NCBI GenBank assembly: GCA_031082225.1
Contig: JAVHLG010000012.1
Span: 242 to 64,241 of the forward strand
Reading direction: 5' to 3'
Length of the DNA: 64,000 nt
Source: Desulfovibrionaceae bacterium
Lineage (GTDB): Bacteria > Desulfobacterota > Desulfovibrionia > Desulfovibrionales > Desulfovibrionaceae
Shown here: piece after piece, positions 1 through 64,000 of the stretch
How the letters are laid out: the number at the start of each line of letters is the position of its first letter
Numbering within the stretch: position 1 is the stretch's first letter
Program-made: the position numbers and the translations under genes
Notes under the pieces: model-generated
The model's database searches: none
Seen by the model: the letters and a program-made list of their open reading frames with translations, nothing else
Told to the model about the DNA's origin: nothing

Positions 1-33
1 TTCAATCTGAGCCAGGATCAAACTCTCCAGTTC
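1..33 (-). rRNA. rrs: 16S ribosomal RNA, 5' end only
   Basis: Read on the minus strand, the first bases contain the universal 16S start AGAGTTTGATCCTGGCTCAG, preceded by GAACTGG and running out of the window at base 1. The mature 5' end is placed at about base 33 by alignment from memory to the E. coli 16S start, so it may be off by a few bases. The rest of the rRNA operon lies to the left of the window. Confidence 0.95.
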
Positions 34-120
34 AAATCCTTTTTCTCAGTCGCGTTTGCCTTCCGTCCGATCGCTCGAACTTCCGGCCGATGCGTCTCGA
101 ATCACCCGACTCGCTATTTA

Positions 121-134
121 ATTGTCAAAGATCA
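121..134 (-). promoter_or_regulatory. boxA-like antitermination site in the 16S leader
   Basis: On the minus strand the leader reads TGATCTTTGACAATT, very close to the E. coli rrn boxA (TGCTCTTTAACA). In rRNA leaders boxA RNA binds NusB/NusE and protects the long untranslated transcript from Rho. The site lies about 90 bases upstream of the 16S 5' end and downstream of both promoters, the expected order. Confidence 0.75.
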
Positions 135-222
135 CGGCCGTCTGGGGTCTTTCGAACCCGGTACTTCCTGCGGCCCATCTTCGTTCGGGGGTGTGTTTCT
201 TTCGCCCCGCGCGAAACTCTGA

Positions 223-251
223 TGTTTAGTCGATCCGGTTCGGCCCGTCAA
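223..251 (-). promoter_or_regulatory. rRNA promoter P2
   Basis: Minus-strand -35 TTGACG (246-251), a 17-base spacer and -10 TAAACA (223-228). The -35 and the four bases after it (TTGACGGGCC) are identical to those of the upstream promoter at 307-335, which supports a tandem rrn promoter pair. It lies about 190 bases upstream of the 16S start. Confidence 0.7.
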
Positions 252-306
252 CAACTTTTTTTCGTCGCCTTCAAAAAGTCATTTGTTCGCGTCGACCAGG
301 GGGCGG

Positions 307-335
307 TTTCTAGCGGACCCGGCCCGGCCCGTCAA
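307..335 (-). promoter_or_regulatory. rRNA promoter P1
   Basis: Minus-strand -35 TTGACG (330-335), a 17-base spacer and -10 TAGAAA (307-312). It shares the TTGACGGGCC block and the 17-base spacing with the promoter at 223-251. An A/T-rich patch upstream (AAATTTC, CACTTTTGTG) could serve as an UP element. The -35 lies just beyond the end of the neighbouring minus-strand gene, so that gene may read into the rRNA leader. Confidence 0.65.
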
Positions 336-351
336 CACAAAAGTGGCCCGA

Positions 352-684
352 TCAGAAATTTCCTTCATTCTTGGTGTGGTCCAAAACGTCGTCCAGACCA
401 TGGCTCACGGCCTGCAAATCCCCGGGGCGCAAGGCATATCGCGTAATCGTCCAGGCCTCGTGGTCGATCACGTCCACATCCCCGTCGCCCCCTGCGGGCA
501 AAAGCACCACGGCCCGGGCCAAAAACTCCTCCACGTCCACATACCGACCTTCATGCTCAATCTCGATGCCGCCCGCCACGGCCCGGGCCGTTTCGAACGG
601 GGCCTCGGCCGCAAGTTTCCCGGCCGCCTCCGGCGAGAGCCCCCGAATCCGCCCGTAGATGCGGTAGTCCACGCCCGGACGCAT
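352..684 (-). CDS. small conserved-looking protein of unknown function, 110 aa
   Basis: I do not recognise a family. The protein is acidic and soluble, with no membrane segment or Cys motif. It contains a YRIYGRIRGL block near the N-terminus, a central VDVEEFLARAVVLL segment and a C-terminal DLQAVSHGLDDVLDHTKNEG tail. Its ATG overlaps the stop of the upstream gene by one base (TGATG), so the two are almost certainly co-translated. Third-position GC bias matches this frame, while the overlapping plus-strand frames are low-complexity. It sits directly upstream of the rRNA promoters and transcribes toward them. Confidence 0.7.
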   Translation of the reverse strand: MRPGVDYRIYGRIRGLSPEAAGKLAAEAPFETARAVAGGIEIEHEGRYVDVEEFLARAVVLLPAGGDGDVDVIDHEAWTITRYALRPGDLQAVSHGLDDVLDHTKNEGNF

Positions 685-944
685 CAGGCTTCATCCAGGA
701 GCAGCCGTTTGGCCACCTCCAGGTCGTACATCTCCAGGGGGTCCGTCCCCGTGCCGCGCTTGGCGTATTGCGCAGCCGCCGCCCGGATGTCGTCGTAGGC
801 GATCCAGTCGTGGCCCTCCCAGATACGGGGGTGGTCCCGGTTCCACAGCCGAAACTCCACGTCGCCGTAGCGCTCCCGCACGTACATGCGCACGGCCCGT
901 TCCCGGGGGTTGGGATGATAATAGATGCCGCGTTCGTCCTTCAT
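684..944 (-). CDS. small hypothetical protein, 86 aa, first gene of a pair
   Basis: Starts at an ATG (942-944) preceded by AAAGGAG at good spacing; the frame stays open further upstream but lacks another ribosome site. The sequence (MKDERGIYYHPNPRERAVRM, then ERYGDVEFRLWNRDHP and IWEGHDWIAYDDI) is rich in aromatic and charged residues and looks like a compact soluble fold. I cannot name the family. The TGATG junction couples it to the 110-aa protein downstream. A candidate promoter (TTGACG-N17-TACTGC) lies at 982-1010. Confidence 0.7.
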   Translation of the reverse strand: MKDERGIYYHPNPRERAVRMYVRERYGDVEFRLWNRDHPRIWEGHDWIAYDDIRAAAAQYAKRGTGTDPLEMYDLEVAKRLLLDEA

Positions 945-981
945 GCCCGCTCCTTTCCGGCGTGGTCCCGCCGGTCGGGAT

Positions 982-1010
982 GCAGTAGAAAAGGCCGCCC
1001 GCCCCGTCAA
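982..1010 (-). promoter_or_regulatory. candidate promoter of the 944-352 gene pair
   Basis: Minus-strand -35 TTGACG (1005-1010), 17-base spacer, weak -10 TACTGC (982-987). The -35 is the same hexamer used by both rRNA promoters in the window. It lies 38 bases upstream of the start codon. Confidence 0.4.
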
Positions 1011-1055
1011 GGCCTGCACCCTGTCGGGCCGTCCTGTCGGAAGACTCCGACAAGC

Positions 1056-1083
1056 TTGCGACCGGCCCGGGCCGGGCTATGGT
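1056..1083 (+). promoter_or_regulatory. candidate promoter for the 39-aa ORF and dksA-like gene
   Basis: TTGCGA (1056-1061), 16-base G/C spacer, TATGGT (1078-1083). It is the best-looking plus-strand hexamer pair between the divergent gene at 944 and the small ORF at 1189. The rest of 945-1188 shows nothing else that I can support. Confidence 0.35.
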
Positions 1084-1188
1084 GGGCTGCATCGGCCGAT
1101 CATGTCCCGGCCCAAGGGGCGGCCTTCGGCGGCCCGGGGCCAGCCCCTTTCAACACCCGCAACCGGACAAGCAACGCACGAAGGAACC

Positions 1189-1308
1189 ATGACGAACGAG
1201 AGCCAGACCCATTCCGTCACCTTTCCCGGCCCCATCGGCCCGGGGTTGTGCGCCGCATCGAGGGAGGTGGCCGCGACCCGCCGTTGCCACTTCGGGGGCG
1301 CCATGTAG
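1189..1308 (+). CDS. 39-residue ORF ahead of a terminator, possible leader peptide
   Basis: ATG at 1189 is preceded by GAAGGA at seven-base spacing and reads 39 codons to TAG at 1306. The peptide begins MTNESQTHSVTFPGP and ends ATRRCHFGGAM, with two Cys residues in its second half. It is not hydrophobic. A strong intrinsic terminator begins 26 bases after its stop, and a DksA/TraR-type gene begins 34 bases after that. This is the geometry of a transcription attenuator, but there is no run of one amino acid that would name a regulating tRNA. It could equally be a stand-alone small protein, or not translated. Confidence 0.4.
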   Translation: MTNESQTHSVTFPGPIGPGLCAASREVAATRRCHFGGAM

Positions 1309-1334
1309 GAAATGCCAGATTTCGTACATGGTCG

Positions 1335-1371
1335 GCCCCATCTCCACGCCAGGAGGTGGGGCTTTTGTTTT
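1335..1371 (+). terminator. rho-independent terminator upstream of the dksA-like gene
   Basis: Eleven-base stem GCCCCATCTCC / GGAGGTGGGGC (one G-U pair) with a six-base loop, followed by TTTTGTTTTG. It separates the 39-aa ORF from the downstream zinc-finger gene and would limit read-through into it. Confidence 0.8.
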
Positions 1372-1404
1372 GTCCGCTGATCGCTCGACACAAGGAGAAT
1401 GCCC

Positions 1405-1719
1405 ATGACCGCTGCCGACCGCAGAACGCTGTTTCGCACCTTTACCGAGGAAATCGCCTCCACCTTGGCCGCCCTGGACCGCTTTGCCGAATTTCAGGAG
1501 GAGGCCTCCGGCGGCCCCGCCTGCACCAACTGGCGGCAGGACACAAAGGAACGCCTGGCCGACCTTCGGGCCGCAGTAAACCGCATGGACGATGCGGATT
1601 TCGGCGTCTGCCGGGAATGCGGCGAGGACATCCCGCCGCGCCGCCTGCTGGCCGTGCCCGGAACCACCTTGTGCGTGGCCTGCAAGTCGGAGCAGGAACA
1701 TGCCCTGGCCATCCCCTGA
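1405..1719 (+). CDS. DksA/TraR family zinc-finger protein
   Basis: A 104-residue protein with an N-terminal helical region (about 1-65) and a C-terminal four-Cys zinc finger, CRECGE near residue 72 and CVACK near residue 95, spaced as in the DksA/TraR family. DksA-type proteins bind in the RNA polymerase secondary channel and tune initiation, notably at rRNA promoters, together with ppGpp. An in-frame ATG lies six bases upstream (1399), but the AAGGAG at 1392-1397 would almost touch it, so I prefer 1405 with seven-base spacing. It is shorter than canonical DksA (about 150 aa) and could be a TraR/YbiI-like paralogue. It lies near an rRNA operon, which may be coincidence. Confidence 0.8.
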   Translation: MTAADRRTLFRTFTEEIASTLAALDRFAEFQEEASGGPACTNWRQDTKERLADLRAAVNRMDDADFGVCRECGEDIPPRRLLAVPGTTLCVACKSEQEHALAIP

Positions 1720-1750
1720 TCCGGCCCGGACGCCCCAGCCGCCTCGTCCG

Positions 1751-1822
1751 ATTGGACTGGCTGGGCTGGCTGGACTGGCTGGCCCGGCTGGCCCGGCTGG
1801 CCCGACCGGCCCGACCGGCATG
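1751..1822 (+). repeat. eight tandem imperfect 9-base repeats
   Basis: Units such as GCTGGACTG, GCTGGCCCG (three identical copies) and ACCGGCCCG follow one another without interruption between the dksA-like gene and the next small ORF. Unit length is a multiple of three and the units diverge gradually, as expected from slippage. A similar 9-base tract lies inside the LysR gene at 7526-7579. Confidence 0.85.
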
Positions 1823-1830
1823 AGACGGCC

Positions 1831-1998
1831 ATGGTGACGGCCCTGGTTCTGACCGGGGCCGCCCTGCTGACGGTTCTCGCCGCCGCCCTGCTCCATGGCA
1901 GGCGCGCCAGGCGGCCGGGCCGCCCCCGGCCCACCCGGCGGGCCGTCCTGCCCCGGGGCTTCAATTTCGACCGCTACAAACGCTACGAAAACAGGTAG
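1831..1998 (+). CDS. small single-pass membrane protein, 55 aa
   Basis: ATG at 1831 opens a 55-codon frame ending TAG at 1996. Residues 2-21 form one hydrophobic helix (ALVLTGAALLTVLAAALL), followed by a very basic Arg/Pro-rich stretch and a polar aromatic tail, NFDRYKRYENR. This is the pattern of an N-in or signal-anchor mini-protein with a cytoplasmic basic segment. The ribosome site is weak, and the 9-base repeat tract runs up to the start. I do not recognise it. The organised layout argues for a gene, but no homology could be checked. Confidence 0.45.
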   Translation: MVTALVLTGAALLTVLAAALLHGRRARRPGRPRPTRRAVLPRGFNFDRYKRYENR

Positions 1999-2387
1999 CA
2001 GGGCTTTGGGAACGCCTCCGGCCGACCAAAGGGCGAGAAGAGGGATTGAGGGGGAATGCCTCCGGCGGCCAAGGGGCTTTAAGCCCCTTGGAACCCCGTA
2101 AAGGGAAAGATGCGTTTTCGTCTTCTCGCGGTCTTGCGGGCATGACCGGGATGGCCAGGCCGGGCGACGGGTGTACGCGCGGCGCGCCCGGCAGACCCGA
2201 GCGAAGCGACGCATGGTCTGCCGAAGCGCCGCGTCGCAAACCCCGAACCCGGCCAACCCTCAGCCCTTCGCCCCAAAGCGATCCGTTCTTCAAATCAATC
2301 CCGCCCCCTTCGATCCGATCTATCAATTGTACTTTCCCGCCCCTGCCCGCTACCCCATGGGCCATCCCCCACACGGAGGCCTTTCCC
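1999..2387. other. non-coding gap holding the left repeat copy and activase leader
   Basis: No convincing gene. The left half holds the structured repeat described at 2050-2245. The right half (2246-2387) has an AT-richer patch, TCTATCAATTGTAC around 2320-2333, that could contain the promoter of the activase, and a GGAGG ribosome site just before its ATG. Confidence 0.6.
2050..2245 (+). repeat. structured dispersed repeat, left copy
   Basis: Begins GGGGAATGCCTCCGGCGGCC, then a perfect hairpin CCAAGGGGC-TTTAA-GCCCCTTGG (2069-2091), then a block around GGCCGGGCGACGGGTGT, then a second hairpin GGCAGACC-17-GGTCTGCC (2190-2197 / 2215-2222), then GAAGCGCCGCGTCGCA. The same modules occur in the same order and orientation at 3190-3500. 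The second hairpin differs there by a compensatory pair. I recognise the GAATGCCTCCGGCGGCC opening as typical intergenic repeat sequence of Desulfovibrio genomes. Confidence 0.8.
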
Positions 2388-3155
2388 ATGTTTGCAGGCA
2401 TCGACGTCGGTTCCCGGTCCATCGAACTCGTGGTCGTCGCGGACGGCGAGGTCATCCACGCCGCGCGCACGGCCACCACCTTCGACCCCGTGGCCCAGTG
2501 CCGCAGGCTTTTCACGGCCGCCCCGGCCTGCCCCGTGGCGGCCACGGGCTATGGCCGGGAACTGGTGGCCAGGCACGGCTTCGACCGCGACGTGACCACC
2601 ATCACCGAGATCAAGGCCCACGCCCTGGGCGCGGCCCACTGCTTTCCCGAGGCGCGCGGCGTGCTGGACATCGGCGGCCAGGACACCAAGGCCATCGCGC
2701 TTTCGCACGGCGGCCGGGTGGCCAAGTTCGAGATGAACGACCGCTGCGCCGCAGGAACGGGCAAGTTCCTGGAGTTTCTGGCCAACGTCTTCCAGATCCC
2801 CGTGGAGGACTTCGGGGCCTACGCCCTTTCGGGCAACCCCGGGGTGGAGGTCAGCAGCATGTGTACGGTCTTCGCCGAGACCGAGGCCACCTCGCTCATG
2901 GCAAAAGGGCGCGATCCCAGGGACATCGCGCTCGGGCTGCACGCCTCGGTGGTGCGGCGCACGGCCAACATGCTGCGCCGGGTGGGCGTGACGGGCGGCG
3001 ATGCGCCCGTGGTCTTCTCCGGCGGCGTGGCCAAAAACCCGTGCATCGTGCACCTGCTCGGACAGGCCCTGGGACAGCCCCTGCTCGTGGCCGACGATCC
3101 GGACATGACCGGCGCGCTGGGCGCAGCCCTGTGGGGCGCGCGGCGGCGGGAGTAA
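2388..3155 (+). CDS. acyl-CoA dehydratase activase (HgdC/BadF/BcrA family ATPase)
   Basis: A 255-residue ASKHA-fold ATPase. The start MFAGIDVGSRSIELVV contains the phosphate-1 motif, GVLDIGGQDTKAI the second phosphate motif and VVFSGGVAKNP the adenosine motif. Two Cys residues, in NDRCAAGTGKFLEF and SSMCTVFAETEA, match the pair that holds the bridging 4Fe-4S cluster in the HgdC homodimer. Family members use ATP to push one electron into a 2-hydroxyacyl-CoA dehydratase or benzoyl-CoA reductase. The length is that of a stand-alone activator. GGAGG precedes the ATG by about eight bases; the frame runs further upstream, but only through the repeat. No dehydratase subunits are adjacent, so its partner is unknown. 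Confidence 0.88.
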   Translation: MFAGIDVGSRSIELVVVADGEVIHAARTATTFDPVAQCRRLFTAAPACPVAATGYGRELVARHGFDRDVTTITEIKAHALGAAHCFPEARGVLDIGGQDTKAIALSHGGRVAKFEMNDRCAAGTGKFLEFLANVFQIPVEDFGAYALSGNPGVEVSSMCTVFAETEATSLMAKGRDPRDIALGLHASVVRRTANMLRRVGVTGGDAPVVFSGGVAKNPCIVHLLGQALGQPLLVADDPDMTGALGAALWGARRRE

Positions 3156-3189
3156 GGGCGAAAACCAGGGAGCAGGGGCTTGGGAGCAG

Positions 3190-3500
3190 GGGGGAATGCC
3201 TCCGGCGGCCCAAGGGGCATGGCCCCTTGGGAATCCCCGAACGGGAAAGATGGCATCGCATCTTTTCGCGGTTTCAGGCACACGGCCGGGATGCCCGGGC
3301 CGGGCGACGGGTGTGCGCCACTGTGAAACCACCTGCCCTGCGTGTTCACCACTGACTGTTCCCTGTCTTTTCGCGGTCTCGGCACACGGCCGGGATGCCC
3401 GGGCCGGGCGACGGGTGTGCGCGCGGCGGGCACGGCAGGCCCGAGCGAAGCGACGCATGGCCTGCCGAAGCGCCGCGTCGCAGACCCCGAGCCCGGCCAT
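3190..3500 (+). repeat. structured dispersed repeat, right copy with internal duplication
   Basis: Same modules and orientation as 2050-2245: GGGGAATGCCTCCGGCGGCC, hairpin CCCAAGGGGC-ATG-GCCCCTTGGG (3209-3231), the GGCCGGGCGACGGGTGTGCG block, and hairpin GGCAGGCC-17-GGCCTGCC (3434-3441 / 3459-3466). Here the CTTTTCGCGG...CACACGGCCGGGATGCC module occurs twice (about 3259-3317 and 3366-3423). Both hairpin arms differ from the left copy by a matching A-T to G-C change. Confidence 0.8.
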
Positions 3501-3509
3501 GACGCCGCA

Positions 3510-3588
3510 TCGGCTCGAACCGCTCCGAACCGCTCCGCATCGGGCCGTATCGGGCCGTATCGGGCCGGGCCGCATCGGGCCGGGCTGC
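3510..3588 (+). repeat. tandem 10-base repeats
   Basis: A run of related decamers: CGAACCGCTC twice, then CGGGCCGTAT twice and degenerate CGGGCCGGGC / CGCATCGGGC units. It lies directly upstream of the tetR promoter and appears to be simple-sequence expansion. Confidence 0.65.
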
Positions 3589-3626
3589 CTTGCGCACGAA
3601 ATCCTGATCCAGCGAAATACTGCCGC

Positions 3627-3676
3627 TTGACACGTGCAAGACACTTGCCTTAAATCCCGATTAAGACATTTGTCTT
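3627..3676 (+). promoter_or_regulatory. tetR promoter with two operator palindromes
   Basis: A near-consensus promoter: -35 TTGACA (3627-3632), 17-base spacer, -10 TTAAAT (3650-3655). A perfect palindrome AAGACA-TT-TGTCTT (3663-3676) covers the likely start site. A second, one-mismatch copy AAGACA-CT-TGCCTT (3638-3651) covers the spacer, 25 bases upstream (centre to centre). Palindromes placed like this are typical of autorepression by TetR proteins, so the adjacent regulator is the likely ligand. Confidence 0.75.
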
Positions 3677-3696
3677 GAAACGGAGGACTCCCCGCC

Positions 3697-4467
3697 ATGA
3701 CCCCGAAAGACGGAACAGACACCCGGGAAAAACTGCTGCTGGCCGCCGTGGCCGTGTTTGCCGAAAAGGGCTACAAGGCCGCCACGGTGCGCGAGATCTG
3801 CCGCCGGGCCAAGGGCGCCAACAACAACGCCGTAAACTACTATTTCGGCGACAAGGCCAAACTCTACGCCCTGATCATCGACATCATGTTCGCCGAGATC
3901 GAGCGCCGCATGGCGGCCATGACCCCGCCCCCGCCGGGCGACGCCGCCCCGCCCGCCTGTCCCGAATCCGATTACCAAAACCTGATCCTGGTCCCGGACG
4001 ACGCCCGGCGCGAAACCGCCGCCCATCCCGTCCTGGACCAGTCCCCACCGCAGGCGCGCCTGCGGGCCTTCCTTTTCGCCTACTGCGCCACCCTCTACGA
4101 CGGCGGCGAGGTGGGCGAACAGTTCCTGCGCATCTTCTCCCGGGAGATGCTCTCCCCGTCCTTCGACCTCGCGGCCATGAACGAAAAATACGTCCGCCCC
4201 CAGACCGCCTGGGGCATGGCGCTCATGCGCGAACTCATGGGACCGGACGTTCCCGACGACCTGGTGCGCGACGCCCTGTGCAGCGTGGTGGGGCAGGCCG
4301 CCTACTACAGCTTCGTGTGGCCGGTCTTCAGGCTGGCCCACCCCGATCATCCGGGCATGGGCGTGCACTGGCCGGTCCTGGCCGAACGCATCTTCGCCTT
4401 CTCCATGGCCGGAATCGCCGCCCTGCGCGCCACATACCGCGCCGAGGGCCAAGGAGCGCCGTCATGA
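3697..4467 (+). CDS. TetR/AcrR family transcriptional regulator
   Basis: A 256-residue protein. Residues 11-58 form the TetR helix-turn-helix (REKLLLAAVAVFAEKGYKAA, then REICRRAKGANNNAVNYYFG with the family's recognition-helix YYFGDKAKLY ending). The remaining 190 residues are the ligand/dimerisation domain. The NNNAVNYYF helix and the long C-terminal half resemble the CecR (YbiH) branch. The start at 3697 follows GGAGG at about ten bases. Its stop overlaps the next start (ATGA), so it is co-translated with the acyltransferase. Two palindromes in its promoter suggest autorepression and control of the membrane acyltransferase; the inducer is not evident. Confidence 0.88.
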   Translation: MTPKDGTDTREKLLLAAVAVFAEKGYKAATVREICRRAKGANNNAVNYYFGDKAKLYALIIDIMFAEIERRMAAMTPPPPGDAAPPACPESDYQNLILVPDDARRETAAHPVLDQSPPQARLRAFLFAYCATLYDGGEVGEQFLRIFSREMLSPSFDLAAMNEKYVRPQTAWGMALMRELMGPDVPDDLVRDALCSVVGQAAYYSFVWPVFRLAHPDHPGMGVHWPVLAERIFAFSMAGIAALRATYRAEGQGAPS

Positions 4468-5705
4468 CCGCCACATCCCGCCTGTATTTCTGGGACACGG
4501 CCCGGGCCGTATTGGTCCTTCTGGTGGTGGCCCTGCACGCGACAGCGGCCTACTGCACGGTCCTGCCCTGGTGGCACGTGCGCAACGCCGACACCGGCCC
4601 GGCCTTCGACCTGCTGCTGTCCATGCTGGACGGCTTTCTCATGCCCACGCTTTTTTTCATCGCCGGATGCTTCGCCCCGGGGTCGCTTAGCCGCACAGGC
4701 CCGGGGGGATTCTTCCGGGCCAAGTTTTGGCGTTTCACGCCCACGTTTCTGATCTATATGATCACCCTTCTGCCGCTGATGACCTATGTGGGCTACGTCT
4801 CGCGCACGCCCGAGCCCATGGGATTTTTCGCCTATCTCCTGTCTTGGCTGGCCTCTGGCGCGGATGTGGGCGTGCATCTGTACGTCACGGCAGCGGACGC
4901 CATGGCCACCCGGGACATGCTCTCGCCGCATCATCTGTGGTTTTTGGTGGTGCTTGTGGGGCTTTTCGGCGGACTGGCCCTGTGGCGGACCATTTTCCCA
5001 AAATCCGGCGCAGGCCCGGCCGCCACGGACGGCGCGGCCCGCCCCGTGCGCGTCATCATGCTGGTCGTAGCGGGCCTGGGCATGGCCGCAGCCAGCACCC
5101 TGACGGCGGTTTTTCTGTCCGACTGCGCCTGGCTGCGGGCCACGGCCCTGGTGGTGGTGCAGCCGACCCGGCTGCCGCTGTATGTGGGATTTTTCGCCCT
5201 GGGCGCGTACACGGCCGCCCGGGGCGGACTCGTCGCCCCGTGGCCCGGGGCCTGGTGGCTGTGGCTTTGCGGAGCCACGCTCAGCCTGGGGGTCATGTTC
5301 GCGGCCTATCCGGCCGTGATCGGGTCCGCGGCCGGGTCCGCGGCCGGGCCAGCGTCCCTGGTTTTCGCCCATTACCTGGGCCGGACGTTTTTGTGCCTTG
5401 GCGTGGTGGGACTTCTGGCGTCCCTGGCCTCGCGCGGGGCACAAAAAAACGCCGCCCCGGGACGGCTCTCCCGGACCCTGGCCGCCTCGTCCTACCACGT
5501 CTACCTGCTGCACATGCCCGTGGCGGTCATCCTGCAATACGCCCTTTTGGATGCGGCCCTGTCCATGTACGTGAAATTCGGGGCGGTGTGGCTGGGATCG
5601 GTGGTCGTGTGCGTGGCCGCAAGCCTCCTGTGGCGACGCGGGACGCTGTCCGCCGGGACGCAAAAAACACGGCGGCAACGCGCCCTGCCGGGAGACGCCG
5701 CGTAA
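4464..5705 (+). CDS. membrane acyltransferase, acyltransferase-3 family
   Basis: A 413-residue integral membrane protein with about ten hydrophobic segments. The N-terminus YFWDTARAVLVLLVVALHAT carries the D-x-x-R...H pattern of the acyltransferase-3 (OafA/OpgC/YrhL-like) family, in which the His on the first helix is the likely catalytic residue. PTLFFIAGCFAP and PHHLWFLVVLV are further family-like blocks. Such enzymes move acyl groups across the cytoplasmic membrane onto exported sugars, lipids or glucans. The acceptor cannot be told from sequence. The start overlaps the tetR stop by four bases. A hairpin terminator follows at 5795. Confidence 0.82.
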   Translation: MTATSRLYFWDTARAVLVLLVVALHATAAYCTVLPWWHVRNADTGPAFDLLLSMLDGFLMPTLFFIAGCFAPGSLSRTGPGGFFRAKFWRFTPTFLIYMITLLPLMTYVGYVSRTPEPMGFFAYLLSWLASGADVGVHLYVTAADAMATRDMLSPHHLWFLVVLVGLFGGLALWRTIFPKSGAGPAATDGAARPVRVIMLVVAGLGMAAASTLTAVFLSDCAWLRATALVVVQPTRLPLYVGFFALGAYTAARGGLVAPWPGAWWLWLCGATLSLGVMFAAYPAVIGSAAGSAAGPASLVFAHYLGRTFLCLGVVGLLASLASRGAQKNAAPGRLSRTLAASSYHVYLLHMPVAVILQYALLDAALSMYVKFGAVWLGSVVVCVAASLLWRRGTLSAGTQKTRRQRALPGDAA

Positions 5706-5794
5706 AATACGGGGGGTTCGCGGCATGGCCGCGCCGAAACTGGCTGATTTTCTTTCCTGACCGCCCGGCGGCCCTGCCGCCGCTTCTGGCGCAG

Positions 5795-5821
5795 GCCCCT
5801 GGTTTTTAAGAAAACAGGGGC
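5795..5821. terminator. bidirectional hairpin terminator
   Basis: GCCCCTG(G)TTTT-TAAG-AAAACAGGGGC: an 11-pair stem with one bulged G and A/T-rich tops on both sides of the loop. It sits between the convergent acyltransferase and thioredoxin-like genes. T-tracts outside the stem are short, so strength is uncertain. Confidence 0.5.
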
Positions 5822-5863
5822 TTTGCCCTCACATCCGTGACGGCCTTCCCAGACAGCGCCGCC

Positions 5864-6343
5864 TCACCGGGCCAGGAGGGTATCCAGCACCTCGGAAATG
5901 GCCGCCCGGTCCATGTAGCCCTCGTGGCGGCCGATCTCCCTGCCGGTCTTGTCGTAGAAGATCTGGGTGGGCATGGCCCGGACGCCGAAGCGTGCCGACT
6001 GTTCCGGATGCCTGCCCAGATCGATGTAGACCACCGCCGCCCTATCCCGGTAGTCCCGGGCCACCTTGTCCAGGACAGGGGCCATCATCCGGCAGGGCAT
6101 GCAGGAATCCGCCCCCAGGTCCACCATGGTCGCCATGCCCGGCACAGGAACCTCCAGGGTGCGGCGCAGGGCGGGCGGCCCCGTGTCTTCGGGCTCCCTT
6201 TGCAGGGCGTCCAGTTCCTTCTGGAAGATGGAGGCGTTTTGCGGCCCGCCGCCGCTGTCGCAGGACACGGCAAAAAAAAGCGCCAGGACGGCGAAAAGGG
6301 CCATGCGCCACGGGGTGCGCGGCGCAGCAGGTCTACCGGGCAT
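5864..6343 (-). CDS. thioredoxin-fold lipoprotein
   Basis: A 159-residue protein. A basic N-terminus and hydrophobic stretch end in a lipobox (FFAVSC, Cys about residue 28), so it should be a lipid-anchored periplasmic protein. The thioredoxin domain has the redox motif SCMPC near residue 82 and the cis-proline loop AMPTQIFYD near residue 124. A C-terminal EGYMDRAAISEVLDTLL helix completes the fold. Likely role: periplasmic thiol-disulfide exchange, in the style of TlpA or the Thioredoxin_2 lipoproteins. AAGGA precedes the start. It lies downstream of the EamA gene on the same strand with a 127-base gap, so co-transcription is possible but not shown. Confidence 0.85.
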   Translation of the reverse strand: MPGRPAAPRTPWRMALFAVLALFFAVSCDSGGGPQNASIFQKELDALQREPEDTGPPALRRTLEVPVPGMATMVDLGADSCMPCRMMAPVLDKVARDYRDRAAVVYIDLGRHPEQSARFGVRAMPTQIFYDKTGREIGRHEGYMDRAAISEVLDTLLAR

Positions 6344-6470
6344 GGGTGCATCCTTTGCGGTTCGGGCGTGTCCGGCACGCCGCGTTCGGCCTCATCCTAC
6401 CTGCAAACGGGCCGGATGTCGCGCCGGGCGGGACAGGGAATTTCGCCCCGGGACGAGGCCCGGCCCCGGG

Positions 6471-7340
6471 TCACGCGGCCCCGGGTTTCGACGCCCGCCT
6501 GCGGATGACCACGGCCAGCCCCAGGCAGATCAGCCCCACCCCGGCCGCGTCCCGGGCGGTGATGGCCGCGCCCAGGAGGAGATGGGAAAATAGCAGCCCG
6601 AAAACGGGGTTGAGCAGATGATAGGCCGCAGCCGTGGCCGCCCCGCTGACCCGGATCAAAAAAAACCACAGCCCCATGCCGCCCACGCCCACCACCAGGG
6701 CCAGATAGGCCACGGCGGCGACCAGTTCCGGGGTCGCGGCCGCCCCCGGCCGACCGAAGACCAGGCTCAAAGGGATCATGGCCGCACACCCGGCCACGGA
6801 TTGCCAGAAATTGACGCCCACGGCGTCCCCGGCCCGGCCGCGATACACGACCGTCCCCAGGCTGAAGGCCAGCATGCCCAGAACCGCACACCCCACCCCC
6901 AGGGCCGTGGCCATGGTCATGGGCTGGCCCAGGGCGATGGCCGCCACCCCGCCAAAGCCCGCCGCAACGCCCAAAAGCCTGCCTGCGTCCAGGCGCTCCT
7001 GCCCTGCGGCGGCGGCGAAAAGGGCCGTGGCGAAGGGGGCGCAGCTCACGATGAGGATGACCAGCGTGGCCGAGACCGAGACCAGGGCCGTAAACGTCAG
7101 CCCCAGGTACAGGGCGTTGTACAAAAGCCCGAGCAGTAGACCGGCCCGGATGTCCCCGGCATGGGCCGCCCGCCCCCGGGCCAGGGCCAGGGGAAAAAGG
7201 GCCAGGGCGGTCAGGCCGAAGCGCCAGGCCAAAAGCGTATACGGGTCAAGGGCCGCCGTGCCGATCTTCCCGGCGACAAAGGCCGAACTCCACACGGCGG
7301 AAAAAAGCGCCACCAGGGGATACAGCGCAAGGCGCGGCAT
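6471..7340 (-). CDS. EamA/DMT-type membrane exporter
   Basis: A 289-residue protein with ten predicted hydrophobic helices arranged as two five-helix EamA halves, the layout of the drug/metabolite transporter superfamily. The opening ALYPLVALFSAVWSSAFVAG and the AAAYHLLNPVFGLLFSHLLLG segment in the second half are characteristic. The ATG at 7340 is preceded by AAAGGAGG; a longer frame upstream lacks support. Members export amino acids, nucleosides or toxic metabolites. The substrate here is unknown. The gene is divergent from a LysR regulator 167 bases away, which by the usual rule for such pairs probably controls it. Confidence 0.88.
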   Translation of the reverse strand: MPRLALYPLVALFSAVWSSAFVAGKIGTAALDPYTLLAWRFGLTALALFPLALARGRAAHAGDIRAGLLLGLLYNALYLGLTFTALVSVSATLVILIVSCAPFATALFAAAAGQERLDAGRLLGVAAGFGGVAAIALGQPMTMATALGVGCAVLGMLAFSLGTVVYRGRAGDAVGVNFWQSVAGCAAMIPLSLVFGRPGAAATPELVAAVAYLALVVGVGGMGLWFFLIRVSGAATAAAYHLLNPVFGLLFSHLLLGAAITARDAAGVGLICLGLAVVIRRRASKPGAA

Positions 7341-7507
7341 GGTGCGATCCTCCTTTTTGCGCCGGGGGCTCCCGTGCGCCGTCCCGCAGGGAACCAGCGG
7401 TTGGTGGCGGCGGCACGTGGCGACATCCTTAGGGGGATTGGAAATCCGCGTAAAATGAATTATGATGCGATAAAATGAAATCAAACTTATATTGAAGGGA
7501 GAACGGC
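7341..7507. promoter_or_regulatory. divergent promoter region between eamA-like and lysR genes
   Basis: An AT-rich patch (about 7440-7497) stands out in GC-rich surroundings and carries a direct repeat TAAAATGAA (7451-7459 and 7470-7478) with ATTATGAT between. This is where both promoters and the LysR-type binding site (T-N11-A) are expected. I cannot fix exact hexamers. Confidence 0.5.
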
Positions 7508-8443
7508 ATGACCGAGCCCACACCCGGCCTTTCCGGCCTCTCCGGCCTCTCCGGCCTCTCCGGCCTCACCGGGCTCTTCGGGGATCGGCGGCTGACCCTG
7601 GAGCACCTGCGCACCCTGGCCACCGTGGCCGAACTCGGCGGGCTCCACCGGGCGGGCGAGGCCCTGGGCCGCACCCAGTCGGCCGTGACCCAGAGCCTGC
7701 GCAGGCTGGAGGAGATCGTGGGCTGTCGTCTCGTTACGCGCCGCCACGGCCAGTATTTCGGGCTGACCGCGCCGGGGAGGCGGTTTTTCGACGCCGCCAG
7801 GGACATCCTGGCCCGGACCCGGGAGGCGGCGGAGGCCGTGGGGCGGCCGGAGCTTTCGGGACGTTTCCGCCTGGGCGTGCCCGACGACTTCCCCGTGGCC
7901 GACATCCACGGCATCGTCGCCCGGCTCTTGGAGCGCAACCCGGGCCTGCGCATCGAAACCGCCTCGGCCCTGTCGGCCCACATCCGGGAGATGTTCGCGG
8001 CCAGGGCCCTGGATCTGGCCGTGTACAAACGGCTGGAGACGGACGAGACGCCGACCGGTTGCCGCGACATCCGTTCCGAGCCCCTGCGCTGGGCGGCGCG
8101 CCGCCCCGTGCCTGTGGACCGGGCCGCCGATCTGCCGCTGGCGGGCTTTCCCCCGGGCTGCGCCTACCGCCGGGCCGCCGTCCGGGCCCTGGAGACGGCG
8201 GGGAAGGCCTTCCATTTCGCCTATGTCAGCGCGTCGTATGAAAATGTCCGGGCCGCCGTCTCGGCCGGGCTCGGGATAGCCGCCCTGCCCGCCAGCGCCC
8301 TGGCCCGGGACCACGTCGTTTTGTCCGAAGAACACGGCCTGCCCGCCCTGCCCATGGTCCGGCTGACCCTGGCGATCAATCCGGACCACCCGGCAGCACT
8401 GACGTTTGCGGACCTGGCCTTCCCGGTGCGGCGCTCGCCCTGA
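7508..8443 (+). CDS. LysR-type transcriptional regulator
   Basis: A 311-residue protein. After an unusual 25-residue Gly/Leu/Ser repeat extension, residues about 28-87 form the LysR winged helix (LTLEHLRTLATVAELGGLHR, QSAVTQSLRRLEEIVG). Residues about 115-300 form the effector-binding domain (GRFRLGVPDDFP to the C-terminus). The effector domain is somewhat short. Start and ribosome site (AAGGGAGAA) are clear. Divergent placement relative to the EamA exporter suggests that it regulates that gene. The N-terminal extension is encoded by 9-base repeats and is absent from ordinary LysR proteins, which begin with the helix-turn-helix. Confidence 0.88.
   Translation: MTEPTPGLSGLSGLSGLSGLTGLFGDRRLTLEHLRTLATVAELGGLHRAGEALGRTQSAVTQSLRRLEEIVGCRLVTRRHGQYFGLTAPGRRFFDAARDILARTREAAEAVGRPELSGRFRLGVPDDFPVADIHGIVARLLERNPGLRIETASALSAHIREMFAARALDLAVYKRLETDETPTGCRDIRSEPLRWAARRPVPVDRAADLPLAGFPPGCAYRRAAVRALETAGKAFHFAYVSASYENVRAAVSAGLGIAALPASALARDHVVLSEEHGLPALPMVRLTLAINPDHPAALTFADLAFPVRRSP
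7526..7579 (+). repeat. in-frame 9-base repeats at the LysR N-terminus
   Basis: Six units (GGCCTTTCC, three identical GGCCTCTCC, GGCCTCACC, GGGCTCTTC) encode the (GLS)n-like extension. As the unit is three codons, gain or loss changes protein length without a frameshift. Confidence 0.9.
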
Positions 8444-8552
8444 CAAACGCGCCCCCCGCCGTCCACGATTTCCGGCATGTCCCGTCCGGGCCGCACCCGG
8501 CGCACCCAGGACCGAAGCGGCACAGACGCAAAGGAATCGTCCCCGGGCCGGA

Positions 8553-8581
8553 TTCCCAGGGCGGCGCGCCAGTGCTATGCT
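8553..8581 (+). promoter_or_regulatory. candidate promoter of the flavoprotein gene
   Basis: TTCCCA (8553-8558), 17-base spacer, TATGCT (8576-8581) with a TG one base upstream of the -10. It lies 37 bases before the start codon. Confidence 0.45.
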
Positions 8582-8617
8582 GCGCCCCGCACCCCCCCCT
8601 CATCCAGGAGGCAGGCC

Positions 8618-9226
8618 ATGCATGTTCTGGCGATCATGGGCAGTCCCCGGCCGGGCCGGGCCACGGAGACGCTGCTGGACCAGGCCCTTGCGGGCCTTTG
8701 CGAGGCGGCCCCCCAGGCCCAGGTCAAAAAAATCCGTCTGGGAGAGGCGCACATCGGACCGTGCCGCAATTGCCTGGTCTGCCGCGACAACCTCCAGGCC
8801 GTGCCCTATGCCCCCTGCGTGCAGCATGACGACATGACGCCCATCCTGGACGACCTGGCCCGCGCCGACGCCCTGATTTTCGCCACCCCGGTCCACATGG
8901 GGCATGTCACGTCCCTGGCCATGGCCTTTTTGGAGCGCATCTGCTGGACCTTCGCCAAACCCACGGGTCGGACGCTGACCGTACGCGGCTGCCCCGTGCC
9001 GCGCACCGCCAAAAAACGCACGGCGGCGATCATCGTGGTCTCGGGAGTTGTGCCGCCGCTTCTGCGCCGCTTTTGCGACGAGGCCACCGGGCTTGTGCGC
9101 TGTACCCTGAGGGACAGCCTCAACTGCCGCACCGTGGGCAGCCTGTATGCCGGGGCCGTGGAACGCCGGGGGACGGACGTCTATGCCCATGCGGCCAGAC
9201 GTCTGGGAAAGGCCGTGGTTTCCTGA
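8618..9226 (+). CDS. NAD(P)H-dependent FMN reductase / iron-sulfur flavoprotein-like
   Basis: A 202-residue flavodoxin-fold protein. The N-terminus MHVLAIMGSPRPGRATETLL is the FMN phosphate-binding loop of the NADPH-dependent FMN reductase family. A cysteine cluster follows, PCRNCLVC near residue 48 and a fourth Cys eleven residues on, before DDMTPILDDLARADALIFATPV. Iron-sulfur flavoproteins hold a 4Fe-4S cluster with a compact C-x2-C-x2-C-x4-7-C motif. The last spacing here is longer, so cluster binding is plausible but not certain. AGGAGG precedes the ATG. Likely role: electron transfer or reduction of quinones and small oxidants in an anaerobe. Confidence 0.8.
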   Translation: MHVLAIMGSPRPGRATETLLDQALAGLCEAAPQAQVKKIRLGEAHIGPCRNCLVCRDNLQAVPYAPCVQHDDMTPILDDLARADALIFATPVHMGHVTSLAMAFLERICWTFAKPTGRTLTVRGCPVPRTAKKRTAAIIVVSGVVPPLLRRFCDEATGLVRCTLRDSLNCRTVGSLYAGAVERRGTDVYAHAARRLGKAVVS

Positions 9227-9311
9227 CCGGGCCTGGCCGGACCGAACCCGGTCCCGGCCACAGGCCTCCCCAGCGCAGGGACAGACCCGGGAGCCTCCGG
9301 AGACTTCCGGA

Positions 9312-9340
9312 TTGACGCGGGCGAGGCCTGCCTGTATCAA
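9312..9340 (+). promoter_or_regulatory. candidate promoter of the hybrid kinase gene
   Basis: TTGACG (9312-9317), 17-base spacer, TATCAA (9335-9340). An alternative -10 TTATAC follows at 9341. It lies about 135 bases before the start codon. Confidence 0.5.
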
Positions 9341-9475
9341 TTATACCGTGAAAATTCCCCATGGCCTGACGCATGACGGCCACCATACCTCCCGGGGCAT
9401 GACGTCGACCGCCGGGAGCAAACGCCCGCACCCCCAACCGGGGCGTCGTCCCCGCCCTGCCTTCCCACGGCAGCC

Positions 9476-12400
9476 ATGAGAGCCCGACGCATGCCCCGCC
9501 ACCCCACGCGCGTCTTTGTGCTTGCGGTCGCCATCCTGATCGCCTGCATCGGCACGTTCCCCCCGGCCGCCCGGGCCGACCACATCCCCGCGCCTTCCGC
9601 CGACGCCGACCGCCTGCCCCGGGTGCTGCGCTCCGCCAGCGAACTGGACTATCCGCCGTTCGCCATCGTCACCCCGGACGGCCGGGCCGACGGGTTTTCC
9701 GTGGAGCTTCTGCGGGCCGTGGCCACGGCCATGGACATGGACGTGACCTTCACGGTCGCGCCCTGGCACGTCATCAAAAAGGCCCTGGCCGACGGCGAAC
9801 TGGATGTGCTGCCCCTGGTGTCCTCCTCCCCGCAGCGGGCCGAAATCTACGACTTCACCGCCCCCTACCTGCGCATGCAGGGCGCCATCTTCGTGCGCCG
9901 CGGCGAGAAGTCCATCCGCAGCGAGGCCGATCTGGCCGGAAAGGAAGTCCTGGTCATGCGCGGGGACACGGCCCATGAATACGCCGCGCGAAAACACCTG
10001 ACGGACAGGCTCATCCTGACCGACTCCTTCGAGGAGGCCATGCGGCTTCTGTCCCAGGGCAAACACGATGCGGTCATCGTGCAGCAGGTGGTGGGACTGC
10101 AGATCATCCGCACGCTTGGCCTGAAAAACCTGGTGGACGTCGGCGCCGCCCAGGAGGAGAGCCTCAAGGTTTCCCGGAAGCCCCTGTCGGAATTCGAGCA
10201 AAAATTCTGCTTCGCCGTGAAAAAGGGCGACGTAGCCCTTCTGGCCGCCCTCAACGAGGGCCTGGCCGTGGTCTTTTCCAACGGCGTCTACGAGGCCCTG
10301 TACGCCAAATGGTTCGGCCCCATCCTGCCCGCCCCCCCCATGGACGTGAAGGCCATGCTCATGGTCCTGGTCCCGGCGCTTCTGGTGCTGTCCGCCGTGT
10401 GGCTATGGTACCTGCGCCGCGAGGTGGCCCGCAAGACGCGGCATCTGTCCCGGGAGGTCGAGGAGCGTCGCCGGGCCGAGGCCCGGATCACGGAGAAGGA
10501 GGCCTTCATCCGCTCCATCATGGACAACCTGCCCATCGGCATCGCCGTCAACACCATCGATCCCGAGGTGGCCTTCACCTATTTCAACGACAATTTCTTC
10601 AGGTTCTACCGCACCACGCGCCAGGCCTTAAGCTCCCCGGACGCCTTCTGGCAGGCCGTCTACCACGACCCCGAATTCCGGGAGGCCCTGCGCACGCGGG
10701 TGCTTGCGGACTGCGCCTCGCAGGATCCGGCCCGCATGTACTGGGCCGACATCCCCATCACCCGGGCCGGGGAGGAGACCACCTACATCACCGCCCGCAA
10801 CATCCCCGTCGCCGACAAGAGCCTCCTGATCTCCACGGTATGGGACGTCACCGGGCAAAAAAGGGCCCAGGTGGCCCTGACCGCCGCCAACAGGCGTCTT
10901 GAGGCCCTGTGGAGCATCTCCTCCCTGGCCAACGCCGATTACCAGACCATCTGCACCCGGGCCCTCGACGAAATCGTGGACATGACCGAAAGCGGCCTGG
11001 GCTTTTACGGCCTGGTGGACGAGGCCGAGACCGTGGTGACCATTCAGTCCTGGATCGGAGAGGCCATCGAGGGCTGCACCGTCGCGGACAGCCCCCTGCA
11101 CTTCCCCCTTTCCGAGGCCGGGCTGTGGGCCGAGGCCATACGCCGCCGCGAGCCCCTGGTGGTCAACGACTACGCCGCGCCGCATCCGGCCAAGCGGGGA
11201 TGTCCGGTGGGCCACGTCTCCCTGTCCAGGCTGATGGTGGTTCCCCTGTCCTCAAAGGGCAAGGTCGTGGCCGTGACCGCCGTGGCCAACCGGAACACCG
11301 ACTACGGCCCCCAGGACGTGACCCAGATCACGGCCTTCATGACCAGCATCCAGGCCATCCTGGGCCGCATCACGGCCGAGGAGGCCCTGCGCGAGAGCGA
11401 GGAGCGCTACCGGCTTCTGTTCGAGCAGTCCCTGGACGCCATCGCCATCCAGCAGGGCGTCCCCCCGGTCTTCACCTGGGTCAATCCGGCCTTCTGCGAG
11501 CTTTTCGGCTACGCGCCCGAGGAAATCTACGCCCTTGCGCCCGAACAGATGTGGTCCCTGGTGTATCCCGAGGACCGGGACATGGTGCGGCAAAGCCTCC
11601 TGGACCGCCTGTCCGGCAAGGTGGACGAGGTGCGCTACGCCTTCCGCATCCTGCGCAAGGACGGGGAGGTCCGCTGGGTGGAGATCACCGGGCGCAGGAT
11701 GGAGCGCGACGGCCGCCCCCTGAACATGTCCATCTACCGCGACACCACCGCCCGTCAGCAGGCCGAGGAGGCCCTGCTTGCGGCCAAGGAGCAGGCCGAG
11801 GCCGCCAACCGGGCCAAGTCGGAGTTTCTGGCCAACATGAGCCACGAAATCAGAACCCCCCTAAACGGCGTGCTGGGCATGCTCCAACTGCTCACGACCA
11901 CCGACCCCACCCCGGAGCAGGACGAATACCTCCAGGCGGCCACGGCCTCCTCCCGGCGTCTGACCGGCCTTCTGTCCGACATCCTCGACCTGTCGCGCAT
12001 CGAGGCGGGCCGGATGCGCATCGAACAGGCCCCGTTTCGCCTCCAGACCCTCAGGGACTCCATCCTGGAGATCTTCGACCTCACGGCCCGGGAAAAGGGT
12101 CTGGCCCTGGACTTCGACCTCGCCGGGGGCCTCCCCCCGATCCTCATCGGCGACGAGGCCAGGCTGCGCCAGATCCTGTTCAACCTCATCGGCAACGCCC
12201 TCAAGTTCACCCAAGAAGGCCGGGTCCACGTGGAGGCGTCCCCCCTGCCCGGCGGCCAGGACGGCCGCGTGCGGCTGCTTTTCACCGTGACGGACACGGG
12301 CATCGGCATCCCCGACGACCTGCTGGAACGCATCTTCGAGCCCTTCTGCCAGGGCGAGGCCTCCTTTGTGCGGCGCTACCAGGGGGCGGGACTGGGACTG

Positions 12401-12967
12401 GCCATCGTACGGCGGCTGCTTGGACTGCTGGACGGGGAACTGACCATCGACAACGCCGGACAGGAAAACGGCGACGGGCCGCACGGGACCGCCGTCTACG
12501 TCTCCCTGCCCTTCCGGCTGCCCGAAGAGGCCGCGCCCGTTCCCGACCTGGCCCCGGCCGCCGGGTTACGCATCGGCGACAGGCCCCTGCGGGTGCTTCT
12601 GGCCGAGGACGACGAGGTCAGCCTGCACCTGGCCCGCCGCCTGCTGGAGAAGGCCGGGCACGCCGTGGACGGGGTCGTAAACGGACAGCAGGCCCTGGAC
12701 CGCTTACGGGAAGGCGGCTACGACCTGATCCTCATGGACATCCAGATGCCCGTTGTCAGCGGTCTGGAGGCGGCCCGCATCATCCGGGACTCCCCGGAGT
12801 TCGCATCCGTGGCGCGCATCCCCATCATCGCCATGACCGCCTACGCCATGGCCGGAGACAGGGAAAAGATCCTGGCGGCCGGCATCGACGCCTACGTGGC
12901 CAAGCCCATGGACATGGGGGAACTGGCGGCGGCGGTGGCCCGGGCCATGGCAGGCGCTCCCGTGTGA
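9476..12967 (+). CDS. hybrid sensor histidine kinase with periplasmic solute-binding domain
   Basis: A 1163-residue protein in the following order: N-terminal signal/anchor (about 12-35); a solute-binding-protein family 3 domain (about 45-275, opening LRSASELDYPPFAIVTPDG); a transmembrane helix (about 292-314); PAS (about 335-465); GAF (about 480-640); PAS (about 645-765); a short coiled coil; HisKA with the phospho-accepting His near residue 789 (SHEIRTPLNG); HATPase with NALKFT and GAGLGLAIV; a receiver with Asp near residue 1087 (ILMDIQMP). The architecture resembles BvgS/EvgS sensors without an Hpt domain. The periplasmic domain probably senses a small polar ligand. The receiver lacks a fused output, so a phosphotransfer protein and regulator must lie elsewhere. 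Confidence 0.92.
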   Translation: MRARRMPRHPTRVFVLAVAILIACIGTFPPAARADHIPAPSADADRLPRVLRSASELDYPPFAIVTPDGRADGFSVELLRAVATAMDMDVTFTVAPWHVIKKALADGELDVLPLVSSSPQRAEIYDFTAPYLRMQGAIFVRRGEKSIRSEADLAGKEVLVMRGDTAHEYAARKHLTDRLILTDSFEEAMRLLSQGKHDAVIVQQVVGLQIIRTLGLKNLVDVGAAQEESLKVSRKPLSEFEQKFCFAVKKGDVALLAALNEGLAVVFSNGVYEALYAKWFGPILPAPPMDVKAMLMVLVPALLVLSAVWLWYLRREVARKTRHLSREVEERRRAEARITEKEAFIRSIMDNLPIGIAVNTIDPEVAFTYFNDNFFRFYRTTRQALSSPDAFWQAVYHDPEFREALRTRVLADCASQDPARMYWADIPITRAGEETTYITARNIPVADKSLLISTVWDVTGQKRAQVALTAANRRLEALWSISSLANADYQTICTRALDEIVDMTESGLGFYGLVDEAETVVTIQSWIGEAIEGCTVADSPLHFPLSEAGLWAEAIRRREPLVVNDYAAPHPAKRGCPVGHVSLSRLMVVPLSSKGKVVAVTAVANRNTDYGPQDVTQITAFMTSIQAILGRITAEEALRESEERYRLLFEQSLDAIAIQQGVPPVFTWVNPAFCELFGYAPEEIYALAPEQMWSLVYPEDRDMVRQSLLDRLSGKVDEVRYAFRILRKDGEVRWVEITGRRMERDGRPLNMSIYRDTTARQQAEEALLAAKEQAEAANRAKSEFLANMSHEIRTPLNGVLGMLQLLTTTDPTPEQDEYLQAATASSRRLTGLLSDILDLSRIEAGRMRIEQAPFRLQTLRDSILEIFDLTAREKGLALDFDLAGGLPPILIGDEARLRQILFNLIGNALKFTQEGRVHVEASPLPGGQDGRVRLLFTVTDTGIGIPDDLLERIFEPFCQGEASFVRRYQGAGLGLAIVRRLLGLLDGELTIDNAGQENGDGPHGTAVYVSLPFRLPEEAAPVPDLAPAAGLRIGDRPLRVLLAEDDEVSLHLARRLLEKAGHAVDGVVNGQQALDRLREGGYDLILMDIQMPVVSGLEAARIIRDSPEFASVARIPIIAMTAYAMAGDREKILAAGIDAYVAKPMDMGELAAAVARAMAGAPV

Positions 12968-13018
12968 CCCTCCCGCAGGGATGGTCCCCGTAGTGCGTGG
13001 CGCGGATGACGCGGACCG

Positions 13019-13047
13019 TTGCCGCATCGCCGCAAACATGATGTAAT
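13019..13047 (+). promoter_or_regulatory. candidate promoter of the four-helix membrane protein
   Basis: TTGCCG (13019-13024), 17-base spacer, TGTAAT (13042-13047). It lies 171 bases before the start at 13219, leaving a long GC-rich leader. Confidence 0.45.
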
Positions 13048-13218
13048 CAGGCTGGTTGCAATGTTTCGCCCGGGGCCTGGCCCCGCCAGGGGCGGGCATG
13101 CCGCCGGGCGGAAGGCCCAGGAGACCACCTGCGCCCGGCCCGGCCAGGCCGCGCCCCGGGAGCGATCTTCGAGCCTTTGAAAAATGTCCACGCCGCAGCG
13201 ACACCCCGGGAGGCCGCC

Positions 13219-13752
13219 ATGCAAAAGGACGACGCAACCACGCCGCCGCTTGGCAAGGATTGGAAATACCGACTGGGCATGGGGCTTTTCATCTACAGCC
13301 TCGTCCCCCTGTGCACCATCGAACTGGTGGCCCTTTTGCCCCTGGACACCGCCGAGATCGTCACCCTGGGGGCGGTGTACATCGGCTCCGGGGAACTGGC
13401 CTTTCTGGCCGCCGTGGCCCTTCTGGGCAGGCCCTTCATCCAGTCCGTCAAGGACAAGATCAAGGGCTTTTTCTTCTCCAAAAAACCCGCCGCGCCGCAA
13501 AGGCCCATCGGGAAGCTCCGCCACGGCCTGGGCATCGCCCTTCTTGTCGGCAGCCTCATCCCCTACTACGCCGCCATCGCCATCCTGCTGTTCACCCGCT
13601 CCCGGGAGACGGAGGCCAGAACGCTGCTCTATCTGTTGCTGTCCGGCGAGGCCCTGTTCCTGACCAGCCTGTTCGTCCTGGGAGGGGAGTTCTGGGAGCG
13701 CCTCAAGCGCCTGTTCGAATGGCCGGGCAAGGACCGGGGTGCGGCCACGTAA
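13219..13752 (+). CDS. four-helix inner-membrane protein with internal duplication
   Basis: A 177-residue protein with four hydrophobic helices in two pairs. Each half has the same outline: a K-x-R-x-G-x-G start and helix, a second helix with SGE in it (IGSGELAFLAAVALLG, then LLSGEALFLTSLFVLG), then an amphipathic basic/aromatic tail (VKDKIKGFF, ERLKRLF). This points to an ancient tandem duplication of a two-helix unit. GGGAGG precedes the ATG at 13219; the frame opens 42 bases earlier without a ribosome site. I recall short transporter-associated membrane proteins of this kind, but no function can be assigned. Confidence 0.75.
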   Translation: MQKDDATTPPLGKDWKYRLGMGLFIYSLVPLCTIELVALLPLDTAEIVTLGAVYIGSGELAFLAAVALLGRPFIQSVKDKIKGFFFSKKPAAPQRPIGKLRHGLGIALLVGSLIPYYAAIAILLFTRSRETEARTLLYLLLSGEALFLTSLFVLGGEFWERLKRLFEWPGKDRGAAT

Positions 13753-13895
13753 GGCCCCGGATTCCGTGGAGGAAAGGGCCTGCTGGCGACCGTTCCCAGT
13801 CCAGGAGACGCCCGGGCCGAGGGCCGCGCCTCCGGCCGAAACCCCCGAAACGCGGCACGCCGCGCACAACAACCGAAACGCAAGGAGCCGCCGCC

Positions 13896-15059
13896 ATGGG
13901 CAAGACCGTACTGCTTCTCGGGACCGGGGCCATGGGCAGCCTGGCCGCCCAGACCCTGTCCGCCTTTGACGAGGTCGGGCATCTCATTCTGGCCAGTCTG
14001 GATGCGGCCGAGGCCGAGCGGACGGCCGTCAGGTGCCGGGGCGAGGCCACGGCCGAGGCCATCGACGTGACCGACCACACCCGTCTGGTGGACCTCATGC
14101 GCCGGGCCGACCTGACGCTCAACTGCGTGGGGCCCTTTTTCCGCTTCGGCCTGCCCATTCTCGAGGCGGCCATCACCGCCGGGGTGGATTATCTGGACAT
14201 CTGCGACGACCCCGAGCCGACCAAAAAGATGCTCGACCTGGACGCCGCAGCCCGGGAGGCGGGCACAACCGCCGTGGTCGGCATGGGCGCCAGCCCCGGC
14301 ATCAACAACCTGCTCGGGGCCATGGTCCGCGCCGAACTGGACGAGGTCGACCTTTTGGTGGCCGGGTGGAACATCGAGGAGAAGACCGGCGACACCCTGG
14401 CCTTTTCCGCCGCCGTGATCCACTGGATGGAGCAGTGCTCGGGCACGATCCTGGAATGCCGTGACGGCGAACTGGTCGACGGCCGCCCCCTGGAAGACCT
14501 GGTCATCGACTATCCCGGCCGGGGCAAACGGACCATCTACACCGTGGGCCATCCCGAACCCGTGTCCTTCCATTATTCCTGGCCCGAGGTCCGGCGCACC
14601 CACTGCGGCATGGTCATGCCCTCGGCCTGGATCGGCGGGTTTAGGGACTACCGCGACGCCATCGACGCCGGGAGGATGACCCTGGAGGAGGCCGGGCGCG
14701 ATCTGGTGGAACACGCCTCGAAATCCGGCCTCCTGGACGCCCTGTTCACCCACCTGTCGCGGCTGGTGGACGGACCGAGGCTGCCCCTGTTCTTCGTCCT
14801 GGGCCAGGGCGCGCGCCACGGCAAACCCGCCACCGTGGCCGCCTCGCTTCGGGCCACGCCGCCGGACATGGCCGCCATGACCGGCATTCCCCTGGCCCTG
14901 GGCGCGGTCATGCACCTGCGCGGCATGACCCGGGACACGGGCGTCATGGCCCCGGAGCGGGCCTTTGGGCCGCAGGAGTTTTTCGAGCTCTTCGCCCCCT
15001 ATTGCACCCTGCCCCGGCCCTGCCCGGCCAAGGATCTGGTGGACCTGGTCCGGGCCTAG
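13896..15059 (+). CDS. saccharopine dehydrogenase-like NAD(P)-binding protein
   Basis: A 387-residue protein. A Rossmann fold opens the chain (VLLLGTGAMGSLAAQTL, the G-x-G-x-x-G nucleotide loop), followed by the LNCVGPFFRFGLPILEAAI and VDYLDICDDP blocks typical of the saccharopine dehydrogenase / Lys9 superfamily. VVGMGASPGINNLLG marks the start of the catalytic domain. Members reduce imines or carboxylate condensation products in lysine, carboxyspermidine or homospermidine metabolism; many remain unassigned. AAGGAG lies eight bases before the ATG. A terminator begins at its stop codon. The gene seems monocistronic, so context does not reveal the substrate. Confidence 0.85.
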   Translation: MGKTVLLLGTGAMGSLAAQTLSAFDEVGHLILASLDAAEAERTAVRCRGEATAEAIDVTDHTRLVDLMRRADLTLNCVGPFFRFGLPILEAAITAGVDYLDICDDPEPTKKMLDLDAAAREAGTTAVVGMGASPGINNLLGAMVRAELDEVDLLVAGWNIEEKTGDTLAFSAAVIHWMEQCSGTILECRDGELVDGRPLEDLVIDYPGRGKRTIYTVGHPEPVSFHYSWPEVRRTHCGMVMPSAWIGGFRDYRDAIDAGRMTLEEAGRDLVEHASKSGLLDALFTHLSRLVDGPRLPLFFVLGQGARHGKPATVAASLRATPPDMAAMTGIPLALGAVMHLRGMTRDTGVMAPERAFGPQEFFELFAPYCTLPRPCPAKDLVDLVRA

Positions 15060-15090
15060 GGCCGGACATCCGGCCCCGCCTTGTTTTTTT
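15059..15090 (+). terminator. rho-independent terminator
   Basis: Perfect eight-pair stem GGGCCGGA-CA-TCCGGCCC starting at the last base of the stop codon, followed by CGCCTTGTTTTTTT. Confidence 0.85.
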
Positions 15091-15263
15091 CCCTGGGGCG
15101 GGGCATAGCTGCAACATGGAGAACGCCGCGACGGCGTCTCGCGACACCGGTTTCCGGGAGCGCCCATGACCGCTCGACCCCACATCCGGCGCACGCCGTG
15201 TCCCCGGCCGCCCCAGGCCCGGGGCGGCCTTCCTTTCCGAACGCCAGGCCCCCGGACGGGTTC

Positions 15264-16937
15264 ATGACGCCGCAGACCGCCCCGGGCCTTTCCCCGGCCG
15301 CGCCCCCGGCCATGCGGATGGCCCTGCCCCTGGCCCTCGGGCTGGTCCTCGGGCTGGCCTTCGGGGCCCTCCCGGGCCTGCCCGGGAGGGCCCTGGCCGC
15401 CTCCGAAACGATCCTCACGGATTCGGGGCCGGTTGTGCGCCGCGCCGACGGGATCTATCAGGGCATCCCCTATGCCGCGCCCCCTGTGGGGGCCCTGCGC
15501 TGGCGGCCGCCGCAACCGGCCCGCCCCGTTGGCGAGCCCCTGGCCTGCGACGCCCCAGGCCCCCAGTGCCCCCAGAATGACGCCGACGGCGACACGGACG
15601 AGGACTGCCTGACCCTTGGCCTGCGCACCCCGGCCCGTACGGACGACGACCGCCTGCCGGTCATGGTCTTTTTCCACGGCGGGGCCTTCACCTCCGGGGC
15701 CGGGTCGCTGTCCCTCTACGCGGGCGGGGATCTCGTCCGCGAGGGCGTGGTCCTGGTGACCGTGAACTACCGCCTGGGGGCCCTGGGATTTCTGGCCCAC
15801 CCGGCCCTGTCCGCCGAATCGCCCGGGGGCGTCTCCGGCAACTACGGCCTGCTCGACCAGCAGGCGGCCCTTGCCTGGGTCCGACGCAACATCGCGGCCT
15901 TTGGCGGCGACCCGGACAACGTGACCGTGTTCGGCCAGTCCGCCGGGGCCGCGTCCGTGCTGGCGCATCTGGTCAGCCCGGCGGCGGCCGGGCTTTTTGA
16001 CAAGGCCATCCTGCAAAGCCCGGTCGCGCCCGGGGCCTTGCGCCGCCTGAAGGACGCGGTCCACGGCGTCGCCCCGGCCGAGGACATCGGCCGCCGCATC
16101 GCCGCCCGGCTCGGTGCGGACAGGCAACCCGACGTCCCGGCCGCCCTGCGCGCCGCGTCCGTCGGGGACATCCTGGCCGCAACCGAGGCCCTGAGGCCCG
16201 AGGCGGGCCTGGAGGTGGCCGGGGTGGTATGTTCGCCCACGGTGGACGGCGTTGTCCTGCCGGATCACCCCCTGACGCTTTTTTCCAGGGGCAGGCAGCA
16301 CCACGTGCCGCTGATCATCGGAACCACCGCGAACGAATCCTCCCTGTTCCTGGACCACCTCGACCCCCCGGCGGACACCGCCGAGGCCTACGTCCGGATG
16401 GTGACGCGCCGCTTCGGCTGCGACGCGAAAAAGGTTCTGGCCCTGGCCCCGGGCCGCGAGCCGGGGCTTTGGAACGATCTGGAGCGGGTGGTCAGCGTCC
16501 GCTGGTTTGTGGCCCCGGCGGAGTTTCTGGCCAGGGCCCAGGCCGCCTCCGGGTCGCCGTGCTTCGTCTACCGCTATGAACTCCCCCCGCCGCTCGGGGC
16601 CCTGGCCGCCCTGGAGGATGAGGGCGACGCCCTGGGCGTCTCCCCGCAGCAGGCCGGGGTTCCCCATGGCGCGGAGCTTTTCCCGGTCTTCGGCTTCGAG
16701 AGCCCGTGGCTCGGGTTCGACGACGCCGACCGGGCCACGGGAATGGCCATGCGCGCCGCCTGGGCCGCGTTCGCCAGGACCGGCCGTCCCAACTGGCCGC
16801 ACGGCCCGACCTGGCCGGGCTTCGATCCGGGTGCGCCCCGGATCATGGCCTTCGGCAAGACCCCGCGGGTGCGCTCCCTTCCCAGGGAGCCGCTCGTCCC
16901 CCTGGTCGAGCGTTCCTGGCAGACCACCACCTATTAA
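15264..16937 (+). CDS. carboxylesterase type B, exported
   Basis: A 557-residue alpha/beta hydrolase of the carboxylesterase/cholinesterase family. A hydrophobic signal segment (about residues 17-45, ending GRALAAS) is followed by RRADGIYQGIPYAAPPVGAL, the family's ...GIPYA.PP.G..R opening. Next come the oxyanion loop VFFHGGAF and the nucleophile elbow GQSAGA (commonly GESAGA). A distal Glu and His should complete the triad. The expected EDCL signature is present, but continues TLGLRTP rather than the usual FLNVW. The start is uncertain: no good ribosome site precedes 15264 or the internal ATG at 15312. The RND adaptor gene begins 12 bases after its stop, so ester cleavage and efflux may be co-expressed. 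Confidence 0.85.
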   Translation: MTPQTAPGLSPAAPPAMRMALPLALGLVLGLAFGALPGLPGRALAASETILTDSGPVVRRADGIYQGIPYAAPPVGALRWRPPQPARPVGEPLACDAPGPQCPQNDADGDTDEDCLTLGLRTPARTDDDRLPVMVFFHGGAFTSGAGSLSLYAGGDLVREGVVLVTVNYRLGALGFLAHPALSAESPGGVSGNYGLLDQQAALAWVRRNIAAFGGDPDNVTVFGQSAGAASVLAHLVSPAAAGLFDKAILQSPVAPGALRRLKDAVHGVAPAEDIGRRIAARLGADRQPDVPAALRAASVGDILAATEALRPEAGLEVAGVVCSPTVDGVVLPDHPLTLFSRGRQHHVPLIIGTTANESSLFLDHLDPPADTAEAYVRMVTRRFGCDAKKVLALAPGREPGLWNDLERVVSVRWFVAPAEFLARAQAASGSPCFVYRYELPPPLGALAALEDEGDALGVSPQQAGVPHGAELFPVFGFESPWLGFDDADRATGMAMRAAWAAFARTGRPNWPHGPTWPGFDPGAPRIMAFGKTPRVRSLPREPLVPLVERSWQTTTY

Positions 16938-16949
16938 ACGGAGAGCGGC

Positions 16950-18140
16950 ATGCGTCAGCACCCCCACAGCACATCCGGCACGGCCCACAGGATCATGACG
17001 TTCCGGGACGCCGGACATCCCGGCCGCCGGGCCCTGGCGTCCCTTTGCGCCCTGGCCCTTTTCCTGGCCCTTGCGGCCTGCGCCGAGGACAAACCGCCCT
17101 TCGAGAAGCCGCCCACGCCCGTGGAGGTCGTGGCCGTGGAGGCGCTGCCCGTGGGCGACGCCCTGACCTATTCGGCCACGCTTGTCCCCAACGAGCGCGT
17201 GGATCTGGCCTTCAAGGTCGGCGGCTACGTGAAGGACATCGCCACGGCCCCGGGCCCGGACGCCAGACCGCGCATCCTGCAAAAGGGCGACAAGGTGACC
17301 CGGGGCATGGTCCTGGCGACGCTTAGGGACGACGACTACCAGGCCGCGCTCAAAAAGGCCCAGGCCGCCCGGGAGGAGGAGCTGGCGTCGCTGCGCGAGG
17401 CGACCATCAACTACGAGCGCTACCAGACCCTCTACAACCAGAAGGTGGTTGCCAAGAGCGAACTGGACAAGGCCAGGGAGAAATTCGACTACTACAAGGC
17501 GGCCGCCGACCGCACCACGCACCAGATCGAGGAGGCCAGCCTGCAGCTCAAGGACACGGTGCTCGCCTCCCCCCTGGACGCCCTGGTCCTGTCCCGGTCC
17601 ATCGAAAAGGGAACCCTGGTGGCCACGGGCACCCTGGCCTTTGTCCTGGCCGACCTGTCCACGGTCAAGGCCGTGCTCGGCGTACCCGACTTCATGCTGC
17701 GCCACGTGCATACCGGCGACGCCGTGCCCGTCCGGGTGGAGGCCCTGGGCAACCAGGTCTTCCAGGGAACCGTGATGTCGGTGGCCCCCTCGGCCGACCC
17801 CAAAAGCCGGGTCTTCAACGTGGAGGTGGCCATCACAAATCCCGACCTGACCCTGAAAGACGGCATGATCGCCTCGGCCACCCTGGCCGGAGAGCAGGTA
17901 TCGCGGCTGGTCCTGCCGGTCTCCGCCGTGGTCCGCGACCCCGGCGACCCGAACGGGTTTCTGGTCTACGAGGTGCTCGAGGGCGGCGGCGTGGCCACGG
18001 CCAAAGGCCACACGGTGCGCATCGGCGACGTGGTGGGCAACCGGGTGACCCTCATCGAAGGCCCCCAGCCCGGGGCCAGGGTCATCACCACCGGCGCGAC
18101 CATGATCCACGACGGCGCCCCCGTGCGCATCATAAAATAG
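16950..18140 (+). CDS. RND efflux periplasmic adaptor (membrane fusion) lipoprotein
   Basis: A 396-residue protein with a long basic start and lipobox LALAAC (Cys about residue 48), then the adaptor layout: first beta-barrel/lipoyl half (VDLAFKVGGYVKDI), a helical hairpin (about 120-190, rich in Lys/Glu/Ala/Gln), second lipoyl half (LASPLDALVLSRSIEKGTLV), barrel and membrane-proximal domain. The family bridges an inner-membrane RND pump to an outer-membrane factor. CGGAGAG precedes the start. It is followed nine bases later by the pump gene. No TolC-like gene is present, so the outer-membrane channel must be shared from elsewhere. Confidence 0.92.
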   Translation: MRQHPHSTSGTAHRIMTFRDAGHPGRRALASLCALALFLALAACAEDKPPFEKPPTPVEVVAVEALPVGDALTYSATLVPNERVDLAFKVGGYVKDIATAPGPDARPRILQKGDKVTRGMVLATLRDDDYQAALKKAQAAREEELASLREATINYERYQTLYNQKVVAKSELDKAREKFDYYKAAADRTTHQIEEASLQLKDTVLASPLDALVLSRSIEKGTLVATGTLAFVLADLSTVKAVLGVPDFMLRHVHTGDAVPVRVEALGNQVFQGTVMSVAPSADPKSRVFNVEVAITNPDLTLKDGMIASATLAGEQVSRLVLPVSAVVRDPGDPNGFLVYEVLEGGGVATAKGHTVRIGDVVGNRVTLIEGPQPGARVITTGATMIHDGAPVRIIK

Positions 18141-18149
18141 GGGCCAGCC

Positions 18150-21100
18150 ATGAGCATGCACCCAAGCGACGCCTCACGCATCGCGAAAACCCGCAATCTG
18201 GCCCGCTATTTCGTCGAGAATCCCCACATCTCGGCCGTCCTGCTCATCCTGGTCCTGGTGTGGGGCTATTTCGGCCTGACAGGCATGCCCCAGCGCAAGG
18301 ATCCCTATCTGGCCGTGCGCGTGGCCATGGTCCTGTGCCCCTGGACGGGCATCGACGCCGAGCGCGTGGAGCAGCAGGTCACCCGCCGCCTGGAGCAGGC
18401 CATCGCCGGGAACACCCACGTCAAGCGCATCCTGTCCACCTCGCGCACGGGCCTGTCGGTCATCACCGTGGAGCTCACCGAGGACATCGAGGAGACCGGG
18501 GAGATCTTCGACGACATCGACCTGCGGCTGCGCGGCCTCCTGGACCTGCCCGAGGGGGCGGGGCCCGTGATCTTCATGAAGGATTTCGGGGACACGGCGG
18601 CGCTCATGCTCACCGTGGCCTCGCCGCCCGTGTCCGAGGTGGAGGCGGACCTGCGCTCCCGGGAGGTGGTGCGGGTCATGGGCGAGTTGCGGGCCAGGGC
18701 CCGGGAAGGGACGCCCGCCGACCGGGTCAGCCTGGCCTTCGTCTTCTCCCATGCGGCCAGCCCGTCCATGGTGCAGCGGCAGGCCGAATCCCTGGCCGGA
18801 TTCCTCACGGAAAAGGGACTGTTCTCCGACACCCAGGTCTACGCCGGCCCGAACCTCGTGGTCCTGGACGGGGCCGCCACGGCCACGCCCCAGGCCCTGC
18901 AGGAGGCGGTCTATGACTATGCCGAAACCAGGATCCATCTTTCCGAGATAAGCCCCGACATCTGGGAACCGGCCGTGATCCGCGACCCGGCCGACGCCCG
19001 GGCCGCCCTTTTGGCCGTGGCCGGAAGCAAATACAGCTACCGCCAGCTCGAGGCCTACACCGACCAGATCATGCGGCGGCTTTTAGGCGTACCCATCGTC
19101 TCCAAGGTCACCCGCTGGGGCGTGCAGCAGGAGGCCGTCTATCTGGAATATTCCCAGGAGCGGCTGGCCGCCCACGCCGTCACCCCCTGGACCATCCGCG
19201 ACGCCCTGACCGCCCGCAACGCCACGGGCGCGGGCGGGGTGCTGGAATTCGGCGGCCAGAACCTGGTCATCGACCCCTCCGGGCGTTTCACCAGCGAACA
19301 GGAACTGGGACAAACCCTGGTCGCCGCCTCGGGATCGGGCCCCGGGGCCTACCTGAAAGATCTGGTGGACATGGAGCGCTACTACCGCACCCCTCCGGAA
19401 AACCTCAACTATTTCCTGTACAAGGACAAAGAGGGGAACTGGCGGCGGGCGCTTGGCATCACCCTGGCCGTGAACATGCGCCACGGCCAGAAAATCAGCG
19501 ACTTTTCCGAACAGGTGGACGAGGCCCTGGCCGAGGTCACGGCCCGGCTCCCGGAAGACCTGATCATGGCCCGGACCTCGGACCAGCCCCGGCAGGTGGA
19601 GGAAAACGTCGAACTGTTCATGGAGGCCCTTGGCGACGCCGTGTGGCTGGTGGTCCTGGTTTCGTTTATCGGCTTCTGGGAATGGCGCTCGGCCCTGCTC
19701 ATGGCCCTGTCCATCCCCATCACCCTGGCCATGACCTTCGGCATGATGCATCTTATGCACCTGGACCTGCAGCAGGTGTCCATCGCCTCGCTGATCCTGG
19801 CCCTGGGTCTTTTGGTGGACGATCCCGTGGTGGCCAACGACGCCATCAAGCGCGACCTGGCCCTGGGCCATCCCCGGCGCATCGCCGCCTGGCTCGGGCC
19901 GACGAAACTGGCCCGGGCCATCCTCTACGCCACCATCACCAACTGCATCGCCTATCTGCCCTTCCTTTTGCTCAAGGGCGACACCGGACGCTACCTCTTC
20001 GCCATGCCCGTGGTCATCACGGCCTCGCTTGTGGCCTCGCGTCTGGCCTCCATGAGCTTTATCCCGTTTATCGGCCGCTACCTGCTCAAACCCTCGGCCA
20101 AGCCCGAGCCCACGGAGGAGGAGCGCCGCACCAAGGGCTTTTCCGGCATGTACTACCGGCTGGGGGGCTTTCTCATCGACCACCGCTACTGGGTGCTGCT
20201 CCTGTCGCTTCTGCCCATCGCCGGGGGCGTCTACCTCCAGACGCACTTAAAACCCCAGTTTTTCCCAAACGACCTGTCCTACCTGTTCTACGCCGACGTC
20301 TGGCTGCCCGAGGACGCGCCCATCCAGGCCACGGACGCCGTGGTCCGACAGGCCGAGGACATCATCCGGGAGACCATCGCCGCCTACGAGGCCGCCCATC
20401 CGGGCGAAGACGGCAGGCCCGCATCGGTGCTCAGGCAGGTGACGACCTTTGTGGGCGGCGGCGGGCCGCGCTTCTGGTTCTCGGTCTCGCCCGAGCAGTC
20501 CCAGCCCAACTACGCCCAGATCCTCATCGAGGTCACGGACAAGTGGCTGACGCCGAAGCTCCAGGAGCCCCTGCAGACGGCCCTGGAGTCGCGCATCCCC
20601 GGGGCGCGCATCGACGTGCGCCAGCTCGAGAGCGGGGAGCCCGTGGGCGTGCCGGTGCAGATCCGGCTTATGGGGGACGACATGCGGGAATTGCGCCTGC
20701 AGGCGCAGCGGCTCAAGAACATCTTCCGGGCCCTGCCCATGGCCTACCGGGTGCGTGACGACTGGGGATCGGAGATCATGAAGGCCCGGCTCACGATCAA
20801 CCCGGACAAGGCCAACCTGGCCGGATTGACCAACCAGGATGTGGCCAAGTCCTCCATGGCGGCCATGAACGGCCTGGAGGCGACCACCCTGTCCGAGGGA
20901 CGCCTGATCATCCCGGTCATCACCCGGCTGCGCCCCCAGGAGCGGGCGGCCCTGGCCGACATCGCCAACCTCTACGTCTATTCCGAGGCCGACCCCGAAA
21001 AACGGACGCCGCTTGGGCAGGTGGCCAGCCTGGATTTCGATGTGGCCACGGAAAAGATCGCCCGCCGCGACCAGTACCGGACCATCGTGGTCTCCTGCCA

Positions 21101-21761
21101 TCCCACCCCGGGGCATCTGCCCTCGGAGGTGGTGGAGGCGGCCATGCCGCAGATCGAGGCCTTTGAGAAGGAGCTGCCCCCGGGCATCCGGCTCCAGGTC
21201 GGCGGGGAGCACGAAAAGCAGGTCAGCGGGTTCGCCGACCTCACGGTGGTCCTTATCATCTCCGTGGCCGGCATCTACCTGGCCCTGTTGTTCCAGTTCA
21301 AAAACGCCGTCAAACCGCTCATCGTGTTCTCGGCCATCCCCTACGGCGCGGCCGGGGCCATCGCCTCGCTGTACGTCATGGGCTCGCCCTTCGGGTTCAT
21401 GGCTTTCCTGGGCATCATCAGCCTCATCGGGGTCATCGTCAGCCACGTGATCGTTTTGTTCGACTTCATCGAGGAAAAGCTCGAAGAGGGCGAGGATCTG
21501 CGCACGGCGCTCCTGGACGCGGGCATCCTGCGGCTTCGGCCGGTGATGATCACCGTGGGGGCCACGGTCATCGCCCTTTTCCCTCTGGCCACCTCGGGCG
21601 GCCCCCTGTGGGAGCCCCTGTGCTACGCCCAGATCGGCGGCCTGACCGCAGCCACCTTCATCACCCTGCTCATGGTGCCGGTCATCTATTCCATTGCGGC
21701 CTTCGACTTAAAGATCATCCCGGCCAGCGCGCCGAAAAACGAGGACCAGGCGGCGGCCTAG
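18150..21761 (+). CDS. RND-family efflux pump, inner-membrane subunit
   Basis: A 1203-residue protein, longer than AcrB (about 1050). It has the RND layout: helix 1 (about 30-50), a large periplasmic loop, helices 2-6, a second half with helix 7 (about 675-695), another periplasmic loop and five final helices. LMALSIPITLAMTFGMM and ALGLLVDDPVVANDAIKRDL belong to the helix 3-4 region, with Asp residues likely in the proton relay. GIISLIGVIVSHVIVLFDFI is the matching motif in the second half. The DPYLAVRVAMVLCPWTGIDA loop resembles the HAE1/swapped-substrate branch. The substrate is unknown. It ends at a strong terminator. Confidence 0.92.
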   Translation: MSMHPSDASRIAKTRNLARYFVENPHISAVLLILVLVWGYFGLTGMPQRKDPYLAVRVAMVLCPWTGIDAERVEQQVTRRLEQAIAGNTHVKRILSTSRTGLSVITVELTEDIEETGEIFDDIDLRLRGLLDLPEGAGPVIFMKDFGDTAALMLTVASPPVSEVEADLRSREVVRVMGELRARAREGTPADRVSLAFVFSHAASPSMVQRQAESLAGFLTEKGLFSDTQVYAGPNLVVLDGAATATPQALQEAVYDYAETRIHLSEISPDIWEPAVIRDPADARAALLAVAGSKYSYRQLEAYTDQIMRRLLGVPIVSKVTRWGVQQEAVYLEYSQERLAAHAVTPWTIRDALTARNATGAGGVLEFGGQNLVIDPSGRFTSEQELGQTLVAASGSGPGAYLKDLVDMERYYRTPPENLNYFLYKDKEGNWRRALGITLAVNMRHGQKISDFSEQVDEALAEVTARLPEDLIMARTSDQPRQVEENVELFMEALGDAVWLVVLVSFIGFWEWRSALLMALSIPITLAMTFGMMHLMHLDLQQVSIASLILALGLLVDDPVVANDAIKRDLALGHPRRIAAWLGPTKLARAILYATITNCIAYLPFLLLKGDTGRYLFAMPVVITASLVASRLASMSFIPFIGRYLLKPSAKPEPTEEERRTKGFSGMYYRLGGFLIDHRYWVLLLSLLPIAGGVYLQTHLKPQFFPNDLSYLFYADVWLPEDAPIQATDAVVRQAEDIIRETIAAYEAAHPGEDGRPASVLRQVTTFVGGGGPRFWFSVSPEQSQPNYAQILIEVTDKWLTPKLQEPLQTALESRIPGARIDVRQLESGEPVGVPVQIRLMGDDMRELRLQAQRLKNIFRALPMAYRVRDDWGSEIMKARLTINPDKANLAGLTNQDVAKSSMAAMNGLEATTLSEGRLIIPVITRLRPQERAALADIANLYVYSEADPEKRTPLGQVASLDFDVATEKIARRDQYRTIVVSCHPTPGHLPSEVVEAAMPQIEAFEKELPPGIRLQVGGEHEKQVSGFADLTVVLIISVAGIYLALLFQFKNAVKPLIVFSAIPYGAAGAIASLYVMGSPFGFMAFLGIISLIGVIVSHVIVLFDFIEEKLEEGEDLRTALLDAGILRLRPVMITVGATVIALFPLATSGGPLWEPLCYAQIGGLTAATFITLLMVPVIYSIAAFDLKIIPASAPKNEDQAAA

Positions 21762-21803
21762 GACCGCCAGAGGGAGGGGGGATCCCGCCCCCGACAAGCC
21801 GCG

Positions 21804-21841
21804 AAAAGGCCCCCGGAACCGAGGTTCCGGGGGCCTTTTTT
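21804..21841. terminator. strong bidirectional terminator
   Basis: AAAAGGCCCCCGGAACC-GA-GGTTCCGGGGGCCTTTT: a 17-pair perfect stem, followed by T on the plus side and with TTTT also on the minus side. It separates the RND operon from the convergent antiporter gene. Confidence 0.92.
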
Positions 21842-21996
21842 AGGTGCAGGGCGGGCTTGGCGGCGTCGCCTTGGCCAAACGCCCGGCGCAAACGCCGCCA
21901 CGCAGCATGGGAACGGGAGCCGGGTCGGTTCGGGCAACCCCCGCCGCGCCAGCGGCAGGCCGCCGCCGAGGCCCGGCCCGGCGACGGCCGACAGCC

Positions 21997-23691
21997 TCAT
22001 CCTTTCAAAAGAAGGACGATGACCAGCCCCCACATGGTCAACAGGGTGTTGCTGACCGCGTAGGGCACCGTATAGCCGAGCATGGGGATGTTGCTTTTGG
22101 CCGCATCCGCGACCATGCCCACCGAGGCCGTGCTGGTGCGCGCCCCGCCGCAGCAGCCCAGGTTGATGGCCGGGTCGATCTTGAAGACATGCTTGGCGAG
22201 AAGCGGGGCCAGGAGCATGGGCACGGACGTGGCCACGACCCCCCAGAAAAAAAGCCCCCACCCGGCGACCTTGAGCCCGGAGATGAATTCCGGCCCGGAC
22301 GAGATGCCCACCACGGCGATAAAGGTGTTGAGCCCCACGGAATTCATAAACCACAGCGACGGGGCCGGGATGCGGCCGAAGGTGGGATGCACGGAGCGCA
22401 GCCAGCCCGCGACCAGCCCCAGGATCAACGCCCCGCCGGACGAGGACAGGGTCAGGGGGATGCCCGAGACCGGGACGGTGACCGAGCCCAGGACGCCTCC
22501 CAGGGCGATGGCCAGGCCCACGAACACCATGTCGGTCATGTTCGACGGCCGGTCCTCGTAGCCCAGATGCGCCGCCAGCCGGTCCAGATGGCCGGTGGCC
22601 CCGCTGATCCGCAGGATGTCCCCACGATAGATCTTCGTCTGGGCCAAAAGGGGAATGGACACGCCCGCCGCGCCCCGGGTCAGTTTTTTCAAAAACACCC
22701 CCCGGGCGAAGGGCTCCCGGGACAGATCGAGCAGGGTCCGGCCGTTGACGCTTTTATTGGTGACCACCAGATCCAACGACTCCATGGGAATGGACAGCAG
22801 TTCCCGGTCCTCCACCTCCACGGCCAGTTTCTCCACCGTTCCCGCCAGGGTTTCGTGATGCCCGGACAACGCGACGCAATCCCCGGCCTGGAGCACGGTC
22901 TCGGGGGCAAGGTCCATGATCCGGCCGTCCCGGCGCAGGCGCTCCACGTAGATCCGCGACTGCGGCGGCCCGGACTCCGCCTCGGCCACGGTTTTGCCGT
23001 CCAGGGCGGAACCCTTCTCGATCCGAAAGGCCCGGACGTCGATGGAATGCCAGGCGGTATGGATGCCCCCGGCAGGCGTTCCGGCCGACATTTTGGCCTC
23101 GTAGTCCTTGCAGGCCTGGGGAAGATTCACCCCGATCAGTTTCGGGCCGAGGAAGGCCAATATCCAGCCGGTGCCCAGGGTGCCGAAGAAATAGCACACG
23201 GCGTAGGCCACCGGAATCTCCTTGAGCATGGCCCCGGCCTTGTCCGGGGGCAGCCCAAGCTTGCCGATGGCGTCGGTGGACAGGCCGATGGCCGCCGAGA
23301 TGGTCTGGGCCCCGGCGAAGAGCCCGGCCCCGAAGCCCAGGTCGAAGCCGCCGAGCTTGATGGCCGCAAAGGTCACGCCCAGGCACAAAAGGCAGATCAC
23401 CACCGCGAAAAGGGCCTGGGGGCCGCCGTCGGAGGCCAGGCCGCGCACGAACTGCGGCCCCACGCCATAGCCGATGGCGAAGAGAAACAGGATGAAAAAG
23501 ACGGATTTCACGTTGTCGGAGATGGCGATGTCCAACTGACCGACCAGAACCCCGGTCAGAAGAACCCCGGTCACCGCCCCCAGGCTGAAATTTTTGAATT
23601 TGAGGCCGCCGAGCCAATACCCGACCCCAAGGGTCAGAAAAATCGCCAGTTCGGCGTGCTGCCGCAACGCGGTCACGATCCATTCCGCCAT
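21997..23691 (-). CDS. aspT: aspartate:alanine exchanger (AAE) family antiporter
   Basis: A 564-residue membrane protein with two blocks of about five helices (about 15-190 and 385-560) around two cytoplasmic TrkA-C-like domains (about 205-285 and 295-370), the layout of AspT and YidE/YbjL. Blocks FLFAIGYGVGPQFVRGL and GLFAGAQTISAAIGLSTDAI in the first half and LGCCGGARTSTASVGMV in the second are AAE family signatures. AspT of Tetragenococcus swaps external aspartate for internal alanine, which is electrogenic. The assignment to aspT rather than a general AAE member rests on the aspartate beta-decarboxylase directly upstream. Ribosome site GGGGC is weak, and a stable hairpin lies 14 bases before the ATG. 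Confidence 0.85.
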   Translation of the reverse strand: MAEWIVTALRQHAELAIFLTLGVGYWLGGLKFKNFSLGAVTGVLLTGVLVGQLDIAISDNVKSVFFILFLFAIGYGVGPQFVRGLASDGGPQALFAVVICLLCLGVTFAAIKLGGFDLGFGAGLFAGAQTISAAIGLSTDAIGKLGLPPDKAGAMLKEIPVAYAVCYFFGTLGTGWILAFLGPKLIGVNLPQACKDYEAKMSAGTPAGGIHTAWHSIDVRAFRIEKGSALDGKTVAEAESGPPQSRIYVERLRRDGRIMDLAPETVLQAGDCVALSGHHETLAGTVEKLAVEVEDRELLSIPMESLDLVVTNKSVNGRTLLDLSREPFARGVFLKKLTRGAAGVSIPLLAQTKIYRGDILRISGATGHLDRLAAHLGYEDRPSNMTDMVFVGLAIALGGVLGSVTVPVSGIPLTLSSSGGALILGLVAGWLRSVHPTFGRIPAPSLWFMNSVGLNTFIAVVGISSGPEFISGLKVAGWGLFFWGVVATSVPMLLAPLLAKHVFKIDPAINLGCCGGARTSTASVGMVADAAKSNIPMLGYTVPYAVSNTLLTMWGLVIVLLLKG

Positions 23692-24010
23692 GGCCTGCCC
23701 CTTTGGCGTTGCATCCGGCGCAACGCCGTTTTTTCGTTTCTGCGTCTTTTCGCGGCTCCCCGGCGGCCAGGGGGGACGTTTTCGCCCCGGCTCCGCCGCC
23801 AGGGGCGGGCATCACCGGGCCGGGGCGGAGGGGTCGGCATCTTGCCCGCCCCCCCACCCGTTTTCGCCGGACATTTCAGCCGCGCCGCACGGGGCGGACC
23901 CGCCGCCCGTCTCGTGCCCTCGAACTCCGCGCCTCCGGGATTCCGAGGTCACCCATCTCGCATCATGCTCATTCCGATCCGGAAACGGACGTATCCGCTG
24001 CTAAGCCCGA
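23692..24010. other. aspD-aspT intergenic gap with hairpin 23705-23727
   Basis: No gene found. A perfect eight-pair hairpin GGCGTTGC-ATCCGGC-GCAACGCC lies 14 bases upstream of the aspT start and is followed on the plus strand by TTTTTT. Read in the direction of aspT it has an A-tract before it and none after, so it is not a terminator for that operon; it may affect aspT translation or mRNA stability. The rest is GC-rich, without a clear promoter. Confidence 0.55.
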
Positions 24011-25615
24011 TCACGAACGGCTGGCGTCCCACTCTTTTTTATAGTCCGCCAGAAGCTCGCTTATGGCCTTGCCGATCTTCACGTATTCCCCGGTGTCCAG
24101 GTTGGCCTGGGAGACCCGCACGGACATGTTCGGCCCGGCGAAGCCGCCGCCGTCCATGAGCACCACGTCCTTGTCCTCGGCCAGCCGCCACACGAAATCG
24201 ATGGGTTCGTGGCTGTCCCGCAGCCAGGCGTCGAACTCGGACCCGTAGCGCTCGGCGGCCAGCTTGTGGATGTCGATGGTGGTGTAATAGCGGGCATAGG
24301 AGGCGTCGAGGTCCGGGGCCTTGAGCCCCATGCCCGCATACAGGGCGTCGTAGCGTTCCTTCACCAGCCCCTGGGCCTCTTTTTTGTAGAGATGAAACTC
24401 GGTGTCTAAAAGTTCGGCCAGGGAGAAAAAGACCATCATGGCCTGCTGCGGCGTGGACAGTCCGGCGGTGTGGTTGAGGGCCACGGCCCGGCTGTCGGCC
24501 ACCAGACGGTCGATGAACTTCAAGCCGTCCGGATCGGTGGTGATGGAGACGTAGCGGTTGTGGAGCCCCCGCCGCCGGTCCGCGGGCAGGGCGGCGATCA
24601 TCTCGTCAATGACGTTGTCCTTATAGAGCCCGATCACCCCCAGCCGCCATCCCGTGCAGCCGAAGTACTTGGAGAAGGAATAGACCAGGATGGTGTTGCG
24701 CGGGGCGATGGCCGCCAGGGAGCGGAATCCGTTGACAAAGGTTCCGTAGACGTCGTCGGTGAGGATGATGAGGTCTTTTCTTTCCGTGCGCACCAGTTCG
24801 GCGATGACCTGCAAGGAGGCCTCGGTCAGGCTGACCGACGGCGGGTTGGAGGGATTGACCAGGAAAAAGGCCTTGACCGCCGGGTCGCGCAGCTTGGCCA
24901 GTTCCGCGTCCGGGAACTGCCAGCCCGCATCCTCGTCCATGGCCACGTCCACGCTGACCAGCTCGTAATCGGCCAGGGGGGGGATCTCCAGGTAGGGCGA
25001 AAAAATGGGGGTGGCGATGGCCAGCTTGTCCCCGGGATTGAGCAGGCCGTTTTCCTTAAGCGTATTGAACAGGTAGCTGATGGCCGCGGTGCCGCCCTCC
25101 ACCAGGAACAGGTCCATGGTCCCTGCGGGCGGGCGGCCGTCGAACATGGTTTCGGCCAGGTAGGCCTGGACGACCTTCTCGGTCAGCGGCAACACCCGAT
25201 CCGGGGTGGGATAATGGTCGCCCAGGATGGCGTCGGTCAGCTCGCCCACGAAGGCGTCGCCGTCAAGGCCCAGGGTTTTGGTTGCGTAGGCGTAGGCGTC
25301 GGCCAGAAACTGGGCCCCGCCGCGATCTCCGTGGGATTCGCAAAAGGCCAAAAGCCGGGCCCCGCTGCCTGCGCCGTCCGGGGAACCGGCCATGCCCGGG
25401 CGGCTCATGGTCCGGTGGGCCTCGCGCAGGGCGAATTGCCCGAAGAGAAAAAACCCCTCCCTCGGGGTGGTGGCGATCCAGTTGGGATTGCCGCGACCGG
25501 CGTTGATCATCATTTTCTCATGATGGGTCTGGGCCAGATCGGCCAGCTTGTTCTTGAGCTCGAAGGGGCTTAGGCTTTCGTAGCGTTTTTCCTCGTCGCG
25601 CTGTCCGTCCTGCAT
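24011..25615 (-). CDS. aspD: aspartate 4-decarboxylase (bifunctional aspartate aminotransferase)
   Basis: A 534-residue fold-type I PLP enzyme. Its length and blocks match L-aspartate beta-decarboxylase: a long N-terminal extension (ESLSPFELKNKLADLAQTHH), NAGRGNPNW, VEGGTAAISYLFNTLKENGL, FFLVNPSNPPSVSL, and ILVYSFSKYFGCTGWRLGVI with the PLP lysine at about residue 316. The enzyme converts aspartate to alanine and CO2, consuming a cytoplasmic proton. Ordinary aminotransferases are about 130 residues shorter. GGAGG precedes the ATG. It lies between asparaginase and the AAE antiporter on one strand, which supports a decarboxylation/exchange cycle. Confidence 0.92.
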   Translation of the reverse strand: MQDGQRDEEKRYESLSPFELKNKLADLAQTHHEKMMINAGRGNPNWIATTPREGFFLFGQFALREAHRTMSRPGMAGSPDGAGSGARLLAFCESHGDRGGAQFLADAYAYATKTLGLDGDAFVGELTDAILGDHYPTPDRVLPLTEKVVQAYLAETMFDGRPPAGTMDLFLVEGGTAAISYLFNTLKENGLLNPGDKLAIATPIFSPYLEIPPLADYELVSVDVAMDEDAGWQFPDAELAKLRDPAVKAFFLVNPSNPPSVSLTEASLQVIAELVRTERKDLIILTDDVYGTFVNGFRSLAAIAPRNTILVYSFSKYFGCTGWRLGVIGLYKDNVIDEMIAALPADRRRGLHNRYVSITTDPDGLKFIDRLVADSRAVALNHTAGLSTPQQAMMVFFSLAELLDTEFHLYKKEAQGLVKERYDALYAGMGLKAPDLDASYARYYTTIDIHKLAAERYGSEFDAWLRDSHEPIDFVWRLAEDKDVVLMDGGGFAGPNMSVRVSQANLDTGEYVKIGKAISELLADYKKEWDASRS

Positions 25616-25682
25616 GTGGCGCCTCCATATCGTGGGCCGGGTTACAGGTTGACGGCCTGTTTCCAGTCATCTGCTTGCCGCG

Positions 25683-25713
25683 TGCCTCCTGCGCCGCCTG
25701 ACGGCGGGAGGCA
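25683..25713 (-). terminator. hairpin directly after the asparaginase stop
   Basis: Stem TGCCTCC / GGAGGCA with an inner GCCG / CGGC extension begins at the base after the asparaginase stop codon. It has no T-tract, so it is more likely an mRNA 3' stabiliser or attenuator within the operon than a full terminator. Confidence 0.35.
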
Positions 25714-26796
25714 TTAGAAAAGGGTTTTCAGCCTGGCCGCGTCCGGGCCGAAGTTACCGATCCCCAGCATGAGCAGCAGCCGGGCCTTCTGGCCGTCGAG
25801 ATCTCCGGCCAGGATGCAGCCGTGGTCCAGCAGGGTCAGGCCGCCGCCCGCGTCGCCGTAGACCGGCTCCACGGCCCCGTTGGGCACCCGGGTGGAGATT
25901 ACGGTCACCACCCCCTTGGACAGGGCGTAGGTGATGGCCCCATACACGGCCTCGTTCACGTTGCCCGCGCCCACGCCCTCGACCACCAGCCCCTTGGCCC
26001 CGTCGTCCACGGCATGGCGCACCAGGCTGCCGTCGTCCCCGGCGAAGGTGGACACGAAGGCGACCTTGGGCAGGGTTTCGGGCAGGGGCAGGCTTTTGCG
26101 GTTGTCGGCGTCGTTGAACCGGGTGACCTTTCCCCCGGTGATGTAGCCCAGGTAGCCCTCCTCGCCGGACTCAAAAGTCTGCACGTTGGTGGTCTGGGTT
26201 TTGCGCACCGTCCGGGCGGCGTTGATATAGCCATTCAAGGTGACGGTGACGCCCCAGTTTCTGGCCTGGGGGGCGCAGACCTGGGTCACGGCGTTGAACA
26301 GGTTTCCGGGACCGTCGGGAAACGGGCTTGAGGCGTCGTTCATGGCCCCGGTGAAGACCACCGGCTTGTCGCCGGGAAGCGTCAGGTCGAGAAAATACGA
26401 CCCTTCGGCCATGGTGTCCGTGCCGTGGGTGACCACCACCCCGGCCACCTCGGGCCGGGCCAGGGCCTGCCCCACGGCCCGGCTCAGGCCCGCCCAGCGT
26501 TCGGGAGACATCTGGGAGCTGTCGATATTGGAATACGTGACCACCTCGATCTTGGCCACGGCGGCCAGCCCCGGCACGGCGGCCAGCAGGTCGGCCCCGG
26601 ACACGGCCGGGACCGCGCCGCCGGTTGTGGGATCGGTTTTCTCGGCAATGGTGCCGCCGGTGGTGACCACCACCACCGTGGGCAACCCGGCCGGGGCCTC
26701 GGCGGCCACGCCGACTTCCGGGCCTGCGGCGACGAAAAACATGGCCAGAAGAAACGCCGTCAGGATTCGTACGTCCATTTTTCGGGCACTGTGCAT
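25714..26796 (-). CDS. ansB: type II L-asparaginase, exported
   Basis: A 360-residue asparaginase. A signal peptide (about residues 1-31, LLAMFFVAAGPEVGVAA) places it in the periplasm. VVTTGGTIAE carries the first catalytic threonine (about residue 46) and VVTHGTDTMAE the second Thr-Asp pair. GAMNDASSPFPDGPGNLFNA and VEGVGAGNVN are further conserved loops. It hydrolyses asparagine to aspartate and ammonia. The ATG at 26796 is preceded by AAGGGAGAG; the longer open frame has no ribosome site. With aspD and aspT downstream and a porin upstream on the same strand, it probably supplies aspartate for the exchanger. Confidence 0.92.
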   Translation of the reverse strand: MHSARKMDVRILTAFLLAMFFVAAGPEVGVAAEAPAGLPTVVVVTTGGTIAEKTDPTTGGAVPAVSGADLLAAVPGLAAVAKIEVVTYSNIDSSQMSPERWAGLSRAVGQALARPEVAGVVVTHGTDTMAEGSYFLDLTLPGDKPVVFTGAMNDASSPFPDGPGNLFNAVTQVCAPQARNWGVTVTLNGYINAARTVRKTQTTNVQTFESGEEGYLGYITGGKVTRFNDADNRKSLPLPETLPKVAFVSTFAGDDGSLVRHAVDDGAKGLVVEGVGAGNVNEAVYGAITYALSKGVVTVISTRVPNGAVEPVYGDAGGGLTLLDHGCILAGDLDGQKARLLLMLGIGNFGPDAARLKTLF

Positions 26797-26857
26797 GCTC
26801 TCTCCCTTGGTACGAGGTTGGACCGCAATCCGTTGAACACGGCCCTGCGGCACGCGA

Positions 26858-28285
26858 TCAGAAACGATAAATAAAACCCAGTCCGCCCTGGATGACGTCT
26901 CCGGCCTTGTCCACCATGCGCCGTCCCCAGATGCTTTTGTGGAAGCCGTAGCCCCTGGCCCAGCCGGTCTCCAGCACCAGATCCAGGGCCTGGGTGATGG
27001 CGTAGGAATGGTTGAAATAGGCCGACAGCAGGGTTTCGCCCTGGGCCAGGTCGTTGCCCATCTGGACGTAGGCCCCGGGGCCTCCGGTGACTGCCACGGT
27101 CTTGCGCAGCCCGGCCGGAGAGCTGGTCCCGGCGGCCACGGTGACCCCGACCAGGGACGTCAGGTCCGGAATCAGGCTGATCTGGTTCAGCCCGAAGGAC
27201 AGGCCCATGCTCCCCTGGGGATTGACGTCCATGTTGGTGTTGTGCAGCTCCTGGTCGGCGTCGAAGAGGAAGGAGCAGATGGGGCCCCAGGAGGAGTCGA
27301 TGGACGGCAGCCGCTCGGAGCCGTTGGTCAGGCTGGCGTCCTCTCCGCTCCCCCACCAGCCGAACACCTGGGGCGTCACCCAGGACGATCCGCCGTATTC
27401 CAGGGCCGCGTCCACAAACCAGCCCGAGCGCCGGTTGATGGCCCGATCCGTGAACGCCACGTCGCCAAAGGCCACGTCGGCGTACAGCTTAAACGGGGCC
27501 AGGGCGTCCACGATCACCGCCGCCCCGGCCCACACCGCCGGATTCTGGTTGTGGGCGAATCCGCCGCCGGACAGGAAGGTTCCGGCGGAGAGCAGGCTGT
27601 CGCCCATGCCCCCCAGGGAGGCCCCCCGCCCCAGAACCCCGACCATGCCGAAGGGGCTGATCTTCACCCCGGGCAGGGTCAGGTCCAGCGTGGCGAAAAA
27701 CAGGTCGAGCTCGTCCCCGGTCTGGGTGGTGGCGGTGTCGAAGGGACCGTTGGTGTCCACCAGCCTCCCGTACCCCAGGGTTCCGGAAAGGGTGTCCGCC
27801 ACCAGGGGGCCGGACAGGACCACGGCCGCGGTGTCGCTGTTGCCGGAATCCGTGGACAGGACCACGGAGTCGTAAAAAACCGGGGTGTGCGGCATGGACA
27901 GGGGTTGATAGCCTGCGGTCAGGCGCAGGTCCGTGTCCGGCAGGGTGAACTGGAGATAGGCCTGATAGGGCTCGATGTCCGGGACCGAGCTGTCCGCCGC
28001 CAGGGGGCCCTGGCCCCAGATCTCGTTGTTCAGCCGCAGTCCCAGGCGAAAGGACAGGGCGTCCGAGGCGGGAAGATCGAAATGCAGGCGCAGGCGCTGA
28101 AAAAAGACCACAGGGTCTTCGGTCTGCGCGCCTGTGCCGGTCCACCCGGTGAAATTCTGGTTCTGGAAAAAGTTGCCGTGGACCCGGAAATCGCCATAGG
28201 CCCGGATATCGGCTGCCCGGCCCAGGGCAACGGCGAAGATCGTCCAGAGCAGGGCCGACGCCAATCCAAACGCCAGTCGGGCCAT
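26858..28285 (-). CDS. outer-membrane porin
   Basis: A 475-residue protein with a signal peptide (cleavage about residue 25, GRAAD) and a mature region of alternating beta strands rich in Gly, Asp and aromatics, ending in Phe as outer-membrane barrels do (GGLGFIYRF). IRAYGDFRVHGNFFQNQNF, FFQRLRLHFDL and IEPYQAYLQF resemble the homotrimeric porins of Desulfovibrio. It is first in line before the asparaginase gene (61-base gap), so it may admit asparagine and other amino acids. AAGGAG precedes the ATG. A G10 tract lies in its leader. Confidence 0.82.
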   Translation of the reverse strand: MARLAFGLASALLWTIFAVALGRAADIRAYGDFRVHGNFFQNQNFTGWTGTGAQTEDPVVFFQRLRLHFDLPASDALSFRLGLRLNNEIWGQGPLAADSSVPDIEPYQAYLQFTLPDTDLRLTAGYQPLSMPHTPVFYDSVVLSTDSGNSDTAAVVLSGPLVADTLSGTLGYGRLVDTNGPFDTATTQTGDELDLFFATLDLTLPGVKISPFGMVGVLGRGASLGGMGDSLLSAGTFLSGGGFAHNQNPAVWAGAAVIVDALAPFKLYADVAFGDVAFTDRAINRRSGWFVDAALEYGGSSWVTPQVFGWWGSGEDASLTNGSERLPSIDSSWGPICSFLFDADQELHNTNMDVNPQGSMGLSFGLNQISLIPDLTSLVGVTVAAGTSSPAGLRKTVAVTGGPGAYVQMGNDLAQGETLLSAYFNHSYAITQALDLVLETGWARGYGFHKSIWGRRMVDKAGDVIQGGLGFIYRF

Positions 28286-28586
28286 TGATTCTCCTTCGGG
28301 ATCTCGGGCAAGGATCGCACGCCCAGGGCGGGCCGGATTGGGACGTCACCAACACATCGAAAATTCAGAAAGCTCGCCGGAACAGGCAAGATGAAGACAT
28401 CACCATGGATTTGAAGGCGCCCCCCCCCCTGCGCCGTGGCGCAGCAGTCCACCCGGGGCGCGCCGACGCAGCAACGCAAAGACCGCACCATGAGAAAAAG
28501 ACTAAGCACCTGCGCAGGGATGAAGTCAAGGCGTCCCAGGCCCGCGTCACCGTATCTTCATCTGGACGCGGGCCAGGGACAGGGGA
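28286..28586 (-). promoter_or_regulatory. porin leader: candidate promoter and G10 homopolymer
   Basis: Minus-strand -35 TTGACT (28524-28529), 18-base spacer and -10 TTAGTC (28500-28505) preceded by TG. This gives a leader of about 210 bases. A run of ten G (C at 28420-28429 on the plus strand) lies about 135 bases upstream of the porin start. Such a tract is prone to slippage. Nothing else is seen in this gap. Confidence 0.4.
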
Positions 28587-29864
28587 TCAGTCGAATCCGC
28601 GCCGGTCCACCAGACGCGGCGCATCGTCGGGCAGCCGCTGGCCCGCAGGCAGCACCGTCACCTTGGGCCGCAGCTTGAGCCGGGCCTGGAACGCGGCCGT
28701 AAACCGCTCCACGTCCAAGGGACCGCCGGGACCGTCGCAGCAGGCCGTAAATTCGATCGCATCCTTGCCGCCGGGGTTTGCGACCACGATCTGCCAGGCC
28801 GTGATGCAAGGGAAGCCTTGGGCCACCTCCGCCGCCTGGGACGGATAGATGAACTGCCCCTTGACCTTGGCCGTGTCGTCCACCCGGCCCAGGATTCCGG
28901 CCAGGCGCGGCGACGTGCGGCCGCAGGGGCAGGGGTCCGGGACAAGGCGCGACAGGTCGCCCGTGGCCAGCCGGATGAGCGGATAGGCCGTGGAAAACGG
29001 CGTGAACACCACCTCCCCCGTCTCGCCCATGGGCAGGGGCCGCCCCGTGCCGGGCTCGCAGATCTCCACGTATCCCCGGGAGGTGACGTGCATGCCGGAC
29101 AGTTCCCGGCATTCGTAGGCGATGCAGCCCACGTCCGCCGTGCCGTAGCCCTGGCGGATGGTCATGCCGAAGGCCTCCTGGACCTTTTTGCGCAGGCTTT
29201 CGGGCAGCCGCTCGGCGGCCACGAAGGCCGTCCGCAGGCGGAAATCCTTTGTGAGATCCAGGCCGCGGGCCCGGGCCTTGTCGGCGATGACGTCCAGATA
29301 GCTGGTCATGCCCACGAACCCGGTGACCGGAAGCTGCGTCAGAAGCTCGATCTGCACGTCGGTGTTGCCGGGACCGGCCGGGATGACCGTACACCCCAGT
29401 TCCAGAAGCGGTTCCTCGAGCATGAGCCCGGCCGGGGTCAGATGGTAGCTAAACGTCATCTGCACCAGGTCGCCCGCGGCAAACCCGGCGGCGGCGAAGG
29501 CCTCGGCGAAGCCCCAATAGTCCGGGCCGGGCCCCTCGGGGTCGTAGATCGGCCCCGGGGACTGGTAGATGCGCCTAAGCCCCCGGATGCCATGGGGCAA
29601 CAGGGCATCCAGGCCCGGGCCGCCGCCCTGCAGGGCGGAAAGCTCTTTTTTGCGCAAAACCGGGATACGCGCGAAATCCTCGAAGGTGGCGACGTCGTCC
29701 AGGGCAAGCCCCGCCCTCTCCATCCGGTTCCGAAACTCCCGGCATCCGGCAAAGGCCAGGGCCACGATCTCCCGCAGCCGGGCCAGTTTGGCGGCGGCGG
29801 CCTCGGCCGGGGATGCGGATTCCAGGGGGCTGTAAAACGGGAATGCGCCTTGCGTGCGGTCCAT
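28587..29864 (-). CDS. phenylacetate-CoA ligase-like AMP-forming enzyme
   Basis: A 425-residue adenylate-forming enzyme of the PaaK type. FPFYSPLESASPAEAAAAKL and FEDFARIPVLRKKELSAL resemble the PaaK N-terminus. IRQGYGTADVGCIAYEC is the acyl-adenylate motif, YPLIRLATGDLSRLVPDPCP and CGRTSPRLAGILGRVDDTAKVKG the hinge and C-terminal block. PaaK-type ligases activate aryl acetates and benzoates to CoA thioesters. The family's YQSSGTTG-like loop appears altered (IYQSPGPIYDPEG), so ATP binding or substrate range may differ. The ATG at 29864 follows AAGGG. It is downstream of the Liv operon across a 244-base gap. Confidence 0.82.
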   Translation of the reverse strand: MDRTQGAFPFYSPLESASPAEAAAAKLARLREIVALAFAGCREFRNRMERAGLALDDVATFEDFARIPVLRKKELSALQGGGPGLDALLPHGIRGLRRIYQSPGPIYDPEGPGPDYWGFAEAFAAAGFAAGDLVQMTFSYHLTPAGLMLEEPLLELGCTVIPAGPGNTDVQIELLTQLPVTGFVGMTSYLDVIADKARARGLDLTKDFRLRTAFVAAERLPESLRKKVQEAFGMTIRQGYGTADVGCIAYECRELSGMHVTSRGYVEICEPGTGRPLPMGETGEVVFTPFSTAYPLIRLATGDLSRLVPDPCPCGRTSPRLAGILGRVDDTAKVKGQFIYPSQAAEVAQGFPCITAWQIVVANPGGKDAIEFTACCDGPGGPLDVERFTAAFQARLKLRPKVTVLPAGQRLPDDAPRLVDRRGFD

Positions 29865-30108
29865 CTCGTGATCCCTTCTGCCTGTGGGGTGTGATCCCAT
29901 CCTGGTGGTTTCGCGTCAGGCGGCAAGGCCGCCTTCGTGTCGCGTCCTTCAACTCGGGGCTCGGCAAGACAACACTCTAGAGTGAAAACAGTCGACGCAT
30001 CGACAAATGATACTGGCGTCCTTGTCCAAGGGCGCAACACTCGATCAGCCAGCGATCAGTCACCTCGCGTGCTGCCTGAATCGGGCCTCATCCTGCGGCA
30101 GTGGCGCG

Positions 30109-30911
<803 letters not shown>

Positions 30912-30927
<16 letters not shown>

Positions 30928-32087
30928 TCGGCCTTTCTCTCCAGGCTTTCCCTGGCCACTTCCACCATCTTGCCGTCCTCGACCTTGTAGATGAAGACCG
31001 CCATGTTGGGGCGGTGGTCGTTGGGGAAGAAGCTGATGGGCGGGGTCAGGCCCATGGGATCGAAGTCGCGCAGGGTCTCCAGGGCCTCCTTGATGGCCGG
31101 GCCGGTCAGTTCGCCCTTGGCTGCGGCGATTTTCAGGCCCTCGGCCATGACCAGCATGGAGGCGAAACCCCGGATGTAGTGGGTCATTTTGGGCGTCCCC
31201 CCGGTCATCTTCTCGATGGCGGCCATGCCCGGCACGTCCTGACCATAGACCACGGCGGTCTGGAGGGAATAGGTACCGTTGGCCGCGTCCCCGGCCAGCT
31301 TCACCAGGCTCTCGTCCACGCCCCAGATGTTGCAGAAAAAGGTGGTGGCGAACCCGAGCTTCTGGGCGTCCTTCATGACGATGGCCGCCGACGGGGTGGT
31401 GCCGCCGATCCACACGTAGTCCGGGGCCAGCTTTTGCAGACGCAGGAGCTGGGCCATGGCGTCCATGGCGTTTAAGGCCACGTTCTCGTCGCCCACGATC
31501 TCATACCCCAGCTCCTTGGCGTATTCCTTGGCCCCGGCGATGGGGGCCAGTCCGTAGGGATGGTCGGGATAGACAAAGGCCAGCTTGGGGGCCTCGGGCT
31601 TTTTCCAGTTGTCCTTGAAATACTTCAGCGCCGCCCGGACCTGGGTGGTGTAGTCGGCGGCCACGAAGAAGTTGTAGGGGGCCTTTTCCGGGTCCGTGAG
31701 GTGCGCGGAATAGGAGGCCGACAGGGTGGGAATCTGGTCCTTGCCCACGAACTTGGTCAGGGCCTCGGTGTCCTGGGTGCCCCAGCCCTGCAGGGCCACG
31801 ATCTTGTCCTGGGAGATGAAGCGCTTGTAGGCGGCCAGGGCCTGCTGGGCGTTGTAGGCGTAGTCCACCTCCACGAGGTTGATCTTCTTCCCGGCGATGC
31901 CGCCGTTTTCATTGATATATTTCGCGCCATCCTTGATGCCCTCGGAATAGGGCACGCCCACGGCCGAGGTCGGGCCGGAGAGATCGGACAAAAGCCCGAT
32001 GGTGATGACGTCTTCAGCAAACGCCGTCGCCGTCAGGGCCAGGACACAGGCCAGGGACCAGGCCAGATATTTCGCCATGCGTTTCAC
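30912..32087 (-). CDS. livK: branched-chain amino acid ABC transporter substrate-binding protein
   Basis: A 391-residue periplasmic protein with a signal peptide (LACVLALTATAFA, cleavage about residue 24), then the type I binding fold opening ITIGLLSDLSGPTSAVGVPY and GGIAGKKINLVEVDYAYNAQ. The sequence is of the Liv/aromatic-acid-binding class. The gene starts at GTG (32085-32087), not ATG, since AAGGAGG lies six bases before it. The presence of two acyl-CoA ligases in the cluster suggests that the ligand could be an aryl or branched carboxylic acid rather than leucine; this is inference. Confidence 0.9.
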
Positions 32088-32135
32088 GTCACCCTCCTTG
32101 TGTTGAACGGTTGACTCTTCGCCCGGCCGGGGGGC

Positions 32136-33182
32136 CTAATGGGCGAAGGGATAGAGCTTCCAATAGGCCTTCACCAGCCGCCAGCGGTTGGCCAGGCCCT
32201 CGGGTTCGAAAATGAGAAACAGCACCAGCACCAGCCCGAAGACCCCCTCCTTCATGGCCAGAAGCGCGCCGCTTATGTCCGTGAAAAAGGCCCCGGCGTG
32301 ATGAGCCAGGAAGTTGAGGAACTCCGGCAGGATGGTGATGAACACCGCCCCGAACACCCCGCCCAGCACGCTGCCCAGCCCCCCGATGATGATCATGGCC
32401 AGGTAGCTGACCGAAAGCCCGATGCCGAACTGCTCCGGGGTGATGTACATGGTGTAGAAGGCCCACAAGGCCCCGCCCACCCCGGCCAGGAAGGAGCTGA
32501 TGCCGAAGGCCCGCAGCTTGTAGGCGAAAAGGTCCACGCCCACGATCTCGGCCGAGAGGTGATGGTCCCGGATGGCCACGAAGGCCCGGCCCAGGCGGGT
32601 GCGCATGACGTTGCACACGATAAGGACGCACACGCAGGCCACGGCCAGGGTCAGGTAGAACATCTTCACGTCGGAATCGAAGGCGAACCCGAACACCTGG
32701 GGCGGGTCCACGGCCATGCCGCTGGAGCCCCCGGTGACCGCGTCCCAGTGCAAAAAGACGTATTCGAGGATGAGCTGGGCGGCCAGGGTGGCGATGGCCA
32801 GATAGATGCCTTTCAGGCGCAGGGACGGCAGCCCGAAAAACATGCCCACCGCAGCCGTGACCAGCCCGGCCGCTGGCAGGACGGCCAGAAACGGCAGCCC
32901 CAGGCTGGCCAGATAGGCCGCGGCATAGGCCCCCACCCCGAAAAAGGCCCCGTGCCCCAGCGAGATCTGCCCGCAAAAGCCGGTCAGGAGGTTCAGCGAC
33001 ACGGCCCCGATCACGGCGATGTTGATCAGGCACAGGATCGAGACCAGATAGTTGTTCATGGCCAGGGGGGCCAGACACAGGGCCGTCCCGAAAAGCCCCA
33101 TGGACACCATGAGAAACCGGCTGGGAAAGATGCGGGCCTCGCCCGCGTAGGTTCTGAAAAACAGTCCGCATTGTCCGTGCAT
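32136..33182 (-). CDS. livM: branched-chain amino acid ABC transporter permease LivM
   Basis: A 348-residue permease with about ten hydrophobic segments and the LivM blocks SLNLLTGFCGQISLGHGAFF, LRLKGIYLAIATLAAQLILE, RTRLGRAFVAIRDHHLSAEI (cytoplasmic coupling loop) and GLGSVLGGVFGAVF. It forms the membrane channel with LivH. The start is three bases after the livH stop and has a weak ribosome site, as expected for translational coupling. The C-terminal KEGVFGLVLVLFLIFEPEGL segment is also typical. Confidence 0.92.
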   Translation of the reverse strand: MHGQCGLFFRTYAGEARIFPSRFLMVSMGLFGTALCLAPLAMNNYLVSILCLINIAVIGAVSLNLLTGFCGQISLGHGAFFGVGAYAAAYLASLGLPFLAVLPAAGLVTAAVGMFFGLPSLRLKGIYLAIATLAAQLILEYVFLHWDAVTGGSSGMAVDPPQVFGFAFDSDVKMFYLTLAVACVCVLIVCNVMRTRLGRAFVAIRDHHLSAEIVGVDLFAYKLRAFGISSFLAGVGGALWAFYTMYITPEQFGIGLSVSYLAMIIIGGLGSVLGGVFGAVFITILPEFLNFLAHHAGAFFTDISGALLAMKEGVFGLVLVLFLIFEPEGLANRWRLVKAYWKLYPFAH

Positions 33183-33185
33183 GCG

Positions 33186-34073
33186 CTACACCCGCTCGAT
33201 TTCCCGGGCCCCGAACAGCCCGTAGGGTTTGATCATGAGAATGACCACCAGGAGAATGAAGGCGGCCACGTCCTTGAATCCGCCAAGGCCCAGAAATTCC
33301 TTGGCCGCACCGTCGCAGACATTTTCCAAAACGCCCACGATCAGCCCGCCCAGGGCCGCGCCTAAAAGGCTGTCCAGGCCGCCCAGGATCACGGCCGGGA
33401 AGACCTTCAGGCCCAGGTGCCCAAGTTGGGCGTTGATGCCGTTGATGTTGCCCAGGATCACCCCGCCGATGGAGGAGACCATGGCCGCGATGCACCAGGA
33501 CAGGGCGAAGATGTTTTTGATGCCGATGCCCATGCTGGCGGCGGCCTGCTGGTCGAAGGCCGTGGCCCGCATGCTGATGCCCAGGCGGGAATATTTGAAA
33601 AAGGCCGAGAAAATGAGAAACAGGATCACGGACAGGGCAAAGGCCGCCAGATAGACCGGGGCCACGGGCAGCCCGGCGATCATCACCGGCTCCTGGGGCA
33701 GAACCGGCGGGAAGACCTGGATCTGGGTGCCCCAGAAAAGCTGCACCAGGGACTTGAGCACGGACGAGAGCCCGATGGTGACCATGACCACGCTGATGAT
33801 GGGCTCGCCGATCATGGGCCGCAGGATCAGGCGCTCGATGACGATGCCCAGGATGAAGGAAAAGGCCAGGGTCATGAAAAAGGCCACCAGAAACGGCAAG
33901 CGGGCCTGGACCGTGAGCGCGAAGCAGATGTAGGCCCCGACCATGACCAGTTCGCCCTGGGCGAAGTTGACCACCTTGGTGGCCTTGTAGATGATGACGA
34001 AGCCCAGGGCCACCAGACTGTAGATGCTGCCGACCACCAGCCCTGAAATGAACAACTGCAGATAGTATTCCAC
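33186..34073 (-). CDS. livH: branched-chain amino acid ABC transporter permease LivH
   Basis: A 295-residue permease: LFISGLVVGSIYSLVALGFV and IIYKATKVVNFAQGELVMVG are the LivH N-terminal signature, SRLGISMRATAFDQQAAASM the coupling loop, and GLDSLLGAALGGLIVGVLE the C-terminal block. I start it at GTG (34071-34073), preceded by GAAGGGAGAGGGC; no ATG fits. About eight membrane helices. It lies 38 bases after the acyl-CoA synthetase gene. Confidence 0.9.
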   Translation of the reverse strand: MEYYLQLFISGLVVGSIYSLVALGFVIIYKATKVVNFAQGELVMVGAYICFALTVQARLPFLVAFFMTLAFSFILGIVIERLILRPMIGEPIISVVMVTIGLSSVLKSLVQLFWGTQIQVFPPVLPQEPVMIAGLPVAPVYLAAFALSVILFLIFSAFFKYSRLGISMRATAFDQQAAASMGIGIKNIFALSWCIAAMVSSIGGVILGNINGINAQLGHLGLKVFPAVILGGLDSLLGAALGGLIVGVLENVCDGAAKEFLGLGGFKDVAAFILLVVILMIKPYGLFGAREIERV

Positions 34074-34111
34074 GCCCTCTCCCTTCTTCGTGGCGATGAC
34101 CCCGGGCCGCC

Positions 34112-36028
34112 CTACGCGGCCGTGCGGTCCTCCACGTCCATGAGCGCCAGTTCCCCGCACATCTCCCGGACGCTGGCGTCCTGGTAGGTGATCTCGGCCC
34201 GCAGGTTCATGCGGCACTCCGGGGAATACAGGGCCGTGACCAGGGCCCCGTAGCGTTCGGAGACCACCTTGCGCCGCACCTTGCGGGTGCGCGTGAGCTC
34301 CCCGTCGTCGGCGTCGAGCTCCTTGAACAGCAGGACAAAACGCAACACCCGCATCTGGGAGGCGAGGGTTGCGTTGATGGCCGCGATCTCGGCCCTGATC
34401 AGGGCGTAAACCTCGGGCTTGGCGGACAGATCCTGGTAGGTGGTGTAGGTCAGGGCCTTGGACTCGGCCCAGCGGCCCACGATCTCGGCGTCGATGCACA
34501 CGATGGCCGCCAGATGGTCGCGGTCGTGGCCGAAGACCACGGCCTCCCGGATGTAGGGCGAAAACTTGAGCTTGTTCTCCATGAACTGGGGCGAGAACTT
34601 GAAACCGCCCTTGAGGGTCATGACGTCCTTGACCCGGTCGATGACCACCAGTCGGCCCTGGTCGTCGAAATAGCCCGCGTCGCCCGAGCGCAGGCGGCCG
34701 TCATCGGTCAGGGTCTCGGCCGTGGCCGCCGGGTTTTTATAATAGCCCAAAAACACCGAGGGGCTCCTGGACAGGATCTCGCCGTCCTCGGCGATGGTCA
34801 GTTCCGTCTCCGGAATGGGCTGGCCCACGGAGGTGAAGTCCACGGCCCCGTCACGGTGGATGCAGGAGATGCCGGAGATTTCCGTCTGGCCATAGATCTG
34901 CTTCAGGTTGACGCCCATGGCGTGGAAAAACCGGAAGGCGTCGGGACCAAGAGCCGCGCCGCCGGTGCTGGCCGAGCGCACGTTGGAAAAGCCCAGGCGG
35001 TCCTTTAAGGCCCGAAACAGGCAGAACCAGGCCACGCCGTAGGCCAGGCGCAGGCCAAGGCCGGGCGTTTTCCCGGCGAACCGGACGTCGGCCAGGCGGA
35101 TGCCCACGGGCAGGAAGAGGTTGTAGAGAAAACGCTTGAGGCGCGTGGTCTCCATGATCTTGACCCGGACCCGGGCGGCCAGGTTCTCCCACACCCGGGG
35201 CGGGGAGAAGATGACGTTGGGGCCGATCTCGCGGATGTTGTCCTGCACCGTGTCCGGCTCCTCGGGGAAATTCACGGTGAAGCCGAATAACAGCGCCGAG
35301 GCCACGGCCATCATCTGCTCGCCCATCCAGGCCAGGGGCAGAAAGGAGACGAACTCGTCGGACGGACGCCGCTCGTCCACCAGCCCCAGGTTGTGGGCCA
35401 TGGCCAGGAGGTTTTTATGGGAGAGCATGGCCAGCTTGGGCCGACCGGTGGTGCCGGAGGTGGTGGCGATCAGGGCCGGATCGTCCGGGGACAGGGCCGC
35501 CACCCAGTCGGGGAACTGCCCGGCCAGATCACGTCCCGACTCACGCACGGCCTCGAAGCTCACAAGGCCCGGCTCGTCCACCCCGGCCAGCCCCTTGGGG
35601 TCGTGGAAGACGATGTGCGCCAACTGCGGCAGTCCCTGGCGCAGGGACAGCATCTTGTCCACCTGTTCCTGGTCCTCGGCCACCACCAGCCGGGCCTCGG
35701 ACAATTCCAGGATGTAGGCGATCTCATCGGCCGGGGCGTCCTGGTACAGCCCCAGGGCCATGCCGCCCAGGGCCTGGATGGCCAGTTCCGCGAACAGCCA
35801 TTCGGGGCGGTTGTCGCCGATGAGGATGACGATGTCGCCCGGGCCGAACCCCAGTTTTTTCAACCCCCCGGCGAACTCGGCAGCGGCGGTGAGGTAGTCG
35901 TCCCAGGAAAAACGCTGCCACACGCCCCACTGCTTCTCCCGCAGGGCGGTCTTTTTCCCATGGGCCCGGGCCTTTTTGCACAGCAGGCCGGGAAGCGTGT
36001 CGAGATACGGTTTTGGGGCCTCGCCCAT
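34112..36028 (-). CDS. long-chain acyl-CoA synthetase-type AMP-binding enzyme
   Basis: A 638-residue adenylate-forming enzyme of the long-chain fatty-acid-CoA ligase branch. ALIATTSGTTGRPKLAMLSH is the AMP-binding P-loop motif, IYGQTEISGISC the adenine motif, LRSGDAGYFDDQGRLVVIDR the ATP-ribose block and VMTLKGGFKFSPQFMENKLK the hinge. KVRRKVV provides the late catalytic-Lys region. It makes acyl-CoA from a carboxylic acid, ATP and CoA. Start choice: ATG at 36028 is preceded by GGATGG; an in-frame GTG lies at 36040. Its place between livG and livH suggests that it activates the imported acid. Confidence 0.88.
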   Translation of the reverse strand: MGEAPKPYLDTLPGLLCKKARAHGKKTALREKQWGVWQRFSWDDYLTAAAEFAGGLKKLGFGPGDIVILIGDNRPEWLFAELAIQALGGMALGLYQDAPADEIAYILELSEARLVVAEDQEQVDKMLSLRQGLPQLAHIVFHDPKGLAGVDEPGLVSFEAVRESGRDLAGQFPDWVAALSPDDPALIATTSGTTGRPKLAMLSHKNLLAMAHNLGLVDERRPSDEFVSFLPLAWMGEQMMAVASALLFGFTVNFPEEPDTVQDNIREIGPNVIFSPPRVWENLAARVRVKIMETTRLKRFLYNLFLPVGIRLADVRFAGKTPGLGLRLAYGVAWFCLFRALKDRLGFSNVRSASTGGAALGPDAFRFFHAMGVNLKQIYGQTEISGISCIHRDGAVDFTSVGQPIPETELTIAEDGEILSRSPSVFLGYYKNPAATAETLTDDGRLRSGDAGYFDDQGRLVVIDRVKDVMTLKGGFKFSPQFMENKLKFSPYIREAVVFGHDRDHLAAIVCIDAEIVGRWAESKALTYTTYQDLSAKPEVYALIRAEIAAINATLASQMRVLRFVLLFKELDADDGELTRTRKVRRKVVSERYGALVTALYSPECRMNLRAEITYQDASVREMCGELALMDVEDRTAA

Positions 36029-36073
36029 GTCGCCATCCACGATGTTTCGGGTTCGATGTTCAAAAAATGGCCC

Positions 36074-36143
36074 CTAGCGACCGAGAAACACCCCGTCGTC
36101 GCCGCCCAGGTAGGAGGCCGCCACGTCCGCGTCAGCCATGACC
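36074..36143 (-). pseudogene. relic of a second livG, last ~22 codons only
   Basis: On the minus strand this reads MADADVAASYLGGDDGVFLG, then Arg and TAG, nearly identical to the true end of livG (MADADVVAAYLGGDDGVFLGR). By eye about 58 of 63 bases match the livG tail at 36243-36305, including the stop region. No ABC ATPase sequence precedes it. It looks like the remnant of a tandem livG duplication, or a copy made by a rearrangement at the operon junction. Confidence 0.75.
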
Positions 36144-36153
36144 GCCCAAACCC

Positions 36154-36195
36154 AAAAATACGTCAGTATTTTTGAAAAAACGTCATTTCAAATGA
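36154..36195. promoter_or_regulatory. two AT-rich palindromes in the livG - ligase gap
   Basis: AAAAATAC-GTCA-GTATTTTT (36154-36173) and TCATTT-C-AAATGA (36183-36195). Both are perfect and AT-rich in a GC-rich operon. On the minus strand the first forms a weak A/T hairpin with flanking T and could end or attenuate transcripts after livG; the second looks like a small operator. Confidence 0.45.
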
Positions 36196-36237
36196 GTACC
36201 GCTCTCAACCATCCCCGCCGGTCCCGCCCAACGCCTG

Positions 36238-37020
36238 CTACCGGCCGAGAAACACCCCGTCGTCGCCGCCCAGATAGGCAGCCACCACGTCCGCGTCAGC
36301 CATAACCTCCTGTGGCGACCCCTCGGCCAGCACCCGGCCGAAATCCAGCACCACCACCTTGTCCGAAATATCCATGACCACCCCCATGTCGTGCTCCACC
36401 AAAAGCACGCTCATGCCCCACTCCTCGTTGATGTCCAGGATGTAGCGGGCCATGTCCTCGGTCTCTTCCAGGTTCATGCCGGCCATGGGCTCGTCGAGAA
36501 GGATGAGGTCGGATTCGGCGGCCAGGGCCCGGCCCAGTTCCACGCGCTTTTGCACGCCGTAGGGCAGCTTTCCGGCCGCCTGATGGCGGTAGGGCGACAG
36601 CCCCAGGAAATCGATGACATCCTCCACCCGGCGGCGGTGGGCGTCCTCGGCCCGGCGGGCCCGGCCCAGGTAGAGGATGGAGGCCAGGATGCCGTAGTCC
36701 ATGCGGGCGTGGCGGCCGACCATGAGATTGTCCAGGACCGACAGGCCCCGGAACAGGGCGATGTTTTGGAAGGTGCGCGACAGCCCGAGCTTTGTCCGGG
36801 CATGGGAGGGCACGGCCAAAAGGTCGGCCCCGCCCAGGCTGATGGACCCGGAATCGGGCACGTAGCGGCCGCTTATGCAGTTGAGCATGCTGGTCTTGCC
36901 CGCGCCGTTGGGGCCGATAAGCGAGACGATGTCCCCCTTCTCCACGGAAAAGCCCACGCCGGTCAGGGCCGCCAGCCCCCGGAAGGTCAGGGTCACATCG
37001 GTGACGTCGAGAAAGGCCAT
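36238..37020 (-). CDS. livG: branched-chain amino acid ABC transporter ATPase LivG
   Basis: A 260-residue ABC ATPase: Walker A GPNGAGKTS, Q-loop SRTFQNIALFRGLSVLDNLM (LivG type), a LivG-specific insertion (ASILYLGRARRAEDAHRRRV), a modified signature LPYGVQKRVEL, Walker B LILLDEPMAGMN, and switch His in LLVEHDM. The start at 37020 overlaps the previous stop by one base (TGATG). The LSGGQ-like signature is LPYGVQK, common in this sub-branch of acid-transporting LivG proteins. Confidence 0.92.
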   Translation of the reverse strand: MAFLDVTDVTLTFRGLAALTGVGFSVEKGDIVSLIGPNGAGKTSMLNCISGRYVPDSGSISLGGADLLAVPSHARTKLGLSRTFQNIALFRGLSVLDNLMVGRHARMDYGILASILYLGRARRAEDAHRRRVEDVIDFLGLSPYRHQAAGKLPYGVQKRVELGRALAAESDLILLDEPMAGMNLEETEDMARYILDINEEWGMSVLLVEHDMGVVMDISDKVVVLDFGRVLAEGSPQEVMADADVVAAYLGGDDGVFLGR

Positions 37021-37679
37021 CAGATCATCCACTCGCTTTCAAAATCCGCAGCGGACACCAGGCGGTATCCCTTGTGCTCGATGGCCCCGGCCACCAGGCA
37101 GGGGTCGTCCACGGCCAGCCGGATGACCACCATGCGGCGGTTTTCATGATAAAACGTGCCGGTGGCGATGATGCTCACCCCCAGATCCTTGATGATGCCC
37201 GAGACCTCGTGCAGCACGCCGGGCCGGTCCTCGACCTCGAAGACGATGCGCGAGCCGCCCTGCTTGAGCCCCATCTCCTCCACAAGCACGTCGAGCATGA
37301 CCGAGCGGTTGATGTAGCCCACAAGCTTGCCCTGCTCGTTGACCACGGCCAGCCCGGCCAGGTTCTTCTGATGCATGATCTCGGCGGCCTGCTCGATCTC
37401 CATCTCCGGATGCACGGTGGTGATGTCCTTGCGCATGATCTTTTTCACCGTGAGCTTGGACAGAAGGTACAGGGCCTCGTGCTTGTCCAGGGTGGTCATG
37501 ATGGAGGGCAGGGCCAGGGCGATGTCCTCCTTGCGCACGTATCCCACCAGATCCTTGTTTTCATCCACCACAAGAAGCATCCACAGTTCGCTCCCCTTCA
37601 GCAGTTTGTCTGCGTCAAGGACCGGGGTTTGCGGCGTGACCTTCTTGAAGTCTTTGAGCATCTTGAGGCCTACGTACAT
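37020..37679 (-). CDS. CBS-pair and ACT domain protein
   Basis: A 219-residue protein: two CBS domains (about residues 5-60, MLKDFKKVTPQTPVLDADKL; and about 78-140, VKKIMRKDITTVHPEMEIEQ) and an ACT domain (about 145-215, IVFEVEDRPGVLHEVSGIIK). CBS pairs bind adenine nucleotides and ACT domains usually bind amino acids, so this is a likely cytosolic sensor of energy charge and ligand for the transporter and ligases that follow; AcuB is a comparable protein. I start at ATG 37679 because GGAGGA is seven bases upstream; the ATG at 37685 would almost touch it. It is the first gene of the Liv operon. Confidence 0.85.
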   Translation of the reverse strand: MYVGLKMLKDFKKVTPQTPVLDADKLLKGSELWMLLVVDENKDLVGYVRKEDIALALPSIMTTLDKHEALYLLSKLTVKKIMRKDITTVHPEMEIEQAAEIMHQKNLAGLAVVNEQGKLVGYINRSVMLDVLVEEMGLKQGGSRIVFEVEDRPGVLHEVSGIIKDLGVSIIATGTFYHENRRMVVIRLAVDDPCLVAGAIEHKGYRLVSAADFESEWMI

Positions 37680-38090
37680 CAGCATTCCTCCATGTCGGCG
37701 GGAAAACACGAAAAGGGCGAAAATGGCCAGCCACGCGGCGACGATCGGGCTCACATACCGCAAGTCGTTTCCCATGCACAAGCATTTCTTGAATAACCGC
37801 TCCTTTGGGGGCTGGTTTTCACCCTTGCAGTATATTCTCAAAAATATAGCACATTGGAGGTCATGGCCTGGCAAGGACCACGCGCCGCATGTCCGGCGTC
37901 CGCCGCCTCCGCCGCAGGCCCGTTCCAACCGTCGGCGGATTCAACCATCCGGCCCGGGAGACGGCGCAGAGCCATGATCGTGCCGCACAATGCCCCGGGT
38001 CGTCGCCCTGCCCCGCACCACGTCCGAAAGCCGCCTTGCCGTATTGCGTCCCCAGAAGGACGGCCCCCATGCGACATGGCGTCATGTGTT
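37680..38090 (-). promoter_or_regulatory. Liv operon promoter region with a palindrome over the -10
   Basis: On the minus strand -35 TTGCCA (37869-37874) and -10 TGCTAT (37846-37851), 17-base spacer, with TATATT alternatives just downstream. A palindrome TATATT-6-AATATA (37831-37848) covers the -10 edge and start site and could be an operator. The leader is about 150 bases. The remainder (37880-38090), after the end of the 38091 gene, shows nothing I can support. Confidence 0.45.
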
Positions 38091-38513
38091 TCAATCCGCC
38101 TGCTCCCGGACGCCGCGCAGACCCGAGCCCTTCCCGGCCGCTTCCCGCAACTGCCGTTCCTGAAGCACCACGGGCACGATGAAAAGGACATAGGGGATAA
38201 ACACCATGGCGGCGTGGACCAGTCCCGGCCCGAACAGCCCCGGCGGGCCGTAGGGGGTGTCCGTGGCCGCCAGGATGACGGCATAGATGCCAAGGGCCCC
38301 TGTGCCCCGGTACAGGAGACGGCAACCCGCCGCGTCAAGCCATGCCCGGCCGTAGGCCAGGTCGAAGGCCGCGCGCAGGCACAGGCCGAACAGGACGATG
38401 TCCCCGATGTTTTTCACCAGGGCCTGGGCGGTGGGAACGGCCAGGATCCCGATCCCGGCGTTGGCCAGGGTGGGCAGGTACAGGACAATCAGGAGATAAA
38501 AGAAGGATTTCAT
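38091..38513 (-). CDS. small membrane protein, four helices, unknown function
   Basis: A 140-residue protein. The first helix looks like a signal-anchor (YLLIVLYLPTLANAGIGILA); further hydrophobic segments lie at about 33-50, 68-85 and 98-115, and the tail is basic and polar. I cannot name a family. It starts 10 bases after the DUF294 gene's stop with GGAGCC before the ATG, so it is the last gene of the symporter operon. Small partners of this sort often help assemble or regulate the transporter; that is inference. Confidence 0.7.
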   Translation of the reverse strand: MKSFFYLLIVLYLPTLANAGIGILAVPTAQALVKNIGDIVLFGLCLRAAFDLAYGRAWLDAAGCRLLYRGTGALGIYAVILAATDTPYGPPGLFGPGLVHAAMVFIPYVLFIVPVVLQERQLREAAGKGSGLRGVREQAD

Positions 38514-38523
38514 GGCGGCTCCG

Positions 38524-40086
38524 TCAACCGGCGTTGAGGTGAAACATGTCCTTGAGAAAGGACTGCATGGTCCCGATGACCCCGAAGGCGTCGCGCAGGG
38601 TTCCCTTGTCCATGTCCGAAAGGGCCCGGGGATCGATGTGGGTGTCCGGGGGGAGGCCGCGCTCCACCTGGGAAAGCTGGTGGGCGAGCTTGACCGAAAG
38701 CAAAAACTCGAAGGCCTGGGCCACCTCCCGGCCCAGGTTGGCGGGGATGTGCCCCAGCCTGGCCAGGGTCTCCACCCGCTCCAGGGTGCCCGTCTCCACC
38801 ACGCCGTGGGCCAGGGCCATGACCCGGGCGAAGTCCTGAAACGGCACCAGCCCGCGTTTTTTTAAGTCCAGCGTCTGCTTGTGCTGGCCGCTTCTCTCCA
38901 CGGCAAAGCCGCGAAAAAGCGTCAGGGGAGCCCGGGTGACCTGGCAGTCCGCCGCCAGAAAACGCAGGAAGATGCCGCTTGCCGCCGCCCGGCGGGCGAC
39001 ATGGGCGCGCAGGTCGTCGGCGAGTTCCACGCGCCCGGCCACGCCGCGAAAATCGAAGAAGATGGTGGAATGCAAGACCTCCAGGGGCTCGGGCACGGCG
39101 ATCCAGTCCTCGAAGGTGGCCTTCCAGGCGGCCAGGCTTTTGCGCCAGGCCGGGTTCACGGCCATCATGTTCCCCTTGCAGCGGGGGAAACCGGCCTTCT
39201 CCAGATGGCCCACCACGCGCTCGGCCAGGGCCTGGAAAAAGACCTCCGCCGCGCGGCGCACGGGTTCGTCGGGACTGTCGGCATAGACCAGGGCGTTGTC
39301 CTGGTCCGTGGCGAAGGTCTGCTCCCGGCGGCCCTCGCTGCCCATGGAGATCCAGCAATAGGCCGTGGGCGGCGGGCCGATCTCCCGATGCACCAGTTCG
39401 ATGATCTTGTGCAGGATGTGGTCGTTGACCACGGTGATCAGGCGGGTGATGTGCCCGGCCCGGGCCCCGTTGTCCAAAAGCGCCCGGATCACCCGGGGGG
39501 TCTTGGCCAGCAGGGGATAGAGCCCGGCGAAATCCCGCTGGGACTGGATCTCCCGAAAAAGAGACAGGGGCGAGACGCTGTGCAAAAGCAGGATGTCGTG
39601 GGCCGTGACCACGCCGGTCACCCCGCCTGGACCGGTCACGGCCAGATGATGGACCTTGTGGGCCATCATCTTGAGCAGGGCGTCGAAACAGGCCTCGCTT
39701 GCGGCGATTTCCGCCACCGGGCTGGACATGACGGTCTTGACCCCGGATTCCAGATCCCGGCCCAGGGCCACGGCCTTGCGCAGATCCGTGTCGGTGACGA
39801 TGCCCAGGACGCCCCCCGGGCTCTGGCTCACCAGCAGGGAGCCCACGCCCTCCTTGAGCATGATCCGGGCTGCGTCCCGGATGGGCAGGCCCGGTTCCGC
39901 CACGATGGGCGGGCGCGACACCAGATCGCCCACGCGCCTGGCGAACAGGGACAGGTCCGGGCTTTCGGCGGCCCTGCGCCGCCTGGGGGCCTCGGGGTCG
40001 CACGTGGCCGCCCCGCCGCCCGGCGGGTCGTCATGGGGCCGTTCGTTCTGTCGGCCCCCGGGGGGGAGGATGTCCTTTTCCGCCAT
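38524..40086 (-). CDS. CBS-domain DUF294 nucleotidyltransferase-like regulator
   Basis: A 520-residue cytoplasmic protein. After a disordered 45-residue start come two CBS domains (about 50-105 and 112-170), then the DUF294 nucleotidyltransferase-like domain with CWISMGSEGRREQTFATDQD, which keeps the G-S-x-x-R...D-x-D pattern of GlnD-type transferases. A C-terminal helical DUF294_C domain (about 375-515) follows. The arrangement resembles the GlnD N-terminus. Such proteins are regularly linked to sodium:solute symporters with DUF4212 subunits, as here. It may control uptake according to nucleotide levels, but target and reaction are not established. A weak AGGCGT precedes the ATG. Confidence 0.85.
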   Translation of the reverse strand: MAEKDILPPGGRQNERPHDDPPGGGAATCDPEAPRRRRAAESPDLSLFARRVGDLVSRPPIVAEPGLPIRDAARIMLKEGVGSLLVSQSPGGVLGIVTDTDLRKAVALGRDLESGVKTVMSSPVAEIAASEACFDALLKMMAHKVHHLAVTGPGGVTGVVTAHDILLLHSVSPLSLFREIQSQRDFAGLYPLLAKTPRVIRALLDNGARAGHITRLITVVNDHILHKIIELVHREIGPPPTAYCWISMGSEGRREQTFATDQDNALVYADSPDEPVRRAAEVFFQALAERVVGHLEKAGFPRCKGNMMAVNPAWRKSLAAWKATFEDWIAVPEPLEVLHSTIFFDFRGVAGRVELADDLRAHVARRAAASGIFLRFLAADCQVTRAPLTLFRGFAVERSGQHKQTLDLKKRGLVPFQDFARVMALAHGVVETGTLERVETLARLGHIPANLGREVAQAFEFLLSVKLAHQLSQVERGLPPDTHIDPRALSDMDKGTLRDAFGVIGTMQSFLKDMFHLNAG

Positions 40087-40289
40087 AACGCCTGATAGCC
40101 TTTTTTTCAAAACCGGGGAAGCCGGACCGGAAAATGTGCGGCCGGTGGTGACCGGGGCCGCGCCGGTGTGTGCTCCAGTCCCGGGCCGGGGCCGTGGGCC
40201 TCCTGTCCGGGCGGAAACCCGCGGGGCGGGAGGGTCTGGCCCCTTCCCTCCCCGCATGGTTCCGTTTCTTTCGATATCGGGCTGCGCCG

Positions 40290-42071
40290 TTAGTGCGCCG
40301 CAGCGGCCTGGCCCGCGCCCCTGGGCACGCGCACGTTTTCCACCAGATCCTGGATGTGGGCCGGAGGCGGCGGGGTCATCATGGTCACCGCGACAGTGGC
40401 GATGAAGTTGATGACCATGCCCACGGAGCCGATGCCCTCGGGGCTGATGCCCAGAAACCAGGGGGCCATGCCCATGAACTTGGTCTGGATGATGTAGAGC
40501 AGGGTGAATCCCATGCCCGCGATCATCCCGGCGATGGCCCCTTCCCGGCTGGTGCGCTTCCAGAAGATGCCCAGCACGATGATCGGGAAAAAGGACGACG
40601 AGGCCAGCCCGAAGGCCAGGGCCACCACCTGGGCCACGAATCCCGGCGGGTTGATGCCGAAATACCCGGCCACGCACACGGCCACGCCGATCATGATCCG
40701 GCCCAGCAGAAGCTGCGTCTTCTCCGAGGCCTGGGGGTTGATGATCCGGAAGTACAGGTCATGGGAGATGCTCGAGGAGATGACCAAAAGCAGTCCCGAG
40801 GCCGTGGACAGGGCTGCGGCCAGGCCGCCCGCCGCCACCAGGGCCACGACCCAGGCCGGGAGCTTGGCGATTTCGGGGTTGGCCAGCACCATGATGTCGT
40901 TGTCCACGTACAGTTCGTTCTTGTTGGTCGTGGGCTCGTTTTTGATCAGCGGCTGGCCGTACTGGCCGGTCTGGCCGGAGAAGGCCAGCTTGCCGGTGAA
41001 GGCCGGGCCGTAGCTGTAGTTGATGACGCCGTCGCCGTTCTTGTCGACCCAGGCGATGAGCCCGGTTTTTTGCCAGTTGGTGAACCAGGTCGGGGCCTGG
41101 GTGTAGGCCACGCCGTTTAACGAATCGATCATGTTGTAGCGGGCGAAGGCGGCCACGGCCGGGGCGGTGGTATAGAGGATGGAGATGAAAAGCAGGGCGT
41201 AGAAGGCCGAGAGGCGGGCGGCGCGCACGCTTGGCACGGTGTAGAAGCGCACGATCACGTGGGGCAGGCCCGCCGTGCCCACCATCAGGCACATGGTGAT
41301 GGCCAAAACGTCGAGCATGGACTTGGCCCCTGGCCCGGTGAACCCTGTGGTGTAGGCCGCAAACCCCAGATCCGTGCCGATGTTGTCAAGCGCGGTGAGC
41401 AAAAACTGTCCGGCGTACTTGCCCTCGACGATGGTCCCGCCCAGGCCGAGCTGCGGGATGGGGTTGCCGGTGATTTTTAAGGAGATGGCCACGGCCGGGA
41501 CCAGGAAGGCGAAGATGAGCACGCCGTACTGGGCCACCTGGGTCCAGGTGATGCCCTTCATGCCGCCAAGCGCGGCATAGAAGAACACGATGGCCATGCC
41601 GATGTACACGCCGGTGTTCACGTCCACTTCCAGAAAGCGCGAGAACACGATGCCCACGCCGCGCATCTGCCCGGCCACGTAGGTCAGGGAGACGAAGATG
41701 GCGCAGATAAGGGCCACCGTGCGGGCGGTTTTGGAATAATAGCGGTCGCCCACGAAGTCCGGCACCGTGAACTTGCCGAACTTGCGCAGGTACGGGGCCA
41801 GAAGCAGGGCCAAAAGCACGTACCCGCCGGTCCAGCCCATGAGGTACATGCACCCGGCGTAGCCCAGAAACGAAATCAGGCCGGACATGGAAATAAACGA
41901 CGCCGCGCTCATCCAGTCCGCGCCGGTGGCCATGCCGTTGGCCAGGGGCGGCACGTTGCCGCCGGCCACGTAGAATCCCTTGGTGTCCTTCACCCGGCTC
42001 ATCCAGGCGATGCTCAGATACAGGGAGAAGGACAACCCCACGATGATGTAGGTCCAGGTCATGATCGACAT
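40290..42071 (-). CDS. sodium:solute symporter, ActP-like (DUF4212-associated)
   Basis: A 593-residue permease with about 13 hydrophobic helices. KDTKGFYVAGGNVPPLANGM and GADWMSAASFISMSGLISFL are the SSS-family opening, with the likely sodium-site region in the first helices. GGLAAALSTASGLLLVISSS is the helix 8 signature. A soluble insertion (about 330-400, with DKNGDGVINYSYG) resembles an EF-hand-like calcium loop and sits in an extracytoplasmic position by topology. The nearest known function is acetate/short-chain monocarboxylate uptake (ActP). AAAGGAG precedes the ATG. It lies 25 bases after the DUF4212 gene. Confidence 0.9.
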   Translation of the reverse strand: MSIMTWTYIIVGLSFSLYLSIAWMSRVKDTKGFYVAGGNVPPLANGMATGADWMSAASFISMSGLISFLGYAGCMYLMGWTGGYVLLALLLAPYLRKFGKFTVPDFVGDRYYSKTARTVALICAIFVSLTYVAGQMRGVGIVFSRFLEVDVNTGVYIGMAIVFFYAALGGMKGITWTQVAQYGVLIFAFLVPAVAISLKITGNPIPQLGLGGTIVEGKYAGQFLLTALDNIGTDLGFAAYTTGFTGPGAKSMLDVLAITMCLMVGTAGLPHVIVRFYTVPSVRAARLSAFYALLFISILYTTAPAVAAFARYNMIDSLNGVAYTQAPTWFTNWQKTGLIAWVDKNGDGVINYSYGPAFTGKLAFSGQTGQYGQPLIKNEPTTNKNELYVDNDIMVLANPEIAKLPAWVVALVAAGGLAAALSTASGLLLVISSSISHDLYFRIINPQASEKTQLLLGRIMIGVAVCVAGYFGINPPGFVAQVVALAFGLASSSFFPIIVLGIFWKRTSREGAIAGMIAGMGFTLLYIIQTKFMGMAPWFLGISPEGIGSVGMVINFIATVAVTMMTPPPPAHIQDLVENVRVPRGAGQAAAAH

Positions 42072-42096
42072 ATGCGTCTCCTTTGGGCGGCGCGGG

Positions 42097-42408
42097 TTAT
42101 TCGTGGACGTCGAATTCCTTGTCCAGCCGGTCCATGAGCAGGAAGTACGCCAGGATCAGGACCACGAAGACGTACATGGATCCCTGCTGGGCGAACCAGA
42201 ACCCCAGGGGGAAGCCGCCGAAGTGGATGGCGTTGAGCTGGTTGACGAAAAAAATGCTCAAAACGTATCCGGCTACGAACCAGATGCTCAGAAGCACTAC
42301 CATGTATCTGAGGTTGCGCTGCCAGTAGCGACGCATCTTGGCGTCGTTGTCGGCCTTGGCGGTGTCGCCCGACGGGGCTGCGTGCTGCATGTGTCCGTTG
42401 GTTGCCAT
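42097..42408 (-). CDS. DUF4212 small membrane subunit of the symporter
   Basis: A 103-residue protein with a soluble 35-residue start and two hydrophobic helices (about 38-60 and 75-93). YWQRNLRYMVVLLSIWFVAG, LNAIHFGGFPLGFWFAQQGS and DRLDKEFDVHE match the DUF4212 (putative solute:sodium symporter small subunit) family. It is the first gene of the operon. The ATG at 42408 has AAGGAGG at six bases. Confidence 0.92.
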   Translation of the reverse strand: MATNGHMQHAAPSGDTAKADNDAKMRRYWQRNLRYMVVLLSIWFVAGYVLSIFFVNQLNAIHFGGFPLGFWFAQQGSMYVFVVLILAYFLLMDRLDKEFDVHE

Positions 42409-43029
42409 GGGATGCCTCCTTCGCATGTTTCGGATCTTTCAGGAGAAGGACTCGCAGGCCGGCGCGGCCCATGCGTCTTCCTGGAGGCCACCATGAAGCG
42501 GCCCGCGCGCCGGGGCATCTTTTTTTCGACAAGCGGCGCAAACGGGACCGGCAACGGGAACCCCAAGGAGGTATGGCCCCGGACATGCCGGTCGCCCGCT
42601 TACGGCCGTTTTTCCGCCGTTTGCGGCATGGCGCGCCCGGGATCACGGCCGTTTGCCGCCCATGATCGGCGACGGATCGGCAAATGGCGGAATTTCCCGG
42701 ATCAACGGGGCGTCCCCGGGGAGGGGAAAACGGGCCCGTGCCCAGGGCAGAGGGAGAAAAAAACGCCCGCAGTCCAGAGAAGCAGGCGAAAAAAACGCCA
42801 CCCCCGATCCGGCCGAATCCTGGAAAAACAACGACAACACATCGAAAGCACATATTATTTATGACAGGAACAAAACATGCATTCTGTAATCAGAGGGGAC
42901 AGTACGCCGCATTCCGCCCGGCCTGATGCCGGAGGCCTGCGGGCCTGCGCCACATGCCGTTTGCGGGCGGCGGGCACAGGGGCAGGATGGTCGCCGGATT
43001 CCCGGCCGTGACACAACCTGGAGGATTCC
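42409..43029. other. 620-base gap between divergent operons
   Basis: No gene is supported; short frames here are low-complexity. An AT-rich island (about 42837-42895) probably carries the promoters of both divergent units. On the minus strand TTACAG-N17-TGTCAT is a possible pair there. On the plus strand TGACAG-N17-TGTAAT is possible. A small hairpin GGCG-A7-CGCC lies at about 42786-42800. The stretch 42427-42780 shows nothing recognisable. Confidence 0.5.
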
Positions 43030-43389
43030 ATGGAAAAGATTCTGATCGTCGGCTGCCAGAAGGCCATGGGCGACGTGTGCATCGGGTGTTCGCGCTGTCT
43101 GGTGGCCTTCAACCGGCGGCTGGGGCTGTTTTCGGGGTACAAGGAGGCCGAGGTCATCGGCCTTCTGAGCTGCGGCGGCTGTCCCGGGGCGGTGATCGTC
43201 ACCCGCCTGGCCCAGGTCAAGCTGTGGAACGCCCCCATGGGCGAAAAGCCCACGGTGGTGCATATTGCGCCCTGTATCGGCGACCACTGTCCCTACGCGG
43301 ACGACATCATGACCAAAATCCAGGTCAAAAGCGGCATTCCCGTGGTCCTGGGCGCGCATCCCTTCGCCCCGGCGGACATCTTCCGGTAG
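43030..43389 (+). CDS. CGGC-domain metal-binding protein
   Basis: A 119-residue protein of the CGGC family: the name-giving motif is present in LLSCGGCPGAVIVTRLAQV near residue 48, with more cysteines at C-QKAMGDVC-IGCSRC near the N-terminus and PCIGDHCPYAD near residue 81. The spacing suggests two or more metal or Fe-S sites. The function of the family is not established; members occur in anaerobes near redox and metal genes. GGAGG lies seven bases before the ATG. The MBL hydrolase starts 11 bases downstream, so they form a unit. Confidence 0.85.
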   Translation: MEKILIVGCQKAMGDVCIGCSRCLVAFNRRLGLFSGYKEAEVIGLLSCGGCPGAVIVTRLAQVKLWNAPMGEKPTVVHIAPCIGDHCPYADDIMTKIQVKSGIPVVLGAHPFAPADIFR

Positions 43390-43400
43390 CCTGCGCCGCC

Positions 43401-44282
43401 ATGACCGCGACACCCATCCTTCACGACCGCCTGCCCGAACACGCTACGGGCCTGTGTCTCGCTGTTTTGGCGGACAACGCGGCCCGGCCCGGTTTTTGCG
43501 CCGAACACGGCCTGAGCCTGGGCATCGTGCTGCCGGACGGCGGCCTGTGGCTGTGGGACACCGGCCAGGGCGGGCTGTTCCTTGAAAACGCCAGGCGGCT
43601 GGGGCTTTCGCCGGAGACGGCCAGGGGCGTGGCCTTGAGCCACGGGCACTACGATCATGCCGGGGGGCTGGAACACCTGCTGCGCCGCCCCGGCTTCAAA
43701 GGCGAAATCGTGGCCCATCCGGCCTTCGCCATTCCGCATTACCGGCGGGCCGCCTCGGCGTTCGCCTGCGACATCGGCTGCCGCTGCCCGGGGCGTCTCC
43801 TGAAGGGCCGCCTGCGCCTGGTCCACGCCCCGACCCGGATCGATTCCGGCCTGCACCTCCTCACGGCCATCCCGCGCCAGCGCGGCAACAGGCAGGCCAC
43901 GGACGGCATGTTCCTGGACGCAGGCGGCCAATGGCCGGACATCATCCCGGACGACGCCTGCCTGGTCCACAGGCAGGGCGACACCCTCACGGTCATCCTC
44001 GGATGCTGCCACAGCGGCGTCGCCAACACCCTGGACGCGGTGCGCGACCATTTCGGGAATGGCGTGATCGGCCTGGTCCTGGGCGGCCTGCATCTGGCCG
44101 GGGAGACGCACGAGACGATCCGCGAGGCCATCGCCGCCCTCGTCCGGCACGGGGTGCAAAGCGTGGGCCCCGGGCACTGCACCGGGGAAACGGCCACGGC
44201 CCTTTTGCGCGGACATTTTCCCGGCCCGGTCATCCCCCTGGCCGCCGGGATGGTCATTGAACCCGGAGGAAACGCCCCATGA
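43401..44282 (+). CDS. metallo-beta-lactamase-fold hydrolase
   Basis: A 293-residue protein with the MBL motif SHGHYDHAGG near residue 80, further metal-ligand candidates ILGCCHSGVANT (near 197) and the C-terminal GPGHCTGE (near 254), and HL in GGLHLAGE (near 220). The layout fits the family that includes the methanogen dihydropterin-aminobenzene-phosphate synthase-like proteins. A Cys-rich patch (FACDIGCRCPGRLL) is unusual. It should be a cytosolic di-metal hydrolase or redox enzyme; the substrate is unknown. The gene has no strong ribosome site and overlaps the next start (ATGA). Confidence 0.85.
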   Translation: MTATPILHDRLPEHATGLCLAVLADNAARPGFCAEHGLSLGIVLPDGGLWLWDTGQGGLFLENARRLGLSPETARGVALSHGHYDHAGGLEHLLRRPGFKGEIVAHPAFAIPHYRRAASAFACDIGCRCPGRLLKGRLRLVHAPTRIDSGLHLLTAIPRQRGNRQATDGMFLDAGGQWPDIIPDDACLVHRQGDTLTVILGCCHSGVANTLDAVRDHFGNGVIGLVLGGLHLAGETHETIREAIAALVRHGVQSVGPGHCTGETATALLRGHFPGPVIPLAAGMVIEPGGNAP

Positions 44283-44401
44283 CCAAGAGTGGACGCGGCA
44301 GAGGCCGGGGGGGCGGCCGGGGCATGGGCGTCGGCTGCGGCGCCTGTCTGCGGGCCTGCCCCGCCGGGGCCGTCTCCCTCCTGCGCGATCCGCCCGCCTG
44401 A
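44279..44401 (+). CDS. 40-residue Gly/Arg-rich mini-ferredoxin with three cluster cysteines
   Basis: ATG at 44279 overlaps the MBL stop by four bases and has GGAGGA eight bases upstream. The 40-codon frame ends TGA at 44399. It begins with a Gly/Arg-rich arm (SGRGRGRGGGRGMG) and continues VGCGACLRACPAGAVSLL, the end of a bacterial 4Fe-4S ferredoxin motif. A complete motif is C-x2-C-x2-C-x3-C-P; here the first Cys is replaced by Gly, leaving C-x2-C-x3-C-P. A three-Cys site could hold a 3Fe-4S or site-differentiated cluster, or need a Cys from a partner such as the MBL protein. Strong coupling signals argue that it is translated. Confidence 0.65.
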   Translation: MTKSGRGRGRGGGRGMGVGCGACLRACPAGAVSLLRDPPA

Positions 44402-44670
44402 CGCCCCGGACCGGAGGGACCGCCCCGCCCTCCGGCCTTGCCAGGGGCCTTTCCCGCAAGCGCCTCCCCCGTCTCCCCGGCCGTCACCCCCTGTCCCGGG
44501 CCGCACCTCCCTCCCTCGGAACTCCCGCCGACGCGCCTCCCCTCACGCCCAAGGCCTCACGCCCAACGCCGCACACCCCGGCCTCTTTCTGAAAATCGTG
44601 ACGCCATCACGCATCCCATGCCGCTTTCCATCATCCGCCACGAGATCCTTCCTTTTATCCGTCAGGCGCT
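44402..44670. other. gap after the mini-ferredoxin, no gene seen
   Basis: GC-rich, C-rich plus strand without a convincing frame, hairpin terminator or repeat. It ends at the promoter of the metal ABC operon (44671). With that promoter and leader, 44402-44762 is free of genes. Confidence 0.5.
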
Positions 44671-44699
44671 TTGACAAAAAACTGCCCGTGTCGTAAATT
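44671..44699 (+). promoter_or_regulatory. strong promoter of the FecBCD-FmdE operon
   Basis: Consensus -35 TTGACA (44671-44676), 17-base spacer, -10 TAAATT (44694-44699). The 60 bases downstream are AT-rich and contain ATTGTATATCACTATCAC, which could be the site of a metal-dependent repressor. I cannot assign it to a known box. Confidence 0.75.
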
Positions 44700-44762
44700 G
44701 ATCGTGTTACTCAGATGCACATTGTATATCACTATCACCGACACATTCCCGAGGTATGCCCC

Positions 44763-45872
44763 ATGAAATGCGCCCCCCTTGCACCGGCTCTGGTCCTGGC
44801 CTGCCTGATCGGCCTTTTTTCCATCCCGGCGAGCGCCGCCGACACCCGCCCCGTCACCGACTCCCTGGGCCGCACCGTGCAGGTTCCGACCAAGGTCGAC
44901 CGGCTCATCTGCTCCGGCTCCGGCTGCCTGCGGCTTCTGACCTACCTCCAGGCCAAGGATATGGCCGTGGCCGTGGACGACATCGAGACCAGGCGCTCGG
45001 GCTTCGACGCCCGCCCCTACGCCCTGGCCAATCCCCAGTTCAAGACCATGCCGATTTTCGGCGAGTTTCGCGGCCACGACAACCCCGAGCTCATCGCGGC
45101 CTTGACCCCCGCCCCCCAGGTCATCCTCAAGACCTACGGCGCCATGGGCCACGATCCCCAGGCCCTGCAGGACAAGACCGGCCTCCCGGTGGTGGTCATG
45201 GACTACGGCGACCTGGGCAAGAACAAGGCCGCCCTCTACGCCGCCCTGCGCATGATGGGCGACATCACGGGCAAAAAGGACCGGGCCGAAGCGGTCATCG
45301 CCTTTTTCGACAAAACCGAGGCCGACCTCATGGGCAGGACAAAAGGCATCCCCGAGGCCGGGCGCAAGACCTGCTTCGTGGGCGGCATCGCCAAAAAGGG
45401 ACCGCACGGGCTTCTGTCCACGGAACCCAGTTACCAGCCCTTCGAGCTGGCCGGATGCCAAAACGTGGCCCGGGAGGCCGGGGAAAACCTGGACCACGCC
45501 GTGGTGGCCAAGGAAAAGCTTGTGGTCTGGAACCCGGAGTTTCTGTTTATTGACCTGGCCACGGCCCAGATGGGCGAAAGCGCCGGGGGCCTGTACGAAA
45601 TCAGGACCGACCCGGTCTACGACGGCCTGTCCGCCAAGGCCTCGGGCAAGGTTTACGGCCTTTTGCCCTACAACTGGTATTCCATCAATTTCGGCTCCAT
45701 CCTGGCCGACGCCTATTTCATCGGCAAGACCGTCAATCCGGACGCATTCGCCGATGTGGACCCGGCGGCCAAGGCCGACGAGATCTATACCTTCCTGGTG
45801 GGCAAGCCGGTCTTTTCCCAGATGACCGGGGCCTTCGGGAACATGGCCTTCAAACCCCTGCCCCTGAAGTAG
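44763..45872 (+). CDS. iron/metal-chelate ABC transporter substrate-binding protein
   Basis: A 369-residue protein with a signal peptide (ALVLACLIGLFSIPASAA, cleavage about residue 26). The mature start RPVTDSLGRTVQVPTKVDRL is the classic opening of FepB/BtuF-type class III binding proteins. A CSGSGC pair follows near residue 59 and could bind metal directly. LWNPEFLFIDLATAQM lies in the second lobe. Upstream GAGGT and the promoter at 44671 fit the ATG at 44763; an earlier ATG at 44715 would precede the signal peptide. It is followed by permease, ATPase and FmdE. The ligand may be a metal, metallophore or corrinoid; sequence alone does not decide. Confidence 0.87.
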   Translation: MKCAPLAPALVLACLIGLFSIPASAADTRPVTDSLGRTVQVPTKVDRLICSGSGCLRLLTYLQAKDMAVAVDDIETRRSGFDARPYALANPQFKTMPIFGEFRGHDNPELIAALTPAPQVILKTYGAMGHDPQALQDKTGLPVVVMDYGDLGKNKAALYAALRMMGDITGKKDRAEAVIAFFDKTEADLMGRTKGIPEAGRKTCFVGGIAKKGPHGLLSTEPSYQPFELAGCQNVAREAGENLDHAVVAKEKLVVWNPEFLFIDLATAQMGESAGGLYEIRTDPVYDGLSAKASGKVYGLLPYNWYSINFGSILADAYFIGKTVNPDAFADVDPAAKADEIYTFLVGKPVFSQMTGAFGNMAFKPLPLK

Positions 45873-45884
45873 CGGGGCGGGACC

Positions 45885-46955
45885 ATGCATTTCGGAGAGG
45901 GCCGGATTCCCGAGGCCTATCTGGCCCATGTGGGCCGCAAACGGCTCATCGTGTGTCTGTCCTGCGTGATCCTGGCCGTACTTTTCGTGGCCTCGGTGTC
46001 GCTTGGGCCGGTCAACGTGCCGCCCCTAGACGTCCTGGCGGCCTTTCTGGGCAAGGCGGCAAGCCCCCGGGACCAGATCATCGTCCTGTCCATCCGGCTG
46101 CCCCAGTCCCTGGCCGCCGCGCTTTCGGGCATGGCCCTGTCCGCGGCCGGGGCGGCCATGCAGTCCATCCTGCGCAACCCCCTGGGGTCGCCGTTCACCC
46201 TGGGCATCTCCCATGCGGCGGCCTTCGGCGCGGCCTTTTCGGTCATCATCCTGGGCAGCGGGCTGATGACCAGCAGCCAGGAGGGGGCGGTCACCATCCT
46301 CAATCCCTACCTGACCACGGGCATGGCCTTTGCCTTCTGTCTGGTGGCGGCGCTGATCGTGGTCGGCGTCTCCCGCCTGCGCGGGGCCAGCCCCGAGGTC
46401 ATGGTCTTAACCGGCGTGGCCCTGGGCGCGCTTTTCACGGCCGGGACCATGTTTTTGCAGTATTTCGCCGACGACCGGCAACTGGCGGCCATGGTTTTCT
46501 GGACCTTCGGGGACGTGGCCCGGGCCAAGTGGAACACCCTGGCCTTTATGGCCGTGGTGTCCTTGCCGGTGATCGGCTTTTTCTACCTGAACCGGCTGAA
46601 CTTAAACGCCATCGACGCCGGGGACGAGACCGCCCGGGGCCTCGGGGTGCGGGTCGAGCGGCTGCGCCTGGTGGGGATGCTCCTGGCCTCGCTCTTAACG
46701 GCCACGGTGGTGGCCTTTTTGGGGGTCATCGGCTTCGTGGGGCTGGTGTGTCCGCATCTGGCCCGGTGGGCCGTGGGCGACGACCACCGGTTTCTCCTGC
46801 CCCTGTCCTGCATTCTGGGCGCGGTGCTGCTGGTGGCCTCGGACACGGCGGCCCGGCTGGTCATCGCCCCGAGCGTTCTGCCGGTGTCGGTGCTCACGGC
46901 CTTTCTGGGAGCGCCCACCTTCATCGCCCTGCTTCTCGGGAGGCGGAAGAAATGA
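45885..46955 (+). CDS. FecCD/BtuC-family ABC permease
   Basis: A 356-residue protein with about nine hydrophobic helices and the FecCD blocks LPQSLAAALSGMALSAAGAA, MQSILRNPLGSPFTLGISHA (family NPL-x-P), GDETARGLGVRVERLRLVGM (coupling helices) and GVIGFVGLVCPHLARWAVGD. It forms the membrane dimer of a metal-chelate or corrinoid importer. It begins 12 bases after the binding-protein stop and overlaps the ATPase start (ATGA). Confidence 0.92.
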   Translation: MHFGEGRIPEAYLAHVGRKRLIVCLSCVILAVLFVASVSLGPVNVPPLDVLAAFLGKAASPRDQIIVLSIRLPQSLAAALSGMALSAAGAAMQSILRNPLGSPFTLGISHAAAFGAAFSVIILGSGLMTSSQEGAVTILNPYLTTGMAFAFCLVAALIVVGVSRLRGASPEVMVLTGVALGALFTAGTMFLQYFADDRQLAAMVFWTFGDVARAKWNTLAFMAVVSLPVIGFFYLNRLNLNAIDAGDETARGLGVRVERLRLVGMLLASLLTATVVAFLGVIGFVGLVCPHLARWAVGDDHRFLLPLSCILGAVLLVASDTAARLVIAPSVLPVSVLTAFLGAPTFIALLLGRRKK

Positions 46956-47707
46956 AACTCTGCGCCAGGGACTTGGATGTCGGCTACCGGGACCGTCTGG
47001 TGCTCTCCCAGGTGGCCTTCGAGCTTGAGCCAGGGGAGATCCTGGCCGTTTTGGGGCCAAACGGCGTGGGCAAGACCACGCTTTTACGAACCCTAAACGC
47101 CATGCTCCCGGCCCGGGGCGGCGCGGTCCTGGTGGAGGACGCGGACATTTTGCAGATGTCCGCCCGGCAGATCGCCCAGACCATGGGCTATGTGCCCCAA
47201 CGCTCCGAGGCCGGACGTCTCACGGCGTTTGACGCCATCCTGCTGGGGCGCGTGCCGCACCTGCATTTTGCCGTGCGCCAGGAGGATCTGCGGGTGGTGG
47301 ATGCGGCCATCCGCCGCCTGGGGCTTGAGGAACTGGCCCTGCGCAACCTGGACCGCATGAGCGGCGGCGAGCTCCAGAAGGTGTGCATCGCCCGGGCCCT
47401 GGTGCAGGAGCCCTCGGTGCTGCTTTTAGACGAACCCACCAGCAGCCTGGATCTCAAAAACCAGATGGAGATTTTAAATCTCGTGCGCGAGGTGGCCCAA
47501 GGCCACGGGGTGGGCGTGGTCATGACCATGCACGACCTGTCGGCGGCGCTGCGCTTCGCGAATCGGTTCCTGTTTCTGAAAAAAGGCCGGGTATTGTCCG
47601 TGTGCGACCGGGAGGGCCTGTCGTCCGAGGTCATCGGCGAGGTCTACGGCGTGCCCGTGTGCATTGAATGGATCAGGGGATGTCCGGTGGTCATCCCGGA
47701 AAACTGA
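46952..47707 (+). CDS. FecE/BtuD-type ABC transporter ATPase
   Basis: A 251-residue ATPase: Walker A GPNGVGKTT, Q-loop VPQRSEAGRLTAFDAILLGR, signature MSGGELQKV, Walker B VLLLDEPTSSLD, switch His in TMHDLSAAL. It completes the importer with the permease, whose stop it overlaps by four bases. GGGAGG lies upstream. The FmdE gene follows after 28 bases. Confidence 0.93.
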   Translation: MKLCARDLDVGYRDRLVLSQVAFELEPGEILAVLGPNGVGKTTLLRTLNAMLPARGGAVLVEDADILQMSARQIAQTMGYVPQRSEAGRLTAFDAILLGRVPHLHFAVRQEDLRVVDAAIRRLGLEELALRNLDRMSGGELQKVCIARALVQEPSVLLLDEPTSSLDLKNQMEILNLVREVAQGHGVGVVMTMHDLSAALRFANRFLFLKKGRVLSVCDREGLSSEVIGEVYGVPVCIEWIRGCPVVIPEN

Positions 47708-47735
47708 CGCGCTGCGGCGCGGGAGGATACAGATC

Positions 47736-48344
47736 ATGGGCTGCACGCTTTCCAAGGAGCAACTGAATGCCGCCGTGGCCTTCCACGGCCATGAATGCCC
47801 GGGCCTGACCATCGGGCTGCGGGCCGCGGAACTGTGCCTGCGCGAGTTCGGGCACAACGACCAAACCCCCCTTTTGGCCGTGGTGGAGACCGACATGTGC
47901 GGCGTGGACGCCATCCAGGCGCTTACGGGCTGCACCTACGGCAAGGGCAACCTCATCCACCGCGACCTGGGCAAGATGGCCTTTTCCTTCTACCGCAAGA
48001 CGGACGGTTCAAGCTTCCGGGCCGTGCTGCGTCCGGAGTCCCATGGCGAGGCCGGGAATCTGGCCCGCTCGCTCATGAAGACGGTGTTTTCCGGTCAGGC
48101 CACCGAGGAGCAAAAACGGCTCTCCGCCGAGATGCGGGAGAAATACCGCCAGCACCTGCTGTCGCTTGACCTGGCCGAGGTCTTCACCATCGGCGACGCG
48201 CCGCCCATGCCGCGCGGGGCGTCCATCCTGGACAGCCTGGAATGCGAACACTGCGGCGAATCGACCATGGAGTCGCGCACCCGGCGCTTTGGCGGCAAGA
48301 CCCTGTGCATCCCCTGCTTTGCGGCCGTGGAGCAGAAGATTTAG
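47736..48344 (+). CDS. FmdE family protein with C-terminal zinc ribbon
   Basis: A 202-residue protein. The FmdE domain (about 5-145) has the characteristic FHGHECPGLTIGLRAAELCL opening and CGVDAIQALTGCTYGKGNLI block, with conserved His, Cys and Cys as likely metal ligands. A C-terminal four-Cys ribbon (CEHCGE near residue 169, CIPC near 191) resembles the DksA/TraR zinc finger. FmdE was named for co-purification/operon linkage with molybdenum formylmethanofuran dehydrogenase in methanogens; its role in bacteria is not known. GGGAGG precedes the ATG. Operon linkage with an ABC importer suggests a role in handling the imported metal or cofactor. Confidence 0.9.
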   Translation: MGCTLSKEQLNAAVAFHGHECPGLTIGLRAAELCLREFGHNDQTPLLAVVETDMCGVDAIQALTGCTYGKGNLIHRDLGKMAFSFYRKTDGSSFRAVLRPESHGEAGNLARSLMKTVFSGQATEEQKRLSAEMREKYRQHLLSLDLAEVFTIGDAPPMPRGASILDSLECEHCGESTMESRTRRFGGKTLCIPCFAAVEQKI

Positions 48345-48402
48345 CCGACTGAGTAACCCATTTATGCCAGGACGCACTTGACAAATAGGCCGCTCAATAA
48401 AC

Positions 48403-48801
48403 ATGAATCATATTTTTCAATTATTTCCAAATCGAAACAACGTCTTTGCGACTCAACTTAACAACACAAGGCAGTTCGCCATGATCTCAATGAGTGATGA
48501 TGAATTTGATCATTTTTTGGAATTGCTGAATGCGCTTGAGGGATATTCTGGCGCATGGAACCAAACCACCGCAAAAAAAGAACACATTGATCAATTCGAC
48601 GAAAAAATTAACCAAGGCGACATCTATTACAAACGCCAATACGGAAATTCTAATAGCCAAGTATATAAATTATCGCATCAATCAATGGAAAAAATTCTTA
48701 TAATACTATTTCATGGTTCTTTACAGCTTCGACAGGTTGGCGAACATTTTTTCAAAATAGAGCAAAAAAAAACCTTGTCTCTTTTCAAAAACAAACTCTG
48801 A
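48403..48801 (+). CDS. AT-rich orphan protein, 132 aa
   Basis: The frame encodes a polar protein rich in Asn, Gln, Lys, Phe and Ile (MNHIFQLFPNRNNVFATQL; SDDEFDHFLELLNALEGYSG; MEKILIILFHGSLQLRQVGE). Base composition is about 35-40% GC by eye, against about two thirds in the neighbours, and codon use is completely different (AAA, ATT, TTT, AAT). The AT-rich block runs from about 48345 to 48815. No ribosome site fits 48403; ATG at 48481 has AAGG nine bases upstream and would give 106 residues. TTGACA lies at 48378. I do not recognise it. Composition points to horizontal transfer. Confidence 0.65.
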   Translation: MNHIFQLFPNRNNVFATQLNNTRQFAMISMSDDEFDHFLELLNALEGYSGAWNQTTAKKEHIDQFDEKINQGDIYYKRQYGNSNSQVYKLSHQSMEKILIILFHGSLQLRQVGEHFFKIEQKKTLSLFKNKL

Positions 48802-48830
48802 GGACTTAGCTTCGTTCATATTCCCACGCC

Positions 48831-48859
48831 TTGCCCGCCAGCCTGAAAGCGTCTATCCT
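48831..48859 (+). promoter_or_regulatory. candidate promoter of the cheW-like gene
   Basis: TTGCCC (48831-48836), 17-base spacer, TATCCT (48854-48859), 41 bases before the start codon. Confidence 0.5.
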
Positions 48860-48900
48860 TTCCAAGGGCCGTACCCTCCACGCCCCGAAAGGAACCCTGC

Positions 48901-49377
48901 ATGGCCGCGTCCGCCGAAAAGAAACAATACCTGACCTTCGCCCTGGGCGAGGAGCTCTTCGCCCTGGAGTCCTCCCTGGTCCTGGAGGTCCTGGAGGTTC
49001 CGGCCATCACCCGCATCCCCCGCGTCCCGGACCACCTGCTCGGGGTCATCAACCTGCGCGGCAACGCCGCCTCCATCGTGGACCTGCGCCGCAAGTTCGG
49101 CATGTCCCCCACGCAATGCACCCGCGATACCTGCGTCATCGTGGTGGAGCGGGATTTCGAGGGCGAACGCCAGCCCGTGGGCCTTCTGGCCGACTCGGTG
49201 CGCGAGGTGCTGGAGATTTCCCCGGACAGCGTGCTGGACCCGCCGGACATGGGCCTGTCCGTGGACGCCAGGTATCTGTGCGGCGTGGCCCGGCAGGGCG
49301 ACGACTTCGTGCTCCTGCTCGACGCCGACCGCCTGCTCTGCCTGGCGGAACTGGCCGCCCGGGACAACGCGCAGTAA
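48901..49377 (+). CDS. cheW: CheW-domain chemotaxis coupling protein
   Basis: A 158-residue single-domain protein. YLTFALGEELFALESSLVLE, VPAITRIPRVPDHLLGVINL and RGNAASIVDLRRKFGM are the standard CheW strands. VDARYLCGVARQGDDFVLLL is the C-terminal block. CheW couples methyl-accepting receptors to the CheA kinase. No other che gene is adjacent, so this is an isolated coupling protein, as often seen in organisms with many receptors. AAAGGAA precedes the ATG. Confidence 0.92.
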   Translation: MAASAEKKQYLTFALGEELFALESSLVLEVLEVPAITRIPRVPDHLLGVINLRGNAASIVDLRRKFGMSPTQCTRDTCVIVVERDFEGERQPVGLLADSVREVLEISPDSVLDPPDMGLSVDARYLCGVARQGDDFVLLLDADRLLCLAELAARDNAQ

Positions 49378-49606
49378 GGCCGCGTCCGCCGCATCCCGGC
49401 CTGCGTCTGCCGCAGCGGCCTGTGCACCCTTTTTTTTCTTCAATAAATACCGGCATGTCCTTTCTGGGACAAGGCCGGAGGCGGCCGCATATTCCCGCCC
49501 GCAAAGATTCTTGTTGCGCTTTCCCAAAAAAAACGTACGTTCACCCGGCTATCCGTCCGGGCGGTTCGCCGCGCCGGGCAACATACAGTAGAAGGAGCAT
49601 TTCTTT

Positions 49607-49810
49607 ATGTCCCAGGAAGGAACGGTCAAGTGGTTCAACGAGAAGAAGGGTTTCGGATTCATCGAGCAAAACGGCGGGGATGACGTGTTCGTGCATTTCT
49701 CGGCTATTTCCGGCAATGGCTTCAAGACGCTGCACGAAGGCGACCGGGTCAGCTTCGAGGTCGTCTCCGGCGACAAAGGGGTCAAGGCGGCCAACGTGAC
49801 CGTGCTGTAA
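49607..49810 (+). CDS. cold-shock domain protein (CspA family)
   Basis: A 67-residue protein made of one cold-shock domain: [17 protein letters not shown] (RNP1 within KGFGFI) and [10 protein letters not shown] (RNP2). It binds single-stranded nucleic acid and acts as an RNA chaperone. AGAAGGAGC precedes the ATG. The 229-base upstream gap carries T- and A-rich patches (around 49428-49445 and 49525-49532) and may include a long cold-responsive leader. An efficient terminator follows at 49835. Confidence 0.95.
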
Positions 49811-49834
49811 CTGATCCCGTCCCCTACGCTTTTC

Positions 49835-49864
49835 AAAGCCCCTGCCGCGCGGGGGCTTTTTTTA
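49835..49864 (+). terminator. rho-independent terminator of the cold-shock gene
   Basis: AAAGCCCC-9-GGGGCTTT stem followed by TTTTT, 24 bases after the stop codon. Confidence 0.88.
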
Positions 49865-49980
49865 TTGCCGCGCCCCCCATGCCCCGCCTGGAGGGCTCCC
49901 TGCCTCTCCCCGGCCACGGCGGGCGGAGAGGCCGCCGCCCCTGGCGCGCAAGGATTGTCTTTTTTCCCCCGCGGCAGGCC

Positions 49981-50286
49981 TTAACCGCCGCACACCACCT
50001 GGTGGTGGGTGACGAAAAGGTCCGGATCGAGATCATAGGCCGCATCGTCGCCGTGCAGCCAGGCCCGGTCCATGTCGTCCCCGGCGAAGGCCCGGATGGC
50101 CTCGAAGGATTCCCAGTACGAGATCATCACGAAGTGGCTCACGCCCCCCCTGTCCCGGCGCAGGACCGTGACCCCTGCGCTGCCCGGGGTCTTGTCCACC
50201 TCGGCCACGCCCGTGGCCCGCAGGTGGGTCTCGAAGGCGTCGGCCTTGTCCCTGGGGGTGCGGCAGGTCCAGACCCTGGCGATCAT
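49981..50286 (-). CDS. antibiotic biosynthesis monooxygenase (ABM)-fold protein
   Basis: A 101-residue single-domain alpha/beta-barrel protein. MIARVWTCRTPRDKADAFE, PGSAGVTVLRRDRGGVSHFV and MISYWESFEAIRAFAGDD match the ABM / dimeric alpha-beta barrel pattern (short strand, helix, VTVLRR strand, W-x-S strand). Family members include quinol monooxygenases and haem-degrading enzymes, but many small copies have no known activity. GGAGACGCC precedes the ATG. It lies downstream of the kinase gene on the same strand across an 81-base gap. Confidence 0.8.
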   Translation of the reverse strand: MIARVWTCRTPRDKADAFETHLRATGVAEVDKTPGSAGVTVLRRDRGGVSHFVMISYWESFEAIRAFAGDDMDRAWLHGDDAAYDLDPDLFVTHHQVVCGG

Positions 50287-50367
50287 GGCGTCTCCATGGC
50301 ATAAGGTGTCGGCGGTGTCGGGGCGACGGCAGTCCGCCTCGGGGTCCGGCCAGGGGTCACAGGCGGA

Positions 50368-53316
50368 TCATGGGCGGATCGTGGGCGGGAAGTCCACAAC
50401 AAAGACGCTCCCCCGGCCGGGGTGCGACTCGGCCCGGATGCGGCCGCCGTAATGCTCGATGATATTTTTGCAGATGGCCAGCCCAAGGCCGGTGCCTTCG
50501 GTCTTGGCGCTTTCGCGATGCATGTTCTGGCCCTGGTAGAACTTCTGGAAGATCCGGTCCAGATCCTCCCCGGCCACGCCCGGCCCGCTGTCCTCGACCC
50601 GAATCCCCAGTCCGCCGTCCGGCCGCCCTTCGGCCACGAGCCGGACGAACCCCGTCTCCGTGAACTTTACCGCGTTGGACAGCAGGTTGAGCACGACCTG
50701 GCGCAGCCTGTCGCGATCCGCCACGACCTGTCCCGCGTCCGGGGCGACCCGCAGGGAAAAGCGCACCTTGGGCTTGGCGGCGAAGGCCCCCTGCATGGCC
50801 GTGGCCGCAGCTTGCAGTTCCTGGGCCACATCGAGCCGGGCGTCGCGCCACTCCATCCTGCCGGCCTCGATCTTGTTGAGATCCAAAAGATCGTTGATCA
50901 GCCGCGTCAGGCGTTCGCCCTCCTGCTCGATGATGGCCAGATTGTTCTCGATGATGGCCGCCTTTTTGCCGAGCGTCCCGTCTGAGGCGGCCAGGGAGGC
51001 GAAATGCCGCAGAAAGGTGCGCCGGGCCAGCTTGGCGAAGCCCAGGACCGAGGTCAGGGGCGTGCGCAGCTCGTGGGAGGCCGAGGACAGGAAGGCGGCC
51101 CGCTGCCGGTCCAGCTCCAGCAGGCGTTCGTTGGCCTGGCGCAGGGCCAGGGTACGCGCCGCCACCTGGATTTCCAGGGTGTCCCGGGCCTGGCGCAGGG
51201 CCTCCTCGGCCTGTTTGCGCTCGGTCACATCCACCAGGAAGCCGTCATAGGACACCACGCTCCCGGCATCGTCCCTGACCGCCCGCGAGGTCATGGAGGC
51301 CCAGAATTCGCTGCCGTCCCGACGCCTGAGCCTGGCTTCGAAATCCCGCACCGAACCGTGCCGGGCCAGCATGTCCTTGTAACGGTCGCGCTCGGCCGGT
51401 TCCGCATACATCTGGTTCGCGATGTCCGTGACCCCCTGGATCATGGCCTCGGGAGACTCGTACCCGGCGATGGCCGCATAGCTCGGGTTGACCACCAAAA
51501 ACCGCCCCCCGGGCGTGGAGCGGAAGATGGCCACCGGCGCGCTCTCGAAGATGTCCCGATAGCGGGCCTCGGCCTGGCGCAGGGCCTGTTCGGCGTTTTT
51601 GCGGTCCGTGATGTCGCTTACCATGACCAGTTCGGCGGATCGGCCGTTCCACTCGAAGATCACCACCGAGATCATGCCCCAGACATGGCCGCCCCCGGCG
51701 TGCAGGATGCGGAAGTCGTAGACGGACGGTTCCGGCCGTCCCCTCAGGCGGTTTTCATGGCGCCGGGCCACCGTCTCCCGGTCGTCGGGATGGATGAATG
51801 CGACAAAGGGCCGCGACAGGAGCCTGTCCGCAGGCAGTCCGGCCATCTGCTCCAGGCGGGGGTTGACGAAGACCAGGAGATTGTCCTGGACGATGAGGAT
51901 GCCCTCCTGGGCGTTGTTCACGATGGCCTTGAAATTTTTCTCGCTCAGGGCCAGGCGCTCCTGGGCCTGCTTGCGCTCGCTGATGTCCACGTGGGTGCCG
52001 CACACCCGCCGCGCCGCGCCCGAGGCCTCCCAGGCCATCACCCGCCCCCGGGCCAGGATCCACACCCACTGTCCGTCCCGGCCCCGCATGCGGAATTCGG
52101 TCTCGAAAAACTCCGAGCGGGCCACGCTGCGACTGACCACCTCTTCCGCCCGGCCCAGATCCTCGGGATGCAGCAGGTCCCGCCAGGAGGCGTAGGACGG
52201 CGGGAAGGCGCCCGGTTCGTAGCCGAGCATGGTGTAGTACCGGGGACTGAAAAAGGCCTCGCCCGTGGCCACGTCCCAGTCCCACAGCCCGTCGTTGGCC
52301 GCCTCGAAGGCCAGATTCAGGCGCTCGCCCTTTTCGCGCAACTCCTCCTCGCTGTGCTGAAGCTCGCGCTGCTTCTCCTGAAGCCGCCGCCTGAGCCACC
52401 AGCTCATGCCCCCCAGGGAGGCCGCCAGGGCCACGGCGAACCAGGCCGCATATTTGAGCAAGATGACCGTTTCGGCGTCGAACCCCGGCTTCTCCAGATG
52501 GATCCATTTCTGGACGATATGGGCGACTTCCGCGTCGGGGATGTCGCGCATGGCCTTGTGCATGGCGGAAAAAAGCAACGGATAGCGGCGGCTCACGGCA
52601 AAGCTCTGGGGATACGACAGGTCCGTGGACCCGGCCACCCTGAGGTTGGGCAGCTTCTCCTTGTCGATGTGGTAGGCGGCCACGGCCAGGTTTTCGATCA
52701 TGGCCTCGGTCACGCCCAGGGATACGTCCCGCAGTCCCTGGACCACGCTGGCCACGGGCACGATCTCCAGCCTGTCGCCGTAATGCTCCCGCAGGTAGTC
52801 CTCGGAGACGAATCCCCGGACCACGGACACGCGCCGCCCCTTCAGGGCGTCCAGGCTGGAGAAGCCGTTCGCGTCGCGGCGGGTGATGATGACGCAGGGG
52901 ATGGTGATGTAGGGATCGCTGAAAAAGGCGAAACGCTCGCGTTCGGGGGTGCGCACGATGACCGGGGCGATGGCCGACTCGCCGCTCTCCAGGGCCTGAA
53001 GCTGGCGGTTCCAGTCCGAGGACGGGGTCATGCGGAATTCCACCCCGAGGCGGGCGGCGAGAAGCCTCATGATGTCGGCCCCGACCCCGGCGAAGACGCC
53101 GTCGGGAGACTGAAATTCGATGGGCGGGTAGTCGCGGTCAAACCACAGGGTCAGCTCGCCCGCGTTGGCGTCCAGCCACTGCCTTTCCTCGGGGGTCAGG
53201 GACACGGCCGCCCGGACGCTCGCCGTCACGGACGCCAGGGCCAGCCCCACCAGGACGGCCAGGCCCCACCGCCAAAGCCGCCCCCCTCGTCCGCCTCGCC
53301 CCGGGCCCTGTTTCAT
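50368..53316 (-). CDS. sensor histidine kinase with periplasmic solute-binding domain and three PAS
   Basis: A 982-residue protein in order: signal/anchor (about 15-35), solute-binding family 3 domain (about 42-270, LWFDRDYPPIEFQSPDGVFA), transmembrane helix (about 288-310), coiled coil, PAS (about 340-455), PAS (about 465-580), PAS (about 590-705), coiled coil, HisKA with His near residue 748 (SASHELRTPL), HATPase (NLLSNAVKFT, GTGLGLAICKN). There is no receiver, so it should pass phosphate to a separate regulator, which is not adjacent. The ATG at 53316 follows AAAGGAA; the frame is open further upstream without a site. The periplasmic half resembles that of the kinase at 9476. Confidence 0.92.
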   Translation of the reverse strand: MKQGPGRGGRGGRLWRWGLAVLVGLALASVTASVRAAVSLTPEERQWLDANAGELTLWFDRDYPPIEFQSPDGVFAGVGADIMRLLAARLGVEFRMTPSSDWNRQLQALESGESAIAPVIVRTPERERFAFFSDPYITIPCVIITRRDANGFSSLDALKGRRVSVVRGFVSEDYLREHYGDRLEIVPVASVVQGLRDVSLGVTEAMIENLAVAAYHIDKEKLPNLRVAGSTDLSYPQSFAVSRRYPLLFSAMHKAMRDIPDAEVAHIVQKWIHLEKPGFDAETVILLKYAAWFAVALAASLGGMSWWLRRRLQEKQRELQHSEEELREKGERLNLAFEAANDGLWDWDVATGEAFFSPRYYTMLGYEPGAFPPSYASWRDLLHPEDLGRAEEVVSRSVARSEFFETEFRMRGRDGQWVWILARGRVMAWEASGAARRVCGTHVDISERKQAQERLALSEKNFKAIVNNAQEGILIVQDNLLVFVNPRLEQMAGLPADRLLSRPFVAFIHPDDRETVARRHENRLRGRPEPSVYDFRILHAGGGHVWGMISVVIFEWNGRSAELVMVSDITDRKNAEQALRQAEARYRDIFESAPVAIFRSTPGGRFLVVNPSYAAIAGYESPEAMIQGVTDIANQMYAEPAERDRYKDMLARHGSVRDFEARLRRRDGSEFWASMTSRAVRDDAGSVVSYDGFLVDVTERKQAEEALRQARDTLEIQVAARTLALRQANERLLELDRQRAAFLSSASHELRTPLTSVLGFAKLARRTFLRHFASLAASDGTLGKKAAIIENNLAIIEQEGERLTRLINDLLDLNKIEAGRMEWRDARLDVAQELQAAATAMQGAFAAKPKVRFSLRVAPDAGQVVADRDRLRQVVLNLLSNAVKFTETGFVRLVAEGRPDGGLGIRVEDSGPGVAGEDLDRIFQKFYQGQNMHRESAKTEGTGLGLAICKNIIEHYGGRIRAESHPGRGSVFVVDFPPTIRP

Positions 53317-53796
53317 TGGTGTTCCTTTCCGTCGATGCGCGGATGGCGGAACCCTGCCGTCCATTTCCAGAAAGAGTCCCCTACTGGCCGTTGCCGCCCG
53401 CAACGCAAAACCTGTGCAATAAAGCGCCGCCAGCCGGGGGCAGGGCCAGGCAGCATCGACTTTCCCCACGCCGACACGCCCAATGCTTGGCACACGCCCT
53501 CACCCGTGCGGCGTTGCAGCCTGAGACGGTCGCCATCGCCTTCCCCAGGCGTGTCCCACCACCATTGCACCAATCATTACCCGGTTCATGTCCGTCCGTA
53601 AAGTCGGGCGGGCAAAAACCCCGGCAAGCCCTCGTCACAGGCCCCGCCGCCCCGATCCGTCCCTGTCCGGACTCCGTCCCGGTCCGGCGTGCCTGCGCCG
53701 CCGCAGCGTCCCTTGACCATTGCCGTCGCGGCCGCACGGCGCTACCATCCCGGCCATGATCCACTCCGCCCGCCGCCCCGGCCAGCAGGTCCGGCC
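53317..53796. other. 480-base divergent gap, spoIIE-like promoter at 53720-53748
   Basis: No supported gene. On the plus strand TTGCCG (53720-53725), 17-base spacer and TACCAT (53743-53748) form a candidate promoter of the phosphatase gene. An AT-richer patch at about 53558-53585 (CACCATTGCACCAATCATTA) may carry the minus-strand kinase promoter, but I cannot define hexamers. Confidence 0.45.
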
Positions 53797-55962
53797 ATGA
53801 AGCTCGGCTGGAAGCTCTTCCTTCTGCTTCTGGCCTTTTCCCTGACGCCGTTTGTGGCCCTGCGCCTCAACGCCGTGCGCGGCATGGAACGCCTGAGTGA
53901 GGAGTTGTCCGGCCATGTGGCGGCCTTTCTGGTGCGCGAGGCCCAGGGCCGCATGGCCGACCTCGTGGAGGACCACGCCCGGCTTTTGCGCGCCCGGCGC
54001 GACAACCTGGGCCTGCGCCTGCAGCTTCAGGCCGTGGCCGTGCAAAAACGGCTCTTCGGGCAGGCCCCGGAGGCAGCGGCGGAGGCCTCGTTCCCGGTCA
54101 GGATACGGCGCATGGGCATGGCGCGCGGCGGCAGGCCGCCGGATTTCGAGCATCTGCTGCTCGCCCCGGACGGAACCACGCGCCCGGCGTCCGCTCCGGA
54201 CACGGGGCTGCTTTTTACCGCCCCTCCCGGCTCGCCCCTGGCCCCCCTGCGCCCGGAGATGGCCCGGCTGGCCCCCCTGGCGGAGGATTTCGCGGATCTC
54301 TCCCGGCCGGACGATCCGCCCCTGTGGCGGGTGGTGACCCTGACCGACGGCCTGACCGCCGTGACCCTCACAGACGGCAGGCATCCCGGCCTGTTCGATC
54401 CCCGCGACACCTTCTGGTTCAGGTCGGCCCTGGCGGCCGGGCCGGAGGAGGATCCCGTCTGGACCCTGCCCTACATCGTCCCGGCCCTGGACCGCATCAT
54501 GCTGACCGTGTCCATGGCCGTGCGCGACGCCTCAGGCGCAGCCGCAGCGGTCACGGCCATATCCACCCCCCTGGACGACATGCTGGCCGGACTGACCCCG
54601 GGCGGCCACATCTCCCATGAGCTGACCTCGTTTCTGGTGACCGCCGTGCAGCCGGTCGGCGGCGGGGAACGACAGCTCCAGGCGGCGGCCGGGTCGCGGC
54701 CCGGGCGCAACCGCCACGGCTGGCTGGTGCGGGTGGAACCGGAGCAGGTGCGCTCGGAGAATCGCGAGGTTTTCGCCGAGACGGCGCACGACGTGGCCGA
54801 GGGCCGGGCCGGGGTGCGCCGCCTGTCCTTCGAGGGCCGCGACAGCCTGTGGGCCTATGCCCCGGCCGGGCCGGGGCAGGCCCTGCTCCAGATCGCGCCC
54901 GTGGCCGAGGTGCTTGCCGAGGCCGCCACGGCCGCGACCTACGTGCAGCGGCGCATCGCCGAGCAGGTCGCGTTTTCCGGCATCGTGGCCGCAGCGGTCA
55001 TGCTGGTGCTTTTTCCGGCCACGCTTCTCGGGGCGCGCACCGTGACCCGCCCGGCCGCCGACCTGGCCCGGGCGGCCCGCCGACTGGCCACGGGGGATTT
55101 CACGGCCCGGGCCCACCCCAAAGGTCGCGACGAACTGGCGGAACTGGGGCGCATCTTCAACGACATGGCCCCGCAACTGGCGGACCAGGTGCGGATGCGG
55201 GAATCCCTGGAACTGGCCATGGAGGTGCAGTTGCGGCTTCTGCCCAAGGCCCCGCCCCGCGTCCCCGGCCTGGACATGGCCGCCTTAAGCATCTACTGCG
55301 ACGAAACCGGCGGGGATTATTACGACTTTTACGAATTCACCGGCCAAAAACGCGGCCGGGTGGGGGTGGTGGTGGGCGACGTGTGCGGCCACGGCGTGGG
55401 CGCGGCCCTGCTCATGGCCACGGCCCGGGCGCTCATGCGGCCCCGGGCGGCCCTGGCCGTCCCCCCCGGGGAGATGGCGGCCGGGGTGAACCGGGACCTG
55501 TGCCAGGACACCATGGGCACGGGCCGGTTCATGACCCTTTTCTATGTCGAGATCGACCCGGCCGGGCGGTCCCTGCGTTGGGCCCGGGCCGGACACGACC
55601 CGGCCCTGCTCTACGATCCCGCAACCGACGCCTTCACGGAGCTTTCCGGCCGGGGCGTGGCCCTGGGCGTCCTGGACGACGCGGCCTACGAGGACATGCG
55701 CCTCGAGGCCATCCCGGCCGGGGCGGTTTTGGTGGTGGGCTCGGACGGGATTTGGGAGAGCCGCGACCCCGCAGGCGGGATGTTCGGGAAGGCGCGGCTG
55801 GAACGCGTGGTGCGCCAGACGGCCGGACGCGGCGCGGCGGCCGTGGTGGCGGCCGTGGCCCAGGCCCTGGACGATTTTCGCGGCGACGCCCCCCAGGAGG
55901 ACGACGTGACCCTGGTGGTCGTGGCCTTCACCTCATCTCCGGAGGATGCGGCATGTACCTGA
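53797..55962 (+). CDS. membrane SpoIIE/RsbU-type PP2C phosphatase with HAMP domain
   Basis: A 721-residue protein: N-terminal helix (about 5-22), a large extracytoplasmic region (about 30-385) with a dCache-like outline, second helix (about 398-420), HAMP (about 422-475, RTVTRPAADLARAARRLATG), then the PP2C-type SpoIIE domain (about 490-715). DETGGDYYDFYEF and GRVGVVVGDVCGHGVGAALL hold the metal-binding Asp residues; LVVGSDGIWESRDPAG and PQEDDVTLVVVAF hold the rest. Such phosphatases act on phosphorylated anti-sigma antagonists or similar partners in response to an external signal. No STAS or anti-sigma gene is adjacent. Its end overlaps the next gene by 10 bases. Confidence 0.9.
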   Translation: MKLGWKLFLLLLAFSLTPFVALRLNAVRGMERLSEELSGHVAAFLVREAQGRMADLVEDHARLLRARRDNLGLRLQLQAVAVQKRLFGQAPEAAAEASFPVRIRRMGMARGGRPPDFEHLLLAPDGTTRPASAPDTGLLFTAPPGSPLAPLRPEMARLAPLAEDFADLSRPDDPPLWRVVTLTDGLTAVTLTDGRHPGLFDPRDTFWFRSALAAGPEEDPVWTLPYIVPALDRIMLTVSMAVRDASGAAAAVTAISTPLDDMLAGLTPGGHISHELTSFLVTAVQPVGGGERQLQAAAGSRPGRNRHGWLVRVEPEQVRSENREVFAETAHDVAEGRAGVRRLSFEGRDSLWAYAPAGPGQALLQIAPVAEVLAEAATAATYVQRRIAEQVAFSGIVAAAVMLVLFPATLLGARTVTRPAADLARAARRLATGDFTARAHPKGRDELAELGRIFNDMAPQLADQVRMRESLELAMEVQLRLLPKAPPRVPGLDMAALSIYCDETGGDYYDFYEFTGQKRGRVGVVVGDVCGHGVGAALLMATARALMRPRAALAVPPGEMAAGVNRDLCQDTMGTGRFMTLFYVEIDPAGRSLRWARAGHDPALLYDPATDAFTELSGRGVALGVLDDAAYEDMRLEAIPAGAVLVVGSDGIWESRDPAGGMFGKARLERVVRQTAGRGAAAVVAAVAQALDDFRGDAPQEDDVTLVVVAFTSSPEDAACT

Positions 55963-56132
55963 CCGAACGCGACGCCAAGTTCAAATACTGTCCACTGCTC
56001 AAGACCCATGACGACAAGATGAAGTTCTGTCAGGGAGCCATGTGCATGATGTGGCGCGCCGCCCCGGCGGGTCTGCCTTCGGAGACGGGATACTGCGGCC
56101 TGGCCGGCCGACCCGGGCCCAAAGAGTCCTGA
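55953..56132 (+). CDS. 59-residue cysteine-rich protein, unknown
   Basis: ATG at 55953 follows GGAGG at seven bases and overlaps the phosphatase gene by 10 bases, so it is translationally coupled. The sequence includes KFKYCPLLKTHDDKMKFCQG, AMCMMWR and GYCGLAG, giving four Cys spaced C-x13-C-x4-C-x17-C together with a Met-rich run. It looks like a small metal- or Fe-S-binding module. I do not know the family, though similar short conserved proteins occur in Desulfovibrio. The pairing suggests a partner or redox input for the phosphatase. Confidence 0.7.
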   Translation: MYLTERDAKFKYCPLLKTHDDKMKFCQGAMCMMWRAAPAGLPSETGYCGLAGRPGPKES

Positions 56133-56278
56133 CCGCCCGATTCTCCGCCGGGGACCGGACCGCCCCTGTCCGACGCCCGCCGGGCGCTCCCGGGAGATGC
56201 GGCATATTCCCGGCCGTCCTGCGGGCGGGCACGTCCGCCGCACAGACCTGATGCAGACATGCTGCACGGCCCAAGCCG

Positions 56279-56307
56279 TTTACAACATCCCGGGAATGAG
56301 GTTATCT
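56279..56307 (+). promoter_or_regulatory. candidate promoter of the bd-like cytochrome operon
   Basis: TTTACA (56279-56284), 17-base spacer, TTATCT (56302-56307). The start codon follows 72 bases later, with AAGGAGG ahead of it. Confidence 0.5.
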
Positions 56308-56378
56308 GCCGTATACCGTTTTTCCGCCCATCCGGCTTCATGTGCGGCGGCGCACCTAGATAAGGAGGTCGATACGGC

Positions 56379-57431
56379 ATGGACCCGGCATCCCTTGCCC
56401 CGCCGCTGGTGACCATCCCCGCTCCCTGGGGGATCTTCGAGGCGCTGTTGCTTGTGACCTTCACCGCCCACCTGCTGTTCATGAACGTGGTCCTGGGGGG
56501 TGCGGTCATCGCGTTTTTCAGCAACGGACGCCGACATTCCCCCACCTACGGTCTGAGCAAAACCCTGCCCACGACCCTGGCCCTGACCGTCAATCTCGGC
56601 GTGCCGCCCCTGCTCTTTTTGTCCGTGCTTTTCGGCGGCTACCTCTACGTGGCCTCGGTGCTGTCGGCGATCTACTGGCTGGCCGTGGCCGCCATCGCCA
56701 TGGCCGCCTATTATCTGCTCTATATTTTCAACTACGGCATGAAAAAGGGCGTCTCCCGCACCCCGGCCCTGGCCCTGGCCGCCGTGCTCCTTTTGTGCGT
56801 CAGCTTCATCATGAGCAACATCATGGGGCTCCTGCAGCGCCCCGAGGCCTGGACCGCCTACTTCGACACCCCCGGCGGCGTCATCCTGAACCTTGCCGAT
56901 CCCACGTTTTTCCCGCGCTGGCTGCACTTCGTCACGGCCTCCCTGGCCGTGGGCGGCCTGTTCATCGCCCTGGTCAACGCCAAGGCCGCCGCCCGGCACG
57001 AGGCGGCGGCCAAATCGAAGATGGCCCTGGGGCTTTCCTGGTTCAACCGGGCCACCATGGTCCAGATCGCCCTGGGGCTCTGGTTTCTCCTGGCCCTGCC
57101 CACGGACGTCATGCTCCTGTTCATGGGTAAAAGCGGCCTGCACACGACGGTTTTTCTGGCCGGGCTTACGGCCGTGGCCGCGGCCCTGGCCTTCGGCCTG
57201 CGCGGCCAGCCCATGCGGGCGGCCCTGTCCGTCGTGGCCACGGTGGGGCTCATGGTCGGGATGCGCGATCTGGTGCGCACGGCCTATCTCGCGCCGTACT
57301 TTCATCCCGAGAAACTGATCGTGGCCCCGCAGTACGGGCCACTAGCCGTCTTCCTGGTCTGTCTTGCGGTCGTGGCCGGACTGGCCTGGTACATGGTGTC
57401 GCTTTACGTGCGCGCCAAAGGGAGGGTCTAG
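56379..57431 (+). CDS. membrane partner subunit of a bd-oxidase-like cytochrome complex
   Basis: A 350-residue integral membrane protein with about nine hydrophobic helices. IPAPWGIFEALLLVTFTAHL and LFMNVVLGGAVIAFF resemble the first helix and following loop of the bd-like subunits, and FFPRWLHFVTASLAVGGLFI carries a His that could bind haem. It lacks CXXCH motifs. Helix His residues (in FTAHLLF and RWLHFV) are ligand candidates. AAGGAGG lies before the ATG. It is separated by three bases from the octahaem fusion gene, so they should form one complex. It could be a diverged second copy of the subunit I fold, a common feature of atypical bd-family enzymes. Confidence 0.75.
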   Translation: MDPASLAPPLVTIPAPWGIFEALLLVTFTAHLLFMNVVLGGAVIAFFSNGRRHSPTYGLSKTLPTTLALTVNLGVPPLLFLSVLFGGYLYVASVLSAIYWLAVAAIAMAAYYLLYIFNYGMKKGVSRTPALALAAVLLLCVSFIMSNIMGLLQRPEAWTAYFDTPGGVILNLADPTFFPRWLHFVTASLAVGGLFIALVNAKAAARHEAAAKSKMALGLSWFNRATMVQIALGLWFLLALPTDVMLLFMGKSGLHTTVFLAGLTAVAAALAFGLRGQPMRAALSVVATVGLMVGMRDLVRTAYLAPYFHPEKLIVAPQYGPLAVFLVCLAVVAGLAWYMVSLYVRAKGRV

Positions 57432-57434
57432 GCC

Positions 57435-60074
57435 ATGGACTATCCTGTCTGGCAGATCGCGGCCACGGGCGGCGGCTTCTGGATCGCGCTCATCGCCACG
57501 GTGCACGTCTTCGTGGCCCACTTCGCGGTGGGCGGCGGGCTGTTCCTGGTCCTGACCGAGGCCAAGGGGCACAGGGAGAACTCCCCGGCCATCTTAAACT
57601 ACGTCAAATCCCACACCGCCTTCTTCCTGCTTCTGACCATGGTCTTCGGCGGGCTTTCCGGCGTGGCCATCTGGTTCACCATCGCCGTGCTCTCCCCGGG
57701 CGGAACCCTGACCCTGGTCAACGCCTTCGTGTGGGGCTGGGCCATGGAATGGACGTTTTTTCTGGGGGAGATCGTGGCCCTTCTGGTCTACCACTATTCG
57801 TTCGGCAAGATGGCCGCCCGGGACCACATGCGCGTGGGCTGGCTGTATTTCCTCTTCGCCTGGCTGTCTCTTTTCACGATAAACGGCATCATCGGGGTCA
57901 TGCTCACCCCCGGGGCCTGGGCCACGACCAACGACTTCTGGGACGGCATGTTCAACCCGTCGTTCTGGCCGTCCCTGGTGTTCCGGTCCTTTCTGGCGTT
58001 TCTGCTGGCCGGGCTGTTCGGGTTCGTGACGGCGATCCGGGTGAAGGACGCGGCCGCCAGGGAGCGGGTGGTGCGCACCTGCGTGGCCTGGGCCGTGGTC
58101 TCCCTGCCGTTTCTGGCCCTGTCCGGCTGGTGGTACCTGTCCGTTTTGCCCCAGGCGACCCTGGATTTCATCCTGCGCGGATCGGCCGAGATCACGCCGT
58201 ATCTCAAGGCCCTGCCGGTCATCGCCGTGGCCGTGGGCGTCTTGGCCCTGCTGATGGCCGTGCGCCTGCCGCTTGCCGTGCGCACCCCGGTGGCCGCCCT
58301 GCTTCTGGTCCTGGGCTTCGGGGTGGTGGGGGCCTTCGAATACATCCGCGAGGCCGGACGGCGGCCCTTCATCATCCAGGAACGCATGTGGTCCACGGGC
58401 ATCGTCCCGGGAAAGGCCGAACCCCTGGCGGACCCGTTTTTGCCGCGCGCGGCATGGGCCAAAAACAAGGAGGTCACGGCGGAAAACCGCCTGGACGCCG
58501 GACGGGAGATCTACGCATTCCAGTGTCTGCCCTGCCATAGCCTGTCCGGGCCCATGAAGGACATCCGCAAATATACCAGGCACATCGGCAATGAGGGCGT
58601 GGCCTCCTACATCACCGGCCAGGGTCGCATCTTCAAGCAGATGCCGCCCTTCGTGGGCAGTCCGGAGGAACGCGACGCCCTGGCCGCCTACATCACGGCC
58701 ACGGTCAACGGCCGTCCCCTGGACAAACCCGTGGTGGCGGACATCAAGACCCTGCCCGTGGACATCCCGGCCTTTGATCCGAACACGGCCTCGCACCTGC
58801 TTTTGTCCTGGTGCACCCTGGGCCTTAAATGCATCACCGACGCCGACGGCTTTTTCACCTTCCTGCCGCCGGGCAGCGCCCTGGGCGCAGTGCTTGTCCG
58901 CCGCGACGTCCTCCCCGAGGTGGTCTCGGACGGGGTGGAGATCACCTACGCCGCCCCGGAGGGTTTCACGCACCCGTCCCGGCATGTGGAATTCTGGAAA
59001 TACGCCCCTTCGCTCATCGGCAAGGCGCCCAAGCCCGACCAGTCCGCCGGGGGCAAGGGTATGGACGGAACCCTGGCCTTCAACGAAAAATCCAGGATCT
59101 TCGAGGCCGCCGGGATTCCCGTGGTTCCCTTTGCCGACGACGGCACCATCAACCCCTATCCGCTGTTCACCGTCACCGCCACGGACAAGGCCACCGGAAA
59201 GGTTCTGGCCGAAACCCGGACGGTCCTGCCCGTGTCCACGGAAATGAGCTGTTGGAAATGCCACGGCGGGACGTTTCGCATCGACGGGGTCATGGGCATC
59301 GCCAACCCCACGGCGGCGGGCATCCTGGCCGTGCACGACAAGCGAAGCGGCACGGATCTGGCGGCCAGGGCGGCGGCGGGCAAGCCCGTTTCCTGTCAGA
59401 GCTGCCATCCCGACGCCCTGTTCGACGCCACGGCCGACCCCAAGCGCCTGAACCTGTCGGCGGCCATGCACGGCTTCCACGTCAACTATCTGACCGGCAA
59501 GGGCGAAGAGGCCTGCGCCAACTGCCATCCGGACAGCCACACCGGAGCGACCCGCTGCCTGCGCGACAACCACGCCTCCAAGGGCATCGGCTGCGCCTCC
59601 TGCCACGGTTTTCTGGAGGACCACGCCCTGACCCTGCTGCGCGCGGAACTGGATGCCGGAAAGGAGCGGGCCGCGATCTTCATGCAAAACATCACCCCGC
59701 GCTCCGTGCCCAAGACCGCAGACATCAATGCCCGTCAGGCCTGGATCCAGGAGCCGGACTGCCTGACCTGCCACAAGGATTTCGCGACCCCGGAAAGGGG
59801 GGCCAGGGCGTTCAACGTCTGGGTCAAGGACCGTTCGGGCCTGTACCGCAGTCGCAAGGAGGACACGGGGAACGTGCCCTGCATCGCCTGCCACGGCGCG
59901 CCCCATGCCACCTACGTGGCCAACAACGTCTACGGCAAGAACCGGGACAACGTGCAGCCCGTGCAGTACATGGGATTTGCCGGGGTTATCGGCAGCAGGA
60001 ACCGGTGCGACGTCTGCCACACCGTGGAGATGGAGGGTGGCGAGATGCACCACCCGAACATGGTCAAGCCATGA
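57435..60074 (+). CDS. bd-oxidase subunit I-like protein fused to an octahaem cytochrome c
   Basis: An 879-residue fusion. Residues 1-320 form about nine membrane helices with CydA-like blocks: ATVHVFVAHFAVGGGLFLVL (N-terminal His ligand region), WGWAMEWTFFLGEIVALLVY (acidic helix), and EYIREAGRRPFIIQERMWST, resembling the GRQPW motif of CydA. From about residue 340 the chain is soluble and holds eight CXXCH haem c motifs near residues 363, 605, 653, 694, 719, 775, 815 and 857 (CLPCH, CWKCH, CQSCH, CANCH, CASCH, CLTCH, CIACH, CDVCH). The quinol-binding loop of true CydA seems missing. This should be a membrane b-haem core passing electrons to or from an extracytoplasmic haem wire. O2 reduction is not established. 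Confidence 0.85.
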   Translation: MDYPVWQIAATGGGFWIALIATVHVFVAHFAVGGGLFLVLTEAKGHRENSPAILNYVKSHTAFFLLLTMVFGGLSGVAIWFTIAVLSPGGTLTLVNAFVWGWAMEWTFFLGEIVALLVYHYSFGKMAARDHMRVGWLYFLFAWLSLFTINGIIGVMLTPGAWATTNDFWDGMFNPSFWPSLVFRSFLAFLLAGLFGFVTAIRVKDAAARERVVRTCVAWAVVSLPFLALSGWWYLSVLPQATLDFILRGSAEITPYLKALPVIAVAVGVLALLMAVRLPLAVRTPVAALLLVLGFGVVGAFEYIREAGRRPFIIQERMWSTGIVPGKAEPLADPFLPRAAWAKNKEVTAENRLDAGREIYAFQCLPCHSLSGPMKDIRKYTRHIGNEGVASYITGQGRIFKQMPPFVGSPEERDALAAYITATVNGRPLDKPVVADIKTLPVDIPAFDPNTASHLLLSWCTLGLKCITDADGFFTFLPPGSALGAVLVRRDVLPEVVSDGVEITYAAPEGFTHPSRHVEFWKYAPSLIGKAPKPDQSAGGKGMDGTLAFNEKSRIFEAAGIPVVPFADDGTINPYPLFTVTATDKATGKVLAETRTVLPVSTEMSCWKCHGGTFRIDGVMGIANPTAAGILAVHDKRSGTDLAARAAAGKPVSCQSCHPDALFDATADPKRLNLSAAMHGFHVNYLTGKGEEACANCHPDSHTGATRCLRDNHASKGIGCASCHGFLEDHALTLLRAELDAGKERAAIFMQNITPRSVPKTADINARQAWIQEPDCLTCHKDFATPERGARAFNVWVKDRSGLYRSRKEDTGNVPCIACHGAPHATYVANNVYGKNRDNVQPVQYMGFAGVIGSRNRCDVCHTVEMEGGEMHHPNMVKP

Positions 60075-60174
60075 CGGCGGCGACGTGCCCACGCCGCGTC
60101 AAGACCGTGTTCCGCAAGCGGGCGGCCAGCCTGGCGTCACCAACGATTTCAGGGATGCGGGGTCGTCTTCTCCC

Positions 60175-60208
60175 GCGATGAGGCGGCCAGCCGTCGCGGG
60201 GCCGCCCG

Positions 60209-60217
<9 letters not shown>
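60175..60217. terminator. GC-rich hairpin between convergent genes
   Basis: Arms GCGATGA-G-GCGGCC and GGCCGC-CCG-TCATCGC enclose about ten bases and reach into the end of the minus-strand kinase gene. There is no T-tract, so termination may be Rho-dependent or the hairpin may serve as a 3' end for both genes. Confidence 0.4.
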
Positions 60218-63859
<3,642 letters not shown>

Positions 63860-63938
63860 GCTCATCTCCAGGTAAAAGATGTCGGACGTTCGATGAAGAC
63901 TACAGCTTTCTGGCTCTCCGAACGTAAGAATCCCCTGT

Positions 63939-63980
63939 GGACGTATTGACGCGACGTCATGAGGCGGGCCGAATACGTCC
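63939..63980. promoter_or_regulatory. inverted repeat upstream of the multi-PAS kinase
   Basis: GGACGTATT (63939-63947) and AATACGTCC (63972-63980) are perfect inverted nine-mers, with a GACGTC palindrome inside the 24-base loop. The site is about 80 bases before the kinase start and could be an operator or a leader hairpin. Its true partner may lie beyond the window. Confidence 0.5.
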
Positions 63981-64000
63981 AAAGCCCGGCCCCCGGTTCT

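Follow-up and report, generated by a model that had tools for sequence, protein, structure and literature searches.

Organisation of the locus

Within the 64,000 nt of Desulfovibrionaceae DNA analysed here (the window), two adjacent open reading frames on the + strand, separated by 3 bp, encode a putative bd-type membrane protein and, downstream of it, a larger protein in which a similar membrane core is joined to multiple c-type haem sites. The features of the locus are as follows:

56362..56368, + strand: ribosome-binding-like AAGGAGG, 10 bases upstream of the partner start (sequence reading)
56379..57431, + strand: partner subunit gene, encoding a predicted CydA-like membrane protein of 350 aa with no CXXCH (ORF list and fold model)
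57435..60074, + strand: large subunit gene, 879 aa, predicted CydA-like core and eight c-type haem sites
57435..58370, + strand: membrane core of the large subunit (residues 1-312), eight predicted helices, N-out/C-out, with H24, E105, E112, E306, R309 and GRRPF
58350..58370, + strand: EAGRRPF (residues 306-312), counterpart of E445..R448/GRQPW, with E306 corresponding to E445 and R309 to R448 (HMM-HMM alignment)
58482..58706, + strand: class I cytochrome c domain with a single haem (residues 350-424), CLPCH at 364-368 and axial Met M403
58752..59234, + strand: beta-rich spacer without haem (residues about 440-600; secondary structure of the model)
59241..60059, + strand: seven-haem c-type cytochrome domain (residues about 603-875), seven CXXCH

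The gene pair is preceded by a gene for a HAMP-SpoIIE phosphatase and followed, on the opposite strand, by a gene for a PAS/GAF hybrid kinase, and the two genes therefore look like a two-gene operon. A promoter scan found no promoter consensus close to the start of the partner gene, and an Rfam scan found nothing. The fusion gene is present once in the assembly which contains the window (4.08 Mb, 150 contigs), and the host is an anaerobe, probably a sulfate reducer.

The number of CXXCH motifs in the large subunit is exactly eight (residues 364, 606, 654, 694, 720, 776, 816 and 858), and 20,000 shuffles of its tail gave a mean of 0.02 such motifs and never reached three. Pfam matches were obtained with Cyt_bd_oxida_I (residues 17-233; 27.1 bits, the cut-off being 26.2), with Cytochrome_CBB3 on the single-haem domain (29.5 bits, with class I cytochrome c at 352-420) and with Cytochrome_C7 on the C-terminal haem repeats (37.5 bits). 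An earlier sequence-only reading of this DNA had described a bd-like core and eight c haems in one ORF, as well as a GRQPW-related motif, and both descriptions held: the eight motifs and the Cyt_bd_oxida_I match share one frame, the fusion recurs in about 90 homologues, and the motif is present as 305-REAGRRPF-312 in the same ORF as the bd-like helices.

Distribution and integrity of the fusion

When 84,980 species genomes were scanned, 496 related stretches were obtained. The best 80 of these 496, mostly full-length fused proteins, came from Desulfovibrionales, Desulfobulbales and Desulfobacterales, and also from metagenome-assembled genomes (MAGs) of Bacteroidota, Ignavibacteriota, Nitrospirota, Gemmatimonadota and Spirochaetota, in which binning may be imperfect. 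Matches were present in 39/59 Desulfovibrionales relatives, with the bd-like part found in 37/59 and the haem part alone in two. Conservation was counted over 91 fused large-subunit sequences and 79 partner sequences. A partner homologue was located just upstream on the same strand in 65 loci, versus 74 loci with a large-subunit ORF, and several of the remaining loci are cut by contig ends.

The domain combination is unusual, and the two halves are separate genes in some relatives, as might be expected if the fusion were a chimera, a frameshift artefact or a pseudogene. However, the fusion is intact in two genomes of the same genus (85-88% identity, contigs longer than 4 Mb) and in about 90 homologues, with the seven CXXCH of the multihaem domain present in 90-91/91 fused sequences and C364, C367, H368 and M403 of the single-haem domain in 91/91. 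With all eight motifs invariant in 90-91 fused homologues, the fusion is therefore not an assembly artefact; a frameshift or assembly error joining two genes, which the sequence-only reading had named as a possible refutation, has next to no probability and was rejected. The third-position GC content is even across the fusion.

Predicted fold and active-site residues of the large subunit

AlphaFold2 models were built from homologue alignments for the large subunit (pLDDT 79) and the partner (pLDDT 90.8). The first 323 residues of the large subunit matched ten CydA structures with Z 29-31 and an rmsd of about 3 Å over about 315 residues, among them 7ose_A, the CydA of E. coli bd-II (Z 31.1 and rmsd 3.0 over 315 residues), and Foldseek matched the core to 9r2g_A with E 1.6e-8. 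The top PDB matches of the partner model were all CydA chains (Z 26-29; 28.6 over 330 residues). NrfD-like subunits of alternative complex III reached Z 15-19, well under the CydA matches. The models thus predict that both subunits share the CydA fold, that of the cytochrome bd superfamily. Outside the core, the single-haem domain resembled the cytochrome c domain of cd1 (Z about 6), and the fold matches of the spacer were weak (Z about 5).

The ligands of haem b558 in E. coli bd-I are H186 and M393 and that of haem b595 is E445, with haem d at E99 (PMC6853902). HMM-HMM and column alignments equated H24, E105 and E112 of the large subunit with H19, E99 and E107 of E. coli CydA, and these CydA active-site residues, together with E306 and R309, were present in 90-91/91 fused homologues (E306, R309 and P311 in 91/91). 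The H186 column, which holds H in canonical CydA, is occupied by F183 in the large subunit and by F or L across the fused family. The Q-loop is absent as well, with a loop of about 16 residues between helices 6 and 7 and an HMM alignment that leaves the Q-loop largely gap. The same pattern is seen in unfused relatives. The large subunit has thus kept the oxygen side and lost the quinol side, with c haems as its sole predicted attached redox centres. The b-haem ligands, proposed earlier as a check on the bd assignment, are accordingly divided, the active-site ligands being kept and the b558 histidine lost. These features argue against the quinone-linked module suggested by the sequence-only reading. 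For metal or sulfur acceptors no evidence was found, and the putative acceptor is rather O2 (or NO), to which the fully kept oxygen site points.

Model and sequence gave eight helices with positive-inside loops for the large subunit, versus nine helices in CydA, and this topology therefore places the haem tail in the periplasm. The candidate distal haem ligands in the seven-haem domain (H634, H679, H682, H713, H730, H824 and H872/H873) were kept in 85-91/91 fused homologues. Wiring of the membrane core to extracytoplasmic c-type haems, as anticipated from the sequence, is thus backed by the haem motifs and by the fold and domain evidence.

The partner subunit

The partner has 9 helices, no c-haem motif and no Pfam family match, but HMM-HMM comparison aligned it with the membrane part of the large subunit (E 8e-7 over 310 columns). 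As both predicted folds match CydA, the partner is best described as a putative CydA-like paralogue of the large subunit and not as CydB. Its assignment as CydB was rejected on the lack of a Pfam match and on CydA chains being its top structural matches; the only PF02322 match of the host genome is located at C115 and not at this locus. The second membrane subunit noted earlier is therefore present as the adjacent gene, but of the two genes it is the downstream one that is subunit I-like, and the upstream partner is itself CydA-like.

In the partner, H31 (equivalent to CydA H19) and H183 (in the H186 column) were kept in 78-79/79 sequences, the equivalents of E99 and E107 are missing, and RDLVR stands in place of the E445 motif. 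The partner may bind a b haem, and a quinol site there is conceivable because the H186-type histidine is kept. M227, the only candidate methionine near M393, was rejected as an M393-like b558 ligand, being present in 21/79 sequences.

The retained H31 and H183 make haem binding by the partner conceivable, and could allow the complex to work in the export direction, in line with the quinone-linked module of the sequence-only reading, with menaquinol oxidised at a membrane b haem, probably that of the partner, and electrons passed out via the single-haem and seven-haem domains to periplasmic or extracellular acceptors. Geobacter CbcL/CbcBA offer a parallel, as an inner-membrane b-type part is joined to or paired with a multihaem c cytochrome and electrons move outwards from quinol, although no bd-type membrane part is described for them. 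Bis-His haem chains are typical of electron-export proteins, and homologues of the complex are present in strict anaerobes. Such export would, however, leave the strict conservation of all O2-site residues unexplained, and would have to operate with a large subunit lacking Q-loop and H186 and with a partner whose M227 is not conserved; moreover, the neighbours that recur included neither a porin nor an outer-membrane cytochrome. We consider this explanation unlikely.

Relation to other members of the bd superfamily

A core-region tree (263 columns, 80 rows, quick method) separated four well-supported sets, namely canonical CydA, long bd-like proteins of the Nitrospirota type that lack c haem, c-haem-bearing proteins, and partners, with one divergent row (L237) outside the sets; several branches are long, and the deep joins are therefore unsure. 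The c-haem set and the long Nitrospirota-type set formed separate clades, with 98% and 99% support, respectively. Besides the octahaem fusion, the c-haem set includes proteins with two or three class I domains and a single-haem form of 450 aa whose gene is followed by that of the partner. A few genomes encode the seven-haem part separately, in a gene of its own within the operon. The core residues, the CXXCH and the MPxF methionine were kept in nearly all non-fused relatives, with the exception of the divergent L237, and the H186 position was occupied by F or another residue. Because it is kept so widely among these relatives, the single c haem beside the core is the predicted common feature of the c-haem group. 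The tree and the CydA fold matches of both subunits are in agreement with the earlier suggestion of an atypical branch of the bd superfamily.

The superfamily is known to include non-quinol families, and its divisions are referred to as qOR, OR-C and OR-N after Murali et al. 2021 (PMC13189123, PMC11707229). Canonical CydAB (qOR; E. coli bd-I, PDB 6rko) shares with the complex described here the core fold, the equivalents of H19, E99, E107, E445 and R448, and the two-subunit organisation, whereas this complex lacks both the Q-loop and H186, has a catalytic subunit with eight helices rather than nine, carries eight c haems, and contains a CydA-like partner in place of CydB. Two CydA-like subunits were also proposed to form the OR-N CydAA' of Nitrospirota and Nitrospinota, for which a c-type donor was suggested (PMC10839748, PMC12342949) and in which quinol-binding residues are absent (PMC3578206); as the large subunit and the partner both match CydA, a complex of two CydA-like subunits is a shared property. 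In contrast, the long (573-740 aa) Nitrospirota-type proteins have no CXXCH, keep the H186 histidine and have lost the E99 equivalent, and the c-haem set did not group with these long bd-like proteins, which fall in the separate clade of the core-region tree (quick method).

Periplasmic feeding was likewise proposed for the bd-like proteins of the Candidatus Manganitrophus terminal oxidases TO_1 to TO_4, but in these the cytochrome subunits are separate and no octahaem fusion was described (PMC9040806). The urate oxidase PuuD (PMC4562309) has eight helices, an N-out/C-out topology and a C-terminal class I cytochrome c, but it oxidises urate, and no Pfam match to its membrane domain was obtained for the complex described here; the likeness is an architectural analogy only. 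A search of the literature other than Murali 2021 found no octahaem-fused bd protein, and a cable-bacteria CydA homologue taken from published work was dropped as a family member for want of a tie by sequence.

The large subunit is CydA-like, has no quinol site and carries c-type haem, the combination by which Murali, Gennis and Hemp reportedly delimited OR-C in 2021 (CydA homologues without a quinol site, carrying a c-type haem). The single-haem relatives found here presumably fit the same description, and by this definition the octahaem complex probably belongs to OR-C.

Gene neighbourhood and host respiratory proteins

No gene besides the pair was common to most of the 80 loci, and the deduction of function from gene neighbours was rejected; conservation of the neighbours is also too low to name the electron donor. 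Ten-CXXCH relatives of the seven-haem module are encoded directly next to two subunits (molybdopterin and Fe-S) of what is predicted to be a periplasmic formate dehydrogenase, a neighbourhood which would represent an electron-input context. Flavodiiron protein genes are located 2-3 kb upstream in four loci, and an NnrU-family gene directly downstream in several Desulfobulbales loci. NnrU is linked to nitrite and NO reductase, and flavodiiron proteins reduce O2 or NO, which would suit a variant with the same periplasmic electron path in which the di-haem site mainly reduces NO, as an NO reductase or for NO detoxification. These neighbours occur in a minority of loci and are absent from the window, however, and the site retains canonical O2-reductase residues; we know of no bd enzyme acting as NO reductase, and regard this variant as quite improbable.

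The host genome encodes canonical CydAB and three class III cytochromes c, and no haem-copper oxidase was found in it. Mutual exclusion with haem-copper oxidases was rejected for the group, as 11 carriers of the bd-like part among the 59 relatives also have COX1.

Proposed function

We propose, with a probability of roughly 60%, that the complex is an O2 reductase which belongs to the bd superfamily and is fed by cytochrome c. This reading is based on the fold, the conservation of ligands, the loss of the quinol part, the topology and the constant gene pairing; the haem content, donor, direction of electron flow, substrate and role of the partner we infer. Of the two CydA-like membrane subunits, the large one would retain the di-haem active site, with a periplasmic c-haem relay in place of the quinol module of b558 and Q-loop and of the ninth helix. 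Hydrogenases or formate dehydrogenases would fill the periplasmic cytochrome c3 pool, and this pool would deliver low-potential electrons to the seven-haem domain. The electrons would pass through its seven bis-His haems to the single-haem domain, with its His/Met haem next to the membrane, and from there to the b595/d-type haem pair, where the reduction of O2 to water would draw its protons from the cytoplasm. The complex may serve in O2 removal and protection of aerotolerant anaerobes, possibly with some energy conservation. Since the host already has CydAB, the need for a second O2 enzyme is not obvious, and no sequence match to a solved cytochrome-c-fed bd enzyme was found.

More broadly, and at somewhat less than even odds, anaerobes of several phyla may possess a third kind of respiratory O2 reductase, of bd type, which bypasses the quinone pool and receives low-potential electrons from H2 and formate through a built-in eight-haem wire from periplasmic cytochromes. 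To our knowledge, a c-type cytochrome donor has not been demonstrated for any bacterial bd enzyme. If correct, the proposal would mean that a bd-type oxidase with c-type cytochromes as donor is widespread in sulfate reducers and other anaerobes, and that periplasmic oxidation of H2 and formate is joined directly to O2 removal. It could also account for O2 tolerance which persists in carriers after deletion of the known membrane oxidases; a Desulfovibrio vulgaris mutant that lacks both of its known membrane O2 reductases can still deal with low O2, through a mechanism not yet accounted for (PMC4383621). The operon is small and its bd-like part is present in 37 of the 59 sampled Desulfovibrionales genomes, which makes the proposal directly testable.

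Relatives with eight or ten CXXCH motifs

Eight-CXXCH proteins without a bd core were found in other Desulfovibrionaceae (loci L161 and L162), where they span the single-haem plus seven-haem part. The free-standing eight-CXXCH protein of genome G030 shared ~60% identity with the window protein across this same part. Relatives of the seven-haem domain with ten CXXCH motifs (607–638 aa; loci L164 and L165) lie immediately next to genes for a predicted periplasmic formate dehydrogenase: the molybdopterin subunit at both loci and also the Fe-S subunit at L164.

L161:7921-9609, eight-CXXCH protein without bd core
L162:8603-10522, eight-CXXCH protein without bd core
L164:4273-9938, ten-CXXCH relative and formate dehydrogenase genes, predicted periplasmic
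L165:4237-9123, ten-CXXCH relative and formate dehydrogenase gene, predicted periplasmic

Variant CydA-like loci

L237:4446-5753, divergent CydA-like protein bearing c haem
L175:6192-9994, three-component variant cluster
L235:922-4732, three-component variant cluster
L176:6720-16160, single-haem form, partner and Rieske/cytochrome b/octahaem cluster

The L237 protein retained a His near the column of the E. coli CydA b558 ligand H186 and had a Pfam CydA score of 67 bits; it is possibly intermediate between the quinol and c-type families. The L175 and L235 clusters encode a single-haem CydA-like protein together with a cytochrome subunit containing two CXXCH motifs; their homologue of the partner also bears two CXXCH motifs, at its C-terminus. 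At L176, the Rieske/cytochrome b/octahaem cluster lies near the single-haem form and partner in divergent orientation, and may give the oxidase a quinol-to-c route. Rieske, CytB and a CydA homologue are reported for cable bacteria, with some lacking a full bd complex (PMC12093952).

Genes flanking the operon

window:55950-56132, small cysteine-rich ORF, ~59 aa

This ORF, located at the end of a SpoIIE-type phosphatase gene just 5′ of the operon, had no Pfam match. At several Desulfobulbales loci (eleven in the gene-neighbour cluster), the operon is followed by a gene for an NnrU-family membrane protein; this gene lies directly 3′ of the large subunit at L080, L082, L088, L108 and L127.
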